From Aurantimicrobium sp. (lineage in GTDB: Bacteria; Actinomycetota; Actinomycetes; Actinomycetales; Microbacteriaceae), in the NCBI GenBank assembly GCA_024644865.1, contig JAHEGZ010000004.1:1-64000 (forward strand): a stretch of DNA of 64,000 bases, given 5' to 3'. Below the pieces are notes generated by a model that saw only the letters and a program-made list of their open reading frames with translations, was not told where the DNA came from and ran no database searches. Below, one piece after another: positions 1-64,000 of the stretch. Each line of letters begins with the position of its first letter. Position 1 is the stretch's first letter. A program made the translations under genes and the position numbers.

Positions 1-1224
<1,224 letters not shown>

Positions 1225-1232
<8 letters not shown>

Positions 1233-2550
1233 CGAGATCCTCATTACCGGAGCGAGTCTGATGGGGGAGTCGACCGCTGACATCCTCCTGCGTGACGGTG
1301 TGATTGCCGCAGTCGGCGCCAAGCTTCAAGCGCCCGGTGCCCACGTCATCGACGCACAGGGCCTCATCGCCTTGCCTGGACTGGTAGACCTGCACACACA
1401 CTTGCGGGAACCGGGTTTTGAGCAGAGTGAAACCGTTTTGACTGGATCACGTGCCGCTGCTGCGGGAGGCTTCACCACGGTTTTCGCGATGGCCAACACC
1501 AACCCGGTTGCCGACAACGCAGGTGTTGTCGAACAGGTCAAGCGTCTCGGTGACGAAGCCGGATACGTGAGTGTTCGGCCCATCGGGGCTGTCACTGTCG
1601 GTCTCGCGGGTGAAACGCTTGCCGACCTTGGTTCCATGGCCACCTCGCGCGCGAAGGTGAGTGTCTTCAGTGACGACGGTAAGTGCGTGCATGATTCACT
1701 CCTGATGCGCCGCGCAATGGAATACGTGAAGTCCTTTGGTGGTGTAATCGCGCAACACGCCCAGGATCCGCGTTTGACCATCGATGCCCAGATGAATGAG
1801 GGCGAGGTCTCCAGCCGTCTAGGCCTCAACGGCTGGCCTGCGGTGGCGGAAGAGTCAATCATTGCTCGAGACGTCCTGCTCGCCGAGCACATCGGTTCTC
1901 GACTGCACATCTGCCATCTCTCGACTGCGGGTTCGGTCGACATCATCCGCTCGGCAAAGGCACGCGGTGTAGACGTTACCGCCGAAGTTACGCCGCACCA
2001 CCTGTTGCTCACTGAAGAGTTGGCTGAGAACTATGACGCTCGCTTCAAGGTGAATCCGCCTCTTCGAACGGCTGTCGACGTCCAAGCTCTGCGCGCGGCT
2101 GTCGCTGACGGAACAATCGACATCGTCGCCACCGACCACGCACCTCACCCGCACGACACTAAAGACTGCGAGTGGGATCAGGCGTCCTTTGGCATGGTCG
2201 GTCTCGAAAGCGCATTGCCCATCGTCAACACGACTCTCGTCGCCACGGGGCTGCTCACCTGGTCAGACGTCGCGCGCGTCTTGTCTCAAGCGCCTGCCCA
2301 GATTGGATCACTCGACGGAACTCGAACACTCTCAGTGGGTGAAGTAGCTGACGTCGTTCTATTCGACCCTTCCACCTCACGCGAATGGTCTACTGACGAT
2401 GTCGTCAGCCGCTCAAAAAACACGCCGTTCACGGGAGTCACGCTTGCGGGCAGCGTTGTGCACACGATTCGCCACGGATATCTCACCGTGACCGAAGGCG
2501 TCGTCGTCGATGAAGATGTTGTTGCACAGGCGGGTGGCTTCCATGGATAA
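1225..2550 (+). CDS. pyrC: Dihydroorotase (class I, amidohydrolase family)
   Basis: Cyclises carbamoyl-aspartate to dihydroorotate, third step of UMP synthesis. 441 residues, typical of the long class I enzymes. The metal-binding DLHTHLR motif is at about residues 55-61 (HxH), an FSDDG segment lies near residue 150 and the ATDHAPH motif near 305, all expected for a zinc amidohydrolase. It overlaps pyrB at its 5' end by 8 bases. At its 3' end the final ATGGATAA supplies both the start of the next gene and the pyrC stop. Confidence 0.98.
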
Positions 2551-3058
2551 AGTGATCGGCGGAAGCATTGCCGGCGCGCTCATTGTTGTCGCCCTGGTCA
2601 TGATGTGGTTCGCATGGCGTGCGCGCAATCGTCGCGCGGCTCTTGTGGGTCACTGGTCGGCGCTCGAGAGCGAATCTGTACGATCTTTCGACGTTTTCTA
2701 CGTTGCGACAACACACGCCGATCGCCCGCTCGAGCGCGTGGCGCTTCGTGGATTTGGATATAGGTCCTTTGCTCGCGTGGACATTCACCGGGACGGCATT
2801 CAGGTGGCTCTCACAGCCGGCGATGTCCTGGTGCTCCCCGAAGCCTCACTGACGCGCATGCACACCGAGCAGGTAGCCATCGATAAGGCAGTCGAGCGCG
2901 ACGGACTTGTTGCCTTCGACTGGACCAGTCGTGACATTGGATCAGGTCCCATTGGTCTTACTACGTTTGTTCGACTCCGAAATGTCGACGAGCAAAAGGA
3001 ACTTCTTGCGGTTGCTTCCGCACTCGTACCAACAACAACGAAAGAGGATGTGGCGTGA
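2543..3058 (+). CDS. Single-pass membrane protein of the pyr operon (Rv1382-like)
   Basis: 171 residues. I chose the ATG at 2543 over an in-frame ATG at 2510, because from 2543 the protein begins directly with its membrane segment and the overlap with pyrC is a compact 8 bases. Residues about 4-23 are a hydrophobic helix ([18 protein letters not shown]), followed by a basic stop-transfer stretch (ARNRRA). The remainder is a soluble domain of about 145 residues that looks like an all-beta PH-like fold by pattern only. A membrane protein sits in the same place between pyrC and carA in mycobacteria (Rv1382). No enzymatic motif is visible and the function is not known to me. It is translationally coupled to pyrC and overlaps carA by 4 bases. 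Confidence 0.85.
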
Positions 3059-4206
3059 GGCGCTCCCGTGACAAAGCCGTACTCGTACTCGAAGACGGAA
3101 ACCGCTATGAGGGCATCGCTTACGGTGCGTTAGGAACGACCTTCGGAGAGATTGTCTTTGCCACCGGCATGACCGGCTACCAAGAGACGCTGACTGACCC
3201 TTCGTACGCCGGGCAGATCGTCATGATGACGGCTCCGCACATCGGTAACACCGGCGCCAACGACCTCGACATGGAGTCGCGTCAGATTTGGGTGAACGGG
3301 TTCATCGTCCGTGACCCGTCGCGGGTTGTCTCTAACTTCCGTTCTGAGCGAAGCCTCGACGACGATCTGGTCGGCGGAGGAATCATCGGCATCAGCAACA
3401 TTGATACTCGGGCGGTCACCCGACACATTCGCTCCCAGGGTGCAATGCGCGCTGGTGTCTTTTCCGGTCCGGCGGCAGAACTCTCCATGGAAGATCAATT
3501 GGCAGCGGTGAAGAGCGCCGAACAGATGTCTGGTCGTAACCTTTCGGGCGAGGTCTCGACACCCGAGGCCTACGTTGTGCCCGGTATCGGTCAGAACCAC
3601 GGAACAGTAGCGATTCTCGACCTTGGTGTGAAAACCTCAACAGTCAACTACATCGCTTCACGCGGTTTCGACGCTCATGTCTTGCCCCAGACTGTCACGG
3701 CAGCACAGGTGCTCGCCCTCAAACCCGCGGCACTCTTCTTTAGCAACGGCCCTGGAGACCCCAGTGCCAGCGACAAGCATGTCGCCCTTCTGCAAGAGGT
3801 GCTTCGTGCGGGCATTCCGTTCTTTGGTATCTGTTTTGGAAACCAGCTGCTGGGCCGTGCACTGGGCTTTTCTACGTACAAGCTTCCTTTCGGCCACCGC
3901 GGAATCAACCAGCCGGTTCTCGACAAGGCAACGGGTCGAGTCGAAATCACTAGCCAGAACCACGGATTCGCTGTGGACGCGCCCATTGACGGTGTCATCG
4001 ATTCGCCTGCAGGATTCGGACGCGTTGAGGTAAGCCACTTCAGCCTGAACGATCACGTTGTCGAAGGACTTCGATGCCTCGATCTCAATGCCTTCTCGGT
4101 GCAGTATCACCCTGAGGCAGCCGCGGGTCCACACGACTCCAACTACCTCTTTGACCGCTTCCGCGACATGGTTCTCGCGGCAAACCAGACCGGAGCAACC
4201 AAGTAA
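3055..4206 (+). CDS. carA: Carbamoyl-phosphate synthase small (glutaminase) subunit
   Basis: Hydrolyses glutamine and channels ammonia to CarB for carbamoyl phosphate, the precursor of pyrimidines and arginine. 383 residues. The N-terminal small-subunit domain is followed by a class I glutamine amidotransferase domain with nucleophile Cys260 (GICFGNQ) and His352/Glu354 (YHPEA). GTG start overlaps the preceding stop by 4 bases (GTGA). The stop codon TAA overlaps the carB ATG by one base, fitting the 1:1 complex. Confidence 0.98.
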
Positions 4207-7200
4207 TGCCCAAGCGTCCAGACATCAATTCCGTTCTCGTCATCGGTTCGGGACCCATCGTGATCGGTCAGGCCTGTGAGTTCGACTATTCGGGCACCCA
4301 GGCTTGCCGCGTGCTGCGCGAAGAGGGCATCCGGGTAATCCTGGTGAATTCCAACCCGGCGACGATTATGACCGACCCCGACTTTGCAGATGCGACCTAC
4401 GTCGAGCCGATTACCCCCACCGTGATTGAATCGATCATCGCCAAAGAGAAGCCGGATGCGATTCTGCCGACCCTCGGTGGTCAAACAGCGCTTAACGCTG
4501 CCATCGCGTTGCACGAGGCGGGCGTACTCGAGAAGTACAACGTGGAGCTCATCGGAGCCAAGGTTGAAGCCATTCAGAAGGGTGAAGACCGCCAACTCTT
4601 CAAGGAGCTAGTTCTCGCAGCCGGCGCAGACGTTGCTCGCTCACACATTGCACACAGCTTGGAAGACTGCCTTGAGGCCGCGAAAGACCTAGGGTATCCG
4701 ATGGTTGTGCGCCCGTCATTCACCATGGGTGGACTGGGCTCTGGTTTTGCGTACAACGAGGAAGACCTCTTGCGCATTGCCGGCGACGGTCTGCACTCGA
4801 GTCCGACCAACGAAGTTCTTCTAGAAGAGAGCATCCTTGGCTGGAAAGAGTACGAGCTCGAGCTCATGCGCGACACCGCAGACAACACGGTCGTTATCTG
4901 TTCGATTGAAAACGTAGACCCGGTTGGCGTTCACACCGGCGACTCCATCACCGTCGCACCAGCTCTGACGCTTACCGACCGCGAGTATCAGAACCTGCGC
5001 AACATCGGTATCGAAATTATTCGTCTCGTTGGCGTCGACACAGGTGGATGCAACATTCAGTTCGCCGTCGATCCGGTAGATGGTCGAGTGATCGTCATCG
5101 AAATGAACCCGCGCGTTTCACGGTCTTCGGCTCTTGCCTCAAAGGCCACCGGATTCCCGATCGCAAAGATTGCAGCTAAGTTGGCAATCGGTTACCGCCT
5201 CGACGAGATTCCCAACGACATCACGCGCGTTACTCCGGCGAGCTTCGAGCCCACTCTCGACTACGTTGTCGTCAAGGTTCCTCGCTTTGCGTTTGAGAAG
5301 TTCCCCTCGGCCGACGCGACACTCACCACGACGATGAAATCGGTGGGCGAGGCAATGGCCATCGGTCGCAACTACTCCACCGCACTGCAGAAAGCCCTGC
5401 GCTCTCTGGAAAAGAGGGGGAGCAGCTTCCACTGGGGTGAGGAGAGTCGCTCTAAGGCTGATTTGCTCGAAATTTCCAAGGTTCCCACTGACGGGCGCAT
5501 CGTGACCGTGCAGCAAGCGCTTCGCAAGGGAGCAACCATCGCTGAGGTTTTCGACGCCACGAAGATCGACCCCTGGTTCATTGACCAGATCGTCTTAATA
5601 AACGAGGTCGCCGAGGAAGTTCGCTCAGCTGGTGTCCTTGACGCAGAACTGCTCAAACATGCCAAAGAGCACGGATTTAGCGACGCCCAGGTCGCACAAC
5701 TGCGCGACCTCACCGAGAGCGACGTTCGACACCAGCGCTACGCAGCCAACCTGAGGCCCGTCTACAAAACGGTTGACACGTGTGCCGGAGAATTCCCTGC
5801 CCTCACGCCGTACCACTACTCCAGCTACGACTTCGAGACGGAGGTGGTCCCTTCAGATCGTAAGAAGGTCGTCATTATCGGATCCGGCCCCAACCGCATT
5901 GGGCAAGGAGTGGAGTTTGACTACTCCTGCGTTCATGCCTCGTTTGCACTGTCTGATGCTGGTTACGAGACCATCATGATCAACTGCAACCCCGAAACTG
6001 TCTCGACCGACTACGACACGAGCGATCGCTTGTACTTTGAGCCGCTCACCCTTGAAGACGTTCTCGAGGTGATTCACGCCGAAAGCACCTCGGGCGAACT
6101 CGTGGGGGTGGTCGTTCAACTCGGCGGTCAAACAGCTCTAGGACTGGCCAAGGGTCTGGAAGCAGCTGGCGTCCCGATCCTGGGCACATCTCCCGCTGCA
6201 ATCGACCTCGCAGAAGAGCGCGGAGAGTTCAGTCGAATTCTCGAAAATGCTGGCCTGCTTGCTCCTCGCAACGGCACAGCAATCGACGTTGAGGGTGCTG
6301 TTGCCGTAGCAGAAGAGATTGGCTATCCCGTTCTGGTTCGCCCCAGCTACGTTCTTGGCGGGCGCGGCATGGAGATCATCTTCGACACCGGAACCCTGAG
6401 GGACTATTTCGTTCGCGTCGGGGATCAGGCCATCATTGGTCCCGGTCAGCCTCTGTTGGTCGATCGCTTCCTTGACGACGCAATCGAGATTGATGTGGAT
6501 GCTCTCTACGACGGCAAGCGTCTCTACATCGGTGGCGTTATGGAACACATCGAAGAGGCAGGTGTTCATTCCGGCGATTCAGCGTGCACCCTACCGCCGG
6601 TGACCCTCGGAAATCTCGACGTGGACCGTGTTCGCCAGGCAACTCTGGCCATCGCCGAGGGTATCGGCGTTCAAGGACTGCTCAACGTGCAGTTCGCTAT
6701 TGGCGCCGGCGTTCTCTACGTTCTCGAGGCCAACCCACGTGCTAGCCGCACGGTACCCTTCGTTTCGAAGGCTCTGGGCATCCCGCTGGCCAAGGCGGCC
6801 AGCCGAATCATGCTGGGGGAGTCAATTGATGATTTGGTCGCATCCGGTCTTCTGCCCGTAGAAGATGGCAGCGTTGTACCCGCAGGCTCGCCGATTTCAG
6901 TCAAGGAAGCGGTGCTTCCGTTCAAGCGTTTCCGCACTAAGGCGGGCCAGGTCGTCGACTCGATTCTTGGCCCTGAGATGCGTTCGACTGGAGAGGTCAT
7001 GGGTATAGATCGAGACTTCCCGCGGGCCTTTGCGAAGAGTCAGGAGGGCGCTTACGGTGGGCTTCCCACGACGGGATCGGTCTTCGTCTCTGTAGCTGAC
7101 CGAGATAAGCGCGCCATCGTTCTTCCTGCGTTGCGCCTGACACAACTGGGGTTCAACATCATTGCGACCAGCGGCACCGCTGAGGTACTCATGCGAAACG

Positions 7201-7499
7201 GCATTCCCGCACGAGTCGTCAATAAAGTCAGTGAGAAGAGTGGGCAGGCGACCATTGTCGAGCTCATCGACAACAATGAGGTCGATATTGTCATCAATAC
7301 GCCTTCTGGTCGCTCGGCAACTGTCGACGGACACGAGATTCGAACCGCCGCCGTGGCGTCCGACAAACCTCTGTTCACGACGATGGCTCAGGTTTCGGCT
7401 GCTGTAGCGAGTATGGATGTACGACGCGAGGGCTTTAGCGTGACCAGTCTGCAGGAGTACGCGATCGAGCGTGCCGAGAAGTTGGCGGCGCTGTCATGA
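4206..7499 (+). CDS. carB: Carbamoyl-phosphate synthase large subunit
   Basis: Makes carbamoyl phosphate from bicarbonate, two ATP and the ammonia delivered by CarA. 1097 residues, the full two-fold repeated architecture. The first carboxyphosphate half starts at [19 protein letters not shown] (residues about 10-28). The second carbamate-phosphorylating half starts near residue 555 with the matching [18 protein letters not shown]. Both have ATP-grasp regions ([15 protein letters not shown] and [14 protein letters not shown]), and an allosteric MGS-like domain closes the protein (TSGTAEVL region, about 965-1075). It overlaps pyrF by 4 bases. Confidence 0.98.
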
Positions 7500-8332
7500 C
7501 CCAAGGATTCGCAACACGCCTTCAAGCAGCATTCACACAGTACGGGCACCTGTGCGTCGGACTGGATCCGCATCCATTTCTACTGAAACTGTGGGGGCTC
7601 GAAGACTCACCTCGTGGACTCCTCGAAATGTCTCTGCGAGTGCTTGAAGCCTGCTCGGACCAAGTGGGAATCATCAAACCTCAGGTCGCCTTTTACGAGC
7701 GCCATGGGTCTGCCGGTTACAAGGTGCTCGAAGATGTCATTGCGCGCGCTCGAAACGCGGAGCTTCTGGTGATCGCCGACGCTAAGCGGGGAGATATCGG
7801 TTCGACCATGGAGGCGTACGCTGCGACGTGGCTCGGTCAGGGATCCGCACTCGAGGCAGACGCCGTGACCGTCGCGCCCTACCTCGGCGTTGACTCTCTC
7901 GCTGGCACGTTCGACATGGCTGAAGCAAACGGCAAAGGCGTCTTCGTACTGGCCGCGACCTCGAACCCTGAGGCGGCAACACTGCAACGATCGCGTGCAA
8001 TCTCGGGACGAACGCTTGCCGGTCAAGTTGTCGATGACGTCAGCGAAAGGTCACTTCGAATGACAGATGCGGGAGGATTCGGTGTCGTTCTTGGTGCGAC
8101 CCTGCGTCTCGAGGAGTTCGAGATTGATACTTCATCGTGCTATCCAATTCCAGTTCTCGCACCAGGTTTCGGAGTCCAAGGCGCTGCGGTCAAAGATGCC
8201 CAAAGTCTTTTCGGCGCGCTTTCGCAAAACCTCATCGTTGCACAGACACGAAGCATTCTCGAAGCTGGACGCGATGGCGTCGCCGAGGCGGTACGGCGGG
8301 AAGCAGCTGAAACGGCTAACGCGCTTGGCTAG
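7496..8332 (+). CDS. pyrF: Orotidine 5'-phosphate decarboxylase (type 2)
   Basis: Final step of UMP synthesis, decarboxylation of OMP. 278 residues, as expected for the longer type 2 enzymes of actinobacteria. The catalytic segment [11 protein letters not shown] contains the active-site Lys97. An APGFGVQG phosphate-binding segment lies near residue 220. ATG overlaps the carB stop (ATGA). pyrD and pyrE are not in the window. The gene is followed after 7 bases by the fused gmk. Confidence 0.97.
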
Positions 8333-8339
8333 TCGTCCC

Positions 8340-9236
8340 ATGCCCGAGGTCGACCGTCGTGCTGCCGCACGTGCCGCGGTTGCAAAGCGACGAGCTCGCG
8401 CCGAAGTAAAGCGGTCCCTTGCACGCGGTGAACGAACGCCTAGCGACGTTGCCGCAGTTGCTTTCGCTGATTCCCAAGCGGTTGAGGCGAGCATCCGCAT
8501 CACCGAATTCCTCAAGTCACTACCTGCTATTGGGGCAACAAAGCTTGAACCTCTTCTGCAGCGCTTGGGCGTTTCTCCCGTTAAGCGTTTGGGGGGATTG
8601 GGAAAACATCAGCGCACCGCGCTCATGGCTTTTCTTCGCGACTACCAATCACGACGGGGTATCACTGATCGACCGCAGCTCGTTGTTTTGGCTGGCCCAG
8701 CGGGCGTAGGTAAGGGAACCGTAGCTGCGCGCATTCTCGAGTCGTTCCCGTTTGTGCATCTTTCAGTGTCAGCAACTACGCGAAGCCCGCGGCCGGGGGA
8801 GTCTGACGGCGTCAACTACTATTTCGTCGATGAAGATGAGTTTGACGCCCTCATCACGTCAGATCAGCTTTTGGAGTGGGCCACCGTACACAAGACTCAC
8901 CGCTACGGAACACCTCGCCGCCCGGTAGAAACAGCGCTTGAAGATGGTCGACCCGTGCTTTTGGAAATAGACATTCAAGGCGCTCGGCAGGTGAAACTTG
9001 CTATGCCTGAGGCGCGACTAGTCTTTTTACTTCCGCCATCGTGGGATGAGTTGGTGCGTCGCCTCGTCACTCGGGCTACGGAATCACCCGAAGATCAGGC
9101 ACGACGTCTCGAGACTGCCACTCAAGAGCTTGCAGCCCAGCATGAGTTCGACGTTCGCGTTGTGAATGACGACGTAACGCGAGCGGCTGAACTGGTCGTA
9201 GACTTGATGGGAATCAACAAGGAGTCATACGCATGA
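8340..9236 (+). CDS. gmk: Fusion protein: actinobacterial integration host factor (mIHF) domain + guanylate kinase
   Basis: 298 residues from the ATG at 8340, 7 bases after pyrF; the frame stays open upstream to 8067, but that stretch lies inside pyrF and reads as out-of-frame pyrF. Residues 1 to about 105 resemble mIHF, with a basic N-terminal helix ([11 protein letters not shown]), a LPAIGATK...LLQRLGV helix-hairpin-like segment at about 61-78 and [11 protein letters not shown] at 81-91. Residues from about 112 are guanylate kinase: P-loop GPAGVGKGT at 119-127, then [21 protein letters not shown] and [13 protein letters not shown]. Gmk phosphorylates GMP to GDP; mIHF binds DNA and shapes the nucleoid. 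In mycobacteria the two are separate adjacent genes (mihF, gmk), so this is a fusion of neighbours. It overlaps rpoZ by 4 bases. Confidence 0.95.
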
Positions 9237-9493
9237 GCGCAAAGAACAAGGGCATCATCGATCCACCCATCGACCAGCTGCTTTCCAAAGTCGAGTCCAA
9301 ATACGCCCTAGTCATCTTCGCGGCCAAGCGTGCACGCCAGATCAATGACTACTACTCCGATCTACATCAGGGCAGCATGTTCGACAACGTCGGACCGCTC
9401 GTGGACTCGAACATTGACGACAAGCCACTTTCGGTAGCACTTCACGAAATCAGCGCCGACAAGCTCTCGCTGACCCCGCTGGTCGCGCAGTAG
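9233..9493 (+). CDS. rpoZ: DNA-directed RNA polymerase omega subunit
   Basis: 86 residues. It carries the conserved omega core [16 protein letters not shown] at about residues 23-38, in which the small subunit wraps the C-terminal tail of beta-prime and stabilises the enzyme. The gene overlaps gmk by 4 bases, and the gmk-rpoZ-coaBC order is widely conserved, so the call rests on motif plus context. The C-terminal EISADKLSL segment fits actinobacterial forms. Confidence 0.95.
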
Positions 9494-9505
9494 AAGTCTT
9501 CTGAC

Positions 9506-10720
9506 GTGACGAAGTCGCGTTTAAAAATTGTCGTCGGCATCACCGGTGGCATCGCCGCCTACAAATCTGTGGGATTGGTGCGCGCGCTCGTTCTCGAGGG
9601 TCATGACGTTGACGTCATAGCTACGGATGCGGCTCTGCAGTTTGTCGGTCGTCCGACACTTGAGGCGATTAGCCGCAATCCCGTGCATGTCGGCCTTTAC
9701 GACGATGTCGCCGAGGTGCGCCACGTGGCCCTGGGCCAACAAGCTGATGTCGTCGTGATCGCACCGGCCACGGCAAACACACTCGCAAACATTGCCCACG
9801 GAAATGCTCCTGACCTTTTGGGCAACACCGTTCTTGCTCGTCGGGGACCGCTCGTCGTTGCGCCGGCTATGCACACCGAGATGTGGGAAAACCCCGCAAC
9901 AGTTTCAAACATCGCTCTTCTTCGTGAGCGTGGGGTCGTTGTCGTCGGTCCCGGAAGTGGGCCTCTCACGGGTGACGATTCGGGTGCCGGGCGCATGGCC
10001 GAGGTTGACGAGATTGTCGCTGCGGTGCATTCGGTAGTACACGCGGAAGAAAGAGACCTCGCCGGTAAACACATTCTTATTTCCGCTGGCGGAACACGCG
10101 AGCCCATCGACCCGGTTCGTTTTATCGGTAACAGCAGTTCTGGAGCCATGGCTGCAGAGCTTGCACGGGTGGCTCTGAAGCGCGGAGCATCCGTAACCAT
10201 TGTCGCCAGTCACGTCGAAGTTGAATTGCCCTCGGCGGCCACCGTTGTGAGTGCACCCACCGCGGTCGACATGCATCGAGAGATGTTGGCTTGGGCCGAT
10301 AAAAGCGATGTGGTCATTATGGCCGCCGCTGTGGCAGATTACCGACCCAGTACTGTCGCGCCGAGCAAGCTTAAAAAGGCCGTATGGGGATCAACGCCCC
10401 GTATCGAACTGGTACAGAACGCGGATGTCCTGCGCGAACTTGGTTCGCGCCAGCACGATTACACACTGGTGGGCTTCGCGGCCGAAACGGTTGAAGACGA
10501 TGCCGAATTCGTACGAGAGGCTCGTCGCAAGCTTGAGTCCAAGCATTGCGACATCCTTGTCTCCAATCGCGTCGGCGCCGACCGAGGCTTCGGTGATGTC
10601 GCGACGTCGGTAATGCTGCTGCGCAAGGGCACCGATATTATTGAGACGTCTGCGGGATCTAAAGCGTCAGTGGCCGCCAGTATTCTGCAAGCAATCATCC
10701 CAGTGCCAACCTCACCGTGA
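9506..10720 (+). CDS. coaBC: Bifunctional phosphopantothenoylcysteine decarboxylase / phosphopantothenate-cysteine ligase
   Basis: Two consecutive steps of coenzyme A synthesis. 404 residues, GTG start 12 bases after rpoZ. The N-terminal CoaC flavoprotein half shows GGIAAYKSV near residue 12, VRHVALG with the family's catalytic His, [16 protein letters not shown] near 85 and [14 protein letters not shown] near 115. The CoaB half begins at about residue 186 with [15 protein letters not shown] and GNSSSGAMA and carries AAAVADYRP and VGFAAET. The stop codon lies inside an inverted repeat (10715-10730). Confidence 0.97.
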
Positions 10721-10730
10721 TCCGTCACGG
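10715..10730 (+). terminator. Candidate hairpin at the end of coaBC (no U-run)
   Basis: Perfect 6-base arms CCGTGA / TCACGG around a TCCG loop; the coaBC stop TGA is the end of the left arm. It is not followed by a T-run (GGCATTAACG follows), so if it terminates transcription it would be an I-shaped actinobacterial-type terminator. It could also be part of the metK leader. Seen directly; function is inference. Confidence 0.4.
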
Positions 10731-10741
10731 GGCATTAACGA

Positions 10742-10763
10742 ACTTCTAGAAGTAAGGACTTCT
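10742..10763 (+). promoter_or_regulatory. metK leader: repeated ACTTCT with Shine-Dalgarno in a tetraloop
   Basis: The bases read ACTTCT-AGAAGT-AAGG-ACTTCT and end 3 bases before the metK GTG. AGAAGT can pair with the second ACTTCT, placing the AAGG Shine-Dalgarno in a 4-base loop. The first ACTTCT together with AGAAGT forms a perfect 12-base palindrome that could instead be a protein-binding site. No known SAM-riboswitch structure fits in the 46-base gap. Direct observation; a regulatory role is inferred. Confidence 0.45.
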
Positions 10764-10766
10764 TTC

Positions 10767-11924
10767 GTGAACGCTCTGCGGCTTTTTACCAGTGAATCGG
10801 TTACCGAAGGTCACCCCGATAAGGTGTGCGACCAGATTTCTGACGGCATTCTTGATGCTCTACTCGAACAAGACCCGTCATCGCGCGTGGCTGTTGAGAC
10901 TCTCGCCACCAAAGGCTTGGTGCACGTTGTTGGCGAGGTGACAACCGAGGGGTATGTCGAAATACCCGACATTGTTCGCTCGATCGTCAACGAAATCGGC
11001 TACACAAGCTCGGCCGTCGGCTTCGACGGCAATAGTTGCGGCGTCTCAGTCAGCATTGGTCAACAATCACCAGAAATTGGCGATCTCGTTTTTGGCTCCG
11101 ATGAACAGGGGGCTGGCGACCAGGGAATCATGTTCGGATACGCATCCAATGAAACCCCCACACTCATGCCGCTGCCTATCTGGTTGAGTCACAAGCTTTC
11201 CGAACGCTTGGCAGCGGTACGTCACTCAGGCGAACTGAACTACCTTCGCCCTGACGGTAAGACTCAAGCCACCATCGGATACGAGGGTGCGGTGCCCAAA
11301 ACTGTTGATACTGTTCTGATTTCAACCCAGCACGACGGCGATGTTTCGCTCGAGCAGGTTCGCGCTGACGTCGCAGCGCATGTCATTGCACCGGTACTCA
11401 CTGAACTCAACATCGATTCTTCACAAGTGAAAACTCTCGTCAACCCGATGGGGTCGTTCATTCTTGGCGGCCCTGGAGCCGACGCCGGGCTGACTGGTCG
11501 CAAGATCATTGTCGACACCTACGGTGGAGCGGCACGACACGGTGGTGGGGCATTTAGCGGCAAAGACCCTTCAAAAGTCGACCGATCGGCAGCATACGCA
11601 ATGCGTTGGGTGGCGAAGAATGCAGTTGCCGCCGGACTTGCCGACCGCATCGAGGTTCAAGTTGCATACGCAATCGGCGTTGCTGAGCCAGTGGGACTGT
11701 ATGTCGAGACTTTTGGAACCGGGCATTACAGCGACGACAAAATCAGCGCCGCTATTCGCGAGAACTTCGATTTGCGACCGGCAGCCATCATTCGAGACCT
11801 TGACCTCCTGCGCCCGATCTATCGCCGCACAGCCAGTTACGGACACTTCGGACGAGAACTAACTGACTTCACCTGGGAACGCACCGATCGCGCTGACGCT
11901 CTGAGGCGCTCAGCGGAGTCTTAA
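10767..11924 (+). CDS. metK: S-adenosylmethionine synthetase
   Basis: Makes SAM from methionine and ATP. 385 residues from GTG 10767; the frame is open further upstream to 10641, but that part overlaps coaBC in another frame and lacks family similarity, whereas [15 protein letters not shown] directly after the chosen start is the canonical N-terminus. The [10 protein letters not shown] motif lies near residue 115 and the phosphate-binding [19 protein letters not shown] motif near 255-273. The Shine-Dalgarno AAGG is 9 bases before the start, inside a small hairpin. priA begins on the base after its stop. Confidence 0.97.
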
Positions 11925-13940
11925 ATGAGCACCGAGGCTACGCTCGTAGCCCACGTCATTCTTGACTCACCGCTGCCTCAACTTGACCATGCGTTCGACT
12001 ACAAAGTTCCCGAGCGCCTTCTCGAGAGCATTGCAGTCGGTCAGAAGGTGGTTGTGCCACTACGCTCGGGTCGCCGAATGTGTGACGCCTGGGTCATAGG
12101 TCTTTCGAAGACAAGCTCGTTTTCAGGAAATCTCGTCGACGTCGAGTCGATTGTGAGCGAGGTGGCCCTGTTGCCACCTGACCTTTACGCGCTGGCGCGA
12201 ACTGTGGCCGATCGCCAGGCCGGTTCGGCGGTTGACGTACTGCGCTTAGCCATTCCACCACGTTATGTGCGAGCCGAAAAAGCGTATCTGACTCACAGAA
12301 ACTCAGATGAGCTATCTGAGTCGTCAGTGTCGACCTCGGCCAGCAGAGTTTCGACTGCGGATCAGAAACTCGAGTCGCCAGAGTTTTCGCGCGGCGACAA
12401 GGTCTCCTGGATTTTCGACGGGGGCGTTGCTTGCTTGGGCGAGAACGCGTGGGTACCCAGCTGGTGCCACGCCTATGCTCAACTAGCTGCCCAAGCGCTT
12501 TCGCGAGGCGAATCCATCATCCTCTGTGTCCCAGATTTTCGAGATATCGCGTTGATGCAATTTGCCCTAACGTTTTTCGTCGACGAAGAGCGTGTGTGCC
12601 GTGTTGACGCAGGGCTGGCGGGCGCCCAGCGTTACACGAATTACCTCAGGATTCTTGAAGATTCTCCCGTTGTTGTTCTGGGCAACCGTTCTAGTATCTA
12701 CGCACCCGTGTTTAACCTGGGCGTGATCGCTCTCTGGGATGCAGCAGACGAGTCCTTTGCTGAACCACTGGCTCCATATGCTCATTCACGCGACATCGCG
12801 CTCATTCGCCAAGCGTCTGCTGAGTGCACCCTCGTTTTTGGTGCTCACGTTCTGTCTCCCGAAGTGGCTAGGCTTCTCACTCTGGGCTACGTCACCGACA
12901 TTTCCAGTCCGGTCGACGAAAAAATCTCTGGTCGCCCCATCATCGTGACCGATGACCTGGCTCCTGAGATTTCTGACGACGCAGAGCACAATCGCTCTTC
13001 TTCACGCATTCCGGCAAGCGTTGTCATCGCGGCCCGCAAGGCCATCACGCAAGGCCCGGTTCTGATTCAAGTCGCACGCCCGGGATATTCGGGAGCTCTG
13101 CGGTGCAAGAGTTGCAAATACAAAGCATGCTGCGAGAACTGTTCGGGTCCTCTTCGGCTGGAAAGCAAGAATGCAACGCCCGCCTGTAAGTGGTGCGCGC
13201 GGCTAGCCCCACGCTGGCAGTGCTCGCAGTGCCATAGCACTGCGTTCAGTTACGGCGCTCCGGGGAACGAAAAGACTGCCGAAGACCTTGGTCGTGCTTT
13301 TCCGGGTGTACCCGTCATTCTGGTAGACGCGAGCCGCCCGGTAGAGACCCTCGAACATGTCCCCAGTCTGGTCATTGCAACACCGGGAACAGAGCCGTTG
13401 GCGCGCGGCGGCTACGAGTCCATCATCATCTTGGACGGTGAAACAACATTGAGCAGAGAGGGCCTCGACACTGACGCAGACGCTCTTCGCGTCTGGCTCA
13501 ATGCCGCGTCGCTGGCCGCGAAAAACGCCCCGGTTTTCATAGCCGGTACAGGTGTCACCTTGGGACATGTCATGCGCGACAGGCAAGAAAATTGCTACGT
13601 CTTGTCCCTGCTCACAGAGCGTGAAACACTCAGTCTTCCGCCCGCTACTCGAGTCGCTCTCATCTCCGGGTCCCGCGAATCAGTTGCGTCGGTTGAATCC
13701 GCGCTGACCGGAATACCTCGCCGTTCAGTCATGGGTCCGGTTCCAGGCGCTGACGGCTCCAGTCGACTCATCTTGACGTTCGATTACAAAGACGGAGCAG
13801 CGGTCGCCAAGGCCCTGCGAGCACTGGTGATTAAGACAGCCACGACCAGTAAGAAGCCAGCTGGAAGTGATGGTCCGCAGCCGCGCATCCTTAGACTGAA
13901 CGTGCGCATGGACGATACCGCTCTGCGTGGCGTGAACTAG
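11925..13940 (+). CDS. priA: PriA-like primosomal protein, helicase motifs lost
   Basis: 671 residues, between metK and fmt, the normal actinobacterial position. The N-terminal 3'-DNA-binding domain is recognisable (ILDSPLPQLDHAFDYKVP). A zinc-binding domain is intact, with cysteine pairs CKSC, CENC, CKWC and CSQC at about residues 394-435. The Walker A loop of true PriA is absent: around residues 180-195 the protein reads AWVPSWCHAYAQLAAQAL. The DEEH box is replaced by WDAAD before ESFAEPLAPYAHSRDIALIR. The protein should therefore bind forks or partners but not hydrolyse ATP. Similar decay is known across actinobacterial PriA proteins. Confidence 0.92.
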   Translation: MSTEATLVAHVILDSPLPQLDHAFDYKVPERLLESIAVGQKVVVPLRSGRRMCDAWVIGLSKTSSFSGNLVDVESIVSEVALLPPDLYALARTVADRQAGSAVDVLRLAIPPRYVRAEKAYLTHRNSDELSESSVSTSASRVSTADQKLESPEFSRGDKVSWIFDGGVACLGENAWVPSWCHAYAQLAAQALSRGESIILCVPDFRDIALMQFALTFFVDEERVCRVDAGLAGAQRYTNYLRILEDSPVVVLGNRSSIYAPVFNLGVIALWDAADESFAEPLAPYAHSRDIALIRQASAECTLVFGAHVLSPEVARLLTLGYVTDISSPVDEKISGRPIIVTDDLAPEISDDAEHNRSSSRIPASVVIAARKAITQGPVLIQVARPGYSGALRCKSCKYKACCENCSGPLRLESKNATPACKWCARLAPRWQCSQCHSTAFSYGAPGNEKTAEDLGRAFPGVPVILVDASRPVETLEHVPSLVIATPGTEPLARGGYESIIILDGETTLSREGLDTDADALRVWLNAASLAAKNAPVFIAGTGVTLGHVMRDRQENCYVLSLLTERETLSLPPATRVALISGSRESVASVESALTGIPRRSVMGPVPGADGSSRLILTFDYKDGAAVAKALRALVIKTATTSKKPAGSDGPQPRILRLNVRMDDTALRGVN

Positions 13941-13948
13941 GAGGCAGT

Positions 13949-14842
13949 GTGAAGGTTGTCTTCGCCGGTACGCCTGAACTCGCCATCCCGAGCGCGCAGG
14001 CACTGCTAGATCACGGTCACGAGATTGTTGCGGTTCTAACGCGCCCCGATGCACCGGTCGGCCGAAAGCGCGTGATGACTCCGTCACCGGTTGCTGCCTG
14101 GGCCGTCGCCCGAGGACTCAAAGTCATCAAATCCGCGATTCTTTCGCCAGAAATCAATGATGAGCTGACCGCTCTCAAAGCCGACGTGGGTGTCGTTGTC
14201 GCGTACGGAGCACTCTTGCCGGAAAGTACGCTTGAGCTCCTGCCGCACGGCTGGTTCAACTTGCACTTTTCTAACCTCCCGCAGTACCGCGGCGCGGCTC
14301 CGGTTCAGCGAGCACTCATGTCCGGTGAAACTTCTGTGGCAACGTGCGTCTTTCGCCTCGTTAAGAAAATGGATGCCGGGCCCATTGCTTCGTGTCACAT
14401 CTACGAGGTCGAACCGCATGAAACGGCACAACAATTACTCGCCAGATTGTCAGAGGCAGCCGCCGATCAGGCCAGCATCGTGGTTGACAGCATCCAGCGT
14501 GGCGAGCTGAACGTTACAGAGCAGTCTGGCAGTGCAACTTTTGCCCCCAAGATTGACATAGCCGAGGCCGGATTCATTCCAACTGACTCAGCACAGGTGA
14601 ATTTCAATCGTTTTCGAGGTGTTACTGCCGAGCCGGGATTTTGGTTTCTTGACGGCGAACAGCGCGTGAAGGTTCTCGACGCAAGTATTTTTAGTGCAGA
14701 CCTTGACCCATCGAGTCTCCACGTAGTCGACGGCGAGGTTTTGCTAGGTTGCGCATCCGGCAGTCTGGTTTTGCGTCAGGTTCAACCCGCTGGCAAAGCC
14801 GCGATGAAAGCCACCGACTGGATGCGCGGTCGACGCTCGTGA
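13949..14842 (+). CDS. fmt: Methionyl-tRNA formyltransferase
   Basis: Formylates the initiator Met-tRNA using 10-formyl-tetrahydrofolate. 297 residues, GTG start with a strong GGAGG located 4 bases upstream. The catalytic triad is visible: Asn104 and His106 in FNLHFSNLPQYRGAAPVQ and Asp142 in KKMDAGP. The hydrolase-type N-terminal fold starts with VVFAGTPELAIPSA. A C-terminal tRNA-binding domain follows from about residue 200. Its stop overlaps the rsmB GTG by 3-4 bases. Confidence 0.97.
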   Translation: MKVVFAGTPELAIPSAQALLDHGHEIVAVLTRPDAPVGRKRVMTPSPVAAWAVARGLKVIKSAILSPEINDELTALKADVGVVVAYGALLPESTLELLPHGWFNLHFSNLPQYRGAAPVQRALMSGETSVATCVFRLVKKMDAGPIASCHIYEVEPHETAQQLLARLSEAAADQASIVVDSIQRGELNVTEQSGSATFAPKIDIAEAGFIPTDSAQVNFNRFRGVTAEPGFWFLDGEQRVKVLDASIFSADLDPSSLHVVDGEVLLGCASGSLVLRQVQPAGKAAMKATDWMRGRRS

Positions 14843-16191
14843 GTCAGACTGCGCGCAGCGTAGCCCTCGACGTTCTAGTTGCTGTCACCAAAGACGACGC
14901 ATATGCGAATATTCTCTTGCCTTCGCGCATCGCTGCGGCCCGTCTTGATGCTAGGGACGCAGGTCTTGCCACTGAACTCTGCAACGGCACCCTTCGAGGC
15001 CGGGATTTTTATCGCTTCATCATTTCTCAATGCACCGAGCGCGAAGTTACCAAGATACATCCAGTCGTACTGAGTGCGCTCGAGATGGGCGTTCACCAGC
15101 ATGTCGCCATGCGCATATCCACACACGCGCTCGTGAACGAGAGCGTCAACCTCGTGAAAGCCTCTGGCATGGCAGCCGCGGCAGGATTCGCCAATGCCGT
15201 CATGCGTCGCGTCACCGAAAAGACGCTCGAGCAGTGGCAGGCACTTGTCGAGAGCAGCCTCCCCGATACAACCGAGCGCGTCGCAATTCTGTCGAGCCAC
15301 CCGGCATGGATCGTTCGTGCCCTCGCCGGTGCACTCAACGCCGACAATCGTGCCGGTGAATTGGAATCGCTCCTTGCCGCCGATAACGCGCCAGGCCCAC
15401 TCGGAATCATTGACCTACGAACCGAAGACGAGCCGATTGCCGGTCTTGAGCCAGCAGCGTACTCACCTCGTGGATATCACCTTATTGACAGCGGAAACCC
15501 CAACAGCATCACTGTTCCGGCTGCAGGTCGCATTCGAGTTCAAGACGAGGGATCTCAACTGGCAGCGCTCATGCTCACCGCGGTCAAGGTCACTGCTCGA
15601 TCCGACCAATGGCTCGACATGTGTGCAGCTCCGGGCGGAAAATCGGCCGTCCTCGCCTGGTCAGCCTCAACACAGGGCGCTCACCTGATTTCCAACGAAA
15701 GCAACGCCGCGCGGGTTCCATTACTCAAGACCTCACTCGCCCCCTGGACGAATGTGACAATCACCAACGTCGACGGTCGGAATTTTGGGTCTCAGGGCGA
15801 AGTGTTCTCGCGCATCCTCGTGGATGCACCTTGCACTGGTCTCGGCGCGCTGAGACGTCGCCCCGAAGCTCGCTGGCGTAAAACTCCTTCCGACGTTGCG
15901 CAACTCACCGGACTTCAAGAGCAACTTCTACTCAGCGCAGTAGATGCACTCGAGCCTGGTGGAGTGGTCGCCTACGTCACCTGCTCACCGCACATTGCCG
16001 AAACTCGTGGCGTTGTCGCAGGGGTTCTCAAGAAGCGCCCATCGGTGCAAGAAGTCGATGCTCGCAAGGTCGTTGCGTCACTGGTTCGATCCCCGCTGGA
16101 ACTCACCGGAGACAACCTGTCGGTTCAACTGTGGCCACACGCACACAGCACGGACGCCATGTTCATCGCCCTGCTACGCAAAGACCAATAG
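14839..16191 (+). CDS. rsmB: 16S rRNA (cytosine-C5) methyltransferase RsmB-like (Fmu/Sun)
   Basis: 450 residues from the GTG at 14839, which overlaps the fmt stop as GTGA. The frame extends upstream to 14749, but that part lies within fmt. An N-terminal NusB-like RNA-binding domain (residues about 1-140) precedes a SAM methyltransferase with MCAAPGGKS near 261. The catalytic cysteines are Cys332 (DAPCTG, motif IV) and Cys382 (VTCSPH, motif VI). The fmt-rsmB-rpe order is conserved in actinobacteria. Its TAG stop forms the first half of the presumed rpe -10 box. Confidence 0.95.
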   Translation: MSQTARSVALDVLVAVTKDDAYANILLPSRIAAARLDARDAGLATELCNGTLRGRDFYRFIISQCTEREVTKIHPVVLSALEMGVHQHVAMRISTHALVNESVNLVKASGMAAAAGFANAVMRRVTEKTLEQWQALVESSLPDTTERVAILSSHPAWIVRALAGALNADNRAGELESLLAADNAPGPLGIIDLRTEDEPIAGLEPAAYSPRGYHLIDSGNPNSITVPAAGRIRVQDEGSQLAALMLTAVKVTARSDQWLDMCAAPGGKSAVLAWSASTQGAHLISNESNAARVPLLKTSLAPWTNVTITNVDGRNFGSQGEVFSRILVDAPCTGLGALRRRPEARWRKTPSDVAQLTGLQEQLLLSAVDALEPGGVVAYVTCSPHIAETRGVVAGVLKKRPSVQEVDARKVVASLVRSPLELTGDNLSVQLWPHAHSTDAMFIALLRKDQ

Positions 16192-16194
16192 GCT
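16189..16194 (+). promoter_or_regulatory. Candidate leaderless -10 box of rpe (TAGGCT)
   Basis: TAGGCT ends 7 bases before the rpe ATG and its first three bases are the rsmB stop codon. With a normal 6-7 base discriminator, transcription would start at the ATG. The same arrangement recurs before pdtaR, polA, coaE, uvrB and uvrA. Confidence 0.5.
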
Positions 16195-16201
16195 GAAAAG
16201 C

Positions 16202-16879
16202 ATGGCAGTGCGCATCAACCCCAGCATTCTGGCTGCAGACTTCGTCAACATGGAGCGCGACCTACACGCCATTTCCACCGCAGACTATGTCCACGTGGAT
16301 GTGATGGATAACCATTTTGTTCCGAACCTCACGTTCGGCCCGCAAATGGTGGAGCGCATTCAAGCGGTTTCGCCCATCCCTCTCGATGTTCACCTCATGA
16401 TCGACAACGTGGACCGCTGGGCGCCTGTGTATGCAGAGCTGGGGTGCTTTAGCGTCACCTTCCACGCCGAGGCCACAACCGAGCCCGTTGCGCTGGCGCG
16501 TGAGCTTCGGAAACTCGGTGCGCGAGCCGGCATTGCTCTCAAGCCGGGCACGGCTGTGGAGAGCTACCTCGAGATTCTCGAAGAATTCGACCAGGTTCTC
16601 GTGATGACCGTCGAACCCGGTTTTGGCGGTCAAAAATTCATCGCCGATGTCATGCCCAAACTCACAGCTCTTTCTGCGCAGCGAGCCAAGACTGGCGCCA
16701 ATGTCTGGTTGCAGGTTGACGGGGGAGTTACGGCCGAAACGATTGCAATTGCGGCAGATTTCGGTGCCGACACATTTGTTGCCGGCTCGAGTGTGTACAA
16801 CGCCGACAGCGTTCCCGGTGCTATCGACTCTCTGCGTGAAACGGCCCGTGCCCATCAGCACGGTAACCTTGAAGCGTGA
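16202..16879 (+). CDS. rpe: Ribulose-phosphate 3-epimerase
   Basis: Interconverts ribulose 5-phosphate and xylulose 5-phosphate in the pentose-phosphate pathway. 225 residues from the ATG at 16202, where the protein starts [10 protein letters not shown]; upstream in-frame sequence lies inside rsmB. The epimerase signature [12 protein letters not shown], the metal-binding DVHLMI and the phosphate site [10 protein letters not shown] near residue 140 are all present, with VDGGV near 180. No Shine-Dalgarno is visible, agreeing with leaderless expression. It overlaps hisE by 4 bases. Confidence 0.97.
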
Positions 16880-17139
16880 AGACTTTCGACTCTCTTTTCG
16901 CTGAACTCCAGGGGCGCGTTGCCGCGCGCCCGGATGGATCCCGCACGGTTGCCGAATATGACGCCGGCGTGCACGCCATCGGCAAGAAGGTTGTGGAAGA
17001 GGCAGCAGAGGTCTGGATGGCCGCAGAGCATGAATCCCACGAGCGCACAGCTGAAGAGATTTCACAGCTTCTGTACCACCTGCAAGTTTTGATGCTGGCC
17101 AAGGGTCTGACCTTGGATGACGTCAATCGCCACCTCTAG
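16876..17139 (+). CDS. hisE: Phosphoribosyl-ATP pyrophosphatase
   Basis: Second step of histidine synthesis, hydrolysing PR-ATP to PR-AMP. 87 residues, all-alpha MazG-like fold with the metal-binding [18 protein letters not shown] region at about residues 37-54. It is a stand-alone HisE (not fused to HisI, which is a separate gene at 18768). GTG start overlaps the rpe stop (GTGA). hisG follows after 15 bases. Confidence 0.96.
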
Positions 17140-17154
17140 ATTTCAAGGATTTTC

Positions 17155-17997
17155 ATGCTTCGTGTAGCTGTTCCCAATAAGGGTTCACTTTCAGAAACCG
17201 CCGCGGCCATGCTCGTTGAAGCCGGCTACGGAAACCGCCGCGACCCGCGCGACTTGCACTTTGTTGACGCACGCAACGAGGTCGAGTTTTTTTACCTGCG
17301 TCCACGTGACATCGCTACCTACGTAGGGTCGGGAGCTCTCGACGTCGGAATCACCGGTCGTGACCTGCTACTCGACTCTGGCTCGAGTGCGCACGAAATC
17401 GCCGAGCTAGCGTTCGGAGACTCTACTTTTCGCTTTGCCGGGCCGGTCGGTCGGTTCACATCACTGAGCGACCTTCGTGGTACCCGCGTCGCTACCAGCT
17501 ACCCCAAGCTGGTCGCCGACTTCCTCGCGGCTCAGGGAGTCAGTGACGTCGAGGTTGTGCGTCTGGACGGTGCCGTCGAGTCTGCTGTACGGCTGGGTGT
17601 CGCCGACGCTGTCGCCGACGTCGTTTCTACCGGTGGCACACTGCGTCAGGCGGGTCTCGAGATTTTCGGACCGGTTCTGCTCGAGTCAACGGCTGTTCTC
17701 GTCAGTCGCGAAGACAAGGCAGACTCGGCAGCTACGCTCCTGCGTCGCCTTCAAGGTGTGCTCGTGGCTCGGCAATACGTTCTCATGGACTACGACGTAC
17801 CCAAGGCCTTTCTCGAGGCTGCCTGCGCAATCGCTCCCGGAATCGAGTCGCCCACGGTTTCTCCGCTGCACGATCCTGACTGGGTTGCTGTGCGAGTCAT
17901 GGTTCCGCGCAACGAAACCAACCAGGTTATGGATGCCCTCCACGACCTGGGTGCACGCGCCATCCTGGTCAGTTCCATCCACGCAGCTCGACTGTAG
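17155..17997 (+). CDS. hisG: ATP phosphoribosyltransferase (long form, HisG_L)
   Basis: First and committed step of histidine synthesis: ATP + PRPP to phosphoribosyl-ATP. 280 residues, i.e. the long form with a C-terminal ACT-like domain (from about residue 205) for histidine feedback, so no HisZ partner is needed. N-terminal RVAVPNKGSLSE and the GALDVGITGRDLL motif are typical; VADVVSTGGTLRQAGL is the PRPP-binding region. Shine-Dalgarno AAGGA lies 6 bases before the ATG. Confidence 0.97.
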   Translation: MLRVAVPNKGSLSETAAAMLVEAGYGNRRDPRDLHFVDARNEVEFFYLRPRDIATYVGSGALDVGITGRDLLLDSGSSAHEIAELAFGDSTFRFAGPVGRFTSLSDLRGTRVATSYPKLVADFLAAQGVSDVEVVRLDGAVESAVRLGVADAVADVVSTGGTLRQAGLEIFGPVLLESTAVLVSREDKADSAATLLRRLQGVLVARQYVLMDYDVPKAFLEAACAIAPGIESPTVSPLHDPDWVAVRVMVPRNETNQVMDALHDLGARAILVSSIHAARL

Positions 17998-18000
17998 TTC

Positions 18001-18765
18001 ATGATGTCGGTTTCGTATCGCGTCATTCCGTGTCTGGACGTTTCAGCAGGACGCGTAGTCAAAGGCGTGAATTTTGAGAACCTCCGCGACGCTGGAGATC
18101 CTGTCGCCCTCGCCGAAAAGTACTACTGTGACGGTGCCGATGAAATCACTTTCCTTGACGTCTCAGCCACCGTTGACGGTCGTGCGACCATGTTTGACGT
18201 TGTTCGCGAGACTGCCGAAAAGGTCTTCATACCGCTGACCGTAGGCGGGGGAGTCAGAACGGTTGATGATGTTTCAAAACTCCTCTCGGTCGGTGCCGAT
18301 AAGGTCAGCGTCAATAGTGCAGCCATGGCCCGCCCCCAACTCCTCAATGAGATTTCGAATCGCTTCGGTTCACAAATTCTGGTTCTCAGCCTCGATATCA
18401 AGCGCGCTGATCACACTGCTTCTGGCTTTGTCGTCACTACTCACGGCGGTCGCACCACGACCGACCTCGATGCCCTGGCCTGGACAAATGAAGCTATCGA
18501 ACGCGGCGCCGGCGAACTTCTGGTCAATTCCATCGATGCCGACGGAACAAAACTTGGCTTTGATCTTCAGCTCATCGAAGAAATTCGTTCTATTAGCCCA
18601 ATTCCCGTGATTGCATCGGGTGGTGCTGGAAAAGCGGCTGACTTCGCTCCCGCCATTACTGCCGGAGCTGACGCAGTCTTGGCTGCGAGCATTTTTCACT
18701 CGGGTGAGGTGTTGATAGCGCAGGTCAAGGCCTCCATTCGCGAACACGGATACGCTGTCAGATAA
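18001..18765 (+). CDS. hisF: Imidazole glycerol phosphate synthase subunit HisF
   Basis: Cyclase subunit that uses ammonia from HisH to make IGP and AICAR. 254 residues, TIM barrel. Catalytic Asp near residue 12 (PCLDV) and Asp near 131 (LDIKR) are present, with [26 protein letters not shown] and the phosphate site VIASGGAG. The ORF begins with two ATGs (18001 and 18004); either could be used. hisH and hisA are not in this window, so the pathway is split across loci. Confidence 0.96.
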
Positions 18766-18767
18766 CC

Positions 18768-19130
18768 ATGACGACTCCCGTGCCCTCCGAAATCGCGTTC
18801 AACAGCGACGGACTCGTGCCTGCCATCATTCAAGACGCATCGACATCTCGCGTTCTCATGCTCGGCTACATGAATCTTGAGTCACTGACCTTGACCGTTG
18901 AGTCTGGGCGCGTAGTTTTCTGGTCGCGTTCGCGCCAAGAACTCTGGCGCAAGGGAGACACCAGCGGTCACATTCAGTTAGTCCGGTCGATTGAGGTCGA
19001 CTGCGATAGCGATGCTCTACTAGTGCGGGTCGAGCAGGTGGGGGCAGCCTGTCACAACGGCACGACCTCGTGCTTCGACACGGCACACCTCGAGGCACGC
19101 ACGGACCTCACCGTGGAGGCAACATTATGA
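18768..19130 (+). CDS. hisI: Phosphoribosyl-AMP cyclohydrolase
   Basis: Third step of histidine synthesis. 120 residues. The conserved [19 protein letters not shown] segment lies at about residues 45-63, and the zinc ligands CDSD and CHNGTTSC at about 79-104. It starts 2 bases after hisF and its stop overlaps the trpE ATG by 4 bases, linking histidine and tryptophan genes in one transcript as in many actinobacteria. Confidence 0.96.
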
Positions 19131-20647
19131 GTTCTTCGGCAACCACGACGACCCGTGAGCAATTCGACTCGGCTCAGGCTTCCGGATTTTCAGTTATCCC
19201 CGTAATCCGTCAGGTCTTTGCCGACGGAGAGACCCCCGTCGCGATTTATCGAAAGATGGCCGCCGGAATCACCGGAAGTTTCCTTCTAGAGTCCGCCGAA
19301 CAGGGCGGAATCTGGTCGCGCTTTAGCTTCGTCGGGCTCGAATCGTACGGCGTACTCTCAGAGCGCGAAGGTGCCGCTGTTTGGTCTGCGCAGTCCATGA
19401 GTGCCGATGAGGCCTTTGGCGGGGCTATTCCCGCGCGTAGCCTCGACGCCCTGCGAGCACTGTATTCGCGCTGGAAGTCCAAGCCCGTCACCGGTTTGCC
19501 CGCACTCGCATCGGGTCTCGTTGGCTACTTGGGCTGGAACACTGTCCGTCAACTCGAGCGCCTGCCAAACGCGCCCGCAGACGACTTTGTCGTGCCTGAA
19601 ATGGCCCTTTCTTTCGCTCGTGATCTCATCGTTCTTGACCACAAGTGGGGCACCGTTCTACTCGTGACGAATGTTCTCGGCACCGGTGCAGCGTGGGAGA
19701 CCGCGCAGTCGCGACTAGATTCCATGCAGCGCAGACTCGCGTCTGCCGGCCAGACGGGCTTGGCCACAATCGATCTGAATGTCACCGGTACTCCGACCTT
19801 CCGTACCGACAAACAAGACTTTCTCGACGCGGTTGTGCGGAGCAAGGAATACATTGTCGCTGGAGACGTATTCCAGGTCGTTATTTCACAACGCTTTGAC
19901 ATCGAAAACCACGCAGACCCGGTAGACGTCTATCGTGTCTTGCGATCGCTGAACCCGAGCCCGTACATGTATTTGTTATGTCATGAGGGAGTGGAAGGCC
20001 AACTTCTGCACGTCGTTGGGTCATCGCCTGAAGCACTTGTAAAAGTTCAGAATTCTCGGGTCTACACGAAGCCCATCGCCGGTTCACGACCGCGTGGCGA
20101 AACACCCGAGCAAGACGTTGAGCTCGGTGATGACCTCCTGAACGATGCCAAGGAACGCGCCGAGCACCTCATGCTCGTCGATCTGGCCAGAAACGATATG
20201 TTGCGCGTTTGCGAGGCCGGTTCGGTCGAGGTCACCGAGTTCATGAAAATTGAGCGTTTCAGTCACATCATGCACATCGTCTCGAGCGTGGAGGGAGATC
20301 TCGCTCAGGGAAATGACGCAGTCGATGTGTTCCGCGCAACATTCCCCGCGGGCACCCTCTCGGGAGCTCCCAAGCCACGAGCGCTCGAAATCATCGACGA
20401 ACTCGAACCAAGTGGTCGCGGTGTTTACGGGGGAGTAGTGGGCTATTTCGCTTTCTCTGGCGATGCTGACCTTGCAATCGCGATTCGAACCGCGGTGCTT
20501 TCTGGCTCGACAGCCAGCGTTCAGGCTGGAGCTGGGCTTGTTGCAGACAGCAACCCCGAGACGGAATATCAGGAGACGGTCAACAAGTCAGCTGCTCCGC
20601 TGCGCGCGATTGCGATCGCAAACGCACTCACCCGAATCGACGACTAG
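19127..20647 (+). CDS. trpE: Anthranilate synthase component I
   Basis: Converts chorismate plus ammonia to anthranilate, the entry step of tryptophan synthesis. 506 residues from ATG 19127 (ATGA overlap with hisI; GGAGG 5 bases upstream); the in-frame start at 19070 lies within hisI and is rejected. The LLES motif near residue 51 is the usual tryptophan feedback site. [35 protein letters not shown] and GGVVGYF are the chorismate-binding motifs. trpG and trpD are not nearby. Start-stop overlap and the lack of a leader argue against classical attenuation. Confidence 0.97.
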
Positions 20648-21243
20648 TGCATCGCTTGACCGCCAAGCGCACAGTCGTATTTGCGCTCATTCTCGGAGCG
20701 GTACTGACCTTCACCGGATGGTCGCAAACCTGGGTAACGCTAGGGATCGTTGCCACAGACGTCAAAGTTAAAGAGCTCGTCGCATCCGGTCAAACGTCGA
20801 CGGTACTGCCGGCCGGATTGGCTCTCGTCACGCTGGCAACCGCCTTACTGCTGCTCACAGCGAAGCGAACGCTGTCGTACATCATCGGCGGGATCAATCT
20901 TGTCGTGGGCTTCGCCCTTGTGCTCCTGTCGATCCTCTTCGCACTCGACCCGATTAACTTCCAGTACGCGCAACTGACCAAAATTAGCGGATTATCTGAC
21001 CATGATGCGCTCCACGAGATTGTTGGCGCACAAGTACTCGGCGGTGGTCTTTATACGAGTGCGCTCGGCGGCATATTGATCTTCTTGGCTTCAGTGGCGC
21101 TGCTCGCGGGAGCTCATCATTGGAAAGCCACTCGCTCTCGCTATGAAACCGCGGTTCGCGACGCCGCGCAGTCTCCTTCCGGAGACGTCACGACACTCGA
21201 CGCATGGGACGACCTCACTCGAGGCACTGACCCGACCGCGTAA
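20647..21243 (+). CDS. Tryptophan-operon-associated four-helix membrane protein
   Basis: 198 residues with about four membrane helices: residues about 7-27 (VFALILGAVLTFTGW), 50-72 (LPAGLALVTLATALLLL), 78-98 (LSYIIGGINLVVGFALVLL) and 137-157 (TSALGGILIFLASVALLAGA). This layout and the position between trpE and trpC match the actinobacterial Trp_oprn_chp family (Rv1610 position in mycobacteria). The function is unknown to me. GTG start overlaps the trpE stop by one base. The C-terminal tail is charged and soluble. Confidence 0.88.
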   Translation: MHRLTAKRTVVFALILGAVLTFTGWSQTWVTLGIVATDVKVKELVASGQTSTVLPAGLALVTLATALLLLTAKRTLSYIIGGINLVVGFALVLLSILFALDPINFQYAQLTKISGLSDHDALHEIVGAQVLGGGLYTSALGGILIFLASVALLAGAHHWKATRSRYETAVRDAAQSPSGDVTTLDAWDDLTRGTDPTA

Positions 21244-21246
21244 GAT
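21241..21246 (+). promoter_or_regulatory. Candidate -10 box before the HGxxPAAW gene (TAAGAT)
   Basis: TAAGAT begins at the stop codon of the preceding gene and would give a start site near 21253 with a short leader containing an AAGGAG Shine-Dalgarno (about 21268-21273) before the ATG at 21276. No clear -35 is visible. Weak support. Confidence 0.3.
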
Positions 21247-21275
21247 ATTTGCAGACCTAATTTACAAGGAGAATC

Positions 21276-21509
21276 ATGAGCCACAACGTCAGCGACCCAG
21301 GTGAAGGTCACTCGCCCGCCGCATGGACCGCAGTCGTCATCATGCTCGTCGCATTTACTGCCGGCACCCTCTTTTTCATGCTTGACCTTCCCGTGCTCGT
21401 CTGGGTGAGCGTTGTCGTACTTGCCATTGGTCCCGTTGTTGGTTACCTGATGGCAAAGGCTGGATACGGCGTCAACGGCCCTAAGTACACCCCGAAGGCG
21501 CACCACTAA
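21276..21509 (+). CDS. HGxxPAAW-family two-helix membrane microprotein
   Basis: 77 residues with a strong AAGGAG Shine-Dalgarno. Near the N-terminus it has GHSPAAW (residues about 12-18), the signature of the HGxxPAAW family found in actinobacterial trp operons. Two membrane helices follow (about 17-38 and 43-65). The role is unknown to me. It sits one base before trpC and is probably cotranscribed with the trp genes, so a link to aromatic amino-acid metabolism or membrane assembly is guilt by association only. Confidence 0.9.
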   Translation: MSHNVSDPGEGHSPAAWTAVVIMLVAFTAGTLFFMLDLPVLVWVSVVVLAIGPVVGYLMAKAGYGVNGPKYTPKAHH

Positions 21510-21510
21510 C

Positions 21511-22284
21511 GTGCTTCTCAATGAGCTCACAGACGGAGCTCGCGACGACGCTCAGGTTCGTGAGCAATCTCTTTCTCTGGCGGAGGTTCGCGAACTAGCC
21601 CTCGCGACTCCTCCACCCCTGCGCGCCCTCGACTTTCTAGCGCCCGCCGACACCATCAGGGTCATCGCCGAAGTGAAGCGAGCCAGTCCTTCGCGTGGCG
21701 ACATGGCTGAGATTGCAGACCCGGCGGCTCTTGCGTCGCTCTATGAGCGTGCCGGGGCAGCAGTCATCTCGGTTCTGACTGAGTCGCGTCGATTTAAGGG
21801 CTCGCTTGAAGACCTCCGCGCTGTCCGGGCCGCTGTTTCCATTCCAGTGCTCCGCAAAGACTTCATCTCAACCGAGTACCAGGTTTACGAAGCTCGTGCC
21901 GCCGGAGCCGATCTCGTGTTGCTTATCGTTGCCGCCCTCGACGACGCCACGATCTCTCGCCTCTTTGCGCTCATCAACGATCTTGGTATGACTGCGCTGG
22001 TTGAAGCTCATAGTGAAGACGAAGTGCGACGAGCTGTCGACCTGGGAGCAGAAGTAATCGGCATCAACGCTCGAGACCTCAACACGTTTGAGCTTGACCG
22101 GGAGCTTTTTGGCTCGCTGGCCGCTGCTATTCCAGCGGGAACCGTTCGCATTGCCGAGTCGGCTGTTCGTACGGCCTCAGACGTTGCTCACTACCGTCGC
22201 GCGGGGGCCGACGCAGTACTCGTGGGTGAAGCTCTCGTCACGAGCGACCCGGTTGTCACCCTCACATCCTTCTTGGAGATCTAA
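21511..22284 (+). CDS. trpC: Indole-3-glycerol phosphate synthase
   Basis: Converts CdRP to indole-3-glycerol phosphate. 257 residues, GTG start. The substrate-binding segments are all present: [13 protein letters not shown] (catalytic Lys), [34 protein letters not shown] and IAESAV. It is a single-function protein, not fused to TrpF; no trpF is in the window, as in actinobacteria where the HisA/PriA enzyme covers that step. The stop overlaps the trpB ATG by one base. Confidence 0.97.
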
Positions 22285-23489
22285 TGGCGCTGCGCGACGA
22301 ACTAGGCCCGTACTTTGGCGAATTCGGCGGACGATTCGTTCCCGAGTCTCTCATTGCTGCTCTCGACGAGCTCGCCGCCGCATACGAATTGACCAAACAA
22401 GATCCGACGTTTGCACAGGAGCTCACGCACCTGCACGCCACGTATACCGGTCGACCATCCATCATCACTGAGGTTCCCCGATTTGCTGAGCACGCAGGTG
22501 GCGCTCGAATCATTCTTAAGCGAGAAGACCTTAACCACACGGGTAGCCACAAAATCAACAACGTGCTCGGACAGGCCCTGCTCGCAAAAAGATTGGGTAA
22601 GAAACGCCTGATTGCTGAGACTGGAGCCGGACAACACGGTGTCGCAACCGCCACAGCCGCCGCCCTCTTTGGCATGGAGTGCGTCGTGTACATGGGCCAG
22701 GTCGACACCGAGCGCCAAGCGCTTAACGTCGCCCGCATGCGACTACTCGGGGCAACAGTCATCCCGGTTACGAACGGTTCGCGAACGCTTAAAGACGCCA
22801 TCAATGAGGCTCTGCGTGACTGGGTCACGAATGTCGACACCACGCACTACCTGCTTGGAACAGTGGCTGGCCCACACCCGTTCCCCGTCATGGTGCGCGA
22901 TTTCCACAAGATCATTGGCGAAGAGGCACGGGCGCAAGTTCTCTCGCTCACCGGGAGACTTCCTGACGCTGTCGCCGCCTGTGTCGGTGGCGGTTCGAAT
23001 GCCATCGGAATCTTCCACGCATTCCTTGACGACGCTTCGGTTGGGCTCTACGGCTTCGAAGCGGCCGGTCGCGGCATCGACACTCCCGAGCATGCAGCAA
23101 CTCTTACGCTCGGGCGCCCTGGCGTTTTGCACGGTGCTCGCAGCTACATGCTGCAAGACGAAGACGGTCAGACCATGGAGTCCCATTCCATCTCGGCAGG
23201 CCTGGATTACCCGGGGGTTGGTCCTGAACACAGCTGGCTGAAAGATCTCGGTCGCGCCACATATCGTCCCGTTACTGACGTCGCTGCTATGGACGCCCTG
23301 CGTCTCTTGAGTCGAACTGAGGGAATCATCCCCGCCATCGAGACCGCACACGGCCTCGCTGGCGCTCTCGAGCTCGGCAAGGAACTCGGTTCCGACGCAA
23401 TCATCCTCGTGAACCTCAGTGGACGCGGCGACAAAGACATGCAGACCGCAGCTGAGTACTTCGGCATCCTGGACGGAGCACCCAACTAA
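22284..23489 (+). CDS. trpB: Tryptophan synthase beta chain
   Basis: PLP enzyme condensing indole with serine. 401 residues. The PLP-binding lysine lies in [17 protein letters not shown] (residues about 79-95). [18 protein letters not shown] and the phosphate-binding [10 protein letters not shown] follow. The N-terminal [14 protein letters not shown] is the standard TrpB1 start. It overlaps trpA by one base, consistent with assembly of the alpha2beta2 channeling complex. Confidence 0.98.
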
Positions 23490-24277
23490 TGTCTCTCGTT
23501 GAAACTGGACTCGATGCGGCCAAAAGGGCAACGGGAGGCGCCCTCATAGGCTACCTTCCGCTGGGTTTCCCGACTCTCGACGAGAGTGTCGAGGCCGCTA
23601 TCACGCTAGCCAAGAACGGCGTCGATGTTCTCGAACTCGGCCTGCCTTACTCTGACCCAGTTATGGACGGGCTGGTCATTCAGCAGGCGACATCGATCGC
23701 GCTAGAAAATGGTTTCCGCATTTCTGATGCGTTTGACGCACTCGCGCAGATCACCGCAGAAGTAGAGACTCCTGCACTCGTGATGACGTATTGGAACCCG
23801 GTTTTGGCGTTCGGCGTTGACAGCTTTGCTCAGAAATTGAAAGAAGCTGGCGGAGCTGGCCTGATTACGCCTGATCTCATTCCCGATGAGGCACAGCTGT
23901 GGTTTGACGCCTCGGAGCACTACGACCTCGACCGCGTCTTTCTGGCGGCTCCGTCATCATCTGAAGAACGCTTGAAGCGGGCGATCGAATCGAGCCGCGG
24001 GTTTGTCTACGCCGTTTCAACCATGGGCATAACCGGAACCAGAAAAGACGTCGACACCGCGGCAGTTTCACTGGTGACCAAACTGCGTGAGCTTGAAGCC
24101 GAGCACGTCGGTGTTGGTTTGGGAATCTCCTCCGCCGAACAGGTTGGCGAGGTTCTCTCCTACGCTGACGGTGCCATCGTCGGAAGTGCACTCGTTCAGG
24201 CTCTTGCCAGCGGGGGAGTAGAAGCTTTGGCTCAGACTGCTCTCGACCTTGCCACCGGCAAGCCGGCCACTGCCTAA
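23489..24277 (+). CDS. trpA: Tryptophan synthase alpha chain
   Basis: Cleaves indole-3-glycerol phosphate to indole and G3P. 262 residues, TIM barrel. Catalytic Glu in VLELGLPYSDPVMDG (about residue 51) and Asp in the same segment are present, with GVGLGISSAEQV and the phosphate site GSALVQAL near the end. Last gene of the trp block; lgt begins 25 bases later. Confidence 0.97.
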   Translation: MSLVETGLDAAKRATGGALIGYLPLGFPTLDESVEAAITLAKNGVDVLELGLPYSDPVMDGLVIQQATSIALENGFRISDAFDALAQITAEVETPALVMTYWNPVLAFGVDSFAQKLKEAGGAGLITPDLIPDEAQLWFDASEHYDLDRVFLAAPSSSEERLKRAIESSRGFVYAVSTMGITGTRKDVDTAAVSLVTKLRELEAEHVGVGLGISSAEQVGEVLSYADGAIVGSALVQALASGGVEALAQTALDLATGKPATA

Positions 24278-24302
24278 CCCTCGCCACTAAGGATTGATTT
24301 TC

Positions 24303-25292
24303 ATGTCAACTGCAACTTCGGTACTTGCGAGTATTCCCAGCCCTCCGATTGCATGGCAGTCGTTTGAGCTCGGACCTTTCCGAATTCACACGTATGCCAT
24401 CTGCATCTTGCTCGGCATCGTTCTTGCCATCTGGATAACCAGTCACCGACTCACTGCCCGTGGGGGCGCTAAGGGACTCACTCTGGACTTTTCCCTGTGG
24501 GTCGTTCCACTCGGAATTATTGTTGCCCGTCTTTATCACGTGGTGACGCACCCGAGCGACTACTTCTACAACGGTGCAGACCTGATGAAGGTTTTCTATA
24601 TCTGGGAGGGCGGAAACGCAATCTTCGGAGCACTGCTCGGCGGCGCCCTCGGTGTGTACATCGCATGTCGAATCTCGGGCGTACGCTTCCTGAGTTTTGC
24701 GGATGCACTTATTCCCGGTTTGCTCCTTGCGCAGGCAACTGGCCGCCTGGGTAATTACTTCAATCACGAACTCTTCGGTCTGCCAACCACACTGCCCTGG
24801 GGTCTTGAAATCGAGTCGACAAACCCGGCCTTTCCGGCAGGTCTTCCGGCCGACACACTGTTTCAGCCGACCTTTCTGTACGAGATCATCTGGAATCTTG
24901 TCGGAGTAGCCCTCGTACTCATCCTCGAACGTCGCATAAACATGCGCTGGGGACGCGCCCTTGCCTTCTACCTCATCTGGTATGGCGTCGGTCGCTCGTG
25001 GCTTGAGTCGATTCGCATTGATCCAAGTGAGACCTTCTTGGGCATCCGTTCGAACATCTGGGCAGCATTCGCAGCGATTGCTGTGGGTATCGTCATCGCT
25101 CTCTGGTCACGAAAGGCACACACCGGCCTCGAACTGAGCGTGTACCGAAATGGACGTGACCCGAAAGAGTCTGGAGTAGAATTTTCGGAGGGCGAACCAG
25201 CCCGCTACCACGTTGGCAAGGTCGCCGCGTTGGATGCTTCTACGCAGTCTGCTCCGACGGCCACAAGCCAGTCAAAAGCCATCAAGTCGTAG
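24303..25292 (+). CDS. lgt: Prolipoprotein diacylglyceryl transferase
   Basis: Membrane enzyme attaching diacylglycerol to lipoprotein precursor cysteines. 329 residues from the ATG at 24303; a TTG at 24294 is in frame, but the AAGGA sequence fits the ATG better. Several hydrophobic helices are visible. The Lgt signature appears as TGRLGNYFNHELFG (about 143-156) and RSWLESIRIDP (about 235-245). A hydrophilic C-terminal tail of about 45 residues is common in actinobacterial Lgt. It follows trpA as in mycobacteria. Confidence 0.96.
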   Translation: MSTATSVLASIPSPPIAWQSFELGPFRIHTYAICILLGIVLAIWITSHRLTARGGAKGLTLDFSLWVVPLGIIVARLYHVVTHPSDYFYNGADLMKVFYIWEGGNAIFGALLGGALGVYIACRISGVRFLSFADALIPGLLLAQATGRLGNYFNHELFGLPTTLPWGLEIESTNPAFPAGLPADTLFQPTFLYEIIWNLVGVALVLILERRINMRWGRALAFYLIWYGVGRSWLESIRIDPSETFLGIRSNIWAAFAAIAVGIVIALWSRKAHTGLELSVYRNGRDPKESGVEFSEGEPARYHVGKVAALDASTQSAPTATSQSKAIKS

Positions 25293-25301
25293 CCTGTTGA
25301 T

Positions 25302-25316
25302 TGTGGCTCAGCCACA
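25302..25316 (+). terminator. Small hairpin in the lgt-gltB gap
   Basis: Perfect TGTGGC-TCA-GCCACA hairpin 10 bases after lgt; no T-run follows. It may end the trp-lgt transcript or belong to the gltB leader. The rest of this 81-base gap shows only the GAGGAGG Shine-Dalgarno (25361-25367) for gltB. Confidence 0.35.
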
Positions 25317-25373
25317 CTCCACTTCGCTCCTGGGCCAGTGCCGTCCCTACGCAATCATGAGAGGAGGCCGTGC

Positions 25374-28300
25374 GTGACGGTCGCTTTGCCCCACCAGAGG
25401 TTTTCCGCTGTTCCCGCAGCCCAGGGTCTGTTCAATCCCGCGAACGAAAAAGATTCCTGCGGTTTCGCCATGGTGGCCACCCTTCGCCAGAAGGCCGGTC
25501 ACGACATCATCGATGTCGCTTTGGGATCTCTGCGTAACCTCGAGCACCGTGGTGCAGTCGGCTCTGACGCTGGCACCGGTGATGGAGCAGGAATCCTCAC
25601 GCAGGTTCCTCATGAATTTCTCTCGGCTGTAACCGACTTCACCCTTCCTTCTGCTGGTTTCTACGCAGTTGGCAACGCATTCTTGCCACAGAGTGCGACC
25701 GAGCGGTTGGCTATTCAGGATCGATTCGCCGCCATCGCCGCTGAAGAGGGCCTCCTCGTTCTCGGCTGGCGCGTTGTACCGGTCGACCCTGAGCACCTCG
25801 GAAACCTGGCCCGCGAAGCAATGCCTGCAATCGAGCAGGTGTTCGTGACCAGCGCCTCGGGCGCACTCTCAGGCCTTGAGCTTGACCGTCTTGTTTTCCG
25901 CCTTCGCAAGCGCAGCGAAAAAGAGACCGAGATTTACTTCCCGTCCCTATCCAGCCGCACCCTCGTCTACAAGGGCATGCTCACCACGCTGCAGCTTGAG
26001 CCGTTCTATCCCGACCTTTCTGACGAGCGTTTCGCTTCGACTCTTGCTTTGGTTCACTCGCGCTACTCAACCAACACGTTCCCATCGTGGCCGTTGGCTC
26101 ACCCGTTCCGGTTCATAGCCCACAACGGCGAGATCAACACCGTCCAGGGAAACCGCAACTGGATGCAGGCGCGCCAGTCGCAACTCTCGAGCGATGTTCT
26201 CGGAGACCTCAAGCCCCTCCTGCCGATCTGCACGCCTGGCGCCAGTGACTCGGCCAGCTTTGACGAGGTCGTCGAGCTGCTGACTCTTGCTGGTCGAAGC
26301 CTTCCGCACGCCATCATGATGATGATCCCCGAGGCATGGGAAAACCAGGCCGACATGGACCCAACACGTCGCGCCTTCTACGAGTACCACTCGTCGATCA
26401 TGGAAGCCTGGGATGGCCCGGCAGCGGTCGCCTTTACTGACGGTTCGCTTGTCGGAGCGACTCTCGACCGCAACGGTCTTCGCCCTGGTCGCTATCTCGT
26501 GACCGACGATGGACTCATCGTCGTTGCATCCGAAATTGGTGTTCACGATGTAGCGCCCGAGAAAGTGGTTGCAAAGGGTCGCCTGCAACCCGGCAAGATG
26601 CTCCTGGTCGACACGGTCGCTGGGCGCATCATTGATGACTCAGAAATCAAGGCTGAGCTAGCAGCGAGTGCGCCATGGCAAGAATGGATTGACTCGAGTC
26701 GAATTGAGCTTGAAAGCCTGCCCGAGCGTGAGCACATCATTCACACTCCAGCATCTGTTGCACGTCGTCAGCGCACCTTCGGCTACACCGAGGAAGACCT
26801 TCGCGTCATGCTCGCACCCATGGCCAAGTCGGGCATTGAGCCACTCGGGGCCATGGGTTCCGACACCCCCATCGCCATTCTGAGCGAGCGCCCACGCGTC
26901 ATTTTCGACTATTTCGTTCAGCAGTTTGCTCAGGTCACCAACCCGCCGCTCGACTCCATCCGCGAAGAGGTCGTCACGAGCATGCGCCGTGGCCTTGGCC
27001 CAGAACTCAACCTTCTTGACGCGACTCCTGATCACGCTCGTCAGGTGGTTGTTGAATTCCCCGTCATTGACAACGATGAGCTTTCGAAGATTCAGCACCT
27101 GCGCACGCGCTCGGGCGAAAAGGCAACTGTCACCCTCAAAGGTCTCTATCACGTCGATGAGGGCGAAGAGTCCATGGAAAAACGCCTCGCTGAAATATGT
27201 GACGAAGTCGATGCAGCGATCGCCAACGGTGCCGAGTTCATCGTCCTCTCAGACCGTGACTCCACATACGAGTACGCTCCCATTCCGTCGCTACTCATGG
27301 TTGCCGCCGTGCACCACCACCTGATTCGCACCGAAAACCGCATGCGCGTAGGTCTCGTCGTCGAGGCTGGCGACGTGCGCGAGGTACACCACGTAGCCGT
27401 TCTGCTCGGCTACGGCGCCGGCTCAGTCAACCCGTATCTGGCCATGGAATCTGTTGAAACCATGGTGCGCTCGGGGTTCATCACCGACATCACACCCGAA
27501 AAGGCCGTCAAGAATCTCATCAAGGCTTTGGGCAAGGGCGTCCTCAAAATCATGTCGAAGATGGGCATCTCGACCGTATCTTCGTACTCTGGAGCTCAGA
27601 CATTCGAGGCCGTAGGCCTGAGCCAAGACTTCGTCGATGCGTTTTTTACCGGCACTGAGTCGAAGCTCGGCGGCATCGGACTCGACGTCATCGCAGCTGA
27701 AAACACTGCACGTCACGACAGCGCTTATCCCGACCGTGGGGGAGCAGAGCTCGTTCACGAGCGCCTCACCAGTGGTGGCGAGTTCCAGTGGCGTCGCGAT
27801 GGTGCTCCGCACCTGTTCAACCCGGAGACAGTTTTCAAGCTGCAGCACTCCACGCGCACGCGTCGTTTCGACATCTTCCGCGAGTACACACGAATGGTGG
27901 ACGATCAGGCCGAGAACCTCATGACCATTCGCGGTCTCTTCGGATTCGCCAAGGGCCTTCGTCAGCCTGTTCCGCTCGACGAGGTCGAGTCGGTTGAGTC
28001 GATTGTCAAACGTTTCTCCACTGGTGCGATGAGCTATGGCTCCATTTCGCCCGAAGCACACGAGACGCTTGCCATCGCAATGAACCGTCTCGGCGCAAAG
28101 TCGAACACCGGAGAAGGCGGAGAAGACGTCGGTCGACTTCTCGACCCCGAACGTCGCAGTGCCATCAAACAAGTGGCTTCGGGCCGGTTCGGCGTCACGA
28201 GTATGTATCTGACGCACGCCGATGACATCCAGATCAAGATGGCACAGGGAGCGAAGCCCGGTGAGGGCGGTCAGCTGCCCAACAACAAGGTTTACCCCTG

Positions 28301-29939
28301 GATTGCGCGCACACGTCACGCGACGGCTGGCGTCGGACTTATCAGTCCACCCCCGCATCACGACATTTACTCAATCGAAGACCTCAAACAACTTATCTTT
28401 GACCTCAAACGTTCCAATCCTTCGGCGCGAGTACACGTGAAGCTGGTCTCACAGTCCGGTATTGGTGCAGTTGCGGCGGGAGTTTCCAAAGCCCTCGCTG
28501 ACGTCATTCTGATCTCGGGTCACGATGGAGGAACGGGCGCGAGTCCGCTCAACTCCCTCAAGCACGCGGGAACCCCGTGGGAGCTCGGATTGGCTGAAGC
28601 TCAACAGACTCTCATGCTCAATGACATGCGCGACCGCGTTTCTGTTCAGGTAGACGGACAGCTCAAGACGGGTCGTGACGTGATTGTCGCTGCCCTGCTT
28701 GGTGCCGAGGAGTTCGGCTTCGCCACCGCACCGCTGGTCGTGTCCGGATGCGTCATGATGCGCGTGTGCCACCTCGACACCTGCCCGGTCGGCGTCGCAA
28801 CGCAGAACCCGACCCTGCGTTCACGCTTTACCGGCAAACCAGAATTCGTTATCAACTTCTTTGAGTTCATCGCTCAAGAAGTTCGTGAGTACCTCGCGGA
28901 ACTCGGATTCCGCACGCTCGACGAAGCGATTGGTCGGGTCGAAATGCTCGACACCGCCCGAGCCGTCTCGCACTGGAAGACCGATGGACTCGACATCCAG
29001 CCGATCCTCGATGGCGCGGCCTTTGCTGCCGACGTGCCGCGTCGCCACGCTAAGTCCCAGGACCACGAACTCGAGCTTCACTTCGACCGCCAGCTCATTG
29101 CTCTCGCGCAACCCGCACTTCAACACTCGACGCCGGTGACGATTGACGTTCCTATTCAGAACACTGAGCGCGCAGTCGGCACCATGCTTGGACACGAGCT
29201 AACCAAGAAATACGGTGAACACGGTCTTCCCGAAGCGACGATCGATATCACCCTTCGCGGGTCGGCCGGACAATCGCTCGGCGCGTTCATGCCCAGCGGC
29301 ATCGCGCTCACGCTCATCGGAGATTCGAACGACTACGTGGGTAAAGGCCTTTCTGGCGGTCGTGTCGTCGTCAAGCCGCACCCGGCCTCCACCTTCGTGG
29401 CGGAAGATAACGTCATTGCAGGAAACGTCGTGGGCTATGGCGCTACCAGCGGGTCGATGTTTATTCGTGGGCGTGTGGGGGAACGTTTCCTGGTTCGTAA
29501 CTCAGGCGCAACGGCAGTTGTCGAGGGCTGTGGAGACCACGCTCTCGAGTACATGACCGGAGGACTTGCGGTTGTACTTGGCGAAACCGGGCGGAACCTC
29601 GGTGCGGGCATGTCAGGTGGTACCGCATACATTTACGGCCTGACCGCCGCCAAGGTCAATGCAGACGCGCTCTCCAGTGGCGAGCTCGTACTGAGTCCAT
29701 TGGGTGACGCTGATCTCGAGATTCTTCGTGATGTACTAACAACACACGCGACCTCAACCGAGTCGTCGCGTGCCGAATACCTGCTCGCGAACTTCGAGAC
29801 TGAGGCGCAGGCATTCGTGAAGGTTCTTCCTCGCGACTACGCTGCAGTTCTCGAGACTCGTCAAGACGCAGTCAACCGCGGCATTGACCCCGACGGCGAC
29901 GAGACCTGGCACAAAATCCTGGAGGTGACCGGTGGCTGA
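25374..29939 (+). CDS. gltB: Glutamate synthase (NADPH) large subunit
   Basis: Makes two glutamates from glutamine and 2-oxoglutarate. 1521 residues from the GTG at 25374, chosen because GAGGAGG sits 6 bases upstream; in-frame sequence to 25338 lacks family similarity. The nucleophile of the class II amidotransferase domain is Cys29 (KDSCGF), so a 28-residue propeptide would be removed. Then come the central domain, the FMN/synthase domain ([24 protein letters not shown]), the 3Fe-4S cysteines in [15 protein letters not shown], and the C-terminal GXGXG beta-helix (from about 1230). It overlaps gltD by 8 bases. Confidence 0.97.
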
Positions 29940-31392
29940 CCCCAAAGGCTTTCTCAAAGTAACCGAGCGGCAAGTTCCCGCGCGACGCCCGGTTCCCATT
30001 CGCCTCAAAGACTGGCGTGAAATCTACGAGCCAGGTTCGAAAGAAGTGCTTTCTGCGCAGGCCGGTCGTTGCATGGACTGTGGCATTCCGTTCTGTCACC
30101 AGGGATGTCCTCTGGGAAATCTCATTCCCGAATGGAACGACCTAGTTTGGCGTGACGACCCCAAGGGTGCCATCGAGCGTCTGCACGCGACCAACAACTT
30201 TCCGGAGTTCACCGGTCGTCTTTGCCCCGCGCCGTGTGAGCAGGCTTGTGTTCTAGGAATTAACCAGCCCGCGGTCACCATCAAGCAGGTTGAGGTCAGC
30301 ATTATCGATCGCGCCTTCGCCGAAGGTCTCGTAACGCCTCACGAGCCAACACGCCTCTCGGGCAAGACTGTTGCTGTCGTCGGGTCAGGTCCCGCCGGTC
30401 TCGCGGCGGCTCAGCAGCTTACTCGCGCTGGCCACACCGTGGCTGTTTACGAGCGGGATGAAAAGATCGGCGGATTGCTCCGCTACGGCATCCCCGATTT
30501 CAAGATGGAAAAACAGCACATCGACCGTCGTATCGAGCAAATGCAGGCTGAAGGCACGCGTTTTCGCCCGGGCGTGAACATCGGTGTCGACATCACGTGG
30601 GATCAGCTCAAGGAACGGTACGACGCCGTCGTGGTCGCTACCGGTGCTCTGCGTCCGCGTGATCTCGCCATTCCGGGACGTGAGCTCAACGGTGTGCACT
30701 TTGCCATGGAGTACTTGACCCCGGCAAACAAAGCAGTCTCGGGTGAGCCAGCTGAAGGTCTCATCGATGTGGCTGGCAAGAACGTCATAATTTTGGGCGG
30801 CGGAGACACCGGTGCTGACTGCATCGGCACCGCACACCGTCAGGGAGCTGCCAGTGTGACGACTCTCGCGATCGGCAAGAAGCCGCCGACAGAACGTCCT
30901 GACAACCAGCCCTGGCCAATGGTGCCAAACGTTTTTGAGGTTGCAAGTGCTCACGAAGAGGGCGGTAACCGCGTTTACACAGTTTCTACTGTCGAGTTCA
31001 TGGGCGACGACAACGGAAACCTTCGCGCACTCAAGGTCGCTGAGACTGAGTTCGTTGACGACCGCAGACTTCCCAAGTTGGGCACCGAACGAGAAATTCC
31101 CGCAGACTTCGTCTTCCTCGCTCTGGGTTTCACCGGGGGAGATAACGACGAAATCGGCCAGCAGACCGAACTCGTTTACGACGAACGCGGAAACCTCAAA
31201 CGCACCAACGACTACACAACGAACGAGGCGGGGGTGTTCGTGGCCGGAGACGCAGGTCGTGGCGCATCCCTGATCGTGTGGGCTATTGCCGAAGGACGAG
31301 CAGCAGCAGCAGCTGTAGACGAGTACTTGGAGGGGAGCACCATACTTCCCAAGCCCGTCACGGCACACGCACAACCCATTTCACTCGGATAG
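29932..31392 (+). CDS. gltD: Glutamate synthase small subunit
   Basis: Supplies electrons from NADPH through FAD and iron-sulfur clusters to GltB. 486 residues. N-terminal cysteine clusters [17 protein letters not shown] (about 44-60) and CPAPCEQAC ligate 4Fe-4S centres. The FAD motif [15 protein letters not shown] is near 149, the NADPH motif [13 protein letters not shown] near 285 and a second FAD-contact segment ([17 protein letters not shown]) near 435. GTG start at 29932 overlaps the gltB end by 8 bases. Confidence 0.97.
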
Positions 31393-31428
31393 ATAGTTAC
31401 GACTGCACCACCAACAGAGACGGAAAAA

Positions 31429-32871
31429 ATGAGACGAGCAAAGATTGTTGCCACCCTTGGTCCGGCAACCGCTTCCTATGAAAACATTCGCGCCATCATC
31501 GATGCGGGTGTTGACGTCTGCCGTATGAACCTGAGTCATGGTTCATACGAGGTTCACGAAGACGTTTATCGCAATGTGCGTCAGGCAGCCGCTGACGCAG
31601 GCAAGGCCGTCGCTGTTCTCGTCGACCTTCAGGGCCCAAAAATTCGCTTAGGTAAGTTTGAGGGTGGCCCCTACGACCTGGCTGAGGGTGACACCTTCAC
31701 CATCACCATCGATGACATCGTCGGTAACAAGGACCTGTCCAGCACTACTTACAAGGGCCTTCCGGGGGACGTTAAGCCCGGAGATCCACTGCTCATTGAT
31801 GATGGCAAGGTGGGCCTTCGCGTTGTTTCGACCGATGGAACTCGTGTTGTCACCACCGTTGAGGTTGCCGGTCCGATCAGCAACAACAAGGGCATCAACC
31901 TGCCCGGTGTTGCCGTGAACGTTCCTGCGATGTCTGATAAGGACGAAGCTGACCTACGCTGGGGTCTTCGTTTGGGCGCCGACTTTATTGCGCTGAGCTT
32001 CGTTCGCGATGCTGCTGACATCAAGCGCGTACACGAAATTATGGATGAAGAGGGCGTTCGCCTTCCGGTTATCGCCAAAGTCGAGAAGCCTCAGGCTGTT
32101 GACAACCTTGAAGAGATCGTCGACGCTTTCGACGGCATCATGGTTGCTCGTGGTGACCTCGGCGTTGAACTCCCTCTCGAAGCCGTCCCGATCGTTCAGA
32201 AGCGTGCGGTTGAACTCGCGCGTCGCTGGGCCAAGCCAGTCATCGTGGCCACCCAGGTTCTCGAGTCGATGATTTCGAGCCCGCGCCCGACGCGGGCTGA
32301 GGCATCCGACTGCGCAAACGCCGTTCTCGACGGTACCGATGCAGTAATGCTCTCGGGTGAGACCAGCGTCGGTGAATACCCCGTTGTCACCGTCAAGACC
32401 ATGGCTCGCATTATCGAGTCGACCGAGGAACACGGCCTCGACCGTATTCCTGAGCTGGGTACCAAGCCGCGCACCCAGGGTGGAGCAATCACCCTCGCAG
32501 CCGCCGAGGTCGCCGAGTTTGTCGGCGCCAAGTACCTCTGTGTCTTCACTGAGTCGGGTGACTCGGCTCGCCGTATGGCTCGTCTACGCACCGAGATTCC
32601 CATGATCATTCTTACCCCGCACGAGTCGATTCGTCGCCGCATGGCGCTCTCGTGGGGTGTGGAGTCGTACCTGGTTGACCCCGTCACCCACACCGACGAC
32701 ATGTTTGGCCAAGTGGATGACATCCTGCTGGGTAACGGTCTTGCGAGTGAGGGCGACAAGGTCGTCGTGATCGCTGGTACGCCTCCGGGAATCGCGGGCT
32801 CAACCAACGACCTTCGCGTTCACCGCGTTGGAGACGCACACGGACAGGCCGCGCCGGCTTACAAGCGCTGA
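31429..32871 (+). CDS. pyk: Pyruvate kinase
   Basis: Final glycolytic step, PEP + ADP to pyruvate + ATP. 480 residues. Start RRAKIVATLGPATASY, the phosphoryl-transfer Lys in the PVIAKVEKPQAV segment, the PEP/Mg site MVARGDLGVELP, and TQVLESMISSPRPTRAE with MLSGETSVGEYP are all present. The C-terminal allosteric domain is present; the phosphotransferase-like C-terminal extension of some enzymes is absent. It is followed by a strong intrinsic terminator (32890-32921). Confidence 0.97.
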   Translation: MRRAKIVATLGPATASYENIRAIIDAGVDVCRMNLSHGSYEVHEDVYRNVRQAAADAGKAVAVLVDLQGPKIRLGKFEGGPYDLAEGDTFTITIDDIVGNKDLSSTTYKGLPGDVKPGDPLLIDDGKVGLRVVSTDGTRVVTTVEVAGPISNNKGINLPGVAVNVPAMSDKDEADLRWGLRLGADFIALSFVRDAADIKRVHEIMDEEGVRLPVIAKVEKPQAVDNLEEIVDAFDGIMVARGDLGVELPLEAVPIVQKRAVELARRWAKPVIVATQVLESMISSPRPTRAEASDCANAVLDGTDAVMLSGETSVGEYPVVTVKTMARIIESTEEHGLDRIPELGTKPRTQGGAITLAAAEVAEFVGAKYLCVFTESGDSARRMARLRTEIPMIILTPHESIRRRMALSWGVESYLVDPVTHTDDMFGQVDDILLGNGLASEGDKVVVIAGTPPGIAGSTNDLRVHRVGDAHGQAAPAYKR

Positions 32872-32889
32872 CCACAGTACATAACAACG

Positions 32890-32921
32890 AAAGTGGCCCC
32901 ACGAGATGTGGGGCCACTTTT
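32890..32921 (+). terminator. Strong bidirectional terminator after pyk and after tRNA-Leu
   Basis: 13-base perfect stem AAAGTGGCCCCAC / GTGGGGCCACTTT with a GAGAT loop, ending in T4 on the plus strand and with A's (T's on the minus strand) at the other side. It lies between convergent pyk and tRNA-Leu and can terminate both. Confidence 0.9.
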
Positions 32922-32927
32922 CATGTG

Positions 32928-33010
32928 TGCCGGATGTGGGACTTGAACCCACACGTCCTTACGAACAAAGCATTTTGAGTGCTCCGCGTCTGCCATTCCG
33001 CCAATCCGGC
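32928..33010 (-). tRNA. tRNA-Leu (anticodon CAA)
   Basis: 83 bases on the minus strand. Acceptor arms GCCGGAT / ATCCGGC pair fully, with discriminator A. The anticodon stem GAGCA / TGCTT surrounds the loop CTCAAAA with anticodon CAA (reads UUG). A variable arm is visible (GTTCGTAAGGAC region), as expected for a class II leucine tRNA. The T arm GTGGGTTCAAGTCCCAC is intact. The 3' CCA is not encoded (CAC follows the discriminator) and must be added. Confidence 0.95.
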
Positions 33011-33020
33011 TAACAGCTCC

Positions 33021-33031
33021 AGAATATCCTA
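33021..33031 (-). promoter_or_regulatory. Candidate -10 region of tRNA-Leu (TATTCT or TAGGAT on the minus strand)
   Basis: Reading the minus strand, TATTCT (33026 to 33021) lies 10 bases before the tRNA 5' end; an alternative TAGGAT occupies 33031 to 33026. The latter shares two bases with the oppositely oriented pdtaR -10 at 33030-33035. Confidence 0.4.
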
Positions 33032-33035
33032 GGCT
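33030..33035 (+). promoter_or_regulatory. Candidate leaderless -10 box of pdtaR (TAGGCT)
   Basis: TAGGCT is followed by exactly 6 bases and then GTG at 33042, so the mRNA would begin at that GTG. No Shine-Dalgarno is visible. Identical in sequence to the boxes before rpe and polA. Confidence 0.5.
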
Positions 33036-33041
33036 GTAGTG

Positions 33042-33653
33042 GTGAGTGACCAGCCTGACGAAACCCCGACCACCCGCCGCGTTGTTGTAGCCGAGGATGA
33101 AGCACTCATCCGCATGGACATCGTAGAGACTCTTCGCGACAACGGATTCGATGTTGTGGGTGAGGCCGGAGATGGCGAACGCGCTGTTGAGCTGGCGCTT
33201 GAACTTCGCCCTGACCTTGTGGTCATGGATGTGAAGATGCCCAAGCTCGACGGCATCTCGGCCGCTGAGCGTCTCAGTAAAGACAACATTGCTCCGGTGG
33301 TTCTGCTGACGGCATTTAGCCAAAAGGAACTCGTCGAGCAGGCCGCGAAGGCAGGAGCCCTTGCGTACGTCGTCAAACCGTTCACGCCCAACGACCTTCT
33401 GCCGGCTATCGAGATCGCGCTCTCGCGCTACAGCCAGATCAAGACCCTTGAAGACGAGATTTCAGACCTTGCCGAGCGATTTGAAACGCGCAAGATTGTC
33501 GACATCGCCAAGGGCATCCTGAACGAAAAAATGGGACTGACCGAGCCCGAGGCCTTCCGCTGGATTCAGAAAGCGTCGATGGATCGTCGCCTGACCATGA
33601 AAGACGTAGCCGTGACCATCATTGATCAGCTCGGCGCCGCGCCCAAAGAGTAG
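33042..33653 (+). CDS. pdtaR: PdtaR-like response regulator with ANTAR RNA-binding output
   Basis: 203 residues from GTG 33042 (another GTG at 33039 is in frame; the -10 spacing favours 33042). The N-terminal receiver has the acidic pair Glu18/Asp19, phospho-acceptor Asp63 (VVMDVKMP), Thr in LLTAFS and Lys in VVKPFTP. The C-terminal ANTAR domain (about 140-195: RKIVDIAKGILNEKMGLTEPEAFRWIQ) binds tandem-hairpin RNAs as an antiterminator in characterised members. It corresponds by order to Rv1626 (near pyk and polA). The partner PdtaS kinase is not in the window. Confidence 0.93.
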   Translation: MSDQPDETPTTRRVVVAEDEALIRMDIVETLRDNGFDVVGEAGDGERAVELALELRPDLVVMDVKMPKLDGISAAERLSKDNIAPVVLLTAFSQKELVEQAAKAGALAYVVKPFTPNDLLPAIEIALSRYSQIKTLEDEISDLAERFETRKIVDIAKGILNEKMGLTEPEAFRWIQKASMDRRLTMKDVAVTIIDQLGAAPKE

Positions 33654-33658
33654 GTTGC

Positions 33659-34093
33659 TCAGCCAGCCTTGATGAGGTTGGTGATGCGCACGGTCGACAG
33701 GCGACGACCACTCTGGTCTGAGATGGCAACCTCGTGCGTCGTCAGCGTGCGTCCGAGGTGAACGGCACGGCAGACGCCAATCACGAAGCCAGTCTTTCCG
33801 CTTCCGGTGTGAGTTGCGTTTACCTCGATGCCAACCGCGTGACCTTCGATCCCGAGGTTATGGCGATGGATGTTCGCAGCGATGGAACCCATGCTCTCAC
33901 CGAGAACCACGTAAGCACCGCCGTGCATGATTCCGAAAGACTGGGTGTTGCCTTCAACGGGAATAGAGGCGACCGAATACTCCGCCGAAAGCTCATGAAA
34001 TTGCATGTCCATCTTAATCGCAAGTTTGCCGGCGTCGACACCCAGAAGCTGCTCAAGATCGAGTGCAGGCGGGCGAGATTCGTAAGTGGTCAT
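33659..34093 (-). CDS. PaaI-like hotdog-fold thioesterase
   Basis: 144 residues on the minus strand from the ATG at 34093; frame sequence further upstream crosses the polA promoter and lacks similarity. The hotdog motif appears as QSFGIMHGGAYVVLGESMGSIA (about 54-75), with the HGG and catalytic Glu/Asp-region helix, then VGIEVNATHTGSGKTGFVIG. Members hydrolyse acyl- or aryl-CoA thioesters; the substrate cannot be told from sequence. Convergent with pdtaR (5 bases between stops) and divergent from polA with only 61 bases for both promoters. A plus-strand ORF over the same bases (33734-34138) is a shadow. Confidence 0.88.
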   Translation of the reverse strand: MTTYESRPPALDLEQLLGVDAGKLAIKMDMQFHELSAEYSVASIPVEGNTQSFGIMHGGAYVVLGESMGSIAANIHRHNLGIEGHAVGIEVNATHTGSGKTGFVIGVCRAVHLGRTLTTHEVAISDQSGRRLSTVRITNLIKAG

Positions 34094-34142
34094 GTGATTT
34101 TCCAAGTGGTGACGGCACGGATGCAAGGTCAGACCTGACAAC

Positions 34143-34148
34143 TAGGCT
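34143..34148 (+). promoter_or_regulatory. Candidate leaderless -10 box of polA (TAGGCT)
   Basis: TAGGCT with exactly 6 bases to the polA ATG at 34155 and no Shine-Dalgarno. Part of a repeated arrangement in this window. Confidence 0.5.
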
Positions 34149-34154
34149 GGTGGC

Positions 34155-36938
<2,784 letters not shown>

Positions 36939-36947
36939 AAACTGAGG

Positions 36948-36953
36948 TACTCT
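36948..36953 (+). promoter_or_regulatory. Candidate -10 box of rpsA (TACTCT)
   Basis: TACTCT 10 bases after the polA stop would place the start site near 36960, giving a roughly 90-base leader that includes the hairpin at 36988-37017. No firm -35 is visible. Confidence 0.35.
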
Positions 36954-36959
36954 TGGAGG

Positions 36960-37017
36960 TGCACATTTGTGCATCCCTATCCGCATGCCTTGATGCGAAG
37001 CACGCTTTGCGTCAAGG
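36960..37017 (+). promoter_or_regulatory. Structured rpsA leader (two hairpins)
   Basis: A short inverted repeat TGCACA-TT-TGTGCA (about 36960-36973) is followed by a 13-base stem CCTTGATGCGAAG / CTTTGCGTCAAGG (36988-37017) with a CACG loop and two G-U pairs. There is no U-run, so it is not an intrinsic terminator. S1 proteins commonly regulate their own mRNA; whether this does so is unknown. The AGGAG Shine-Dalgarno follows at 37038-37042. Confidence 0.55.
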
Positions 37018-37051
37018 CTCGATTTATGTCCAACATCAGGAGCACCGCTTA

Positions 37052-38521
37052 ATGACCACCACCCCGACTAAGGCAGCCAAGCAGATTGCCATCAACGACA
37101 TCGGATCTGCTGAGGATTTCCTCGCTGCAGTCGAAAAGACTCTCAAGTTCTTCAACGACGGCGACCTCATCGCTGGAACCGTCGTAAAAATCGACCGCGA
37201 CGAGGTTCTCCTCGACGTTGGGTACAAGACCGAGGGTGTTATCCCCTCCCGTGAACTTTCCATTCGCCACGACGTAGACCCTTCTGAGGTTGTCAAGGTC
37301 GGCGATGAGGTTGAGGCCCTCGTTCTTCAGAAAGAAGACAAAGAAGGCCGTCTCATCCTCTCCAAGAAGCGTGCTCAGTACGAGCGCGCCTGGGGTGATG
37401 TCGAGAAGGTCCGCGACACCGATGGTGTCGTCACCGGTACAGTCATCGAGGTCGTCAAGGGTGGACTCATCGTTGACATCGGACTTCGCGGATTCCTCCC
37501 CGCTTCGCTCATCGAGCTGCGTCGCGTTCGCGACCTCACGCCTTACCTGGGCCAGGAAGTCGAAGCCAAGATTCTCGAGCTCGACAAGAACCGCAACAAC
37601 GTAGTCCTGTCGCGTCGTGCACTGCTCGTTCAGAGCCAGTCCGAGAGCCGCAGCACCTTCCTCACCAACCTCCAGAAGGGACAGGTCCGTAAGGGCGTCG
37701 TTTCTTCGATCGTCAACTTCGGTGCATTCGTTGATCTCGGTGGCGTAGACGGTCTCGTCCACGTATCTGAGCTCAGCTGGAAGCACATCGAGCACGCCTC
37801 TGAGGTCGTTGAAGTTGGCCAGGAAGTCACCGTTGAGATCCTCGAGGTAGACATGGAGCGCGAGCGCGTTTCACTGTCGCTCAAGGCAACTCAGGAAGAC
37901 CCATGGCAGGTATTTGCCCGCACCCACGCAATCGGTCAGGTTGCTCCCGGTAAGGTAACCAAGCTCGTTCCCTTCGGCGCATTTGTTCGCGTTGCCGACG
38001 GCATCGAGGGCCTCGTGCACATCTCGGAGCTCTCGGGCAAGCACGTCGAGCTCGCTGAGCAGGTTGTTTCTGTCGGCGACGACGTTTTCGTCAAGGTCAT
38101 CGACATCGACCTCGAGCGTCGCCGCATTTCGCTGAGCCTCAAGCAGGCCAACGAGAACGTTGACCCTGACGGCACCGAGTTCGACCCCGCCCTCTACGGC
38201 ATGCTCACCGAGTACGACGAGAACGGCAACTACAAGTACCCCGACGGATTCGACCCGGCTACCAACGAGTGGCGCGAAGGTTTCGACGCACAGCGTGAGA
38301 AGTGGGAGCAGGATTACGCTGCCGCACAGGCTCGTTGGGAGCTGCACAAGACTCAGGTCAAGGCAGCCCTTGAGCGCGAGGCAAACCTTCCGACAGCCCC
38401 GGTCGCCGATTCGGCAGACTCTGCTGCTACCTCGTTCGCAAGCGAAGAAGTTGCTTCGGCTGGAACCCTTGCAGACGACGAGTCGCTCGCCGCACTGCGC
38501 GACCAGCTCGCACAGGACTAA
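37052..38521 (+). CDS. rpsA: 30S ribosomal protein S1
   Basis: 489 residues from ATG 37052 (AGGAG 9 bases upstream; upstream in-frame codons are leader). Four S1 RNA-binding repeats are visible, at about residues 36-105, 123-190, 210-279 and 296-365. Repeats 3 and 4 are nearly canonical (GVVSSIVNFGAFVDLGGVDGLVHVSEL, then VTKLVPFGAFVRVADGIEGLVHISEL). The acidic, low-complexity C-terminal tail (about 390-489) is typical of actinobacterial RpsA. It helps mRNA binding during initiation. Strong codon bias for C-ending codons fits high expression. Followed by a hairpin terminator. Confidence 0.97.
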   Translation: MTTTPTKAAKQIAINDIGSAEDFLAAVEKTLKFFNDGDLIAGTVVKIDRDEVLLDVGYKTEGVIPSRELSIRHDVDPSEVVKVGDEVEALVLQKEDKEGRLILSKKRAQYERAWGDVEKVRDTDGVVTGTVIEVVKGGLIVDIGLRGFLPASLIELRRVRDLTPYLGQEVEAKILELDKNRNNVVLSRRALLVQSQSESRSTFLTNLQKGQVRKGVVSSIVNFGAFVDLGGVDGLVHVSELSWKHIEHASEVVEVGQEVTVEILEVDMERERVSLSLKATQEDPWQVFARTHAIGQVAPGKVTKLVPFGAFVRVADGIEGLVHISELSGKHVELAEQVVSVGDDVFVKVIDIDLERRRISLSLKQANENVDPDGTEFDPALYGMLTEYDENGNYKYPDGFDPATNEWREGFDAQREKWEQDYAAAQARWELHKTQVKAALEREANLPTAPVADSADSAATSFASEEVASAGTLADDESLAALRDQLAQD

Positions 38522-38533
38522 TCAGTTCACACT

Positions 38534-38570
38534 CGAATGGCTCTTCTCCCTCATGGAGAGGAGCCATTCG
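38534..38570 (+). terminator. Hairpin terminator after rpsA (no U-tail)
   Basis: 16-base stem CGAATGGCTCTTCTCC / GGAGAGGAGCCATTCG with a CTCAT loop and one U-G pair. No T-run follows, the I-shaped type common in actinobacteria. Confidence 0.8.
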
Positions 38571-38608
38571 ACGTTAAGCAAGTTTTCAACGGTCGAGTAG
38601 AGCCCCGC

Positions 38609-38614
38609 TAGCAT
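38609..38614 (+). promoter_or_regulatory. Candidate leaderless -10 box of coaE (TAGCAT)
   Basis: TAGCAT with exactly 6 bases to the ATG at 38621. GAGGG within those 6 bases is too close to act as a normal Shine-Dalgarno. Confidence 0.45.
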
Positions 38615-38620
38615 GAGGGC

Positions 38621-39226
38621 ATGAAGTTGATTGGACTCACCGGGGGTATCGGTGCAGGCAAATCAACCATCGCCGCGCGCTTGGCACAGCTCGGCGCTCA
38701 CGTTGTTGACGCGGATGTCATGGCCCGTCGTGCTGTCGAACCTGGCACGCCCGCCCTTGACGCTATTCGCAATCACTTTGGAGAATCCGTGATTGACCAC
38801 TCGGGGGCATTGAATCGTCCTGCGTTGGGGGCGATCGTGTTTACCGACCCCAAGGCCCGCAGGGAACTCGAGGCGATCGTGCATCCGGCGGTCCAGGATC
38901 TGACACATAGGGAGTTTGAGCGACTCGGTGGCGAGCATCCGGACGCCGTCATCGTCTACGACGTGCCGTTGCTTGCGGAGACATCGAACAGCTACGCATT
39001 TTCCCGCATCGTTGTGGCGCAGGCCCCACCCGAATTGCGCATCAAACGTCTCGTCGAGATTCGCGGGATGAGCTCCGAAGAAGCTTCGAACCGGGTCAAT
39101 GCTCAGGCCGACGATCAGGCCCGACTTGCCTTGGCCACCGACATCATTGACACGTCGGGTGATCTTGCCCACACTCTGGCGCAAGTCGATTCCCTCTGGG
39201 CATCACTGTCAGGCGCGCAACCGTAG
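38621..39226 (+). CDS. coaE: Dephospho-CoA kinase
   Basis: Last step of coenzyme A synthesis. 201 residues. P-loop GGIGAGKST at about residues 7-15, [18 protein letters not shown] for substrate binding, and [10 protein letters not shown]-like [13 protein letters not shown] near 108. It follows rpsA as in mycobacteria, where CoaE carries an extra C-terminal domain that is absent here. uvrB begins 10 bases downstream under its own predicted -10. Confidence 0.96.
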
Positions 39227-39229
39227 ACT
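39224..39229 (+). promoter_or_regulatory. Candidate leaderless -10 box of uvrB (TAGACT)
   Basis: TAGACT with 7 bases to the ATG at 39237; its TAG is the coaE stop codon (39224-39226). No LexA/SOS-type palindrome is visible in the 10-base gap. Confidence 0.5.
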
Positions 39230-39236
39230 GCATTTC

Positions 39237-41294
39237 ATGCATGATTCGCGCAGCGCCAAGCCCTTTCGCGTGGTCAGCGATTACACACCCTCGGGCGACC
39301 AGCCAGTAGCGATTGCGCAGTTGGCTGCTCGGCTTCGCGCGGGGGAGACCGATGTCGTTTTGCTGGGAGCGACCGGTACCGGTAAGTCGGCAACCACCGC
39401 GTGGCTCGTCGAAGAACTCAACCGTCCGACGCTGGTGCTCGCACACAACAAAACCCTTGCCGCCCAGCTGGCAACTGAGTTTCGCGAGCTGTTTCCCGAG
39501 AATGCGGTCGAGTACTTCGTCTCCTACTACGACTACTATCAGCCCGAAGCGTACGTTCCGCAGACTGACACCTTTATCGAGAAAGACAGCTCGGTCAACG
39601 CTGAGGTAGAGCGCCTTCGACACTCAACGACCACATCATTGCTCAGTCGCCGCGACGTTCTCGTCGTTGCCACTGTCTCTAGCATTTACGGTCTCGGGGC
39701 CCCCGAGCAGTACCTCGAAGCCAGTGTGAGTCTGGGCGTGGGCGATAAACTCTCTCGCTCCGAGCTCCTTCGCAAGTTCGTCGACATGCAGTATTCGCGC
39801 AACGATGTCGACTTCTCCCGCGGAAATTTCCGGGTTCGCGGCGACACGATTGAAATCATTCCGATGTATGAAGAGTTAGCAGTGCGCATCGAAATGTTCG
39901 GCGACGAGGTGGATGCACTGTACAGCTTGCATCCTCTTACGGGTGAGGTCGTCGAAAAGCTCGCAACCGTAGCAATCTTCCCCGCATCCCACTACGTCGC
40001 CAGCGCCGACATCATGGCCAGGGCTATCGTCACCATCCGTGACGAGATGGAGCAACGAGTTGCCGAATTTGAGAAGGCCGGAAAGCTGCTGGAGGCCCAG
40101 CGACTGCGAATGCGCACGACCTTTGATCTCGAAATGATGCAACAGATCGGATTCTGTTCGGGCATCGAGAACTACTCGCGTCACATCGACGTACGCGAAC
40201 CCGGCGAGGCGCCCAAGTGTCTGCTCGACTACTTCCCGGACGACTTTCTCTGCGTGATCGATGAGTCGCACGTGACCGTTCCGCAACTCGGCGCCATGCA
40301 CGAGGGAGATGCTTCACGAAAGCGCACGCTTGTCGAACACGGATTCCGCCTGCCGAGTGCCCTCGACAACCGACCGCTGCGGTTTGACGAGTTCAAAGAG
40401 CGCGTCGGCCAGACCGTCTATCTTTCGGCGACTCCCGCCAAGTACGAGCTAGAAATCGCCGACGGGGTCGTTGAACAAATCATTCGTCCGACTGGTTTGG
40501 TCGATCCGCAGGTGATCGTCAAAGACGCCGAAGGACAGATCGACGATCTGCTCGAGCAGATTCGCATTCGCACCGCAAAAGACGAGCGCGTCTTGGTCAC
40601 CACCCTCACCAAGAAGATGGCCGAAGAGCTCACCGATTTTCTGACCGAGGCCGGCGTGAAGGTGCGTTATCTGCACTCTGATGTCGACACCCTACGTCGT
40701 GTTGAACTTCTCACCGAGCTTCGACAGGGCGTGTATGACGTGCTCGTCGGCATCAACCTTCTTCGAGAGGGCCTTGACCTTCCCGAAGTCTCGCTCGTGG
40801 CAATTCTCGACGCCGACAAAGAGGGATTCCTGCGCTCGGCCACATCACTCATTCAGACAATCGGTCGCGCCGCCCGTAACGTGTCCGGCGAGGTACACAT
40901 GTATGCCCGAACGATCACTCGCTCGATGAAGCAGGCCATCGATGAAACCAATCGCCGACGCGAACGCCAGGTCGCGTACAACCTCGAACACGGCATTGAC
41001 CCAACTCCGTTGCGCAAGAAGATCTCGGACATTACCGAAATGCTCGCCCGTGAAGAGGCTGATACAGCAGAACTCCTGCACGACTTGGAAAATGCGGGCC
41101 AAAAGAACAGAAAGCGTAGTACCGGAATCGGCGCCGAGGGAGTCGATGCGCTCGAGCAAATCATCGCCGATCTGAACACCCAAATGCTCGAAGCGGCGGC
41201 CGAATTGAAGTTCGAACTGGCGGCGCGGTTGCGCGACGAACTCGGCGAGTTGAAGCGGGAGCTGCGACAGATTCACAAGGCGGGTCACGCCTAG
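39237..41294 (+). CDS. uvrB: Excinuclease ABC subunit B
   Basis: 685 residues from ATG 39237 (upstream in-frame codons to 39099 lie in coaE). Damage-verification helicase of nucleotide excision repair. Walker [15 protein letters not shown] (about 43-56), the beta-hairpin region [27 protein letters not shown] box, YLSATP, helicase motifs V/VI ([24 protein letters not shown]) and the C-terminal UVR motif that binds UvrC ([15 protein letters not shown]) are all present. uvrA follows after 9 bases. Confidence 0.98.
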
Positions 41295-41297
41295 ACT
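41292..41297 (+). promoter_or_regulatory. Candidate leaderless -10 box of uvrA (TAGACT)
   Basis: TAGACT with exactly 6 bases to the ATG at 41304; its TAG is the uvrB stop codon. Same hexamer and geometry as before uvrB. Confidence 0.5.
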
Positions 41298-41303
41298 TGA
41301 GTC

Positions 41304-44156
41304 ATGTCGGCTAATTCACATTCGCACCTGAGCGTTCGTGGAGCGAGGGTTCACAACCTCAAGAATGTCGATGTCGAGATTCCGCGTGACAGCCTTGTTG
41401 TGTTCACCGGCTTGTCAGGTTCGGGCAAATCTTCGCTGGCTTTCGACACGATTTTTGCCGAAGGGCAGCGTCGCTACGTCGAATCACTGTCGGCTTACGC
41501 CCGTCAGTTCCTGGGTCAGGTCGACCGCCCAGACGTCGACTTCATTGAGGGTCTTTCTCCCGCCGTTTCAATCGACCAGAAGTCGACAAACCGGAACCCC
41601 CGCTCGACTGTCGGCACGATCACCGAGATCTACGACTACATGCGGCTTCTCTGGGCCCGGATTGGTACCGCGCACTGCCCGGAGTGTGGCGGCGTCATCC
41701 AGTCTCAAACCGTTCAGCAGATAGCCGACAAACTCATGGAACTCGAGACGGGTACTCGTTACCTCGTCGTAGCACCCGTGGTCACGCAGAAAAAGGGCGA
41801 GTTCGTTGACCTTTTCGCTGAGCTGGCGGCGGCCGGCTACGCCAGAGCGCTGGTCGACGGCGAACAAATCAGCCTGACCGAACCTCCCGCGCTCAAAAAG
41901 AGTTACAAACACGACATTTCAGTCATCGTTGACCGTCTCGTGGCCGGCGACGACCTCCTCGAACGCTTAACCGACAGCCTTGAAACCACCCTCAAACTCA
42001 CCGGCGGCACCGTACACATTAACTTTGTGGACGCCGAGGGTCCACAAGCCTGGACGACGTTCAGCGAGAAGCTCAGCTGCGCCAACGGTCACGACGTGCA
42101 GCTCGCCGAGATTGAACCTCGAACGTTCTCGTTCAATTCCCCGTTTGGTGCATGTCCGAGCTGTTCGGGTCTCGGTACTCGCATGTCAGTGGACGAAGAA
42201 TTACTCATCGGCGACCCCTCGCTCTCACTTGCCGAGGGTGTCATCGTGCCTTGGACTTCGCAGGGTAAGGGTCTTTACCAGTACTACGACAAGCTTCTCA
42301 AGGGTCTCGCCGATGACCTCGACTTCAGCTTGGATACACCGTGGAATAAGCTACCGGCGGGCATTCAAGAAGCAGTTCTGACCGGAAATAACTTCTCGGT
42401 CAAGGTCAAGTGGAAGAACCGTTACGGGCGCGAGGTCTCGTATAGCAGCGGCTTTGAGGGAGTCATTCCCTACATCGAGCGCCAGTACATGCAGGCTGAC
42501 ACCGATATACAGCGAGCCCGTTGGGCAGAGTATCTGCGGGAGGTTCCGTGCCCGGTCTGCGACGGCAAGCGCCTCAAACCCGAAGTTCTCGCGGTAACCA
42601 TAAACAACAAGTCGATCAGTGATGTTACCGAGTTACCGCTGAGCGAGACGCACGCGTTCATGGATGGCCTAACTCTGAGTGATCGGCAAGCCATGATCGG
42701 TGCACAAGTGCTTCGCGAGATTCGAGCGCGACTGAACTTCCTGATTGAGGTTGGTCTGGGGTACCTCAACCTCGCCCGAGCAGCCGGTTCACTCTCGGGC
42801 GGCGAGGCTCAACGCATCCGATTGGCGACCCAAATCGGATCAGGTCTCACGGGCGTTCTCTACGTGCTCGACGAGCCCAGCATCGGTCTGCACCAGAGAG
42901 ACAACCGACGCCTCATTGAGACCCTCGTCAAACTGCGCGACCTCGGCAATACCCTCATTGTTGTCGAGCACGATGAGGAGACTATTCGCACCGCCGACTG
43001 GCTGGTCGACATCGGTCCGCGTGCTGGAGTCGAGGGCGGCGAGGTCGTGCACTCGGGCACCTACGAGCAGCTCCTCGCCAATAAGCGCTCAGTCACCGGT
43101 GACTACCTTTCGGGCCGAACCACAATTGAAACACCTAAAAAGCGACGCCCCATCGACAAAAAGCGCGTGATCGAGGTTCAGGGCGCTCGGGCAAACAACC
43201 TGAAGGATGTCAGCGTCACTTTCCCGCTGGGTACCTTCACTGCGGTGACGGGCGTCAGCGGGTCGGGTAAGTCCACCCTCGTCAATGACATTCTCTACAA
43301 AGTCTTAGCTAACCAGCTCAACGGTGCTCGCTCGGTCGCCGGCAAGCACACCCGTGTCCTTGGCTTAGAACACCTCGACAAGGTGGTTCACGTCGACCAG
43401 AACCCCATTGGGCGCACGCCTAGGTCAAACCCGGCGACCTATACGGGTGTTTTTGATCGGATTCGCACCCTGTTTAGCGAAACCACAGAATCTAAAACCC
43501 GTGGCTACCAGCCCGGTCGATTCAGCTTTAACGTCAAAGGTGGCCGCTGCGAAGCGTGCTCGGGCGACGGCACCCTCAAGATTGAGATGAACTTCCTTCC
43601 CGACGTTTACGTCGACTGCGAGGTGTGTCACGGCAAGCGATACAACCGAGAGACACTGCAGGTTCGGTACAAGGGCAAGAACATCGCTGAGGTGCTCGAT
43701 ATGCCCATCGCCGAAGCAGCGGAGTTTTTTGAGCCCATTTCGGCCATCCACCGTTTCTTGAAGACACTGGTCGATGTCGGCCTGGGATACGTGCGACTCG
43801 GTCAGAGTGCGACCACTCTTTCGGGCGGTGAGGCCCAGCGCGTCAAGCTCGCCACCGAACTGCAGAAGCGCTCGAATGGTCGCTCGATATATGTTCTAGA
43901 TGAACCTACGACCGGCCTGCATTTCGAAGACGTACGAAAACTCCTCCTGGTGCTCAACGGTCTCGTCGAAAAGGGAAACACCGTCATCGTCATCGAACAC
44001 AACCTCGACGTCATCAAGTGCTCCGACTGGATCATCGACATGGGCCCCGAGGGCGGAAACGGCGGCGGAACAGTCGTTGCCACTGGTACGCCAGAGGCCG
44101 TAGCCAAGGTCGAAGCAAGCCACACTGGCCAATTCTTGAAAGAGATCTTCGGGTAA
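41304..44156 (+). CDS. uvrA: Excinuclease ABC subunit A
   Basis: 950 residues. DNA-damage sensor with two ABC ATPase modules. Walker A sites [12 protein letters not shown] (about 35) and [12 protein letters not shown] (about 650); signatures [13 protein letters not shown] and [13 protein letters not shown] with Walker [11 protein letters not shown] and [10 protein letters not shown]. Zinc-finger cysteines are in [18 protein letters not shown] and CEACSGDG...CEVCHG. It lies 5 bases upstream of uvrC, so all three excinuclease subunits are together here; in mycobacteria uvrC is elsewhere. Confidence 0.98.
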
Positions 44157-44161
44157 CACCC

Positions 44162-46096
44162 ATGGCGGATGACCTTCCGTACCGCCCGCAGACCGGCGAT
44201 ATTCCGACCGCCCCAGGCGTGTACCGGTTCTTCAACGGCGCACGTGTTCTTTATGTCGGCAAAGCGAAAAACCTTCGCGCCCGCTTGACCAGCTACTTCG
44301 CGCCACTGGACACCTTGCACGAGCGCACGAGACGCATGGTTACCACCGCGAATCGAGTCGAATGGGTAATCGTCGACTCCGAATTCGAAGCCCTCCAGCT
44401 CGAATTCACCTGGATCAAACAGTTTGAACCACCGTTCAATGTTCAGTTTCGCGACGACAAGTCTTACCCGTACCTCGCGATTTCCATGGGTGACGAGTTT
44501 CCACGCGCCTTCATCACTCGCCGCCGGGGCGGCAAGGGCGTTGTCTACTTCGGTCCGTACACCAAGACTTGGGCTATTCGCGAGACCCTCGACACTCTGC
44601 TCAAACCATTTCCGGTACGCACATGTTCCGACACAACGCTTGCCAAAGCGACGAAAGATCGACGCCCGTGCTTATTGGGTGACATCGGAAAGTGTGCCGC
44701 ACCCTGCGTTGGTCGCGTTTCGGCAGCAGATCACAAAGCCCTCGCTCACGATATGGGCCGGTTTCTTCAGGGTAAGAACGACGACCTCGTCGATATCGTT
44801 CGAGAGCGCATGCTCGCCGCAAGTGCCAACCAGGACTACGAACGAGCGGCGCGCCTGCGTGACAATATTTCTGCGCTCGAGACTGTCGCCGCCAAATCCG
44901 TGGTCGTCCTGCCGGCGGAGATTGACGCAGACGTATTCGGAATCGCCCGCGATAGCGTGAGCGCCGCTGTGGCACTGTTTCTCATCCGCGGTGGACGTGT
45001 TCGTGGTGCACGCACGTGGACGGTCGACGCCGACGACGGAGTTTCTGACGGCGAGTTGATCGACGGACTTCTTCGATCGGCGTTCGAAGACGATGATGCG
45101 CCAGCCAAGCTCGTTATCGTGCCCGAACTTCCTGACGATGTGTCAGCGCTTGAACAGTGGTTGAGCGCACGACGCAAGGAGCGCACGCCCGATAAACGCG
45201 CCGGGGGAGTGGAACTGCGGAAACCCCAGCGTGGTGACATGCTCAGGCTCAACCAGACCGTGCAGCAAAACGCTGCTCACGCTTTGATGCTGTACAAGTC
45301 GCAGCGCACCAATGACTACGTCTCGCGTTCCAAGGCTCTGGCACAACTCCAGGAGGCTCTCGGGTTGAGCGAGGCGCCACTGCGAATCGAATGCTTCGAT
45401 GTGAGTCACCTCGCCGGCACCAACATCGTGGCCTCGATGGTTGTGTTCGAAGACGGTCTACCCAAGAAGAATCACTATCGAAAGTTCGCCATCGCCGAGG
45501 CGGTCGATGACACGGATGCGATGAACCAGGTTCTCTCCAGGCGGTTTGCCTATCTAACTGAAATGGTCGAAGTCGTTCCCGAAAACGCCCTTGACACGCC
45601 GGTTGAGAAGAAGTCGTTTGAGTATCCGCCGGGTCTGCTCATTGTCGATGGCGGCCAACCACAGGTCAACGCGGCGGCCAGGGCAATGAAGGCCGCCGGT
45701 CTGAACATTCCGCTAGTAGGTCTTGCCAAGAGACTCGAAGAGGTATGGCTTCCGGACGATTCGTTTCCGATCATTCTTCCGCGTGGCTCGGATGCTCTGT
45801 TCTTGATGCAGCAACTGCGAGACGAAGCCCACCGTTTTGCCATCACGTTCCAACGAAGCAAGCGCAAGAAAGACATTCGCAGTGTCCTCTCGGACGTGCC
45901 TGGCCTGGGTCCATCTCGTGTTTCAGCGCTGCTAAAGCACTTTGGCTCGGTGGCAAAGATTCGTTCGGCCACGGTGAGTGACATCGCGTCAGCCCCGGGC
46001 ATCAGTGCATCCCTTGCGTCAGTGGTCTTCGCGACCCTGAACCCGGAGCCTTCAGCCGGTAGTCTGGAGTCCCCGCCAGAGAAGGATCAGTCATGA
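44162..46096 (+). CDS. uvrC: Excinuclease ABC subunit C
   Basis: 644 residues from ATG 44162. Makes the dual incisions in excision repair. N-terminal GIY-YIG nuclease (APGVYRFF...[14 protein letters not shown]), cysteine-rich [17 protein letters not shown], a UVR motif ([13 protein letters not shown] near 221), an RNase-H-like endonuclease domain with the Asp-containing [12 protein letters not shown] and [13 protein letters not shown], and tandem helix-hairpin-helix at the C-terminus ([21 protein letters not shown]). It overlaps rapZ by 4 bases (ATGA). Confidence 0.97.
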
Positions 46097-46971
46097 GCTC
46101 GTCACTGCGTCAAGAACGCGAAGTCTTGATCGTGACAGGTATGTCGGGCGCCGGTCGCTCGACGGCAGGCAACGCGCTAGAAGACATCGGCTGGTATGTC
46201 GTCGACAACCTTCCGCCGCAGATGCTTCGACCACTCGTCGACCTCGTCAACACCGACGGCGCTGAGCTCCCTCGCATCGCTGCTCTCGTGGATGTGCGCG
46301 GTCGCAATTTCTTCAAGAACTTTCGCGAGATTGTGGCTGACATTCGCAACATTTCTTTTGTTCGCGTGCTTTTTCTAGATGCGACGGATGACACTCTGGT
46401 TCGACGCTTCGAGTCGGTTCGGCGGCCGCATCCGCTTCAGGGAGACGGAACGATCACCGACGGCATTGTTGCCGAGCGTGCACGCATGGCCGAGATTCGC
46501 GAGATGAGTGACATCGTCATAGATACCTCAGAGCTCAACGTGCACCAGCTTTCAACGCGAATCGTTGAGACTTTTAGCTCAGCCGACGACTCCAATATCC
46601 ATGTCACAGTGCAGAGTTTTGGCTTCAAATACGGTCTGCCGACCGATGTCGACCTGGTGGCGGATGCTCGCTTTCTGCCGAATCCGTTCTGGAACGCGGA
46701 ACTCAAGACCCTGACCGGTCTCGACAAACCGGTGAGTGATTACGTGTTGAGCCAACGCGGCGCCAGAGAGTTTGTCGACGCGTACGAGTCGCTTTTGGTT
46801 CCCGTTCTTGAGGGTTACCAGCGCGAGAACAAGCGATACGCGACAATTGCAATCGGCTGCACCGGAGGAAAACATCGATCGGTCGCTCTGGTCATGGAAT
46901 TAGCCACACGGCTGAGTGCGCAGACCGGTCTCGATGTCCGCATCAAACACCGCGATTTAGGTCGCGAATAG
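46093..46971 (+). CDS. rapZ: RapZ / YvcJ-like nucleotide-binding protein
   Basis: 292 residues. P-loop ATPase/GTPase family: Walker [16 protein letters not shown] (about 15-29) and Walker-B-like VLFLDATDD, with the C-terminal RapZ domain ([37 protein letters not shown]). In E. coli RapZ guides decay of the GlmZ small RNA; in actinobacteria the role is unclear. uvrC-rapZ-(yvcK)-whiA is the standard order, but no yvcK is present here. Its 81-base downstream gap holds the whiA start region. Confidence 0.96.
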
Positions 46972-47052
46972 CATTTTCATTCCTCGTAACTCGTTTTCAT
47001 GCACGCCATGAGAAGTGAGAGACTAGACCGAGCTTTTCTAAAGGGGTAATTC

Positions 47053-48033
47053 GTGAGTTTGACGTCGCAGGCCAAGTCAGAGTTGACCGCTGTCGTTGCC
47101 CCCAAGACAACTATTCGCCAGGCCGAGCTTTCGTCGCTTCTTCGTTTCGCCGGTGGACTCCACACAATCTCCGGTCGCATCGCCGTCGAGGCTGAAGTTC
47201 ACACGGTTGAGCTAGCCACAAAAATTCGCAAAGACATGGCTGAGCTCTACGGCGTTCGAAGTGAAGGCCGCGTTGCGCCGGCGCCGAACCCACAGACTGA
47301 GCCGACCTACCTTGTGCGCGTGATTGACGCGGGGGAGACCCTGGCTCGTCAGACGGGCTTGCTCGATACCCGTCGTCGCCCCATCCGAGGTCTTCCCAAT
47401 AAGCTCACCACGGGCAACGTCGAAGACCTCGCAGCCATTTGGCGCGGAGCCTTTTTGGCTGCGGGCGTCGTAACTGATCCAGGTCGATCGGCATCGCTAG
47501 AAATTCTGTGTCCGACGAACGAGGCCGCCATGGCTCTCGTCGGTGCGGCATCCCGCTTGGGCATCAGCGCTAAAGCACGTGAGGTTCGTGGCGCCCACCG
47601 CGTCGTCATTCGCGAAGATGAGGCAATCGGTCGCATGCTCACCGTCATGGGGGCAACAAACACCGTCACTGCATGGGAAGAGATGCGCCAGCGCCGTGAA
47701 GTGCGCGCAACCGCAAACCGACTTGTTAATTTCGATGATGCCAACCTTCGGCGCTCAGCACAGGCTGCGGTTGCTGCCTGTGCCCGCGTAGAACGCGCAC
47801 TCGAAATTCTCGGGGACGACATTCCCGATCACCTCGCTTACGCCGGAAAGCTTCGCCTTGACCACCGCGATGCCTCACTCGATGAACTCGGACACCATGC
47901 GAACCCGCCAATGACGAAGGATGCCGTTGCCGGCCGAATCCGGCGTCTTCTTGCTCTGGCCGACAAGGTTGCCGCTGAAAAAGGCATCCCGGGTACAGAC
48001 GCCAACCTTCCTGACGACCTCGACGTCGACTAA
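47053..48033 (+). CDS. whiA: WhiA sporulation/cell-division transcription regulator homolog
   Basis: 326 residues, GTG start with AAAGGGG 7 bases upstream. The N-terminal two-thirds has the degenerate LAGLIDADG homing-endonuclease fold typical of WhiA ([33 protein letters not shown]). The C-terminal helix-turn-helix (residues about 245-310, [22 protein letters not shown]) binds DNA. In sporulating actinomycetes it works with WhiB for septation genes; a small non-sporulating cell probably uses it for division. A TAGACC hexamer at 47024-47029 could be its -10. Confidence 0.96.
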
Positions 48034-48064
48034 GACCGTAACCACTACAAACAAGGAGAAACTC

Positions 48065-48691
48065 GTGTCGAACTATGTATTACCCGAACTGACCTACGAC
48101 TACGCGGCCCTCGAACCGCACATTAGCGCGACCATCATGGAGCTGCACCACAGCAAGCACCACGCCGCCTACGTTGCTGGCGCAAACGCTGCCATCGAAA
48201 AGCTCGCCGAGGTTCGTGAGGCTGGTGACTTCGCCAACATCAATCGCCTGCAGAAAGACCTGGCCTTCCACCTCGGCGGTCACACCAACCACAGCATCTT
48301 CTGGAAGAACTTGACCCCGAACAGCCAGGGTCGTCCGGCCGGCGAACTCGCCTCCGCCATCGAGGAGTTCTTCGGTGACTTCGATAAGTTCCAGGCTCAC
48401 TTCAACGCCGCAGCACTGGGCCTTCAGGGCTCCGGCTGGGCATTCCTCGCTTGGGATGCGGTTGGCTCGCGCCTGATCATCGAACAGCTCTACGACCAGC
48501 AGGGCAACGTTCCCGTCGCCACGGTTCCGCTGCTCATGCTCGACATGTGGGAGCACGCGTTCTACCTCGACTACAAGAACGTCAAGGGTGACTACGTCAA
48601 GGCATTCTGGAACATCATCAATTGGGATGATGTCGCCGCGCGCTTCGACGCCGCTCGCGCCGGAACCGCCGGTGTCCTGCTATTCTCGTAA
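48065..48691 (+). CDS. sodA: Superoxide dismutase (Mn/Fe family)
   Basis: 208 residues from GTG 48065, with AAGGAG 7 bases upstream; in-frame sequence upstream overlaps whiA. Dismutates superoxide. Metal ligands are visible: His28 (MELHHSKHH), His76 (GHTNHSIFW), Asp160 and His164 (DMWEHAFYLDYKN). No signal peptide, so cytosolic. The exact metal cannot be fixed from sequence, though QGSGW and the overall pattern favour manganese. Position between whiA and gap is not the mycobacterial order. A terminator follows. Confidence 0.95.
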   Translation: MSNYVLPELTYDYAALEPHISATIMELHHSKHHAAYVAGANAAIEKLAEVREAGDFANINRLQKDLAFHLGGHTNHSIFWKNLTPNSQGRPAGELASAIEEFFGDFDKFQAHFNAAALGLQGSGWAFLAWDAVGSRLIIEQLYDQQGNVPVATVPLLMLDMWEHAFYLDYKNVKGDYVKAFWNIINWDDVAARFDAARAGTAGVLLFS

Positions 48692-48700
48692 GTAGTTGAC

Positions 48701-48734
48701 AACGGGTGTCCTGAGTAATTGGGACACCCGTTTT
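48701..48734 (+). terminator. Intrinsic terminator after sodA
   Basis: 11-base perfect stem AACGGGTGTCC / GGACACCCGTT with a 10-base loop, ending TTTT. Lies 10 bases after the sodA stop and separates it from the gap operon. Confidence 0.88.
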
Positions 48735-48774
48735 CTACGAGAAACATCACAATCTGCACCTCTGAAGCAACATC

Positions 48775-48789
48775 GGCACGAGACGTGCC
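48775..48789 (+). promoter_or_regulatory. Palindrome upstream of gap (GGCACG-AGA-CGTGCC)
   Basis: Perfect 6-base arms with a 3-base centre, 23 bases before the gap GTG. It could be an operator for a glycolytic regulator or a leader hairpin. No T-run follows. The gap Shine-Dalgarno TTGGAGA follows at about 48801-48807. Observation direct, function inferred. Confidence 0.4.
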
Positions 48790-48793
48790 CTAA

Positions 48794-49819
<1,026 letters not shown>

Positions 49820-49824
49820 TACCG

Positions 49825-51036
49825 ATGGCTCTTCGTACCCTGACTTCACTGGGCAATGTGTCCGGTAAGCGAGTCATTGTTCGTTGCGACCTAAATGTTC
49901 CGCTCAAAGACGGTGTGATCACCGACGACGGGCGCATTCGTGCATCGCTGCCGACACTCAACACGCTTCTTGATCAGGGTGCGCGCGTCATCGTCATCAG
50001 TCACCTAGGTCGCCCCGAGGGTGCCCCTGAAGCCAAGTACAGCCTTGCCCCGGCAGCCATTCGCATGAGTGAGCTGCTGGGCAAGCCTGTTGGCTTCGCC
50101 ACTGACACGGTTGGCACTTCGGCTCTCGAAGCCATTCGTGCACTCAACGACGGCGAGGTCGTGATTCTCGAGAACCTGCGCTTCAACGCCGCCGAAACCA
50201 GCAAGGATGCCGCCGAGCGTTCTGCATTCGCTCAGATTCTTGCCGACGAAGCAGACCTGTACGTTTCAGACGGATTCGGTGTTGTTCACCGCAAACAGGC
50301 CAGCGTTTTCGAGCTTGCACAGCTTCTGCCCAGCGCTGCCGGTCTTCTCATCGAGACCGAACTCAAGGTGCTTGACCGCCTCACCGAGACGCCTGAGCGC
50401 CCGTACACGGTCGTTCTGGGCGGCTCAAAAGTCAGTGACAAGCTGGGTGTCATCTCGCACCTGTTACCACGCGTCGATACGATTCTCATCGGCGGGGGAA
50501 TGCTCTTTACATTCTTGGCCGCGCAGGGATACAAAGTCGGTTCGAGCTTGCTCGAAGTTGACCAGCTTGAGACCTGCCGTGGATACCTTGCTGACGCCGA
50601 GGCTCGCGGAGTTGACATCATTCTTCCAACCGATGTCGTTGTCGCCGAGAAATTCGGGGCAGACGCCGCTCACGTCGTAACGAGCGTCGACGGCATCGAA
50701 GGCACTGCGTTCGGCCCATCTGGTTTGGGTCTTGACATCGGACCTGAAACTGCTGTTGCTTTTGCAGCAAAGATTGCTTCGTCAAAGACGGTGTTCTGGA
50801 ATGGTCCCGCTGGTGTCTTCGAGTTCCCAGCATTTGCAAACGGAACCCGTGCGATCGCTCAGGCGCTCACGGAAGTCGACGGCCTCAGCGTTGTCGGCGG
50901 GGGAGACTCAGCTGCTGCCGTTCGCATCCTGGGCTTCTCCGACGACCAATTCGGCCACATCTCCACCGGCGGCGGAGCGTCACTTGAATTCTTAGAGGGC
51001 AAGAAACTGCCTGGATTGGAAGTACTCGGTTGGTAA
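49825..51036 (+). CDS. pgk: Phosphoglycerate kinase
   Basis: 403 residues from ATG 49825, 5 bases after gap; in-frame sequence upstream overlaps gap. Substrate-binding RCDLNVPL (about 23-30) and ISHLGRPEG (about 60-68), [14 protein letters not shown] near 197 and the nucleotide-binding loop GGGDSAAAV near 355 are as expected. Overlaps the tpiA start by 7 bases. Confidence 0.98.
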
Positions 51037-51815
51037 TTTCACGCACCCCGTTCATCGCCGGCAACTGGAAGATGAACCTGGATCACCTGCAGGCTATTGC
51101 GTTCGTGCAGAAGCTCGCGTGGACGCTGAAAGACGCTAACCACAAGTACGACGAAGTCGAGGTCGCGGTTTTCCCGCCCTTTACCGACATTCGTTCGGTT
51201 CAAAACCTGGTCGAGGCCGACAAACTAGAGCTCAAATACGGTTCACAAGACATCTCGGCTCACGATTCGGGTGCATTCACCGGTGAAGTCTCTGGCGTTT
51301 TCTTGAAGGGGCTAGGGGCCTCTTACGCCATCATCGGACACTCCGAGCGTCGCCAGTATCACGGTGAAACCGACGAGGTTGTTAAGTCCAAGTCCCTCGC
51401 CGCACTGAAGCACGGCGTAACGCCGCTGATCTGCGTAGGCGAGACCGAGGTGCAGCTCGAAGAGTTTGGTCCTTCGGCCGTTCCGGTGGCTCAACTCAAG
51501 GCCGTTGTTGCTGATTTTGACACCAGCGCGGAATTTGTTGTGGCCTACGAGCCCGTGTGGGCTATCGGTACAGGCAAGGTTGCCACAGACGAACAGGCCG
51601 AACAGGTCTGCGCTGCACTGCGGGTCACTCTTCGTGAGATTCTTGGGGACGACGTCGCCGACCGCACTCGCATTCTCTACGGCGGTTCAGTCAAGGGCGC
51701 CAACATTGCCGGCCTGATGCGTCAGCCGAACATTGACGGCGCTCTCGTCGGCGGAGCTAGCCTCGATGTGACTGAGTTCTCGACAATCGCGCGATTCAAG
51801 CACCACGTCATCTAG
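51030..51815 (+). CDS. tpiA: Triose-phosphate isomerase
   Basis: 261 residues. The start appears to be TTG at 51030, since FIAGNWKMN begins only six codons later and no ATG or GTG lies in frame between. Catalytic Lys in GNWKMN, His in IIGHSERR and Glu in [11 protein letters not shown], and phosphate-binding GGSVKGANI near 230, are all present. The TTG overlaps the pgk stop, so translation is coupled. Confidence 0.96.
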
Positions 51816-51820
51816 TTCGT

Positions 51821-51826
51821 TAGAAT
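51821..51826 (+). promoter_or_regulatory. Candidate -10 box of secG-rbpA (TAGAAT)
   Basis: TAGAAT 6 bases after the tpiA stop would start transcription at about 51833, at the left arm of the hairpin at 51831-51850. Confidence 0.4.
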
Positions 51827-51830
51827 CATT

Positions 51831-51850
51831 GGAGGCGCAATGGTGCCTCC
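51831..51850 (+). promoter_or_regulatory. Hairpin in the tpiA-secG gap (GGAGGC ... GCCTCC)
   Basis: 6-base perfect arms (7 with a G-U pair) around an 8-base loop. No T-run follows. It is either an I-shaped terminator of the gap operon or the first structure of the secG leader. The secG Shine-Dalgarno AAAGG follows at about 51858-51862. Confidence 0.5.
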
Positions 51851-51868
51851 GCCTCAGAAAGGCCCCTC

Positions 51869-52117
51869 GTGTTTATTCTTCAAGTCACTCTTCAGGTCAT
51901 CCTGGCTATCACAAGCCTCCTGCTGACTCTGCTCATTCTCTTGCACAAGGGTCGCGGTGGCGGTGTTTCCGACATGTTTGGCGGCGGCGTCACATCGAGC
52001 CTGGGGTCGTCCGGAGTCGCTGAACGCAACCTCAACCGCATCACTGTCATTCTCGGCCTCGTCTGGATTGCATGCATTGTGGTTCTCGGCCTGTTGACCA
52101 AGTTTGGCGTCGCCTAA
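51869..52117 (+). CDS. secG: Protein translocase subunit SecG
   Basis: 82 residues, GTG start. Two membrane helices (about 3-24 and 54-76) separated by the family loop HKGRGGGVSDMFGG. It assists SecYE-SecA translocation across the cytoplasmic membrane. Standard place after tpiA. The stop TAA overlaps the rbpA ATG by one base. Confidence 0.95.
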   Translation: MFILQVTLQVILAITSLLLTLLILLHKGRGGGVSDMFGGGVTSSLGSSGVAERNLNRITVILGLVWIACIVVLGLLTKFGVA

Positions 52118-52482
52118 TGTCTTCTGGCGGTAGTGCAATCCGAGGCTCGCGCGTCGGCGCGGGGCCTATGGGTGAACAAGATCACGGCATTCATGCCGAA
52201 CGGATTGCCATCTCCTATTGGGATGCACTGGGCAACGAGACCGTCCGCTACTTTGCGGCAAACCTTCCCGAAGAGGAAATCCCCGAAACAATAGACTGCC
52301 CGCAGTCGGGTCTGCCCGCCGGACGTGACAAGAACAACCCACCACAGGTTGCCAAGCTTGAGCCGTACAAGACTCACCTGGCCTACGTCAAAGAACGTCG
52401 CACCCCTGAAGAAGCAGAGCAAATCCTCGAAGACGCATTGCTTCAGCTGCGCATCCGTCGCGGTACTGTGAAGCCCCAGTAG
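52117..52482 (+). CDS. rbpA: RNA polymerase-binding protein RbpA
   Basis: 121 residues from ATG 52117. Actinobacterial transcription activator that binds sigma region 2 and stabilises the open complex. Recognised by GSRVGAGP near the N-terminus, the zinc-ribbon-like core with CPQSGLPAG, and the C-terminal LEYVKERR-like LAYVKERRTPEEAEQIL sigma-interacting helix region. Only one Cys pair member is visible, as in the RbpA subgroup that lacks zinc. Coupled to secG. Confidence 0.95.
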   Translation: MSSGGSAIRGSRVGAGPMGEQDHGIHAERIAISYWDALGNETVRYFAANLPEEEIPETIDCPQSGLPAGRDKNNPPQVAKLEPYKTHLAYVKERRTPEEAEQILEDALLQLRIRRGTVKPQ

Positions 52483-52500
52483 CTTTCACCAACAAAGTTT

Positions 52501-52528
52501 CGGCCCTTGCTGATCACAGCGGGGGCCG
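52501..52528. terminator. Bidirectional hairpin between rbpA and pgl
   Basis: 12-base stem CGGCCCTTGCTG / CAGCGGGGGCCG (two G-U pairs) with an ATCA loop, located 18 bases after rbpA and 13 bases after pgl on the opposite strand. T/A-rich on both flanks. Serves the convergent rbpA and pgl transcripts. Confidence 0.75.
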
Positions 52529-52541
52529 ATGCATTTAATTC

Positions 52542-53273
52542 CTACGCGAGAAGTGCGGCTGCTGGCTCGTCAGCCCACACTCGCGTTTCAATCCGCCCGC
52601 GGACGCAGGAGCTTGGCACATTCACATCATCGACGTGCGTCGTCATCAATCGAAGGGCCTGCGCCTTATCGGCCCCACAGGCAACGACCCAAATGCGCTC
52701 GCTCGTGTTGAGCGCCTCAAAGGTGAGAGAGATGCGCTCAGGCGGAGGCTTCGGCGAATTTCGAACTGCAACACAGACTCCAGACTTCCCAGCATCCGGA
52801 TGTCCGGGGAAAAGAGAAGCCACGTGCGAGTCCGGCCCGATCCCGAGGAAAGTCAGGTCAAAACGCGGAAGACTGCCGTCGGTGCTGAAATCTGCCAAAG
52901 CTTGTTCGTAGGCGGTGACACCGCCATCAAGACTGCCGATCTGATCTGATGCTGGCATCTCATGGACATTGCCTGCCGGCATACCCGTTCGTGAAATGAA
53001 AGCGTTCCACGCTTGCAGGCTGTTGCGATCTGGGCTCACTGCCTCGACAAAACGCTCATCTCCCCACCACAGATGAACGCGACTCCAGTCCACACGAGCT
53101 TCCGACCCAACCGCAAAACCGGTCAGAACGGCGATGCCCATGGTGCCGCCAGTGAGAACCAGATGCGCCTGTCCGTGCTCAGTAATGGCCTCACGAAGAA
53201 TTTCTTCAGCCGCGTGAGCAACAGTCGAGACAAAAGTCTCTCGATCAGGCAGGATCGTCAGTTCGCGGGTCAT
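52542..53273 (-). CDS. pgl: 6-phosphogluconolactonase
   Basis: 243 residues on the minus strand. Hydrolyses 6-phosphogluconolactone after Zwf. The DevB/Pgl family motifs are seen: LVLTGGTMGIAVL near residue 40, VHLWWGDERFV near 66 and FLGIGPDSHVASLFPGHP near 141. ATG follows the opcA stop with no gap. Last gene of the minus-strand sugar-phosphate block. Confidence 0.95.
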   Translation of the reverse strand: MTRELTILPDRETFVSTVAHAAEEILREAITEHGQAHLVLTGGTMGIAVLTGFAVGSEARVDWSRVHLWWGDERFVEAVSPDRNSLQAWNAFISRTGMPAGNVHEMPASDQIGSLDGGVTAYEQALADFSTDGSLPRFDLTFLGIGPDSHVASLFPGHPDAGKSGVCVAVRNSPKPPPERISLTFEALNTSERIWVVACGADKAQALRLMTTHVDDVNVPSSCVRGRIETRVWADEPAAALLA

Positions 53274-54206
53274 TTAGAGACCGAGGCCGGCAATTCCGTT
53301 GGTCACAACGGCACCGTAGACAACGTCGGGGTCGAGACGTCGAAGCTCTTCAGCCAGGCAGTCTCGAAGGCTTCTACGCATCAGCGTGATGTCATGGCGG
53401 GGCTGACCGGGCTGTTCAAGACGCGCCGTGCTTTCGCTAAGACGCTCAATCTTGATATCACCGGATGCACGCGAAAGTACAACCTCGTGGATACTTCCGT
53501 CATGCACGCCACGATCGCTTTCGCGGTACTCAATGGGCGTTTGCAGCTGAAGTTGGAGCCAGGCAGCCAGTAGGCGAGCAGAGGGAGAACCTGATGCTGC
53601 CTTGACGAATCCACTGGTGATGGGCTCAAACGGCGGCTGGTCGAGAACGGCAGCAAGCTGGGTGCGCCACGAGGTGAGTCGAGTCCATGCGAAGTCGGCG
53701 TCGCCGGGAGCATAGCTCGAGCTCAGGTGCTTGAGTGCGGCCACTGTGTCTTCTTTTGCGGCGGCATCCGTGATTCGACACTGAGCGATGGCACCCAGCG
53801 GAGAACGCGAGGCAACAGCGGGGGAGGCCTTGGGCCACCACACGACCACGGGAGCGTCTGGCAGAAGCAGACTAGTGACCAGTCCTTGCTCGTCAGAACC
53901 GACTTCGCCATAAGCACGAAGGACAATGACTTCACTGGCTCCGGCGTCGCCACCGACGCGAATTTCGGCATCGAGTCGGTTCGTAATGTTGGTCGACTCC
54001 TCAGGAATCGACAACACGATGACACGCATGGGGTGCTCGCGACTGGCCTCATTCGCAGCGGTGATGGCTTCTTCTTCGTCACCCGGAGTCGTCGATATAA
54101 CAAGTGTCAGAACTCGACCGAGCGCAACGGCTCCTCCCTCTTCGCGAAGGTTGACTAAGGACTTCGACACCTTTGCCGTCGTGGTGTCAGGCATTTCGAC
54201 GATCAC
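53274..54206 (-). CDS. opcA: Glucose-6-phosphate dehydrogenase assembly protein OpcA
   Basis: 310 residues on the minus strand from a GTG at 54206 (VIVEMPDTTT, matching the family start IVDLPDTTTS). It overlaps the zwf stop by 4 bases; frame sequence further upstream lies in zwf. OpcA is needed for active G6PDH in cyanobacteria and associates with it in actinobacteria. The LREEGGAVALGRVLTLVI segment at about 20-38 is diagnostic. No catalytic motif is expected. Confidence 0.94.
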   Translation of the reverse strand: MIVEMPDTTTAKVSKSLVNLREEGGAVALGRVLTLVISTTPGDEEEAITAANEASREHPMRVIVLSIPEESTNITNRLDAEIRVGGDAGASEVIVLRAYGEVGSDEQGLVTSLLLPDAPVVVWWPKASPAVASRSPLGAIAQCRITDAAAKEDTVAALKHLSSSYAPGDADFAWTRLTSWRTQLAAVLDQPPFEPITSGFVKAASGSPSARLLAAWLQLQLQTPIEYRESDRGVHDGSIHEVVLSRASGDIKIERLSESTARLEQPGQPRHDITLMRRSLRDCLAEELRRLDPDVVYGAVVTNGIAGLGL

Positions 54207-55744
54207 GGACGCCTCCAAACACGGCCGTCGCGGGCCATCAACTCGTCTGCGGATGCGGGACCCCACGTACCCGGGCGGTACTGCTCCGGCTGTCCTTGGG
54301 TCTCCCAGAACTCCTCAATCGGGTCGAGGATCTTCCAGCTGAGTTCCACTTCCTCATGGCGGGGGAACAGGGGCGGGTCACCCAAGAGAACGTCGAGAAT
54401 CAGTCGCTCGTATGCCTCAGGACTTTGCTCAGTAAAGGCGTGGCCGTAGCCGAAGTCCATCGTCACGTCACGCACCTGCATTCCGGCACCGGGCACCTTC
54501 GAGCCAAAGCGAATTGTCACACCCTCGTCGGGCTGAACACGAATAACAAGCGCGTTCTGGCCGACGGCCGATGTCTGGTGCTCAGCAAAAAGGTACTGCG
54601 GAGCACGTTTGAAAACGACTGCGATCTCGGTGACTCGACGACCGAGACGCTTACCGGCTCGCAGGTAGAACGGAACGCCTGCCCAGCGTCGCGTCGCAAT
54701 ATCGAGACGCATTGCGGCGTAGGTCTCGGTCAGTGACTGAGGGTTCATGCCGTCTTCGTCGAGGAATCCCACGACGTTTTGACCACCCTGCCATCCGCCC
54801 GAGTACTGGCCGCGGGCGGTCGATGCGCCGAGGTCAGCCGGGAGCCGAACGGCCGCAAGAATCTTCTCTTTCTCTGCACGCAGGTCATCCGCGTGGAATG
54901 AAATTGGCTCTTCCATGGCCGTGAGTGCCAAAAGCTGAAGCAGGTGGTTCTGAATGACGTCTCGGGCAGCGCCGATGCCGTCGTAGTAGCCGGCGCGACC
55001 GCCAACACCGATGTCCTCAGCCATCGTGATTTGCACGTGATCGACGTGCTCAGCGTTCCACAGCGGCTCGAACAGCTGGTTTGCGAAGCGCAGGGCCAAA
55101 ATATTCTGCACGGTCTCTTTGCCGAGGTAGTGATCGATGCGGAAAATCGAGTCAGCAGGGAACACCGACTCAACCACGTCGTTCAACTCGCGAGCGGTCT
55201 TGAGGTCGGACCCGAAAGGCTTCTCAATGACAACACGACGCCACTGGTCAGCCTCAGGATTCGCCAGACCCGAACGCCGAAGCTGCTTCGTCACTTCAGG
55301 GAAAGAGCGAGGAGGAATCGAGAGGTAGAACGCGTGGTTTCCCATCGTTCCGCGCTTTTCGTCCAACTCATGAATCGTCGCTTTAAGACGGTCGAAGGCA
55401 TCATCGTCGTCAAAGGTTCCTTGAACGAAACGGATTCCCTTCGACAGTTGCGCCCAGACCTCTTCGCGGAACTCCGTGCGGGCGTACTCGCGAACCGAAT
55501 CGTGCACTTCTTTGGCGAAATCCTCGTGTTCCCATTCGCGACGAGCGAACCCGACCAGGGCGAAACCCGGAGGAAGAAGACCGCGGTTCGCGAGGTCGTA
55601 TACGGCTGGCATGAGCTTCTTGCGCGCCAGGTCACCAGTGACACCGAAGATGACAAGCGAACATGGGCCGGCGATGCGGTTGAGTCGGCGATCTTCAGCA
55701 ACGCGTAGCGGGTTGTTGCCTTGGGTGATGTCAGCGGGAGACAT
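54203..55744 (-). CDS. zwf: Glucose-6-phosphate 1-dehydrogenase
   Basis: 513 residues on the minus strand from ATG 55744 (AGAGGAT upstream); an in-frame start at 55789 is less likely. Oxidises glucose 6-phosphate to 6-phosphogluconolactone. NADP-binding VIFGVTGDLARKKLMPAVYDL near residue 33 and the active-site RIDHYLGKETVQN (catalytic His) near 203 are present. 19 bases downstream of pgi and coupled to opcA. Confidence 0.97.
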   Translation of the reverse strand: MSPADITQGNNPLRVAEDRRLNRIAGPCSLVIFGVTGDLARKKLMPAVYDLANRGLLPPGFALVGFARREWEHEDFAKEVHDSVREYARTEFREEVWAQLSKGIRFVQGTFDDDDAFDRLKATIHELDEKRGTMGNHAFYLSIPPRSFPEVTKQLRRSGLANPEADQWRRVVIEKPFGSDLKTARELNDVVESVFPADSIFRIDHYLGKETVQNILALRFANQLFEPLWNAEHVDHVQITMAEDIGVGGRAGYYDGIGAARDVIQNHLLQLLALTAMEEPISFHADDLRAEKEKILAAVRLPADLGASTARGQYSGGWQGGQNVVGFLDEDGMNPQSLTETYAAMRLDIATRRWAGVPFYLRAGKRLGRRVTEIAVVFKRAPQYLFAEHQTSAVGQNALVIRVQPDEGVTIRFGSKVPGAGMQVRDVTMDFGYGHAFTEQSPEAYERLILDVLLGDPPLFPRHEEVELSWKILDPIEEFWETQGQPEQYRPGTWGPASADELMARDGRVWRRP

Positions 55745-55763
55745 AATCCTCTTCAGTTCGTGC

Positions 55764-57374
55764 TTAGTTGAACGCTTCGAACAGCGCAATCAGATCGGGG
55801 GTACCAGCAGGAATCGTCAGGGTGAGCACCGGGCGACCGTGCTCGGCTAATACCGTTGCGTCGCCAGCAGCCTGCGCAGCAATGAGCTGGCCAAACGTGA
55901 ACGGACGCTCCGGGATGGCCAGGTCAGTCTCAACGCCTTGCAGAATCTGAATGAAAGCTCCTACAGCCGGACCGCCCTTGTGGAACTGGCCGGTCGAGTG
56001 CAGGAATCGGGGGCCCCATCCGAAAGTGACCGGCCGACCGGCACGAGCGGCAACGAGTTCACGAAGACCAGAGATCTGAGGAAGATTGACGCGGTCGATG
56101 TAGGCCTGCACCGAGACGTAACCGTCGACTGGAACAGCCTTCAGCAATGCGGTTACAGCTTCACGAATGGTGGATGCTCCACCAAGGAAATCACCGAGTG
56201 CGCGAACCTCGATGCCGTCGACAGAGAAAAGAGCTGCGGTGGGCTCGGGGCGCGCATCCAGCAGTGCCCTCGCAGCAACCTTGGCAGACTCTACGTCGGG
56301 CTGGTCGAAGGGGTTGATGCCCAACAGTCGTCCGGCGACGCTGGTGGCATACTCCCAGACCAAGAACATGGCGCCGAGCGTGCCGCTCATCAAAATTTCA
56401 CCCTCGTGACGGTCATGCGCCAGGAGGTGGTGAGCGTGTGCGTCGTCGACGAGACGAACAATCTGCACATCAGTGAGCTTTTCAGTCAGCTCAGGGCTCA
56501 CCACGTCGAGAACGACCGGAAGAATTCCAGTTCCCTCTTTACCGGTGGACTCAGCAACGAGCTGCTCAACCCAGTCGGGGAAGCCAATGAGGTGTGTGCC
56601 GTCAGGGACGAGTCCGAGCTTCGGGTTGTGTGCGATTGACATGGCCATAGCTGCGCCCAAGATGAGTCCAGGGTTGTCAACGTGATCAATGGCGCACTCG
56701 AGGGATGCAGCGGCTGCCTCATCGAGAATTTCGGAGATGTCGACACCGGCGAGACCCGAGGGAACCAGTCCAAAAGCCGTTAGCGCCGAGAACCGGCCGC
56801 CAACGTTCGGATCTGCGTTGAATACGCGGTAACCGATTTCGCGGGCCGAGGCATCCAGAGGTGAACCTGGGTCGGTCACGATGACGATGCGCGAAACAGG
56901 ATCGATTCCGGCTGCCTCGAAGGCGGCGTGGAATACGCGACGTTGGCTGTCGGTTTCAACGGTCGAGCCAGACTTGCTCGACACAACGAGAACCGTGTTT
57001 TCAAGTCCCTCGCTCAGGGCAGCAAGTACCTGGCCAGGCTCGGTGGAGTCGAGAATCGTAAGGTCGGCACCCGCGGTCTGGCAAATGACCTCGGGAGCGA
57101 GTGAGCTTCCGCCCATGCCAGCCAAAACGACACGGTTGACCCCTTGAGAATGAAGCTCCGAGCGCAGAGAAACGATTTCGTCAACGAGCGGACGAGAGAT
57201 GCTGACCGACTCGACCCAACCCAGACGAATGCTCGACTCTGCTTGGGCGGCTGGACCCCACAGCGTGGGATCTTGGTCGGTGATGCGCGAGGCAACCAAG
57301 TCTGCAACGAGTGCGGGAAGGTGCTTTTCAACCGCCACTGCGGCAGCACCCGAAACATGAATACGAACGCTCAT
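55764..57374 (-). CDS. pgi: Glucose-6-phosphate isomerase
   Basis: 536 residues on the minus strand from ATG 57374, overlapping the tal stop by 4 bases. Two SIS domains: [13 protein letters not shown] (about 82-94) and [19 protein letters not shown] (about 128-146). It belongs to the branch that in some bacteria is fused to transaldolase as a Tal-Pgi protein; here the two are separate but touching genes. Interconverts G6P and F6P, linking glycolysis to the pentose-phosphate genes around it. Confidence 0.93.
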
Positions 57375-58480
57375 CGTGAGGACTCCAATGCGGTAGTAAC
57401 GGTTTCGAGCAGTTCGCCCCACGAGACGATGAACTTGTCGACACCTTCACGCTCGAGCAGGTTGGTCACATCGGTGAAATCAACCCCCACGGCCTCAAGT
57501 GCGGCAAAAACAGCCTTGGCATCGTCGTAATTGGCCGTGATGGTGTCTCCGGTGATCACGCCGTGGTCGGCCGTGGCGAGCAAGGTTTTCTCCGGCATGG
57601 TGTTAACCACGCCGGCTGCCACGAGCTCGGTCACGTACAGGGTGTCGGGAAGCGCGGGGTCTTTGACTCCGGTGGATGCCCACAGCGGACGCTGCGGGTT
57701 TGCACCGGCAGAAACCAAAACCCGTGCGCGTTCCGTCGAGAACTTCTGCTCGAAGAGTTCATAAGCCAGGCGGGCGTTCGCCAGACCGGCCTTGCTCGTC
57801 AGCGCCAGCGCCTCGGGAGTACCAATGGCGGCCAAGCGCTTGTCAACCTCGGTGTCGACACGTGAAACAAAGAACGAAGCAACCGAGTGAATCTTCGACA
57901 GGTCGTGACCGGCAGCTTGTGCTTTCTCAAGACCAGCCAAGAAAGCGTCAATAACTGCTGCATAACGCTCGAGCGAGAAAATCAGAGTCACATTGACGCT
58001 GATACCCGCCGCAATGACCTCAGTGATGGCAGGAAGGCCGGCGAGCGTCGCCGGAATCTTGATCAGTGCGTTCGGCTCGTTGACCTTGGCCCACAGGCGT
58101 TTTGCCTCGTCGATAGTGGCCACCGTGTCGTGTGCCAGAGTGGGCGAAACCTCAATGGATACGCGACCGTCGACACCGGCCGTGCGGTCGTAGATCGGGC
58201 GGAAGATCTTGCTTGCGGCAGCTACGTCGTCAGTCGTGATCTCAAACACAGCCTGCTCGGCATCTAAACCACGGGCAGCTAGTTCGGTAACCTGTGCGGC
58301 GTACGAAGCGCCGTTGGTAAGCGCGCCGGCGAAGATCGAGGGGTTGGTGGTGACACCGACAACGTCAACCGTCTCGATGAGCTGCGCGAGGTTTCCCGAG
58401 GTGATGCGCTCGCGCGAGAGGTCATCCAACCAGATGCTAACGCCAGCAGCCGAAAGAGCTGCGGTGGGGGACTGTGCCAT
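57371..58480 (-). CDS. tal: Transaldolase
   Basis: 369 residues on the minus strand from ATG 58480 (AAGGAA upstream, 10 bases); an in-frame ATG at 58546 would overlap tkt. TIM barrel with [22 protein letters not shown] (about 49-59), and catalytic Lys in NALIKIPAT (about 142). Long actinobacterial-type transaldolase that moves a dihydroxyacetone unit between sugar phosphates. Between tkt and pgi. Confidence 0.96.
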
Positions 58481-58508
58481 GTTTTTCGTATTCCTTAGGT
58501 GGCTCGTA

Positions 58509-60602
58509 TTACTTGTGGGCAATTGATTCGCGGGCGGCTGCGACAACGTTTTCTGCGGTCATGCCGAACTCGCGGAATAGCGTCTTGTAGTCAGCCGATG
58601 CGCCGAAGTGCTCAATCGAAACGCTGCGGCCAGCGGTTCCAACAATCTTGTCCCAGGTCAGACTGACTCCAGCTTCGACCGAAACGCGAGCGGTAACTGA
58701 GGACGGAATGACGCTCTCCTGGTAGGCGGTGCTCTGCTCGTAGAACCACTCGAGGCACGGTGCTGAGATCACGCGAGCGTGAACGCCCTCGGCTGCGAGT
58801 TGTTCGCGAGCCTCAACAGCCAGGGAAACCTCGCTACCGGTTGCGATGAGCAACACATCAGGCTTGCCGTTTGCCGCGTCGGCCAGCACGTAAGCGCCCT
58901 TCGCGGTTTCGCGAGCGTGAGCGAAGACGTCACCCGTTGCAGCGCCCTCACCACGCGTGAAGACGGGTACGTTTTGACGTGTCAGCGCGATACCGGCAGG
59001 ACCACCGCGACGCTCGAGGATGGTCTTCCATGCGTAGGCGGTTTCATTGGCATCGGCCGGGCGAACGACATCAAGGTTGGGGATGGCGCGAAGCGTCGCC
59101 AGTTGTTCAATGGGCTGGTGCGTCGGCCCATCTTCACCGAGTGCGACAGAGTCGTGCGTCCACACGAAGATTGACGGAACACCCATGAGTGCGGCCAGAC
59201 GAACGGCCGGGCGCATGTAGTCGCTAAAGATCAGGAAGGTGCCACCGTAGGCGCGAGTCTTTCCGTGGAGAACGATTCCGTTGAGGATCGCGCCCATGGC
59301 GTGCTCACGAATACCGAAGTGCAAAACGCGACCGTACTCGTTTCCTGTCCATTCATGAGTCGACCACTGTGCTGGAACAAATGACTTCTCACCGTTCAGC
59401 GTGGTGAGGTTGGACTCGGCGAGATCGGCGGAACCGCCCCACAGCTCCGGCATAACAGGACCGAGAGCGTTGAGCACCTTTCCAGACGCAGCGCGAGTAG
59501 AAACTTCAGTTCCTCCCTCAAACGCGGGGAGTGCGGATTCGAGACCCGCAGGCACCTCGCCGGCCTCGAGACGATCAAAGAGGGCTTTCTTCTCAGGGTT
59601 TGCCACAGCCCACGCATCAAAGCCGACCTGCCACTCGGAACGGGCCTGGGCGCCACGAGCCACCGCCAGACGGGTATGCGAAATGACCTCGTCTGAAACC
59701 TCGAAGGTCTTCTCCGGGTCAAAGCCAAGAACTGCCTTCAACGCGGCAAGCTCGTCAGCACCGAGAGCGGAACCGTGAATCTTTCCGCTGTTCTGCTTCT
59801 TCGGGCTTGGCCATCCGATGATGGTGCGCAGGATGATGAGCGAGGGCTTGTCTGCGACCGACTTGGCGCGCTCGATGCCGGCGTAAAGCTCGGCCACGTC
59901 TTCAACATAAGCGCCGGTTTTTTTCCAGTCGACAACCTGAACATCCCAGCCGTAGGCCTCGTAGCGCGCCTTGACATCTTCGGTGAACGCAATGTTGGTG
60001 TCGTCTTCAATCGAAATCTGGTTCGAGTCGTAGATCGCGATCAGGTTACCTAGCTGCTGGTGGCCAGCTAGTGACGAAGCCTCAGCAGTTACACCCTCTT
60101 GCAGGTCTCCGTCTCCGGCGATGACATACACGTGGTGATCGAACGGACTTGTGCCAGCCGGAGCCTGAGGGTCAAACAGACCGCGCTCGAAGCGTTGGGC
60201 ATAGGCGAAACCAACAGCCGAAGCCAAGCCCTGACCCAGCGGCCCGGTGGTGATTTCGACACCCTTGGTGTGGCCGTATTCAGGGTGGCCGGGGGTCAAC
60301 GAGCCCCAGGTGCGCAAAGCCTTGATGTCATCGAGCTCGAGGCCGTATCCGCCCAGGTACAACTGAACGTACTGGGTGAGCGAGGAGTGACCGACCGAAA
60401 GGATGAACCGGTCGCGGCCAATCCACTGGTCATCACTCGGGTCACGACGCATGATTTTCTGAAACAGCAGGTAGGCCGCGGGAGCGAGACTGATTGCGGT
60501 GCCAGGGTGACCGTTGCCCACCTTCTCGACGGCGTCTGCGGCAAGAATACGAGCGGTGTCTACCGCCTTGTCATCCAGTGAATTCCAATCAAGAGAAGAC
60601 AT
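58509..60602 (-). CDS. tkt: Transketolase
   Basis: 697 residues on the minus strand. TPP enzyme moving two-carbon units between sugar phosphates. [18 protein letters not shown] (about 28), TPP motif [20 protein letters not shown] (about 159-178) with YDSN, and Pyr domain segment [20 protein letters not shown] near 483 are standard. First gene of the minus-strand block; its leader (60603-60700) is structured. Confidence 0.97.
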
Positions 60603-60700
60603 GTCTAAAGGGCGGCCTTTCGGTCAGATGTGCATAAAAACCGCTTTCTCAGCGGTCTTGCAAGCTCAGAGAAGTGCCAGCGCGGCACCCCTCAATCATA
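60603..60700 (-). promoter_or_regulatory. tkt promoter and structured leader
   Basis: On the minus strand a TATGAT -10-like box (60700 to 60695) would start RNA near 60688. The RNA then begins with GTGCC-GCGCT-GGCAC, has a TTCTC that could pair with the GAGAA loop of the following terminator-like hairpin, and ends with AAAGG-CCGC-CCTTT, which can hide the AAAGG Shine-Dalgarno. All pairings read by eye; no folding was run. Confidence 0.4.
60640..60660 (-). terminator. Terminator-like hairpin in the tkt leader
   Basis: On the minus strand ACCGCT-GAGAA-AGCGGT is followed directly by a run of T's (TTTTT when the arm's last T is counted), and the upstream CAAG bases extend the stem with A-U and G-U pairs. 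It faces into tkt about 40 bases before its ATG, so it resembles an attenuator rather than a terminator for a preceding gene. Confidence 0.5.
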
Positions 60701-60749
60701 GTCCGCCGCAGTGGCAAACCGACGGCGAAAGTCAGCAGAACGGAACACT

Positions 60750-60755
60750 TAGACT
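60750..60755 (+). promoter_or_regulatory. Candidate -10 box of ctaB (TAGACT)
   Basis: TAGACT with predicted start near 60762 and a leader of about 25 bases carrying AAAGG 9 bases before the ATG, so this gene would not be leaderless. Confidence 0.45.
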
Positions 60756-60786
60756 TGTTCCAATCCCCAACCAAAGGCTTGATTCC

Positions 60787-61713
60787 ATGACGACTACCAG
60801 TGCCTCCCGCCAAGCGGGCGAGCGTATTGGTTTCTCGAGAACGTTCAAGGCATACGTTGCGCTCACCAAGCCTCGCGTCATGGAGCTCCTGCTCGCGGTT
60901 ACGATTCCCACCATGTTTCTGGCTCAGCGCGGAGTACCGTCCCTCTGGCTGGTGCTGGTAACCCTCGTCGGTGGAGCCCTGAGCGCCGGTTCGGCAGGAG
61001 CGTTCAACTGCTACATCGACCGTGACATCGACCGCGTGATGAATCGCACCAAGGGGCGTCCGCTTGTCACCGGTGAGATTTCTGATCGCGCCGCACTCAT
61101 TTTCGCCAGCACCCTCGCTGTGGTGAGTACGGCGCTCTTTGCTCTCTTCACCAACTGGCTGGCCACGTGGCTGTCGGTCGGCGCAATCGCCTTCTACGTC
61201 ATCATCTACAGCTTGATCCTTAAGCGCCGCACACCTCAGAACATCGTCTGGGGCGGAGCAGCCGGCGGATTCCCGGTTCTCATCGGCTGGGCGGTCGTTA
61301 CCGGCACCTTGACGTGGACCCCCGTCGTGCTGTTCCTGATCATCTTCTTCTGGACGCCCCCGCATTATTGGCCGCTCTCGTGGCGCTACCGTCAGGATTA
61401 CCGCGAGGCTGGCATTCCGATGCTCACCGTCGTGCGCGGCCGCGTAACTGTTGGTCTGCAAATCGTGCTGTACGCGTGGGCGACAGTGATGACAACGCTG
61501 CTGCTCATCATCATTGCTCCGATGTCTCCGGTCTACGCGGTTATTGCGCTCGGTTCGGGCATCTGGTTCCTGGTCGAAAGTCACCGGTTGTACTCGCGGG
61601 CAATTCGCCACAGCGACCCCGCACCCATGAAACTGTTCCACCTGTCGAATGCCTACTTGACGCTTATTTTCTTGGCAGTGGCCGTGGACGCCCTGCTCCC
61701 GTTCGCTCGCTAG
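60787..61713 (+). CDS. ctaB: Protohaem IX farnesyltransferase (haem O synthase)
   Basis: 308 residues from ATG 60787; an open frame to 60514 overlaps tkt antisense. UbiA-type membrane prenyltransferase with about eight or nine helices. The farnesyl-diphosphate motif NCYIDRDIDRVMNRTKGRPL is at about residues 76-95, and a second acidic/basic loop (FWTPPHYWPLSWRYRQDY) near 190. Makes haem O for terminal oxidases. Its TAG stop overlaps the convergent ctaA stop in a shared CTAG. Confidence 0.96.
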   Translation: MTTTSASRQAGERIGFSRTFKAYVALTKPRVMELLLAVTIPTMFLAQRGVPSLWLVLVTLVGGALSAGSAGAFNCYIDRDIDRVMNRTKGRPLVTGEISDRAALIFASTLAVVSTALFALFTNWLATWLSVGAIAFYVIIYSLILKRRTPQNIVWGGAAGGFPVLIGWAVVTGTLTWTPVVLFLIIFFWTPPHYWPLSWRYRQDYREAGIPMLTVVRGRVTVGLQIVLYAWATVMTTLLLIIIAPMSPVYAVIALGSGIWFLVESHRLYSRAIRHSDPAPMKLFHLSNAYLTLIFLAVAVDALLPFAR

Positions 61714-62600
61714 GGCTTGCGCAGGCGGTACACGACGACCGTGGTCGTTGCAGCAACCAGGCACGCCAGAAGCATGTGTGTTCCGACGAGAATGGGCGGC
61801 AGACCCGTACGCGACTGGATGACACCCACGAGCGCCTGAGCAACGTTGACGACGAGCAGCCCGAGGGCTGCGTTGCGCACCAGGCGAAGGTGTGAGACCT
61901 GTGTCAGCACAACCAGACCAAGTGTGACGATGAGGGCCGCGTAGGCGGGGTAACTGTGCAGGTGCTGCAGCAACTCCGAGTTCAATCCATTGCGGGGAGC
62001 TTGCGCATCACCGGCGTGCGGGCCAGATCCCGTGGTCAGAATTCCCATGAAAATAGTGACGAGCTGAAGACCTGCCACAACCCAGGCAAGTCTTCGGAAA
62101 ACAGGGACAACTCCGATGAGTGCCTCGGGTTCGTTTGCGCGCGCCCGAAGCACAAACAGGGTCGACAAAACCACGAGCGCAACCGAAATAACGAAGTGCA
62201 GACCCACGATGTAGGGGTTGAGCTTCATCCACACACTGATTCCACCGACGACCGCCTGCGCGGGTATGCCCAAACCAATCGAAATCGAAAGCCAAAAGAG
62301 GTCGCGACGCGTCTTACGAATGCGAACAACCGCCAAGAAAGCAACGATCGCCACGACGACCAGCAGGAACGTCAGAAGTCGATTGGCAAACTCGATGATT
62401 CCGTGGATGCCCATCTCAGGAGTGACGACGACCGAGGATCCGTCACAGGTGGGCCAATCTGGGCATCCCAGGCCGCTTGCGGTCAAACGAACGGCGCCAC
62501 CGGTGACAACAATGAGGATCTGTACCACGAGAGTGACCCAGGTCATGATGCGCACGAAAGCGTTGACCTGCGTGGGTAACCACGATGTGATCCGCTTCAT
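61710..62600 (-). CDS. ctaA: Haem A synthase
   Basis: 296 residues on the minus strand, eight helices by eye. Converts haem O to haem A. ASGLGCPDWPTC provides the regulatory cysteine pair (near 47-54), GIIEFANRLLT the conserved Glu loop, and His residues in GLHFVIS, HLHSYPAY and VGTHMLLA are the expected haem ligands. Convergent with ctaB and divergent from sufB, with 205 bases between the start codons. Confidence 0.95.
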   Translation of the reverse strand: MKRITSWLPTQVNAFVRIMTWVTLVVQILIVVTGGAVRLTASGLGCPDWPTCDGSSVVVTPEMGIHGIIEFANRLLTFLLVVVAIVAFLAVVRIRKTRRDLFWLSISIGLGIPAQAVVGGISVWMKLNPYIVGLHFVISVALVVLSTLFVLRARANEPEALIGVVPVFRRLAWVVAGLQLVTIFMGILTTGSGPHAGDAQAPRNGLNSELLQHLHSYPAYAALIVTLGLVVLTQVSHLRLVRNAALGLLVVNVAQALVGVIQSRTGLPPILVGTHMLLACLVAATTTVVVYRLRKP

Positions 62601-62663
62601 CTGGGTGAACCTTTCGAGAGGGTGGGAAGAACGCTCGAGCTCTGTGCGTTAGCACTGACTACC

Positions 62664-62696
62664 GGTACACTTTGAAGTACCAGCACAGTGTTGCTG
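62664..62696. repeat. Two short inverted repeats upstream of ctaA and sufB
   Basis: GGTAC-N8-GTACC (62664-62681) and CAGCA-N6-TGCTG (62681-62696) lie side by side in the divergent 205-base gap. A TACACT within the first (62666-62671) resembles a -10. Weak; arms of five bases occur by chance. Confidence 0.25.
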
Positions 62697-62730
62697 ACGG
62701 AATACTCAACGACGAGGGCACCATCTGTTT

Positions 62731-62745
62731 TGCCACGTCGTGGCA
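62731..62745. promoter_or_regulatory. 15-base palindrome upstream of sufB (TGCCACG-T-CGTGGCA)
   Basis: Perfect 7-base arms around a single centre base. It is close to the -35 region expected for a TATGTA -10 at 62769-62774, a good position for a repressor. The usual sufR regulator gene is not found between ctaA and sufB. Seen directly; operator role is inferred. Confidence 0.45.
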
Positions 62746-62805
62746 GGTCGGTTTGTGCCTTCACATTCTATGTAGCTCGCCCACCCCACCAGCAAAGGAT
62801 TGCCA

Positions 62806-64000
62806 GTGTCAGACATTCTGATCAATCGGCCAGAACTCGACGGCCTTGGTGTGTACGAGTTCGGCTGGCACGATGCTGACGCGGCCGGCGCATCCGCGAC
62901 TCGAGGCATCAACGAGAAGGTTGTAACCGACATTTCCGGGCTCAAGAGCGAACCCGAGTGGATGCTCAATCGTCGCCTTAAAGGATTGCAGCTGTTCGAG
63001 CGCAAGCCCATGCCGACCTGGGGTGCAGACCTCTCTGAGATCGATTTCGACAACATCAAGTACTTCGTTCGTTCCACAGAACGGCAAGCGCAGACCTGGG
63101 AAGACCTTCCCGAGGAGATCAAGAACACATACGAAAAGCTCGGAATCCCCGAGGCCGAGCGTCAGCGTCTCGTTGCCGGCGTGGCTGCGCAGTACGAATC
63201 CGAAGTGGTCTACCACCAGATCAACGAGGAGCTCGAGCGTCAGGGTGTCATCTTCATGGACACCGACACCGCTCTGAAAGAACACCCCGAGTTCTTCGAA
63301 GAGTACTTTGGCACGGTTATCCCGACCGGAGACAACAAGTTCGCGGCCCTGAACACCGCGGTGTGGTCGGGTGGCTCATTCGTCTACGTTCCCAAGGGCG
63401 TACACGTCGAGATTCCGCTCCAGGCTTACTTCCGCATCAACACCGAGAACATGGGTCAATTCGAGCGCACGCTCATCATTGCCGACGAGGGATCGTACGT
63501 TCACTACATCGAAGGATGCACAGCCCCGATCTACAAGAGCGACTCCCTGCACTCAGCCGTTGTTGAAATCATCGTGAAGAAGAACGCCCGTGTTCGCTAC
63601 ACAACGATTCAGAACTGGTCGAACAACGTCTACAACTTGGTGACCAAGCGTGCGATTGCACACGAGGGCGCGACGATGGAATGGATCGATGGCAACATCG
63701 GGTCGAAGGTCACCATGAAGTACCCGAGCGTCTATTTAGTGGGGGAGCACGCCAAAGGCGAGACCCTGTCAGTAGCTTTCGCCGGTCCGGGTCAGCACCA
63801 AGACGCTGGCGCGAAGATGGTGCACATGGCGCCTTACACGCAGTCATCCATCGTGTCGAAGTCGATTGCCAGAGGCGGCGGTCGTGCCGGTTATCGCGGA
63901 GAGATTCGCGTTGACGCTAACGCCCACCACAGTGCCAACACCGTTCGATGCGACGCCCTTCTGGTCGACACCATTTCTCGCTCTGACACCTATCCGGCTA
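62806..64000 (+). CDS. sufB: Fe-S cluster assembly scaffold SufB (5' part)
   Basis: 398 codons are in the window; the frame is open at the right edge and the family length is about 470. GTG start chosen at [14 protein letters not shown] with AAAGGA 7 bases upstream. SufB features include [42 protein letters not shown], and near the end [13 protein letters not shown]. It builds Fe-S clusters with SufC and SufD, which would follow outside the window. Iron-sulfur enzymes in this window (gltBD) depend on it. Confidence 0.96.

Follow-up and report, generated by a model that had tools for sequence, protein, structure and literature searches.

The mIHF (Rv1388) and sIHF (SCO1480) proteins, represented by the curated model NF041260 (actino_IHF), are free proteins of about 105 aa with a basic first helix and an S13-like H2TH domain, and they are encoded before gmk and rpoZ. 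Passages of PMC10028186 describe mIHF as essential in mycobacteria, with a small amount being enough for growth, and parts of PMC6155035 report that a mihF deletion in Mycobacterium tuberculosis is polar on gmk and rpoZ. According to excerpts of PMC5686395, most actinobacteria show evident inhibition of the guanylate kinase Gmk by (p)ppGpp, with the M. tuberculosis enzyme as an exception; excerpts of PMC6783271 place such inhibition in multiple phyla but not in Proteobacteria. A literature search by titles and opening lines, with most subscription papers outside its scope, returned no paper on a fusion of the two proteins. In term look-ups, the word 'guanylate' was absent from the available portions of PMC3724605 and PMC10028186, as were 'guanylate kinase' and 'gmk' from those of PMC4255298. 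The NF041260 model is of type 'equivalog_domain', which hints that its curators have met the domain inside larger proteins.

The window, which is the whole stretch of 64,000 nucleotides that we analyzed, encodes both proteins in one open frame (Table 1). Like mIHF and sIHF, the encoded protein has the basic first helix and the S13-like H2TH domain, holds the same place before gmk and rpoZ, and scores above the curated cut-off. Unlike these free proteins, it is a 298-aa frame in which the mIHF C-terminus runs into the kinase, and its loop reads KRLGGLG where mIHF and sIHF have RRxRGLG. Compared with M. tuberculosis Gmk (Rv1389), it contains a full-length catalytic domain (50-51% identity over the aligned part) and adds an N-terminal mIHF domain; no free copy of the kinase was found in the genome. 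The start ATG lies 7 bases past the stop of the upstream ORF, which we take to be pyrF, and the TGA overlaps the start of the next ORF, presumably rpoZ (ATGA at 9233-9236).

Table 1. Coordinates of the fused gene, its parts and its neighbors in the window
Feature	Position	Strand	Remarks
pyrF (orotidine 5'-phosphate decarboxylase), name presumed	7496..8332	+	ORF directly upstream of the fused gene
Fused mihF-gmk gene	8340..9236	+	298 aa plus stop
mIHF (actino_IHF, S13-like H2TH) domain	8352..8633	+	residues 5-98; NF041260, PF22525, 6tob, 4itq
Loop KRLGGLG	8583..8603	+	residues 82-88; third Arg of RRxRGLG replaced by Gly85
Linker, with the end of the last mIHF helix	8634..8675	+	residues 99-112
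Guanylate kinase domain	8676..9203	+	residues 113-288; TIGR03263, 1s4q
P-loop GPAGVGKGT	8694..8720	+	residues 119-127
rpoZ (RNA polymerase omega), name presumed	9233..9493	+	first codon overlaps the fused gene's stop

The first-pass annotation had read residues 1 to about 105 as an actinobacterial integration host factor, followed from about residue 112 by a complete guanylate kinase with a P-loop at 119-127. Profile searches of the 298-aa protein bore out both domain assignments, the P-loop lies where stated, and the fusion in the window is confirmed. The mIHF model NF041260 matched with 66.6 bits (cut-off 60; 69.7 bits for the gene in the genome search), and Pfam assigned both the S13-like H2TH family PF22525 (39.6 bits, cut-off 27) and Guanylate_kin. 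The kinase part matched TIGR03263 (guanyl_kin) with 218.2 bits over profile positions 2-176 of 180 (cut-off 160.45). Among solved structures, the first 109 residues matched mIHF (6tob, E 3.1e-12) and SCO1480 (sIHF, 4itq), and the rest matched 1znw and other guanylate kinases.

An AlphaFold model built on an eight-row alignment had a mean pLDDT of 84.9 and consisted of six helices in residues 2-105, a low-confidence linker at 107-110, and then the kinase. Its kinase part superposed on M. tuberculosis Gmk (1s4q) with a Z of 27.0 over 182 residues at 1.9 Å. A fold search with this model returned, among the matches listed, the kinase only and none for the mIHF part, which is no argument against the mIHF domain. 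A model made from the single sequence was poor (pLDDT 46) and was discarded.

We searched 59 relatives, 35 of them from the same family, Microbacteriaceae (f1). The annotation had suggested, without being able to verify it, that related Microbacteriaceae may share the fusion, and they do: both domains lie in one open frame in 33 of the 36 sampled family genomes, window included. An assembly error or frameshift artefact was rejected, since the same one-frame fusion is present in 32 of the 35 others. In one of the three exceptions, G011 (one contig, 86% complete), mihF and gmk do not share a frame, perhaps through a sequencing indel. The remaining two, G012 (1.43 Mb) and G015 (1.46 Mb), have no mIHF match above the S13 level and show the order pyrF-gmk-rpoZ, so that pyrF neighbors gmk there as well. 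These two are sisters in the tree (97, a starred branch) and may branch at the family base; the domain may have been lost either from a gene already fused or before fusion took place. The mIHF domain is therefore dispensable in some family members. The fusion is nevertheless kept in G017, a genome of 0.93 Mb (one contig, 927,303 bases).

In the other families of the order, the two genes are mostly separate neighbors, as the annotation had stated for mycobacteria and as the polar effect of the mihF deletion noted above also indicates for M. tuberculosis. Of the 23 genomes sampled from these families, 21 carry mihF as a gene of its own, upstream of gmk and in the same orientation; the remaining two (G038 and G055, family f4) have no actino_IHF match at E 0.001. 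The separate mIHF proteins of the order score 115-149 bits against NF041260, versus 50-82 bits in the family members.

We also looked for a second copy of either protein in the genome of the window, which is 94.8% complete. The fusion is its only actino_IHF match above the cut-off and the only guanylate kinase found, and the search for a stand-alone mihF turned up none: the only other match, at 16.8 bits, overlaps the ribosomal S13 gene. Of 14 control genomes, one (Corynebacterium glutamicum) has a match above the cut-off of the mIHF model. The S13 gene is represented by two incomplete matches near the ends of G000 contigs C43 and C75, where the assembly is probably broken.

A stand-alone kinase could also be made from an internal start near residue 105. 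In the window, the sole ATG, GTG or TTG between residues 95 and 113 is the codon of M96, which lies inside the last mIHF helix and has no visible ribosome-binding site. Across the 33 fused family members, this interval contains at least one start codon in 14 and none in 19. These counts do not support a conserved internal start, and this check leaves the fusion standing; an internal kinase start may still be used in single genomes.

To see how far the fusion extends, we used the fused alignment as a query against 296 class genomes; fusions here number at least those among the matches listed, and about 180 of the genomes were judged without sequence-level reading. This sample contained 13 other family genomes, of which 12 had matches over both domains and one had its match at a contig end. 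Three of the 12 showed a stop inside the matched stretch, and sequence-level reading placed both domains of these three in one frame. The fusion is thus retained in 34 sampled genera of the family (31 plus three more from the class sample). Among the matches listed, two further families outside the order, f44 and f51, had matches over both domains with no stop. At the sequence level, every sampled f44 genome except G328 is fused (26 of 27). The 14 f51 genomes comprise two fused, seven separate and five with no actino_IHF match at E 0.001 (12 were searched, the other two being fused). Such a match was also lacking in all three f23 genomes and in one of two f55 genomes.

The fusions of f44 and f51 resemble that of the window in domain order, in the downstream rpoZ and coaBC, and in a third loop position that is neither arginine nor lysine. 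All 36 loci read from these two families have both genes downstream on the same strand, and no pyrF was found in any of them. They differ from the window in having their own linkers, in keeping Arg82, and in P-loops such as GPGGVGKST or GPSGVGKSS.

We next determined how the fusions are related with a combined mIHF and Gmk tree of 55 rows of our choosing that have both domains, from which alignment column 85 was left out. It included 11 of the 40 fused f1 rows, and long-branched rows such as G007, G017, G029 and G032 were left out. In this tree the f44 fusions grouped with their unfused relative G328 (SH-aLRT 98), and the f51 fusions with the unfused G299 (SH-aLRT 98). Constraining fusions to one clade was rejected for f1 with f44 (p-AU 0.0143), for f1 with f51 (p-AU 0.00426) and for f44 with f51 (p-AU 0.0369), all values being uncorrected for three tests; the last would fail such a correction. 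The tree of Gmk alone was not decisive as proof of independence: holding f1 and f44 together was not rejected (p-AU 0.35), and the tree with f44 and f51 held together was even better (p 0.582). The trees support separate origins of the fusion in the three families, each time from neighboring genes. Among the 47 separate mihF and gmk pairs read, ten share a frame, and eight of these have a single stop between the open frames, so that the loss of one stop would suffice for a fusion.

These eight pairs, together with a linker of variable length and sequence, are what would be expected if read-through of same-frame neighbors had simply been fixed without gain, the two domains working as they do when separate. 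The loss of the loop arginine without fusion in five of 47 separate mIHF proteins (see below) points the same way. Set against this are the three separate origins, the retention in 34 genera and a parallel loop change, although a test would need more than three events. We regard such a neutral history as possible but doubtful. From the comparisons above, the mIHF-Gmk fusion is a real and long-kept arrangement.

We then compared the two parts of the protein with their separate counterparts. In the kinase, 12 positions are the same in 33 fused and 23 separate Gmk sequences (G119, P120, G124, K125, R148, R151, Y160, E179, D211, R241, R245 and R256), and we take these to be the P-loop lysine and substrate-site residues. 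Position 126 is glycine in 31 of the 33 fused sequences and position 127 is threonine in 32. The resulting GKGT is the P-loop form familiar from adenylate kinases. It occurs in 30 of 33 fused f1 sequences and equally in all 23 separate Gmk of the order, and was thus rejected as a fusion-specific change; f44, f51 and a Mycobacterium MAG have GKST or GKSS. Four positions (227, 253, 274 and 286) passed our thresholds for a consistent difference between the fused and the separate Gmk, and none of them is known to be catalytic.

The mIHF part has changed at its loop. After G011 was dropped on account of its different frames, and with G222, whose gene runs into a contig end, taken as fused, the third loop position held arginine or lysine in none of 68 fused proteins, versus 42 of 47 separate ones. 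The residue is Gly (37), Ser (2) or Ala (1) in the 40 fused f1 proteins, Gln (17), Ala (6) or Gly (3) in the 26 of f44, and Gly in both of f51. The separate proteins have Arg (41), Lys (1) and five exceptions (G037, G231, G307, G171 and G221), the last four of which belong to two f51 genera. The loop arginine can therefore go without fusion, and its absence from four of the seven separate f51 proteins counts against fusion driving the loss. Only two independent pairs fall on starred branches, and with about three fusion events a link between loop and fusion cannot reach significance. In f1, Arg82 has also become lysine in 39 of 40 proteins, and Arg83 is kept in 38 of 40.

In work on M. tuberculosis mIHF, arginines 170, 171 and 173 reportedly matter for DNA binding. 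These are presumably the three loop arginines in the long numbering of that protein, which would fit the 6tob alignment provided that one allows for a four-residue tag and a shift of 85 residues. With the loop altered in each of the 68 fused proteins read, the fused chain need not bind DNA as free mIHF does, and binding may have been altered or lost. Alternatively, the loop arginine may pack close to where the domain ends, a region that the fusion would lengthen; a single JetD-mIHF protein whose mIHF C-terminus is free (see below) keeps this arginine.

Other features of the mIHF part are preserved. Each of the 116 mIHF rows has R17 and R20, and each except the frameshifted G011 has Q91; Arg17, Arg20 and Lys24 of helix 1 are identical across the 68 fused proteins. 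Its mean net charge is +9.1 in f1, +8.8 in f44 and +8.5 in f51, versus +7.8 in separate mIHF. Relative to a same-genus genome, dN/dS was 0.04 in both the mIHF part and pyrF, 0.03 in Gmk and 0.006 in rpoZ, values that are rough because dS was mostly saturated; dN was 0.142 for the mIHF part and 0.057 for Gmk, a 2.5-fold difference. By these rough estimates, both the mIHF part and Gmk are under purifying selection.

The domain could have retired from the nucleoid, no longer binding DNA and being kept for kinase folding, solubility, oligomerization or protein binding. The changes at the third loop position and at Arg82, the low NF041260 scores in the family, and the two family members that manage without the mIHF part are consistent with this. 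The purifying selection and preserved positive charge argue against it, as do the invariant R17, R20 and K24, the Arg83 kept in most f1 proteins, and the retention of the mIHF part in the 0.93-Mb genome. We consider such a retirement unlikely.

The stretch between the domains varies from 8 to 25 residues among the 33 family members. A variable and weakly predicted linker suggests that the two domains would act largely independently. The same properties would suit a precursor in which one chain is cut in the linker to release free mIHF and free Gmk. Inspection of the 33 linkers by eye revealed no common cleavage motif, and we consider a cleaved precursor very improbable.

On balance, we think it rather probable that the single polypeptide joins an mIHF-type nucleic-acid-binding protein to the guanylate kinase of the cell, with the binding part kept but retuned. 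The kinase domain would work normally, and the basic first domain would keep a weak hold on DNA (or RNA) by means of helix 1 (R17, R20 and K24) and the retuned loop. The cell would then produce a low-affinity nucleoid protein and its GMP kinase at a constant ratio of 1:1, and some of its GDP would be synthesized on the nucleoid. It is possible, as the first-pass annotation had proposed, that the kinase is placed on DNA or that compaction is tied to the supply of GTP or (p)ppGpp. If binding and catalysis affect each other, the fusion would link guanine-nucleotide supply directly to the nucleoid. The lineages in which mIHF is welded to a kinase, together with their relatives lacking mIHF, offer natural experiments on the role of mIHF.

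A stronger form of this coupling is a nucleotide-gated nucleoid protein, in which GMP, GDP or (p)ppGpp in the kinase would alter the hold of the H2TH domain on DNA; if so, the chromosome would read guanine-nucleotide status directly. Three lineages share the same design and have lost the same loop arginine, which might over-strengthen or fix DNA binding. We consider such gating distinctly improbable.

Finally, in a phylum sample of 119 genomes (109 from outside the class), we judged mIHF matches by the length of their frames alone. Apart from the window, all of these frames measured at most 249 aa, too short for this fusion, but for that of the third of three mIHF matches in G355 (726 aa). This match belongs to a 717-aa protein (L194:2871-5024, minus strand) with a C-terminal mIHF domain and a JetD_C (Wadjet) domain. 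It matches PF09983 with 42.3 bits at 269-429 and PF22525 with 31.8 bits at 660-708, and its actino_IHF score of 47.2 bits is under the cut-off of 60. In this single protein, the mIHF C-terminus is free and the loop arginine is kept (TLRGLG).
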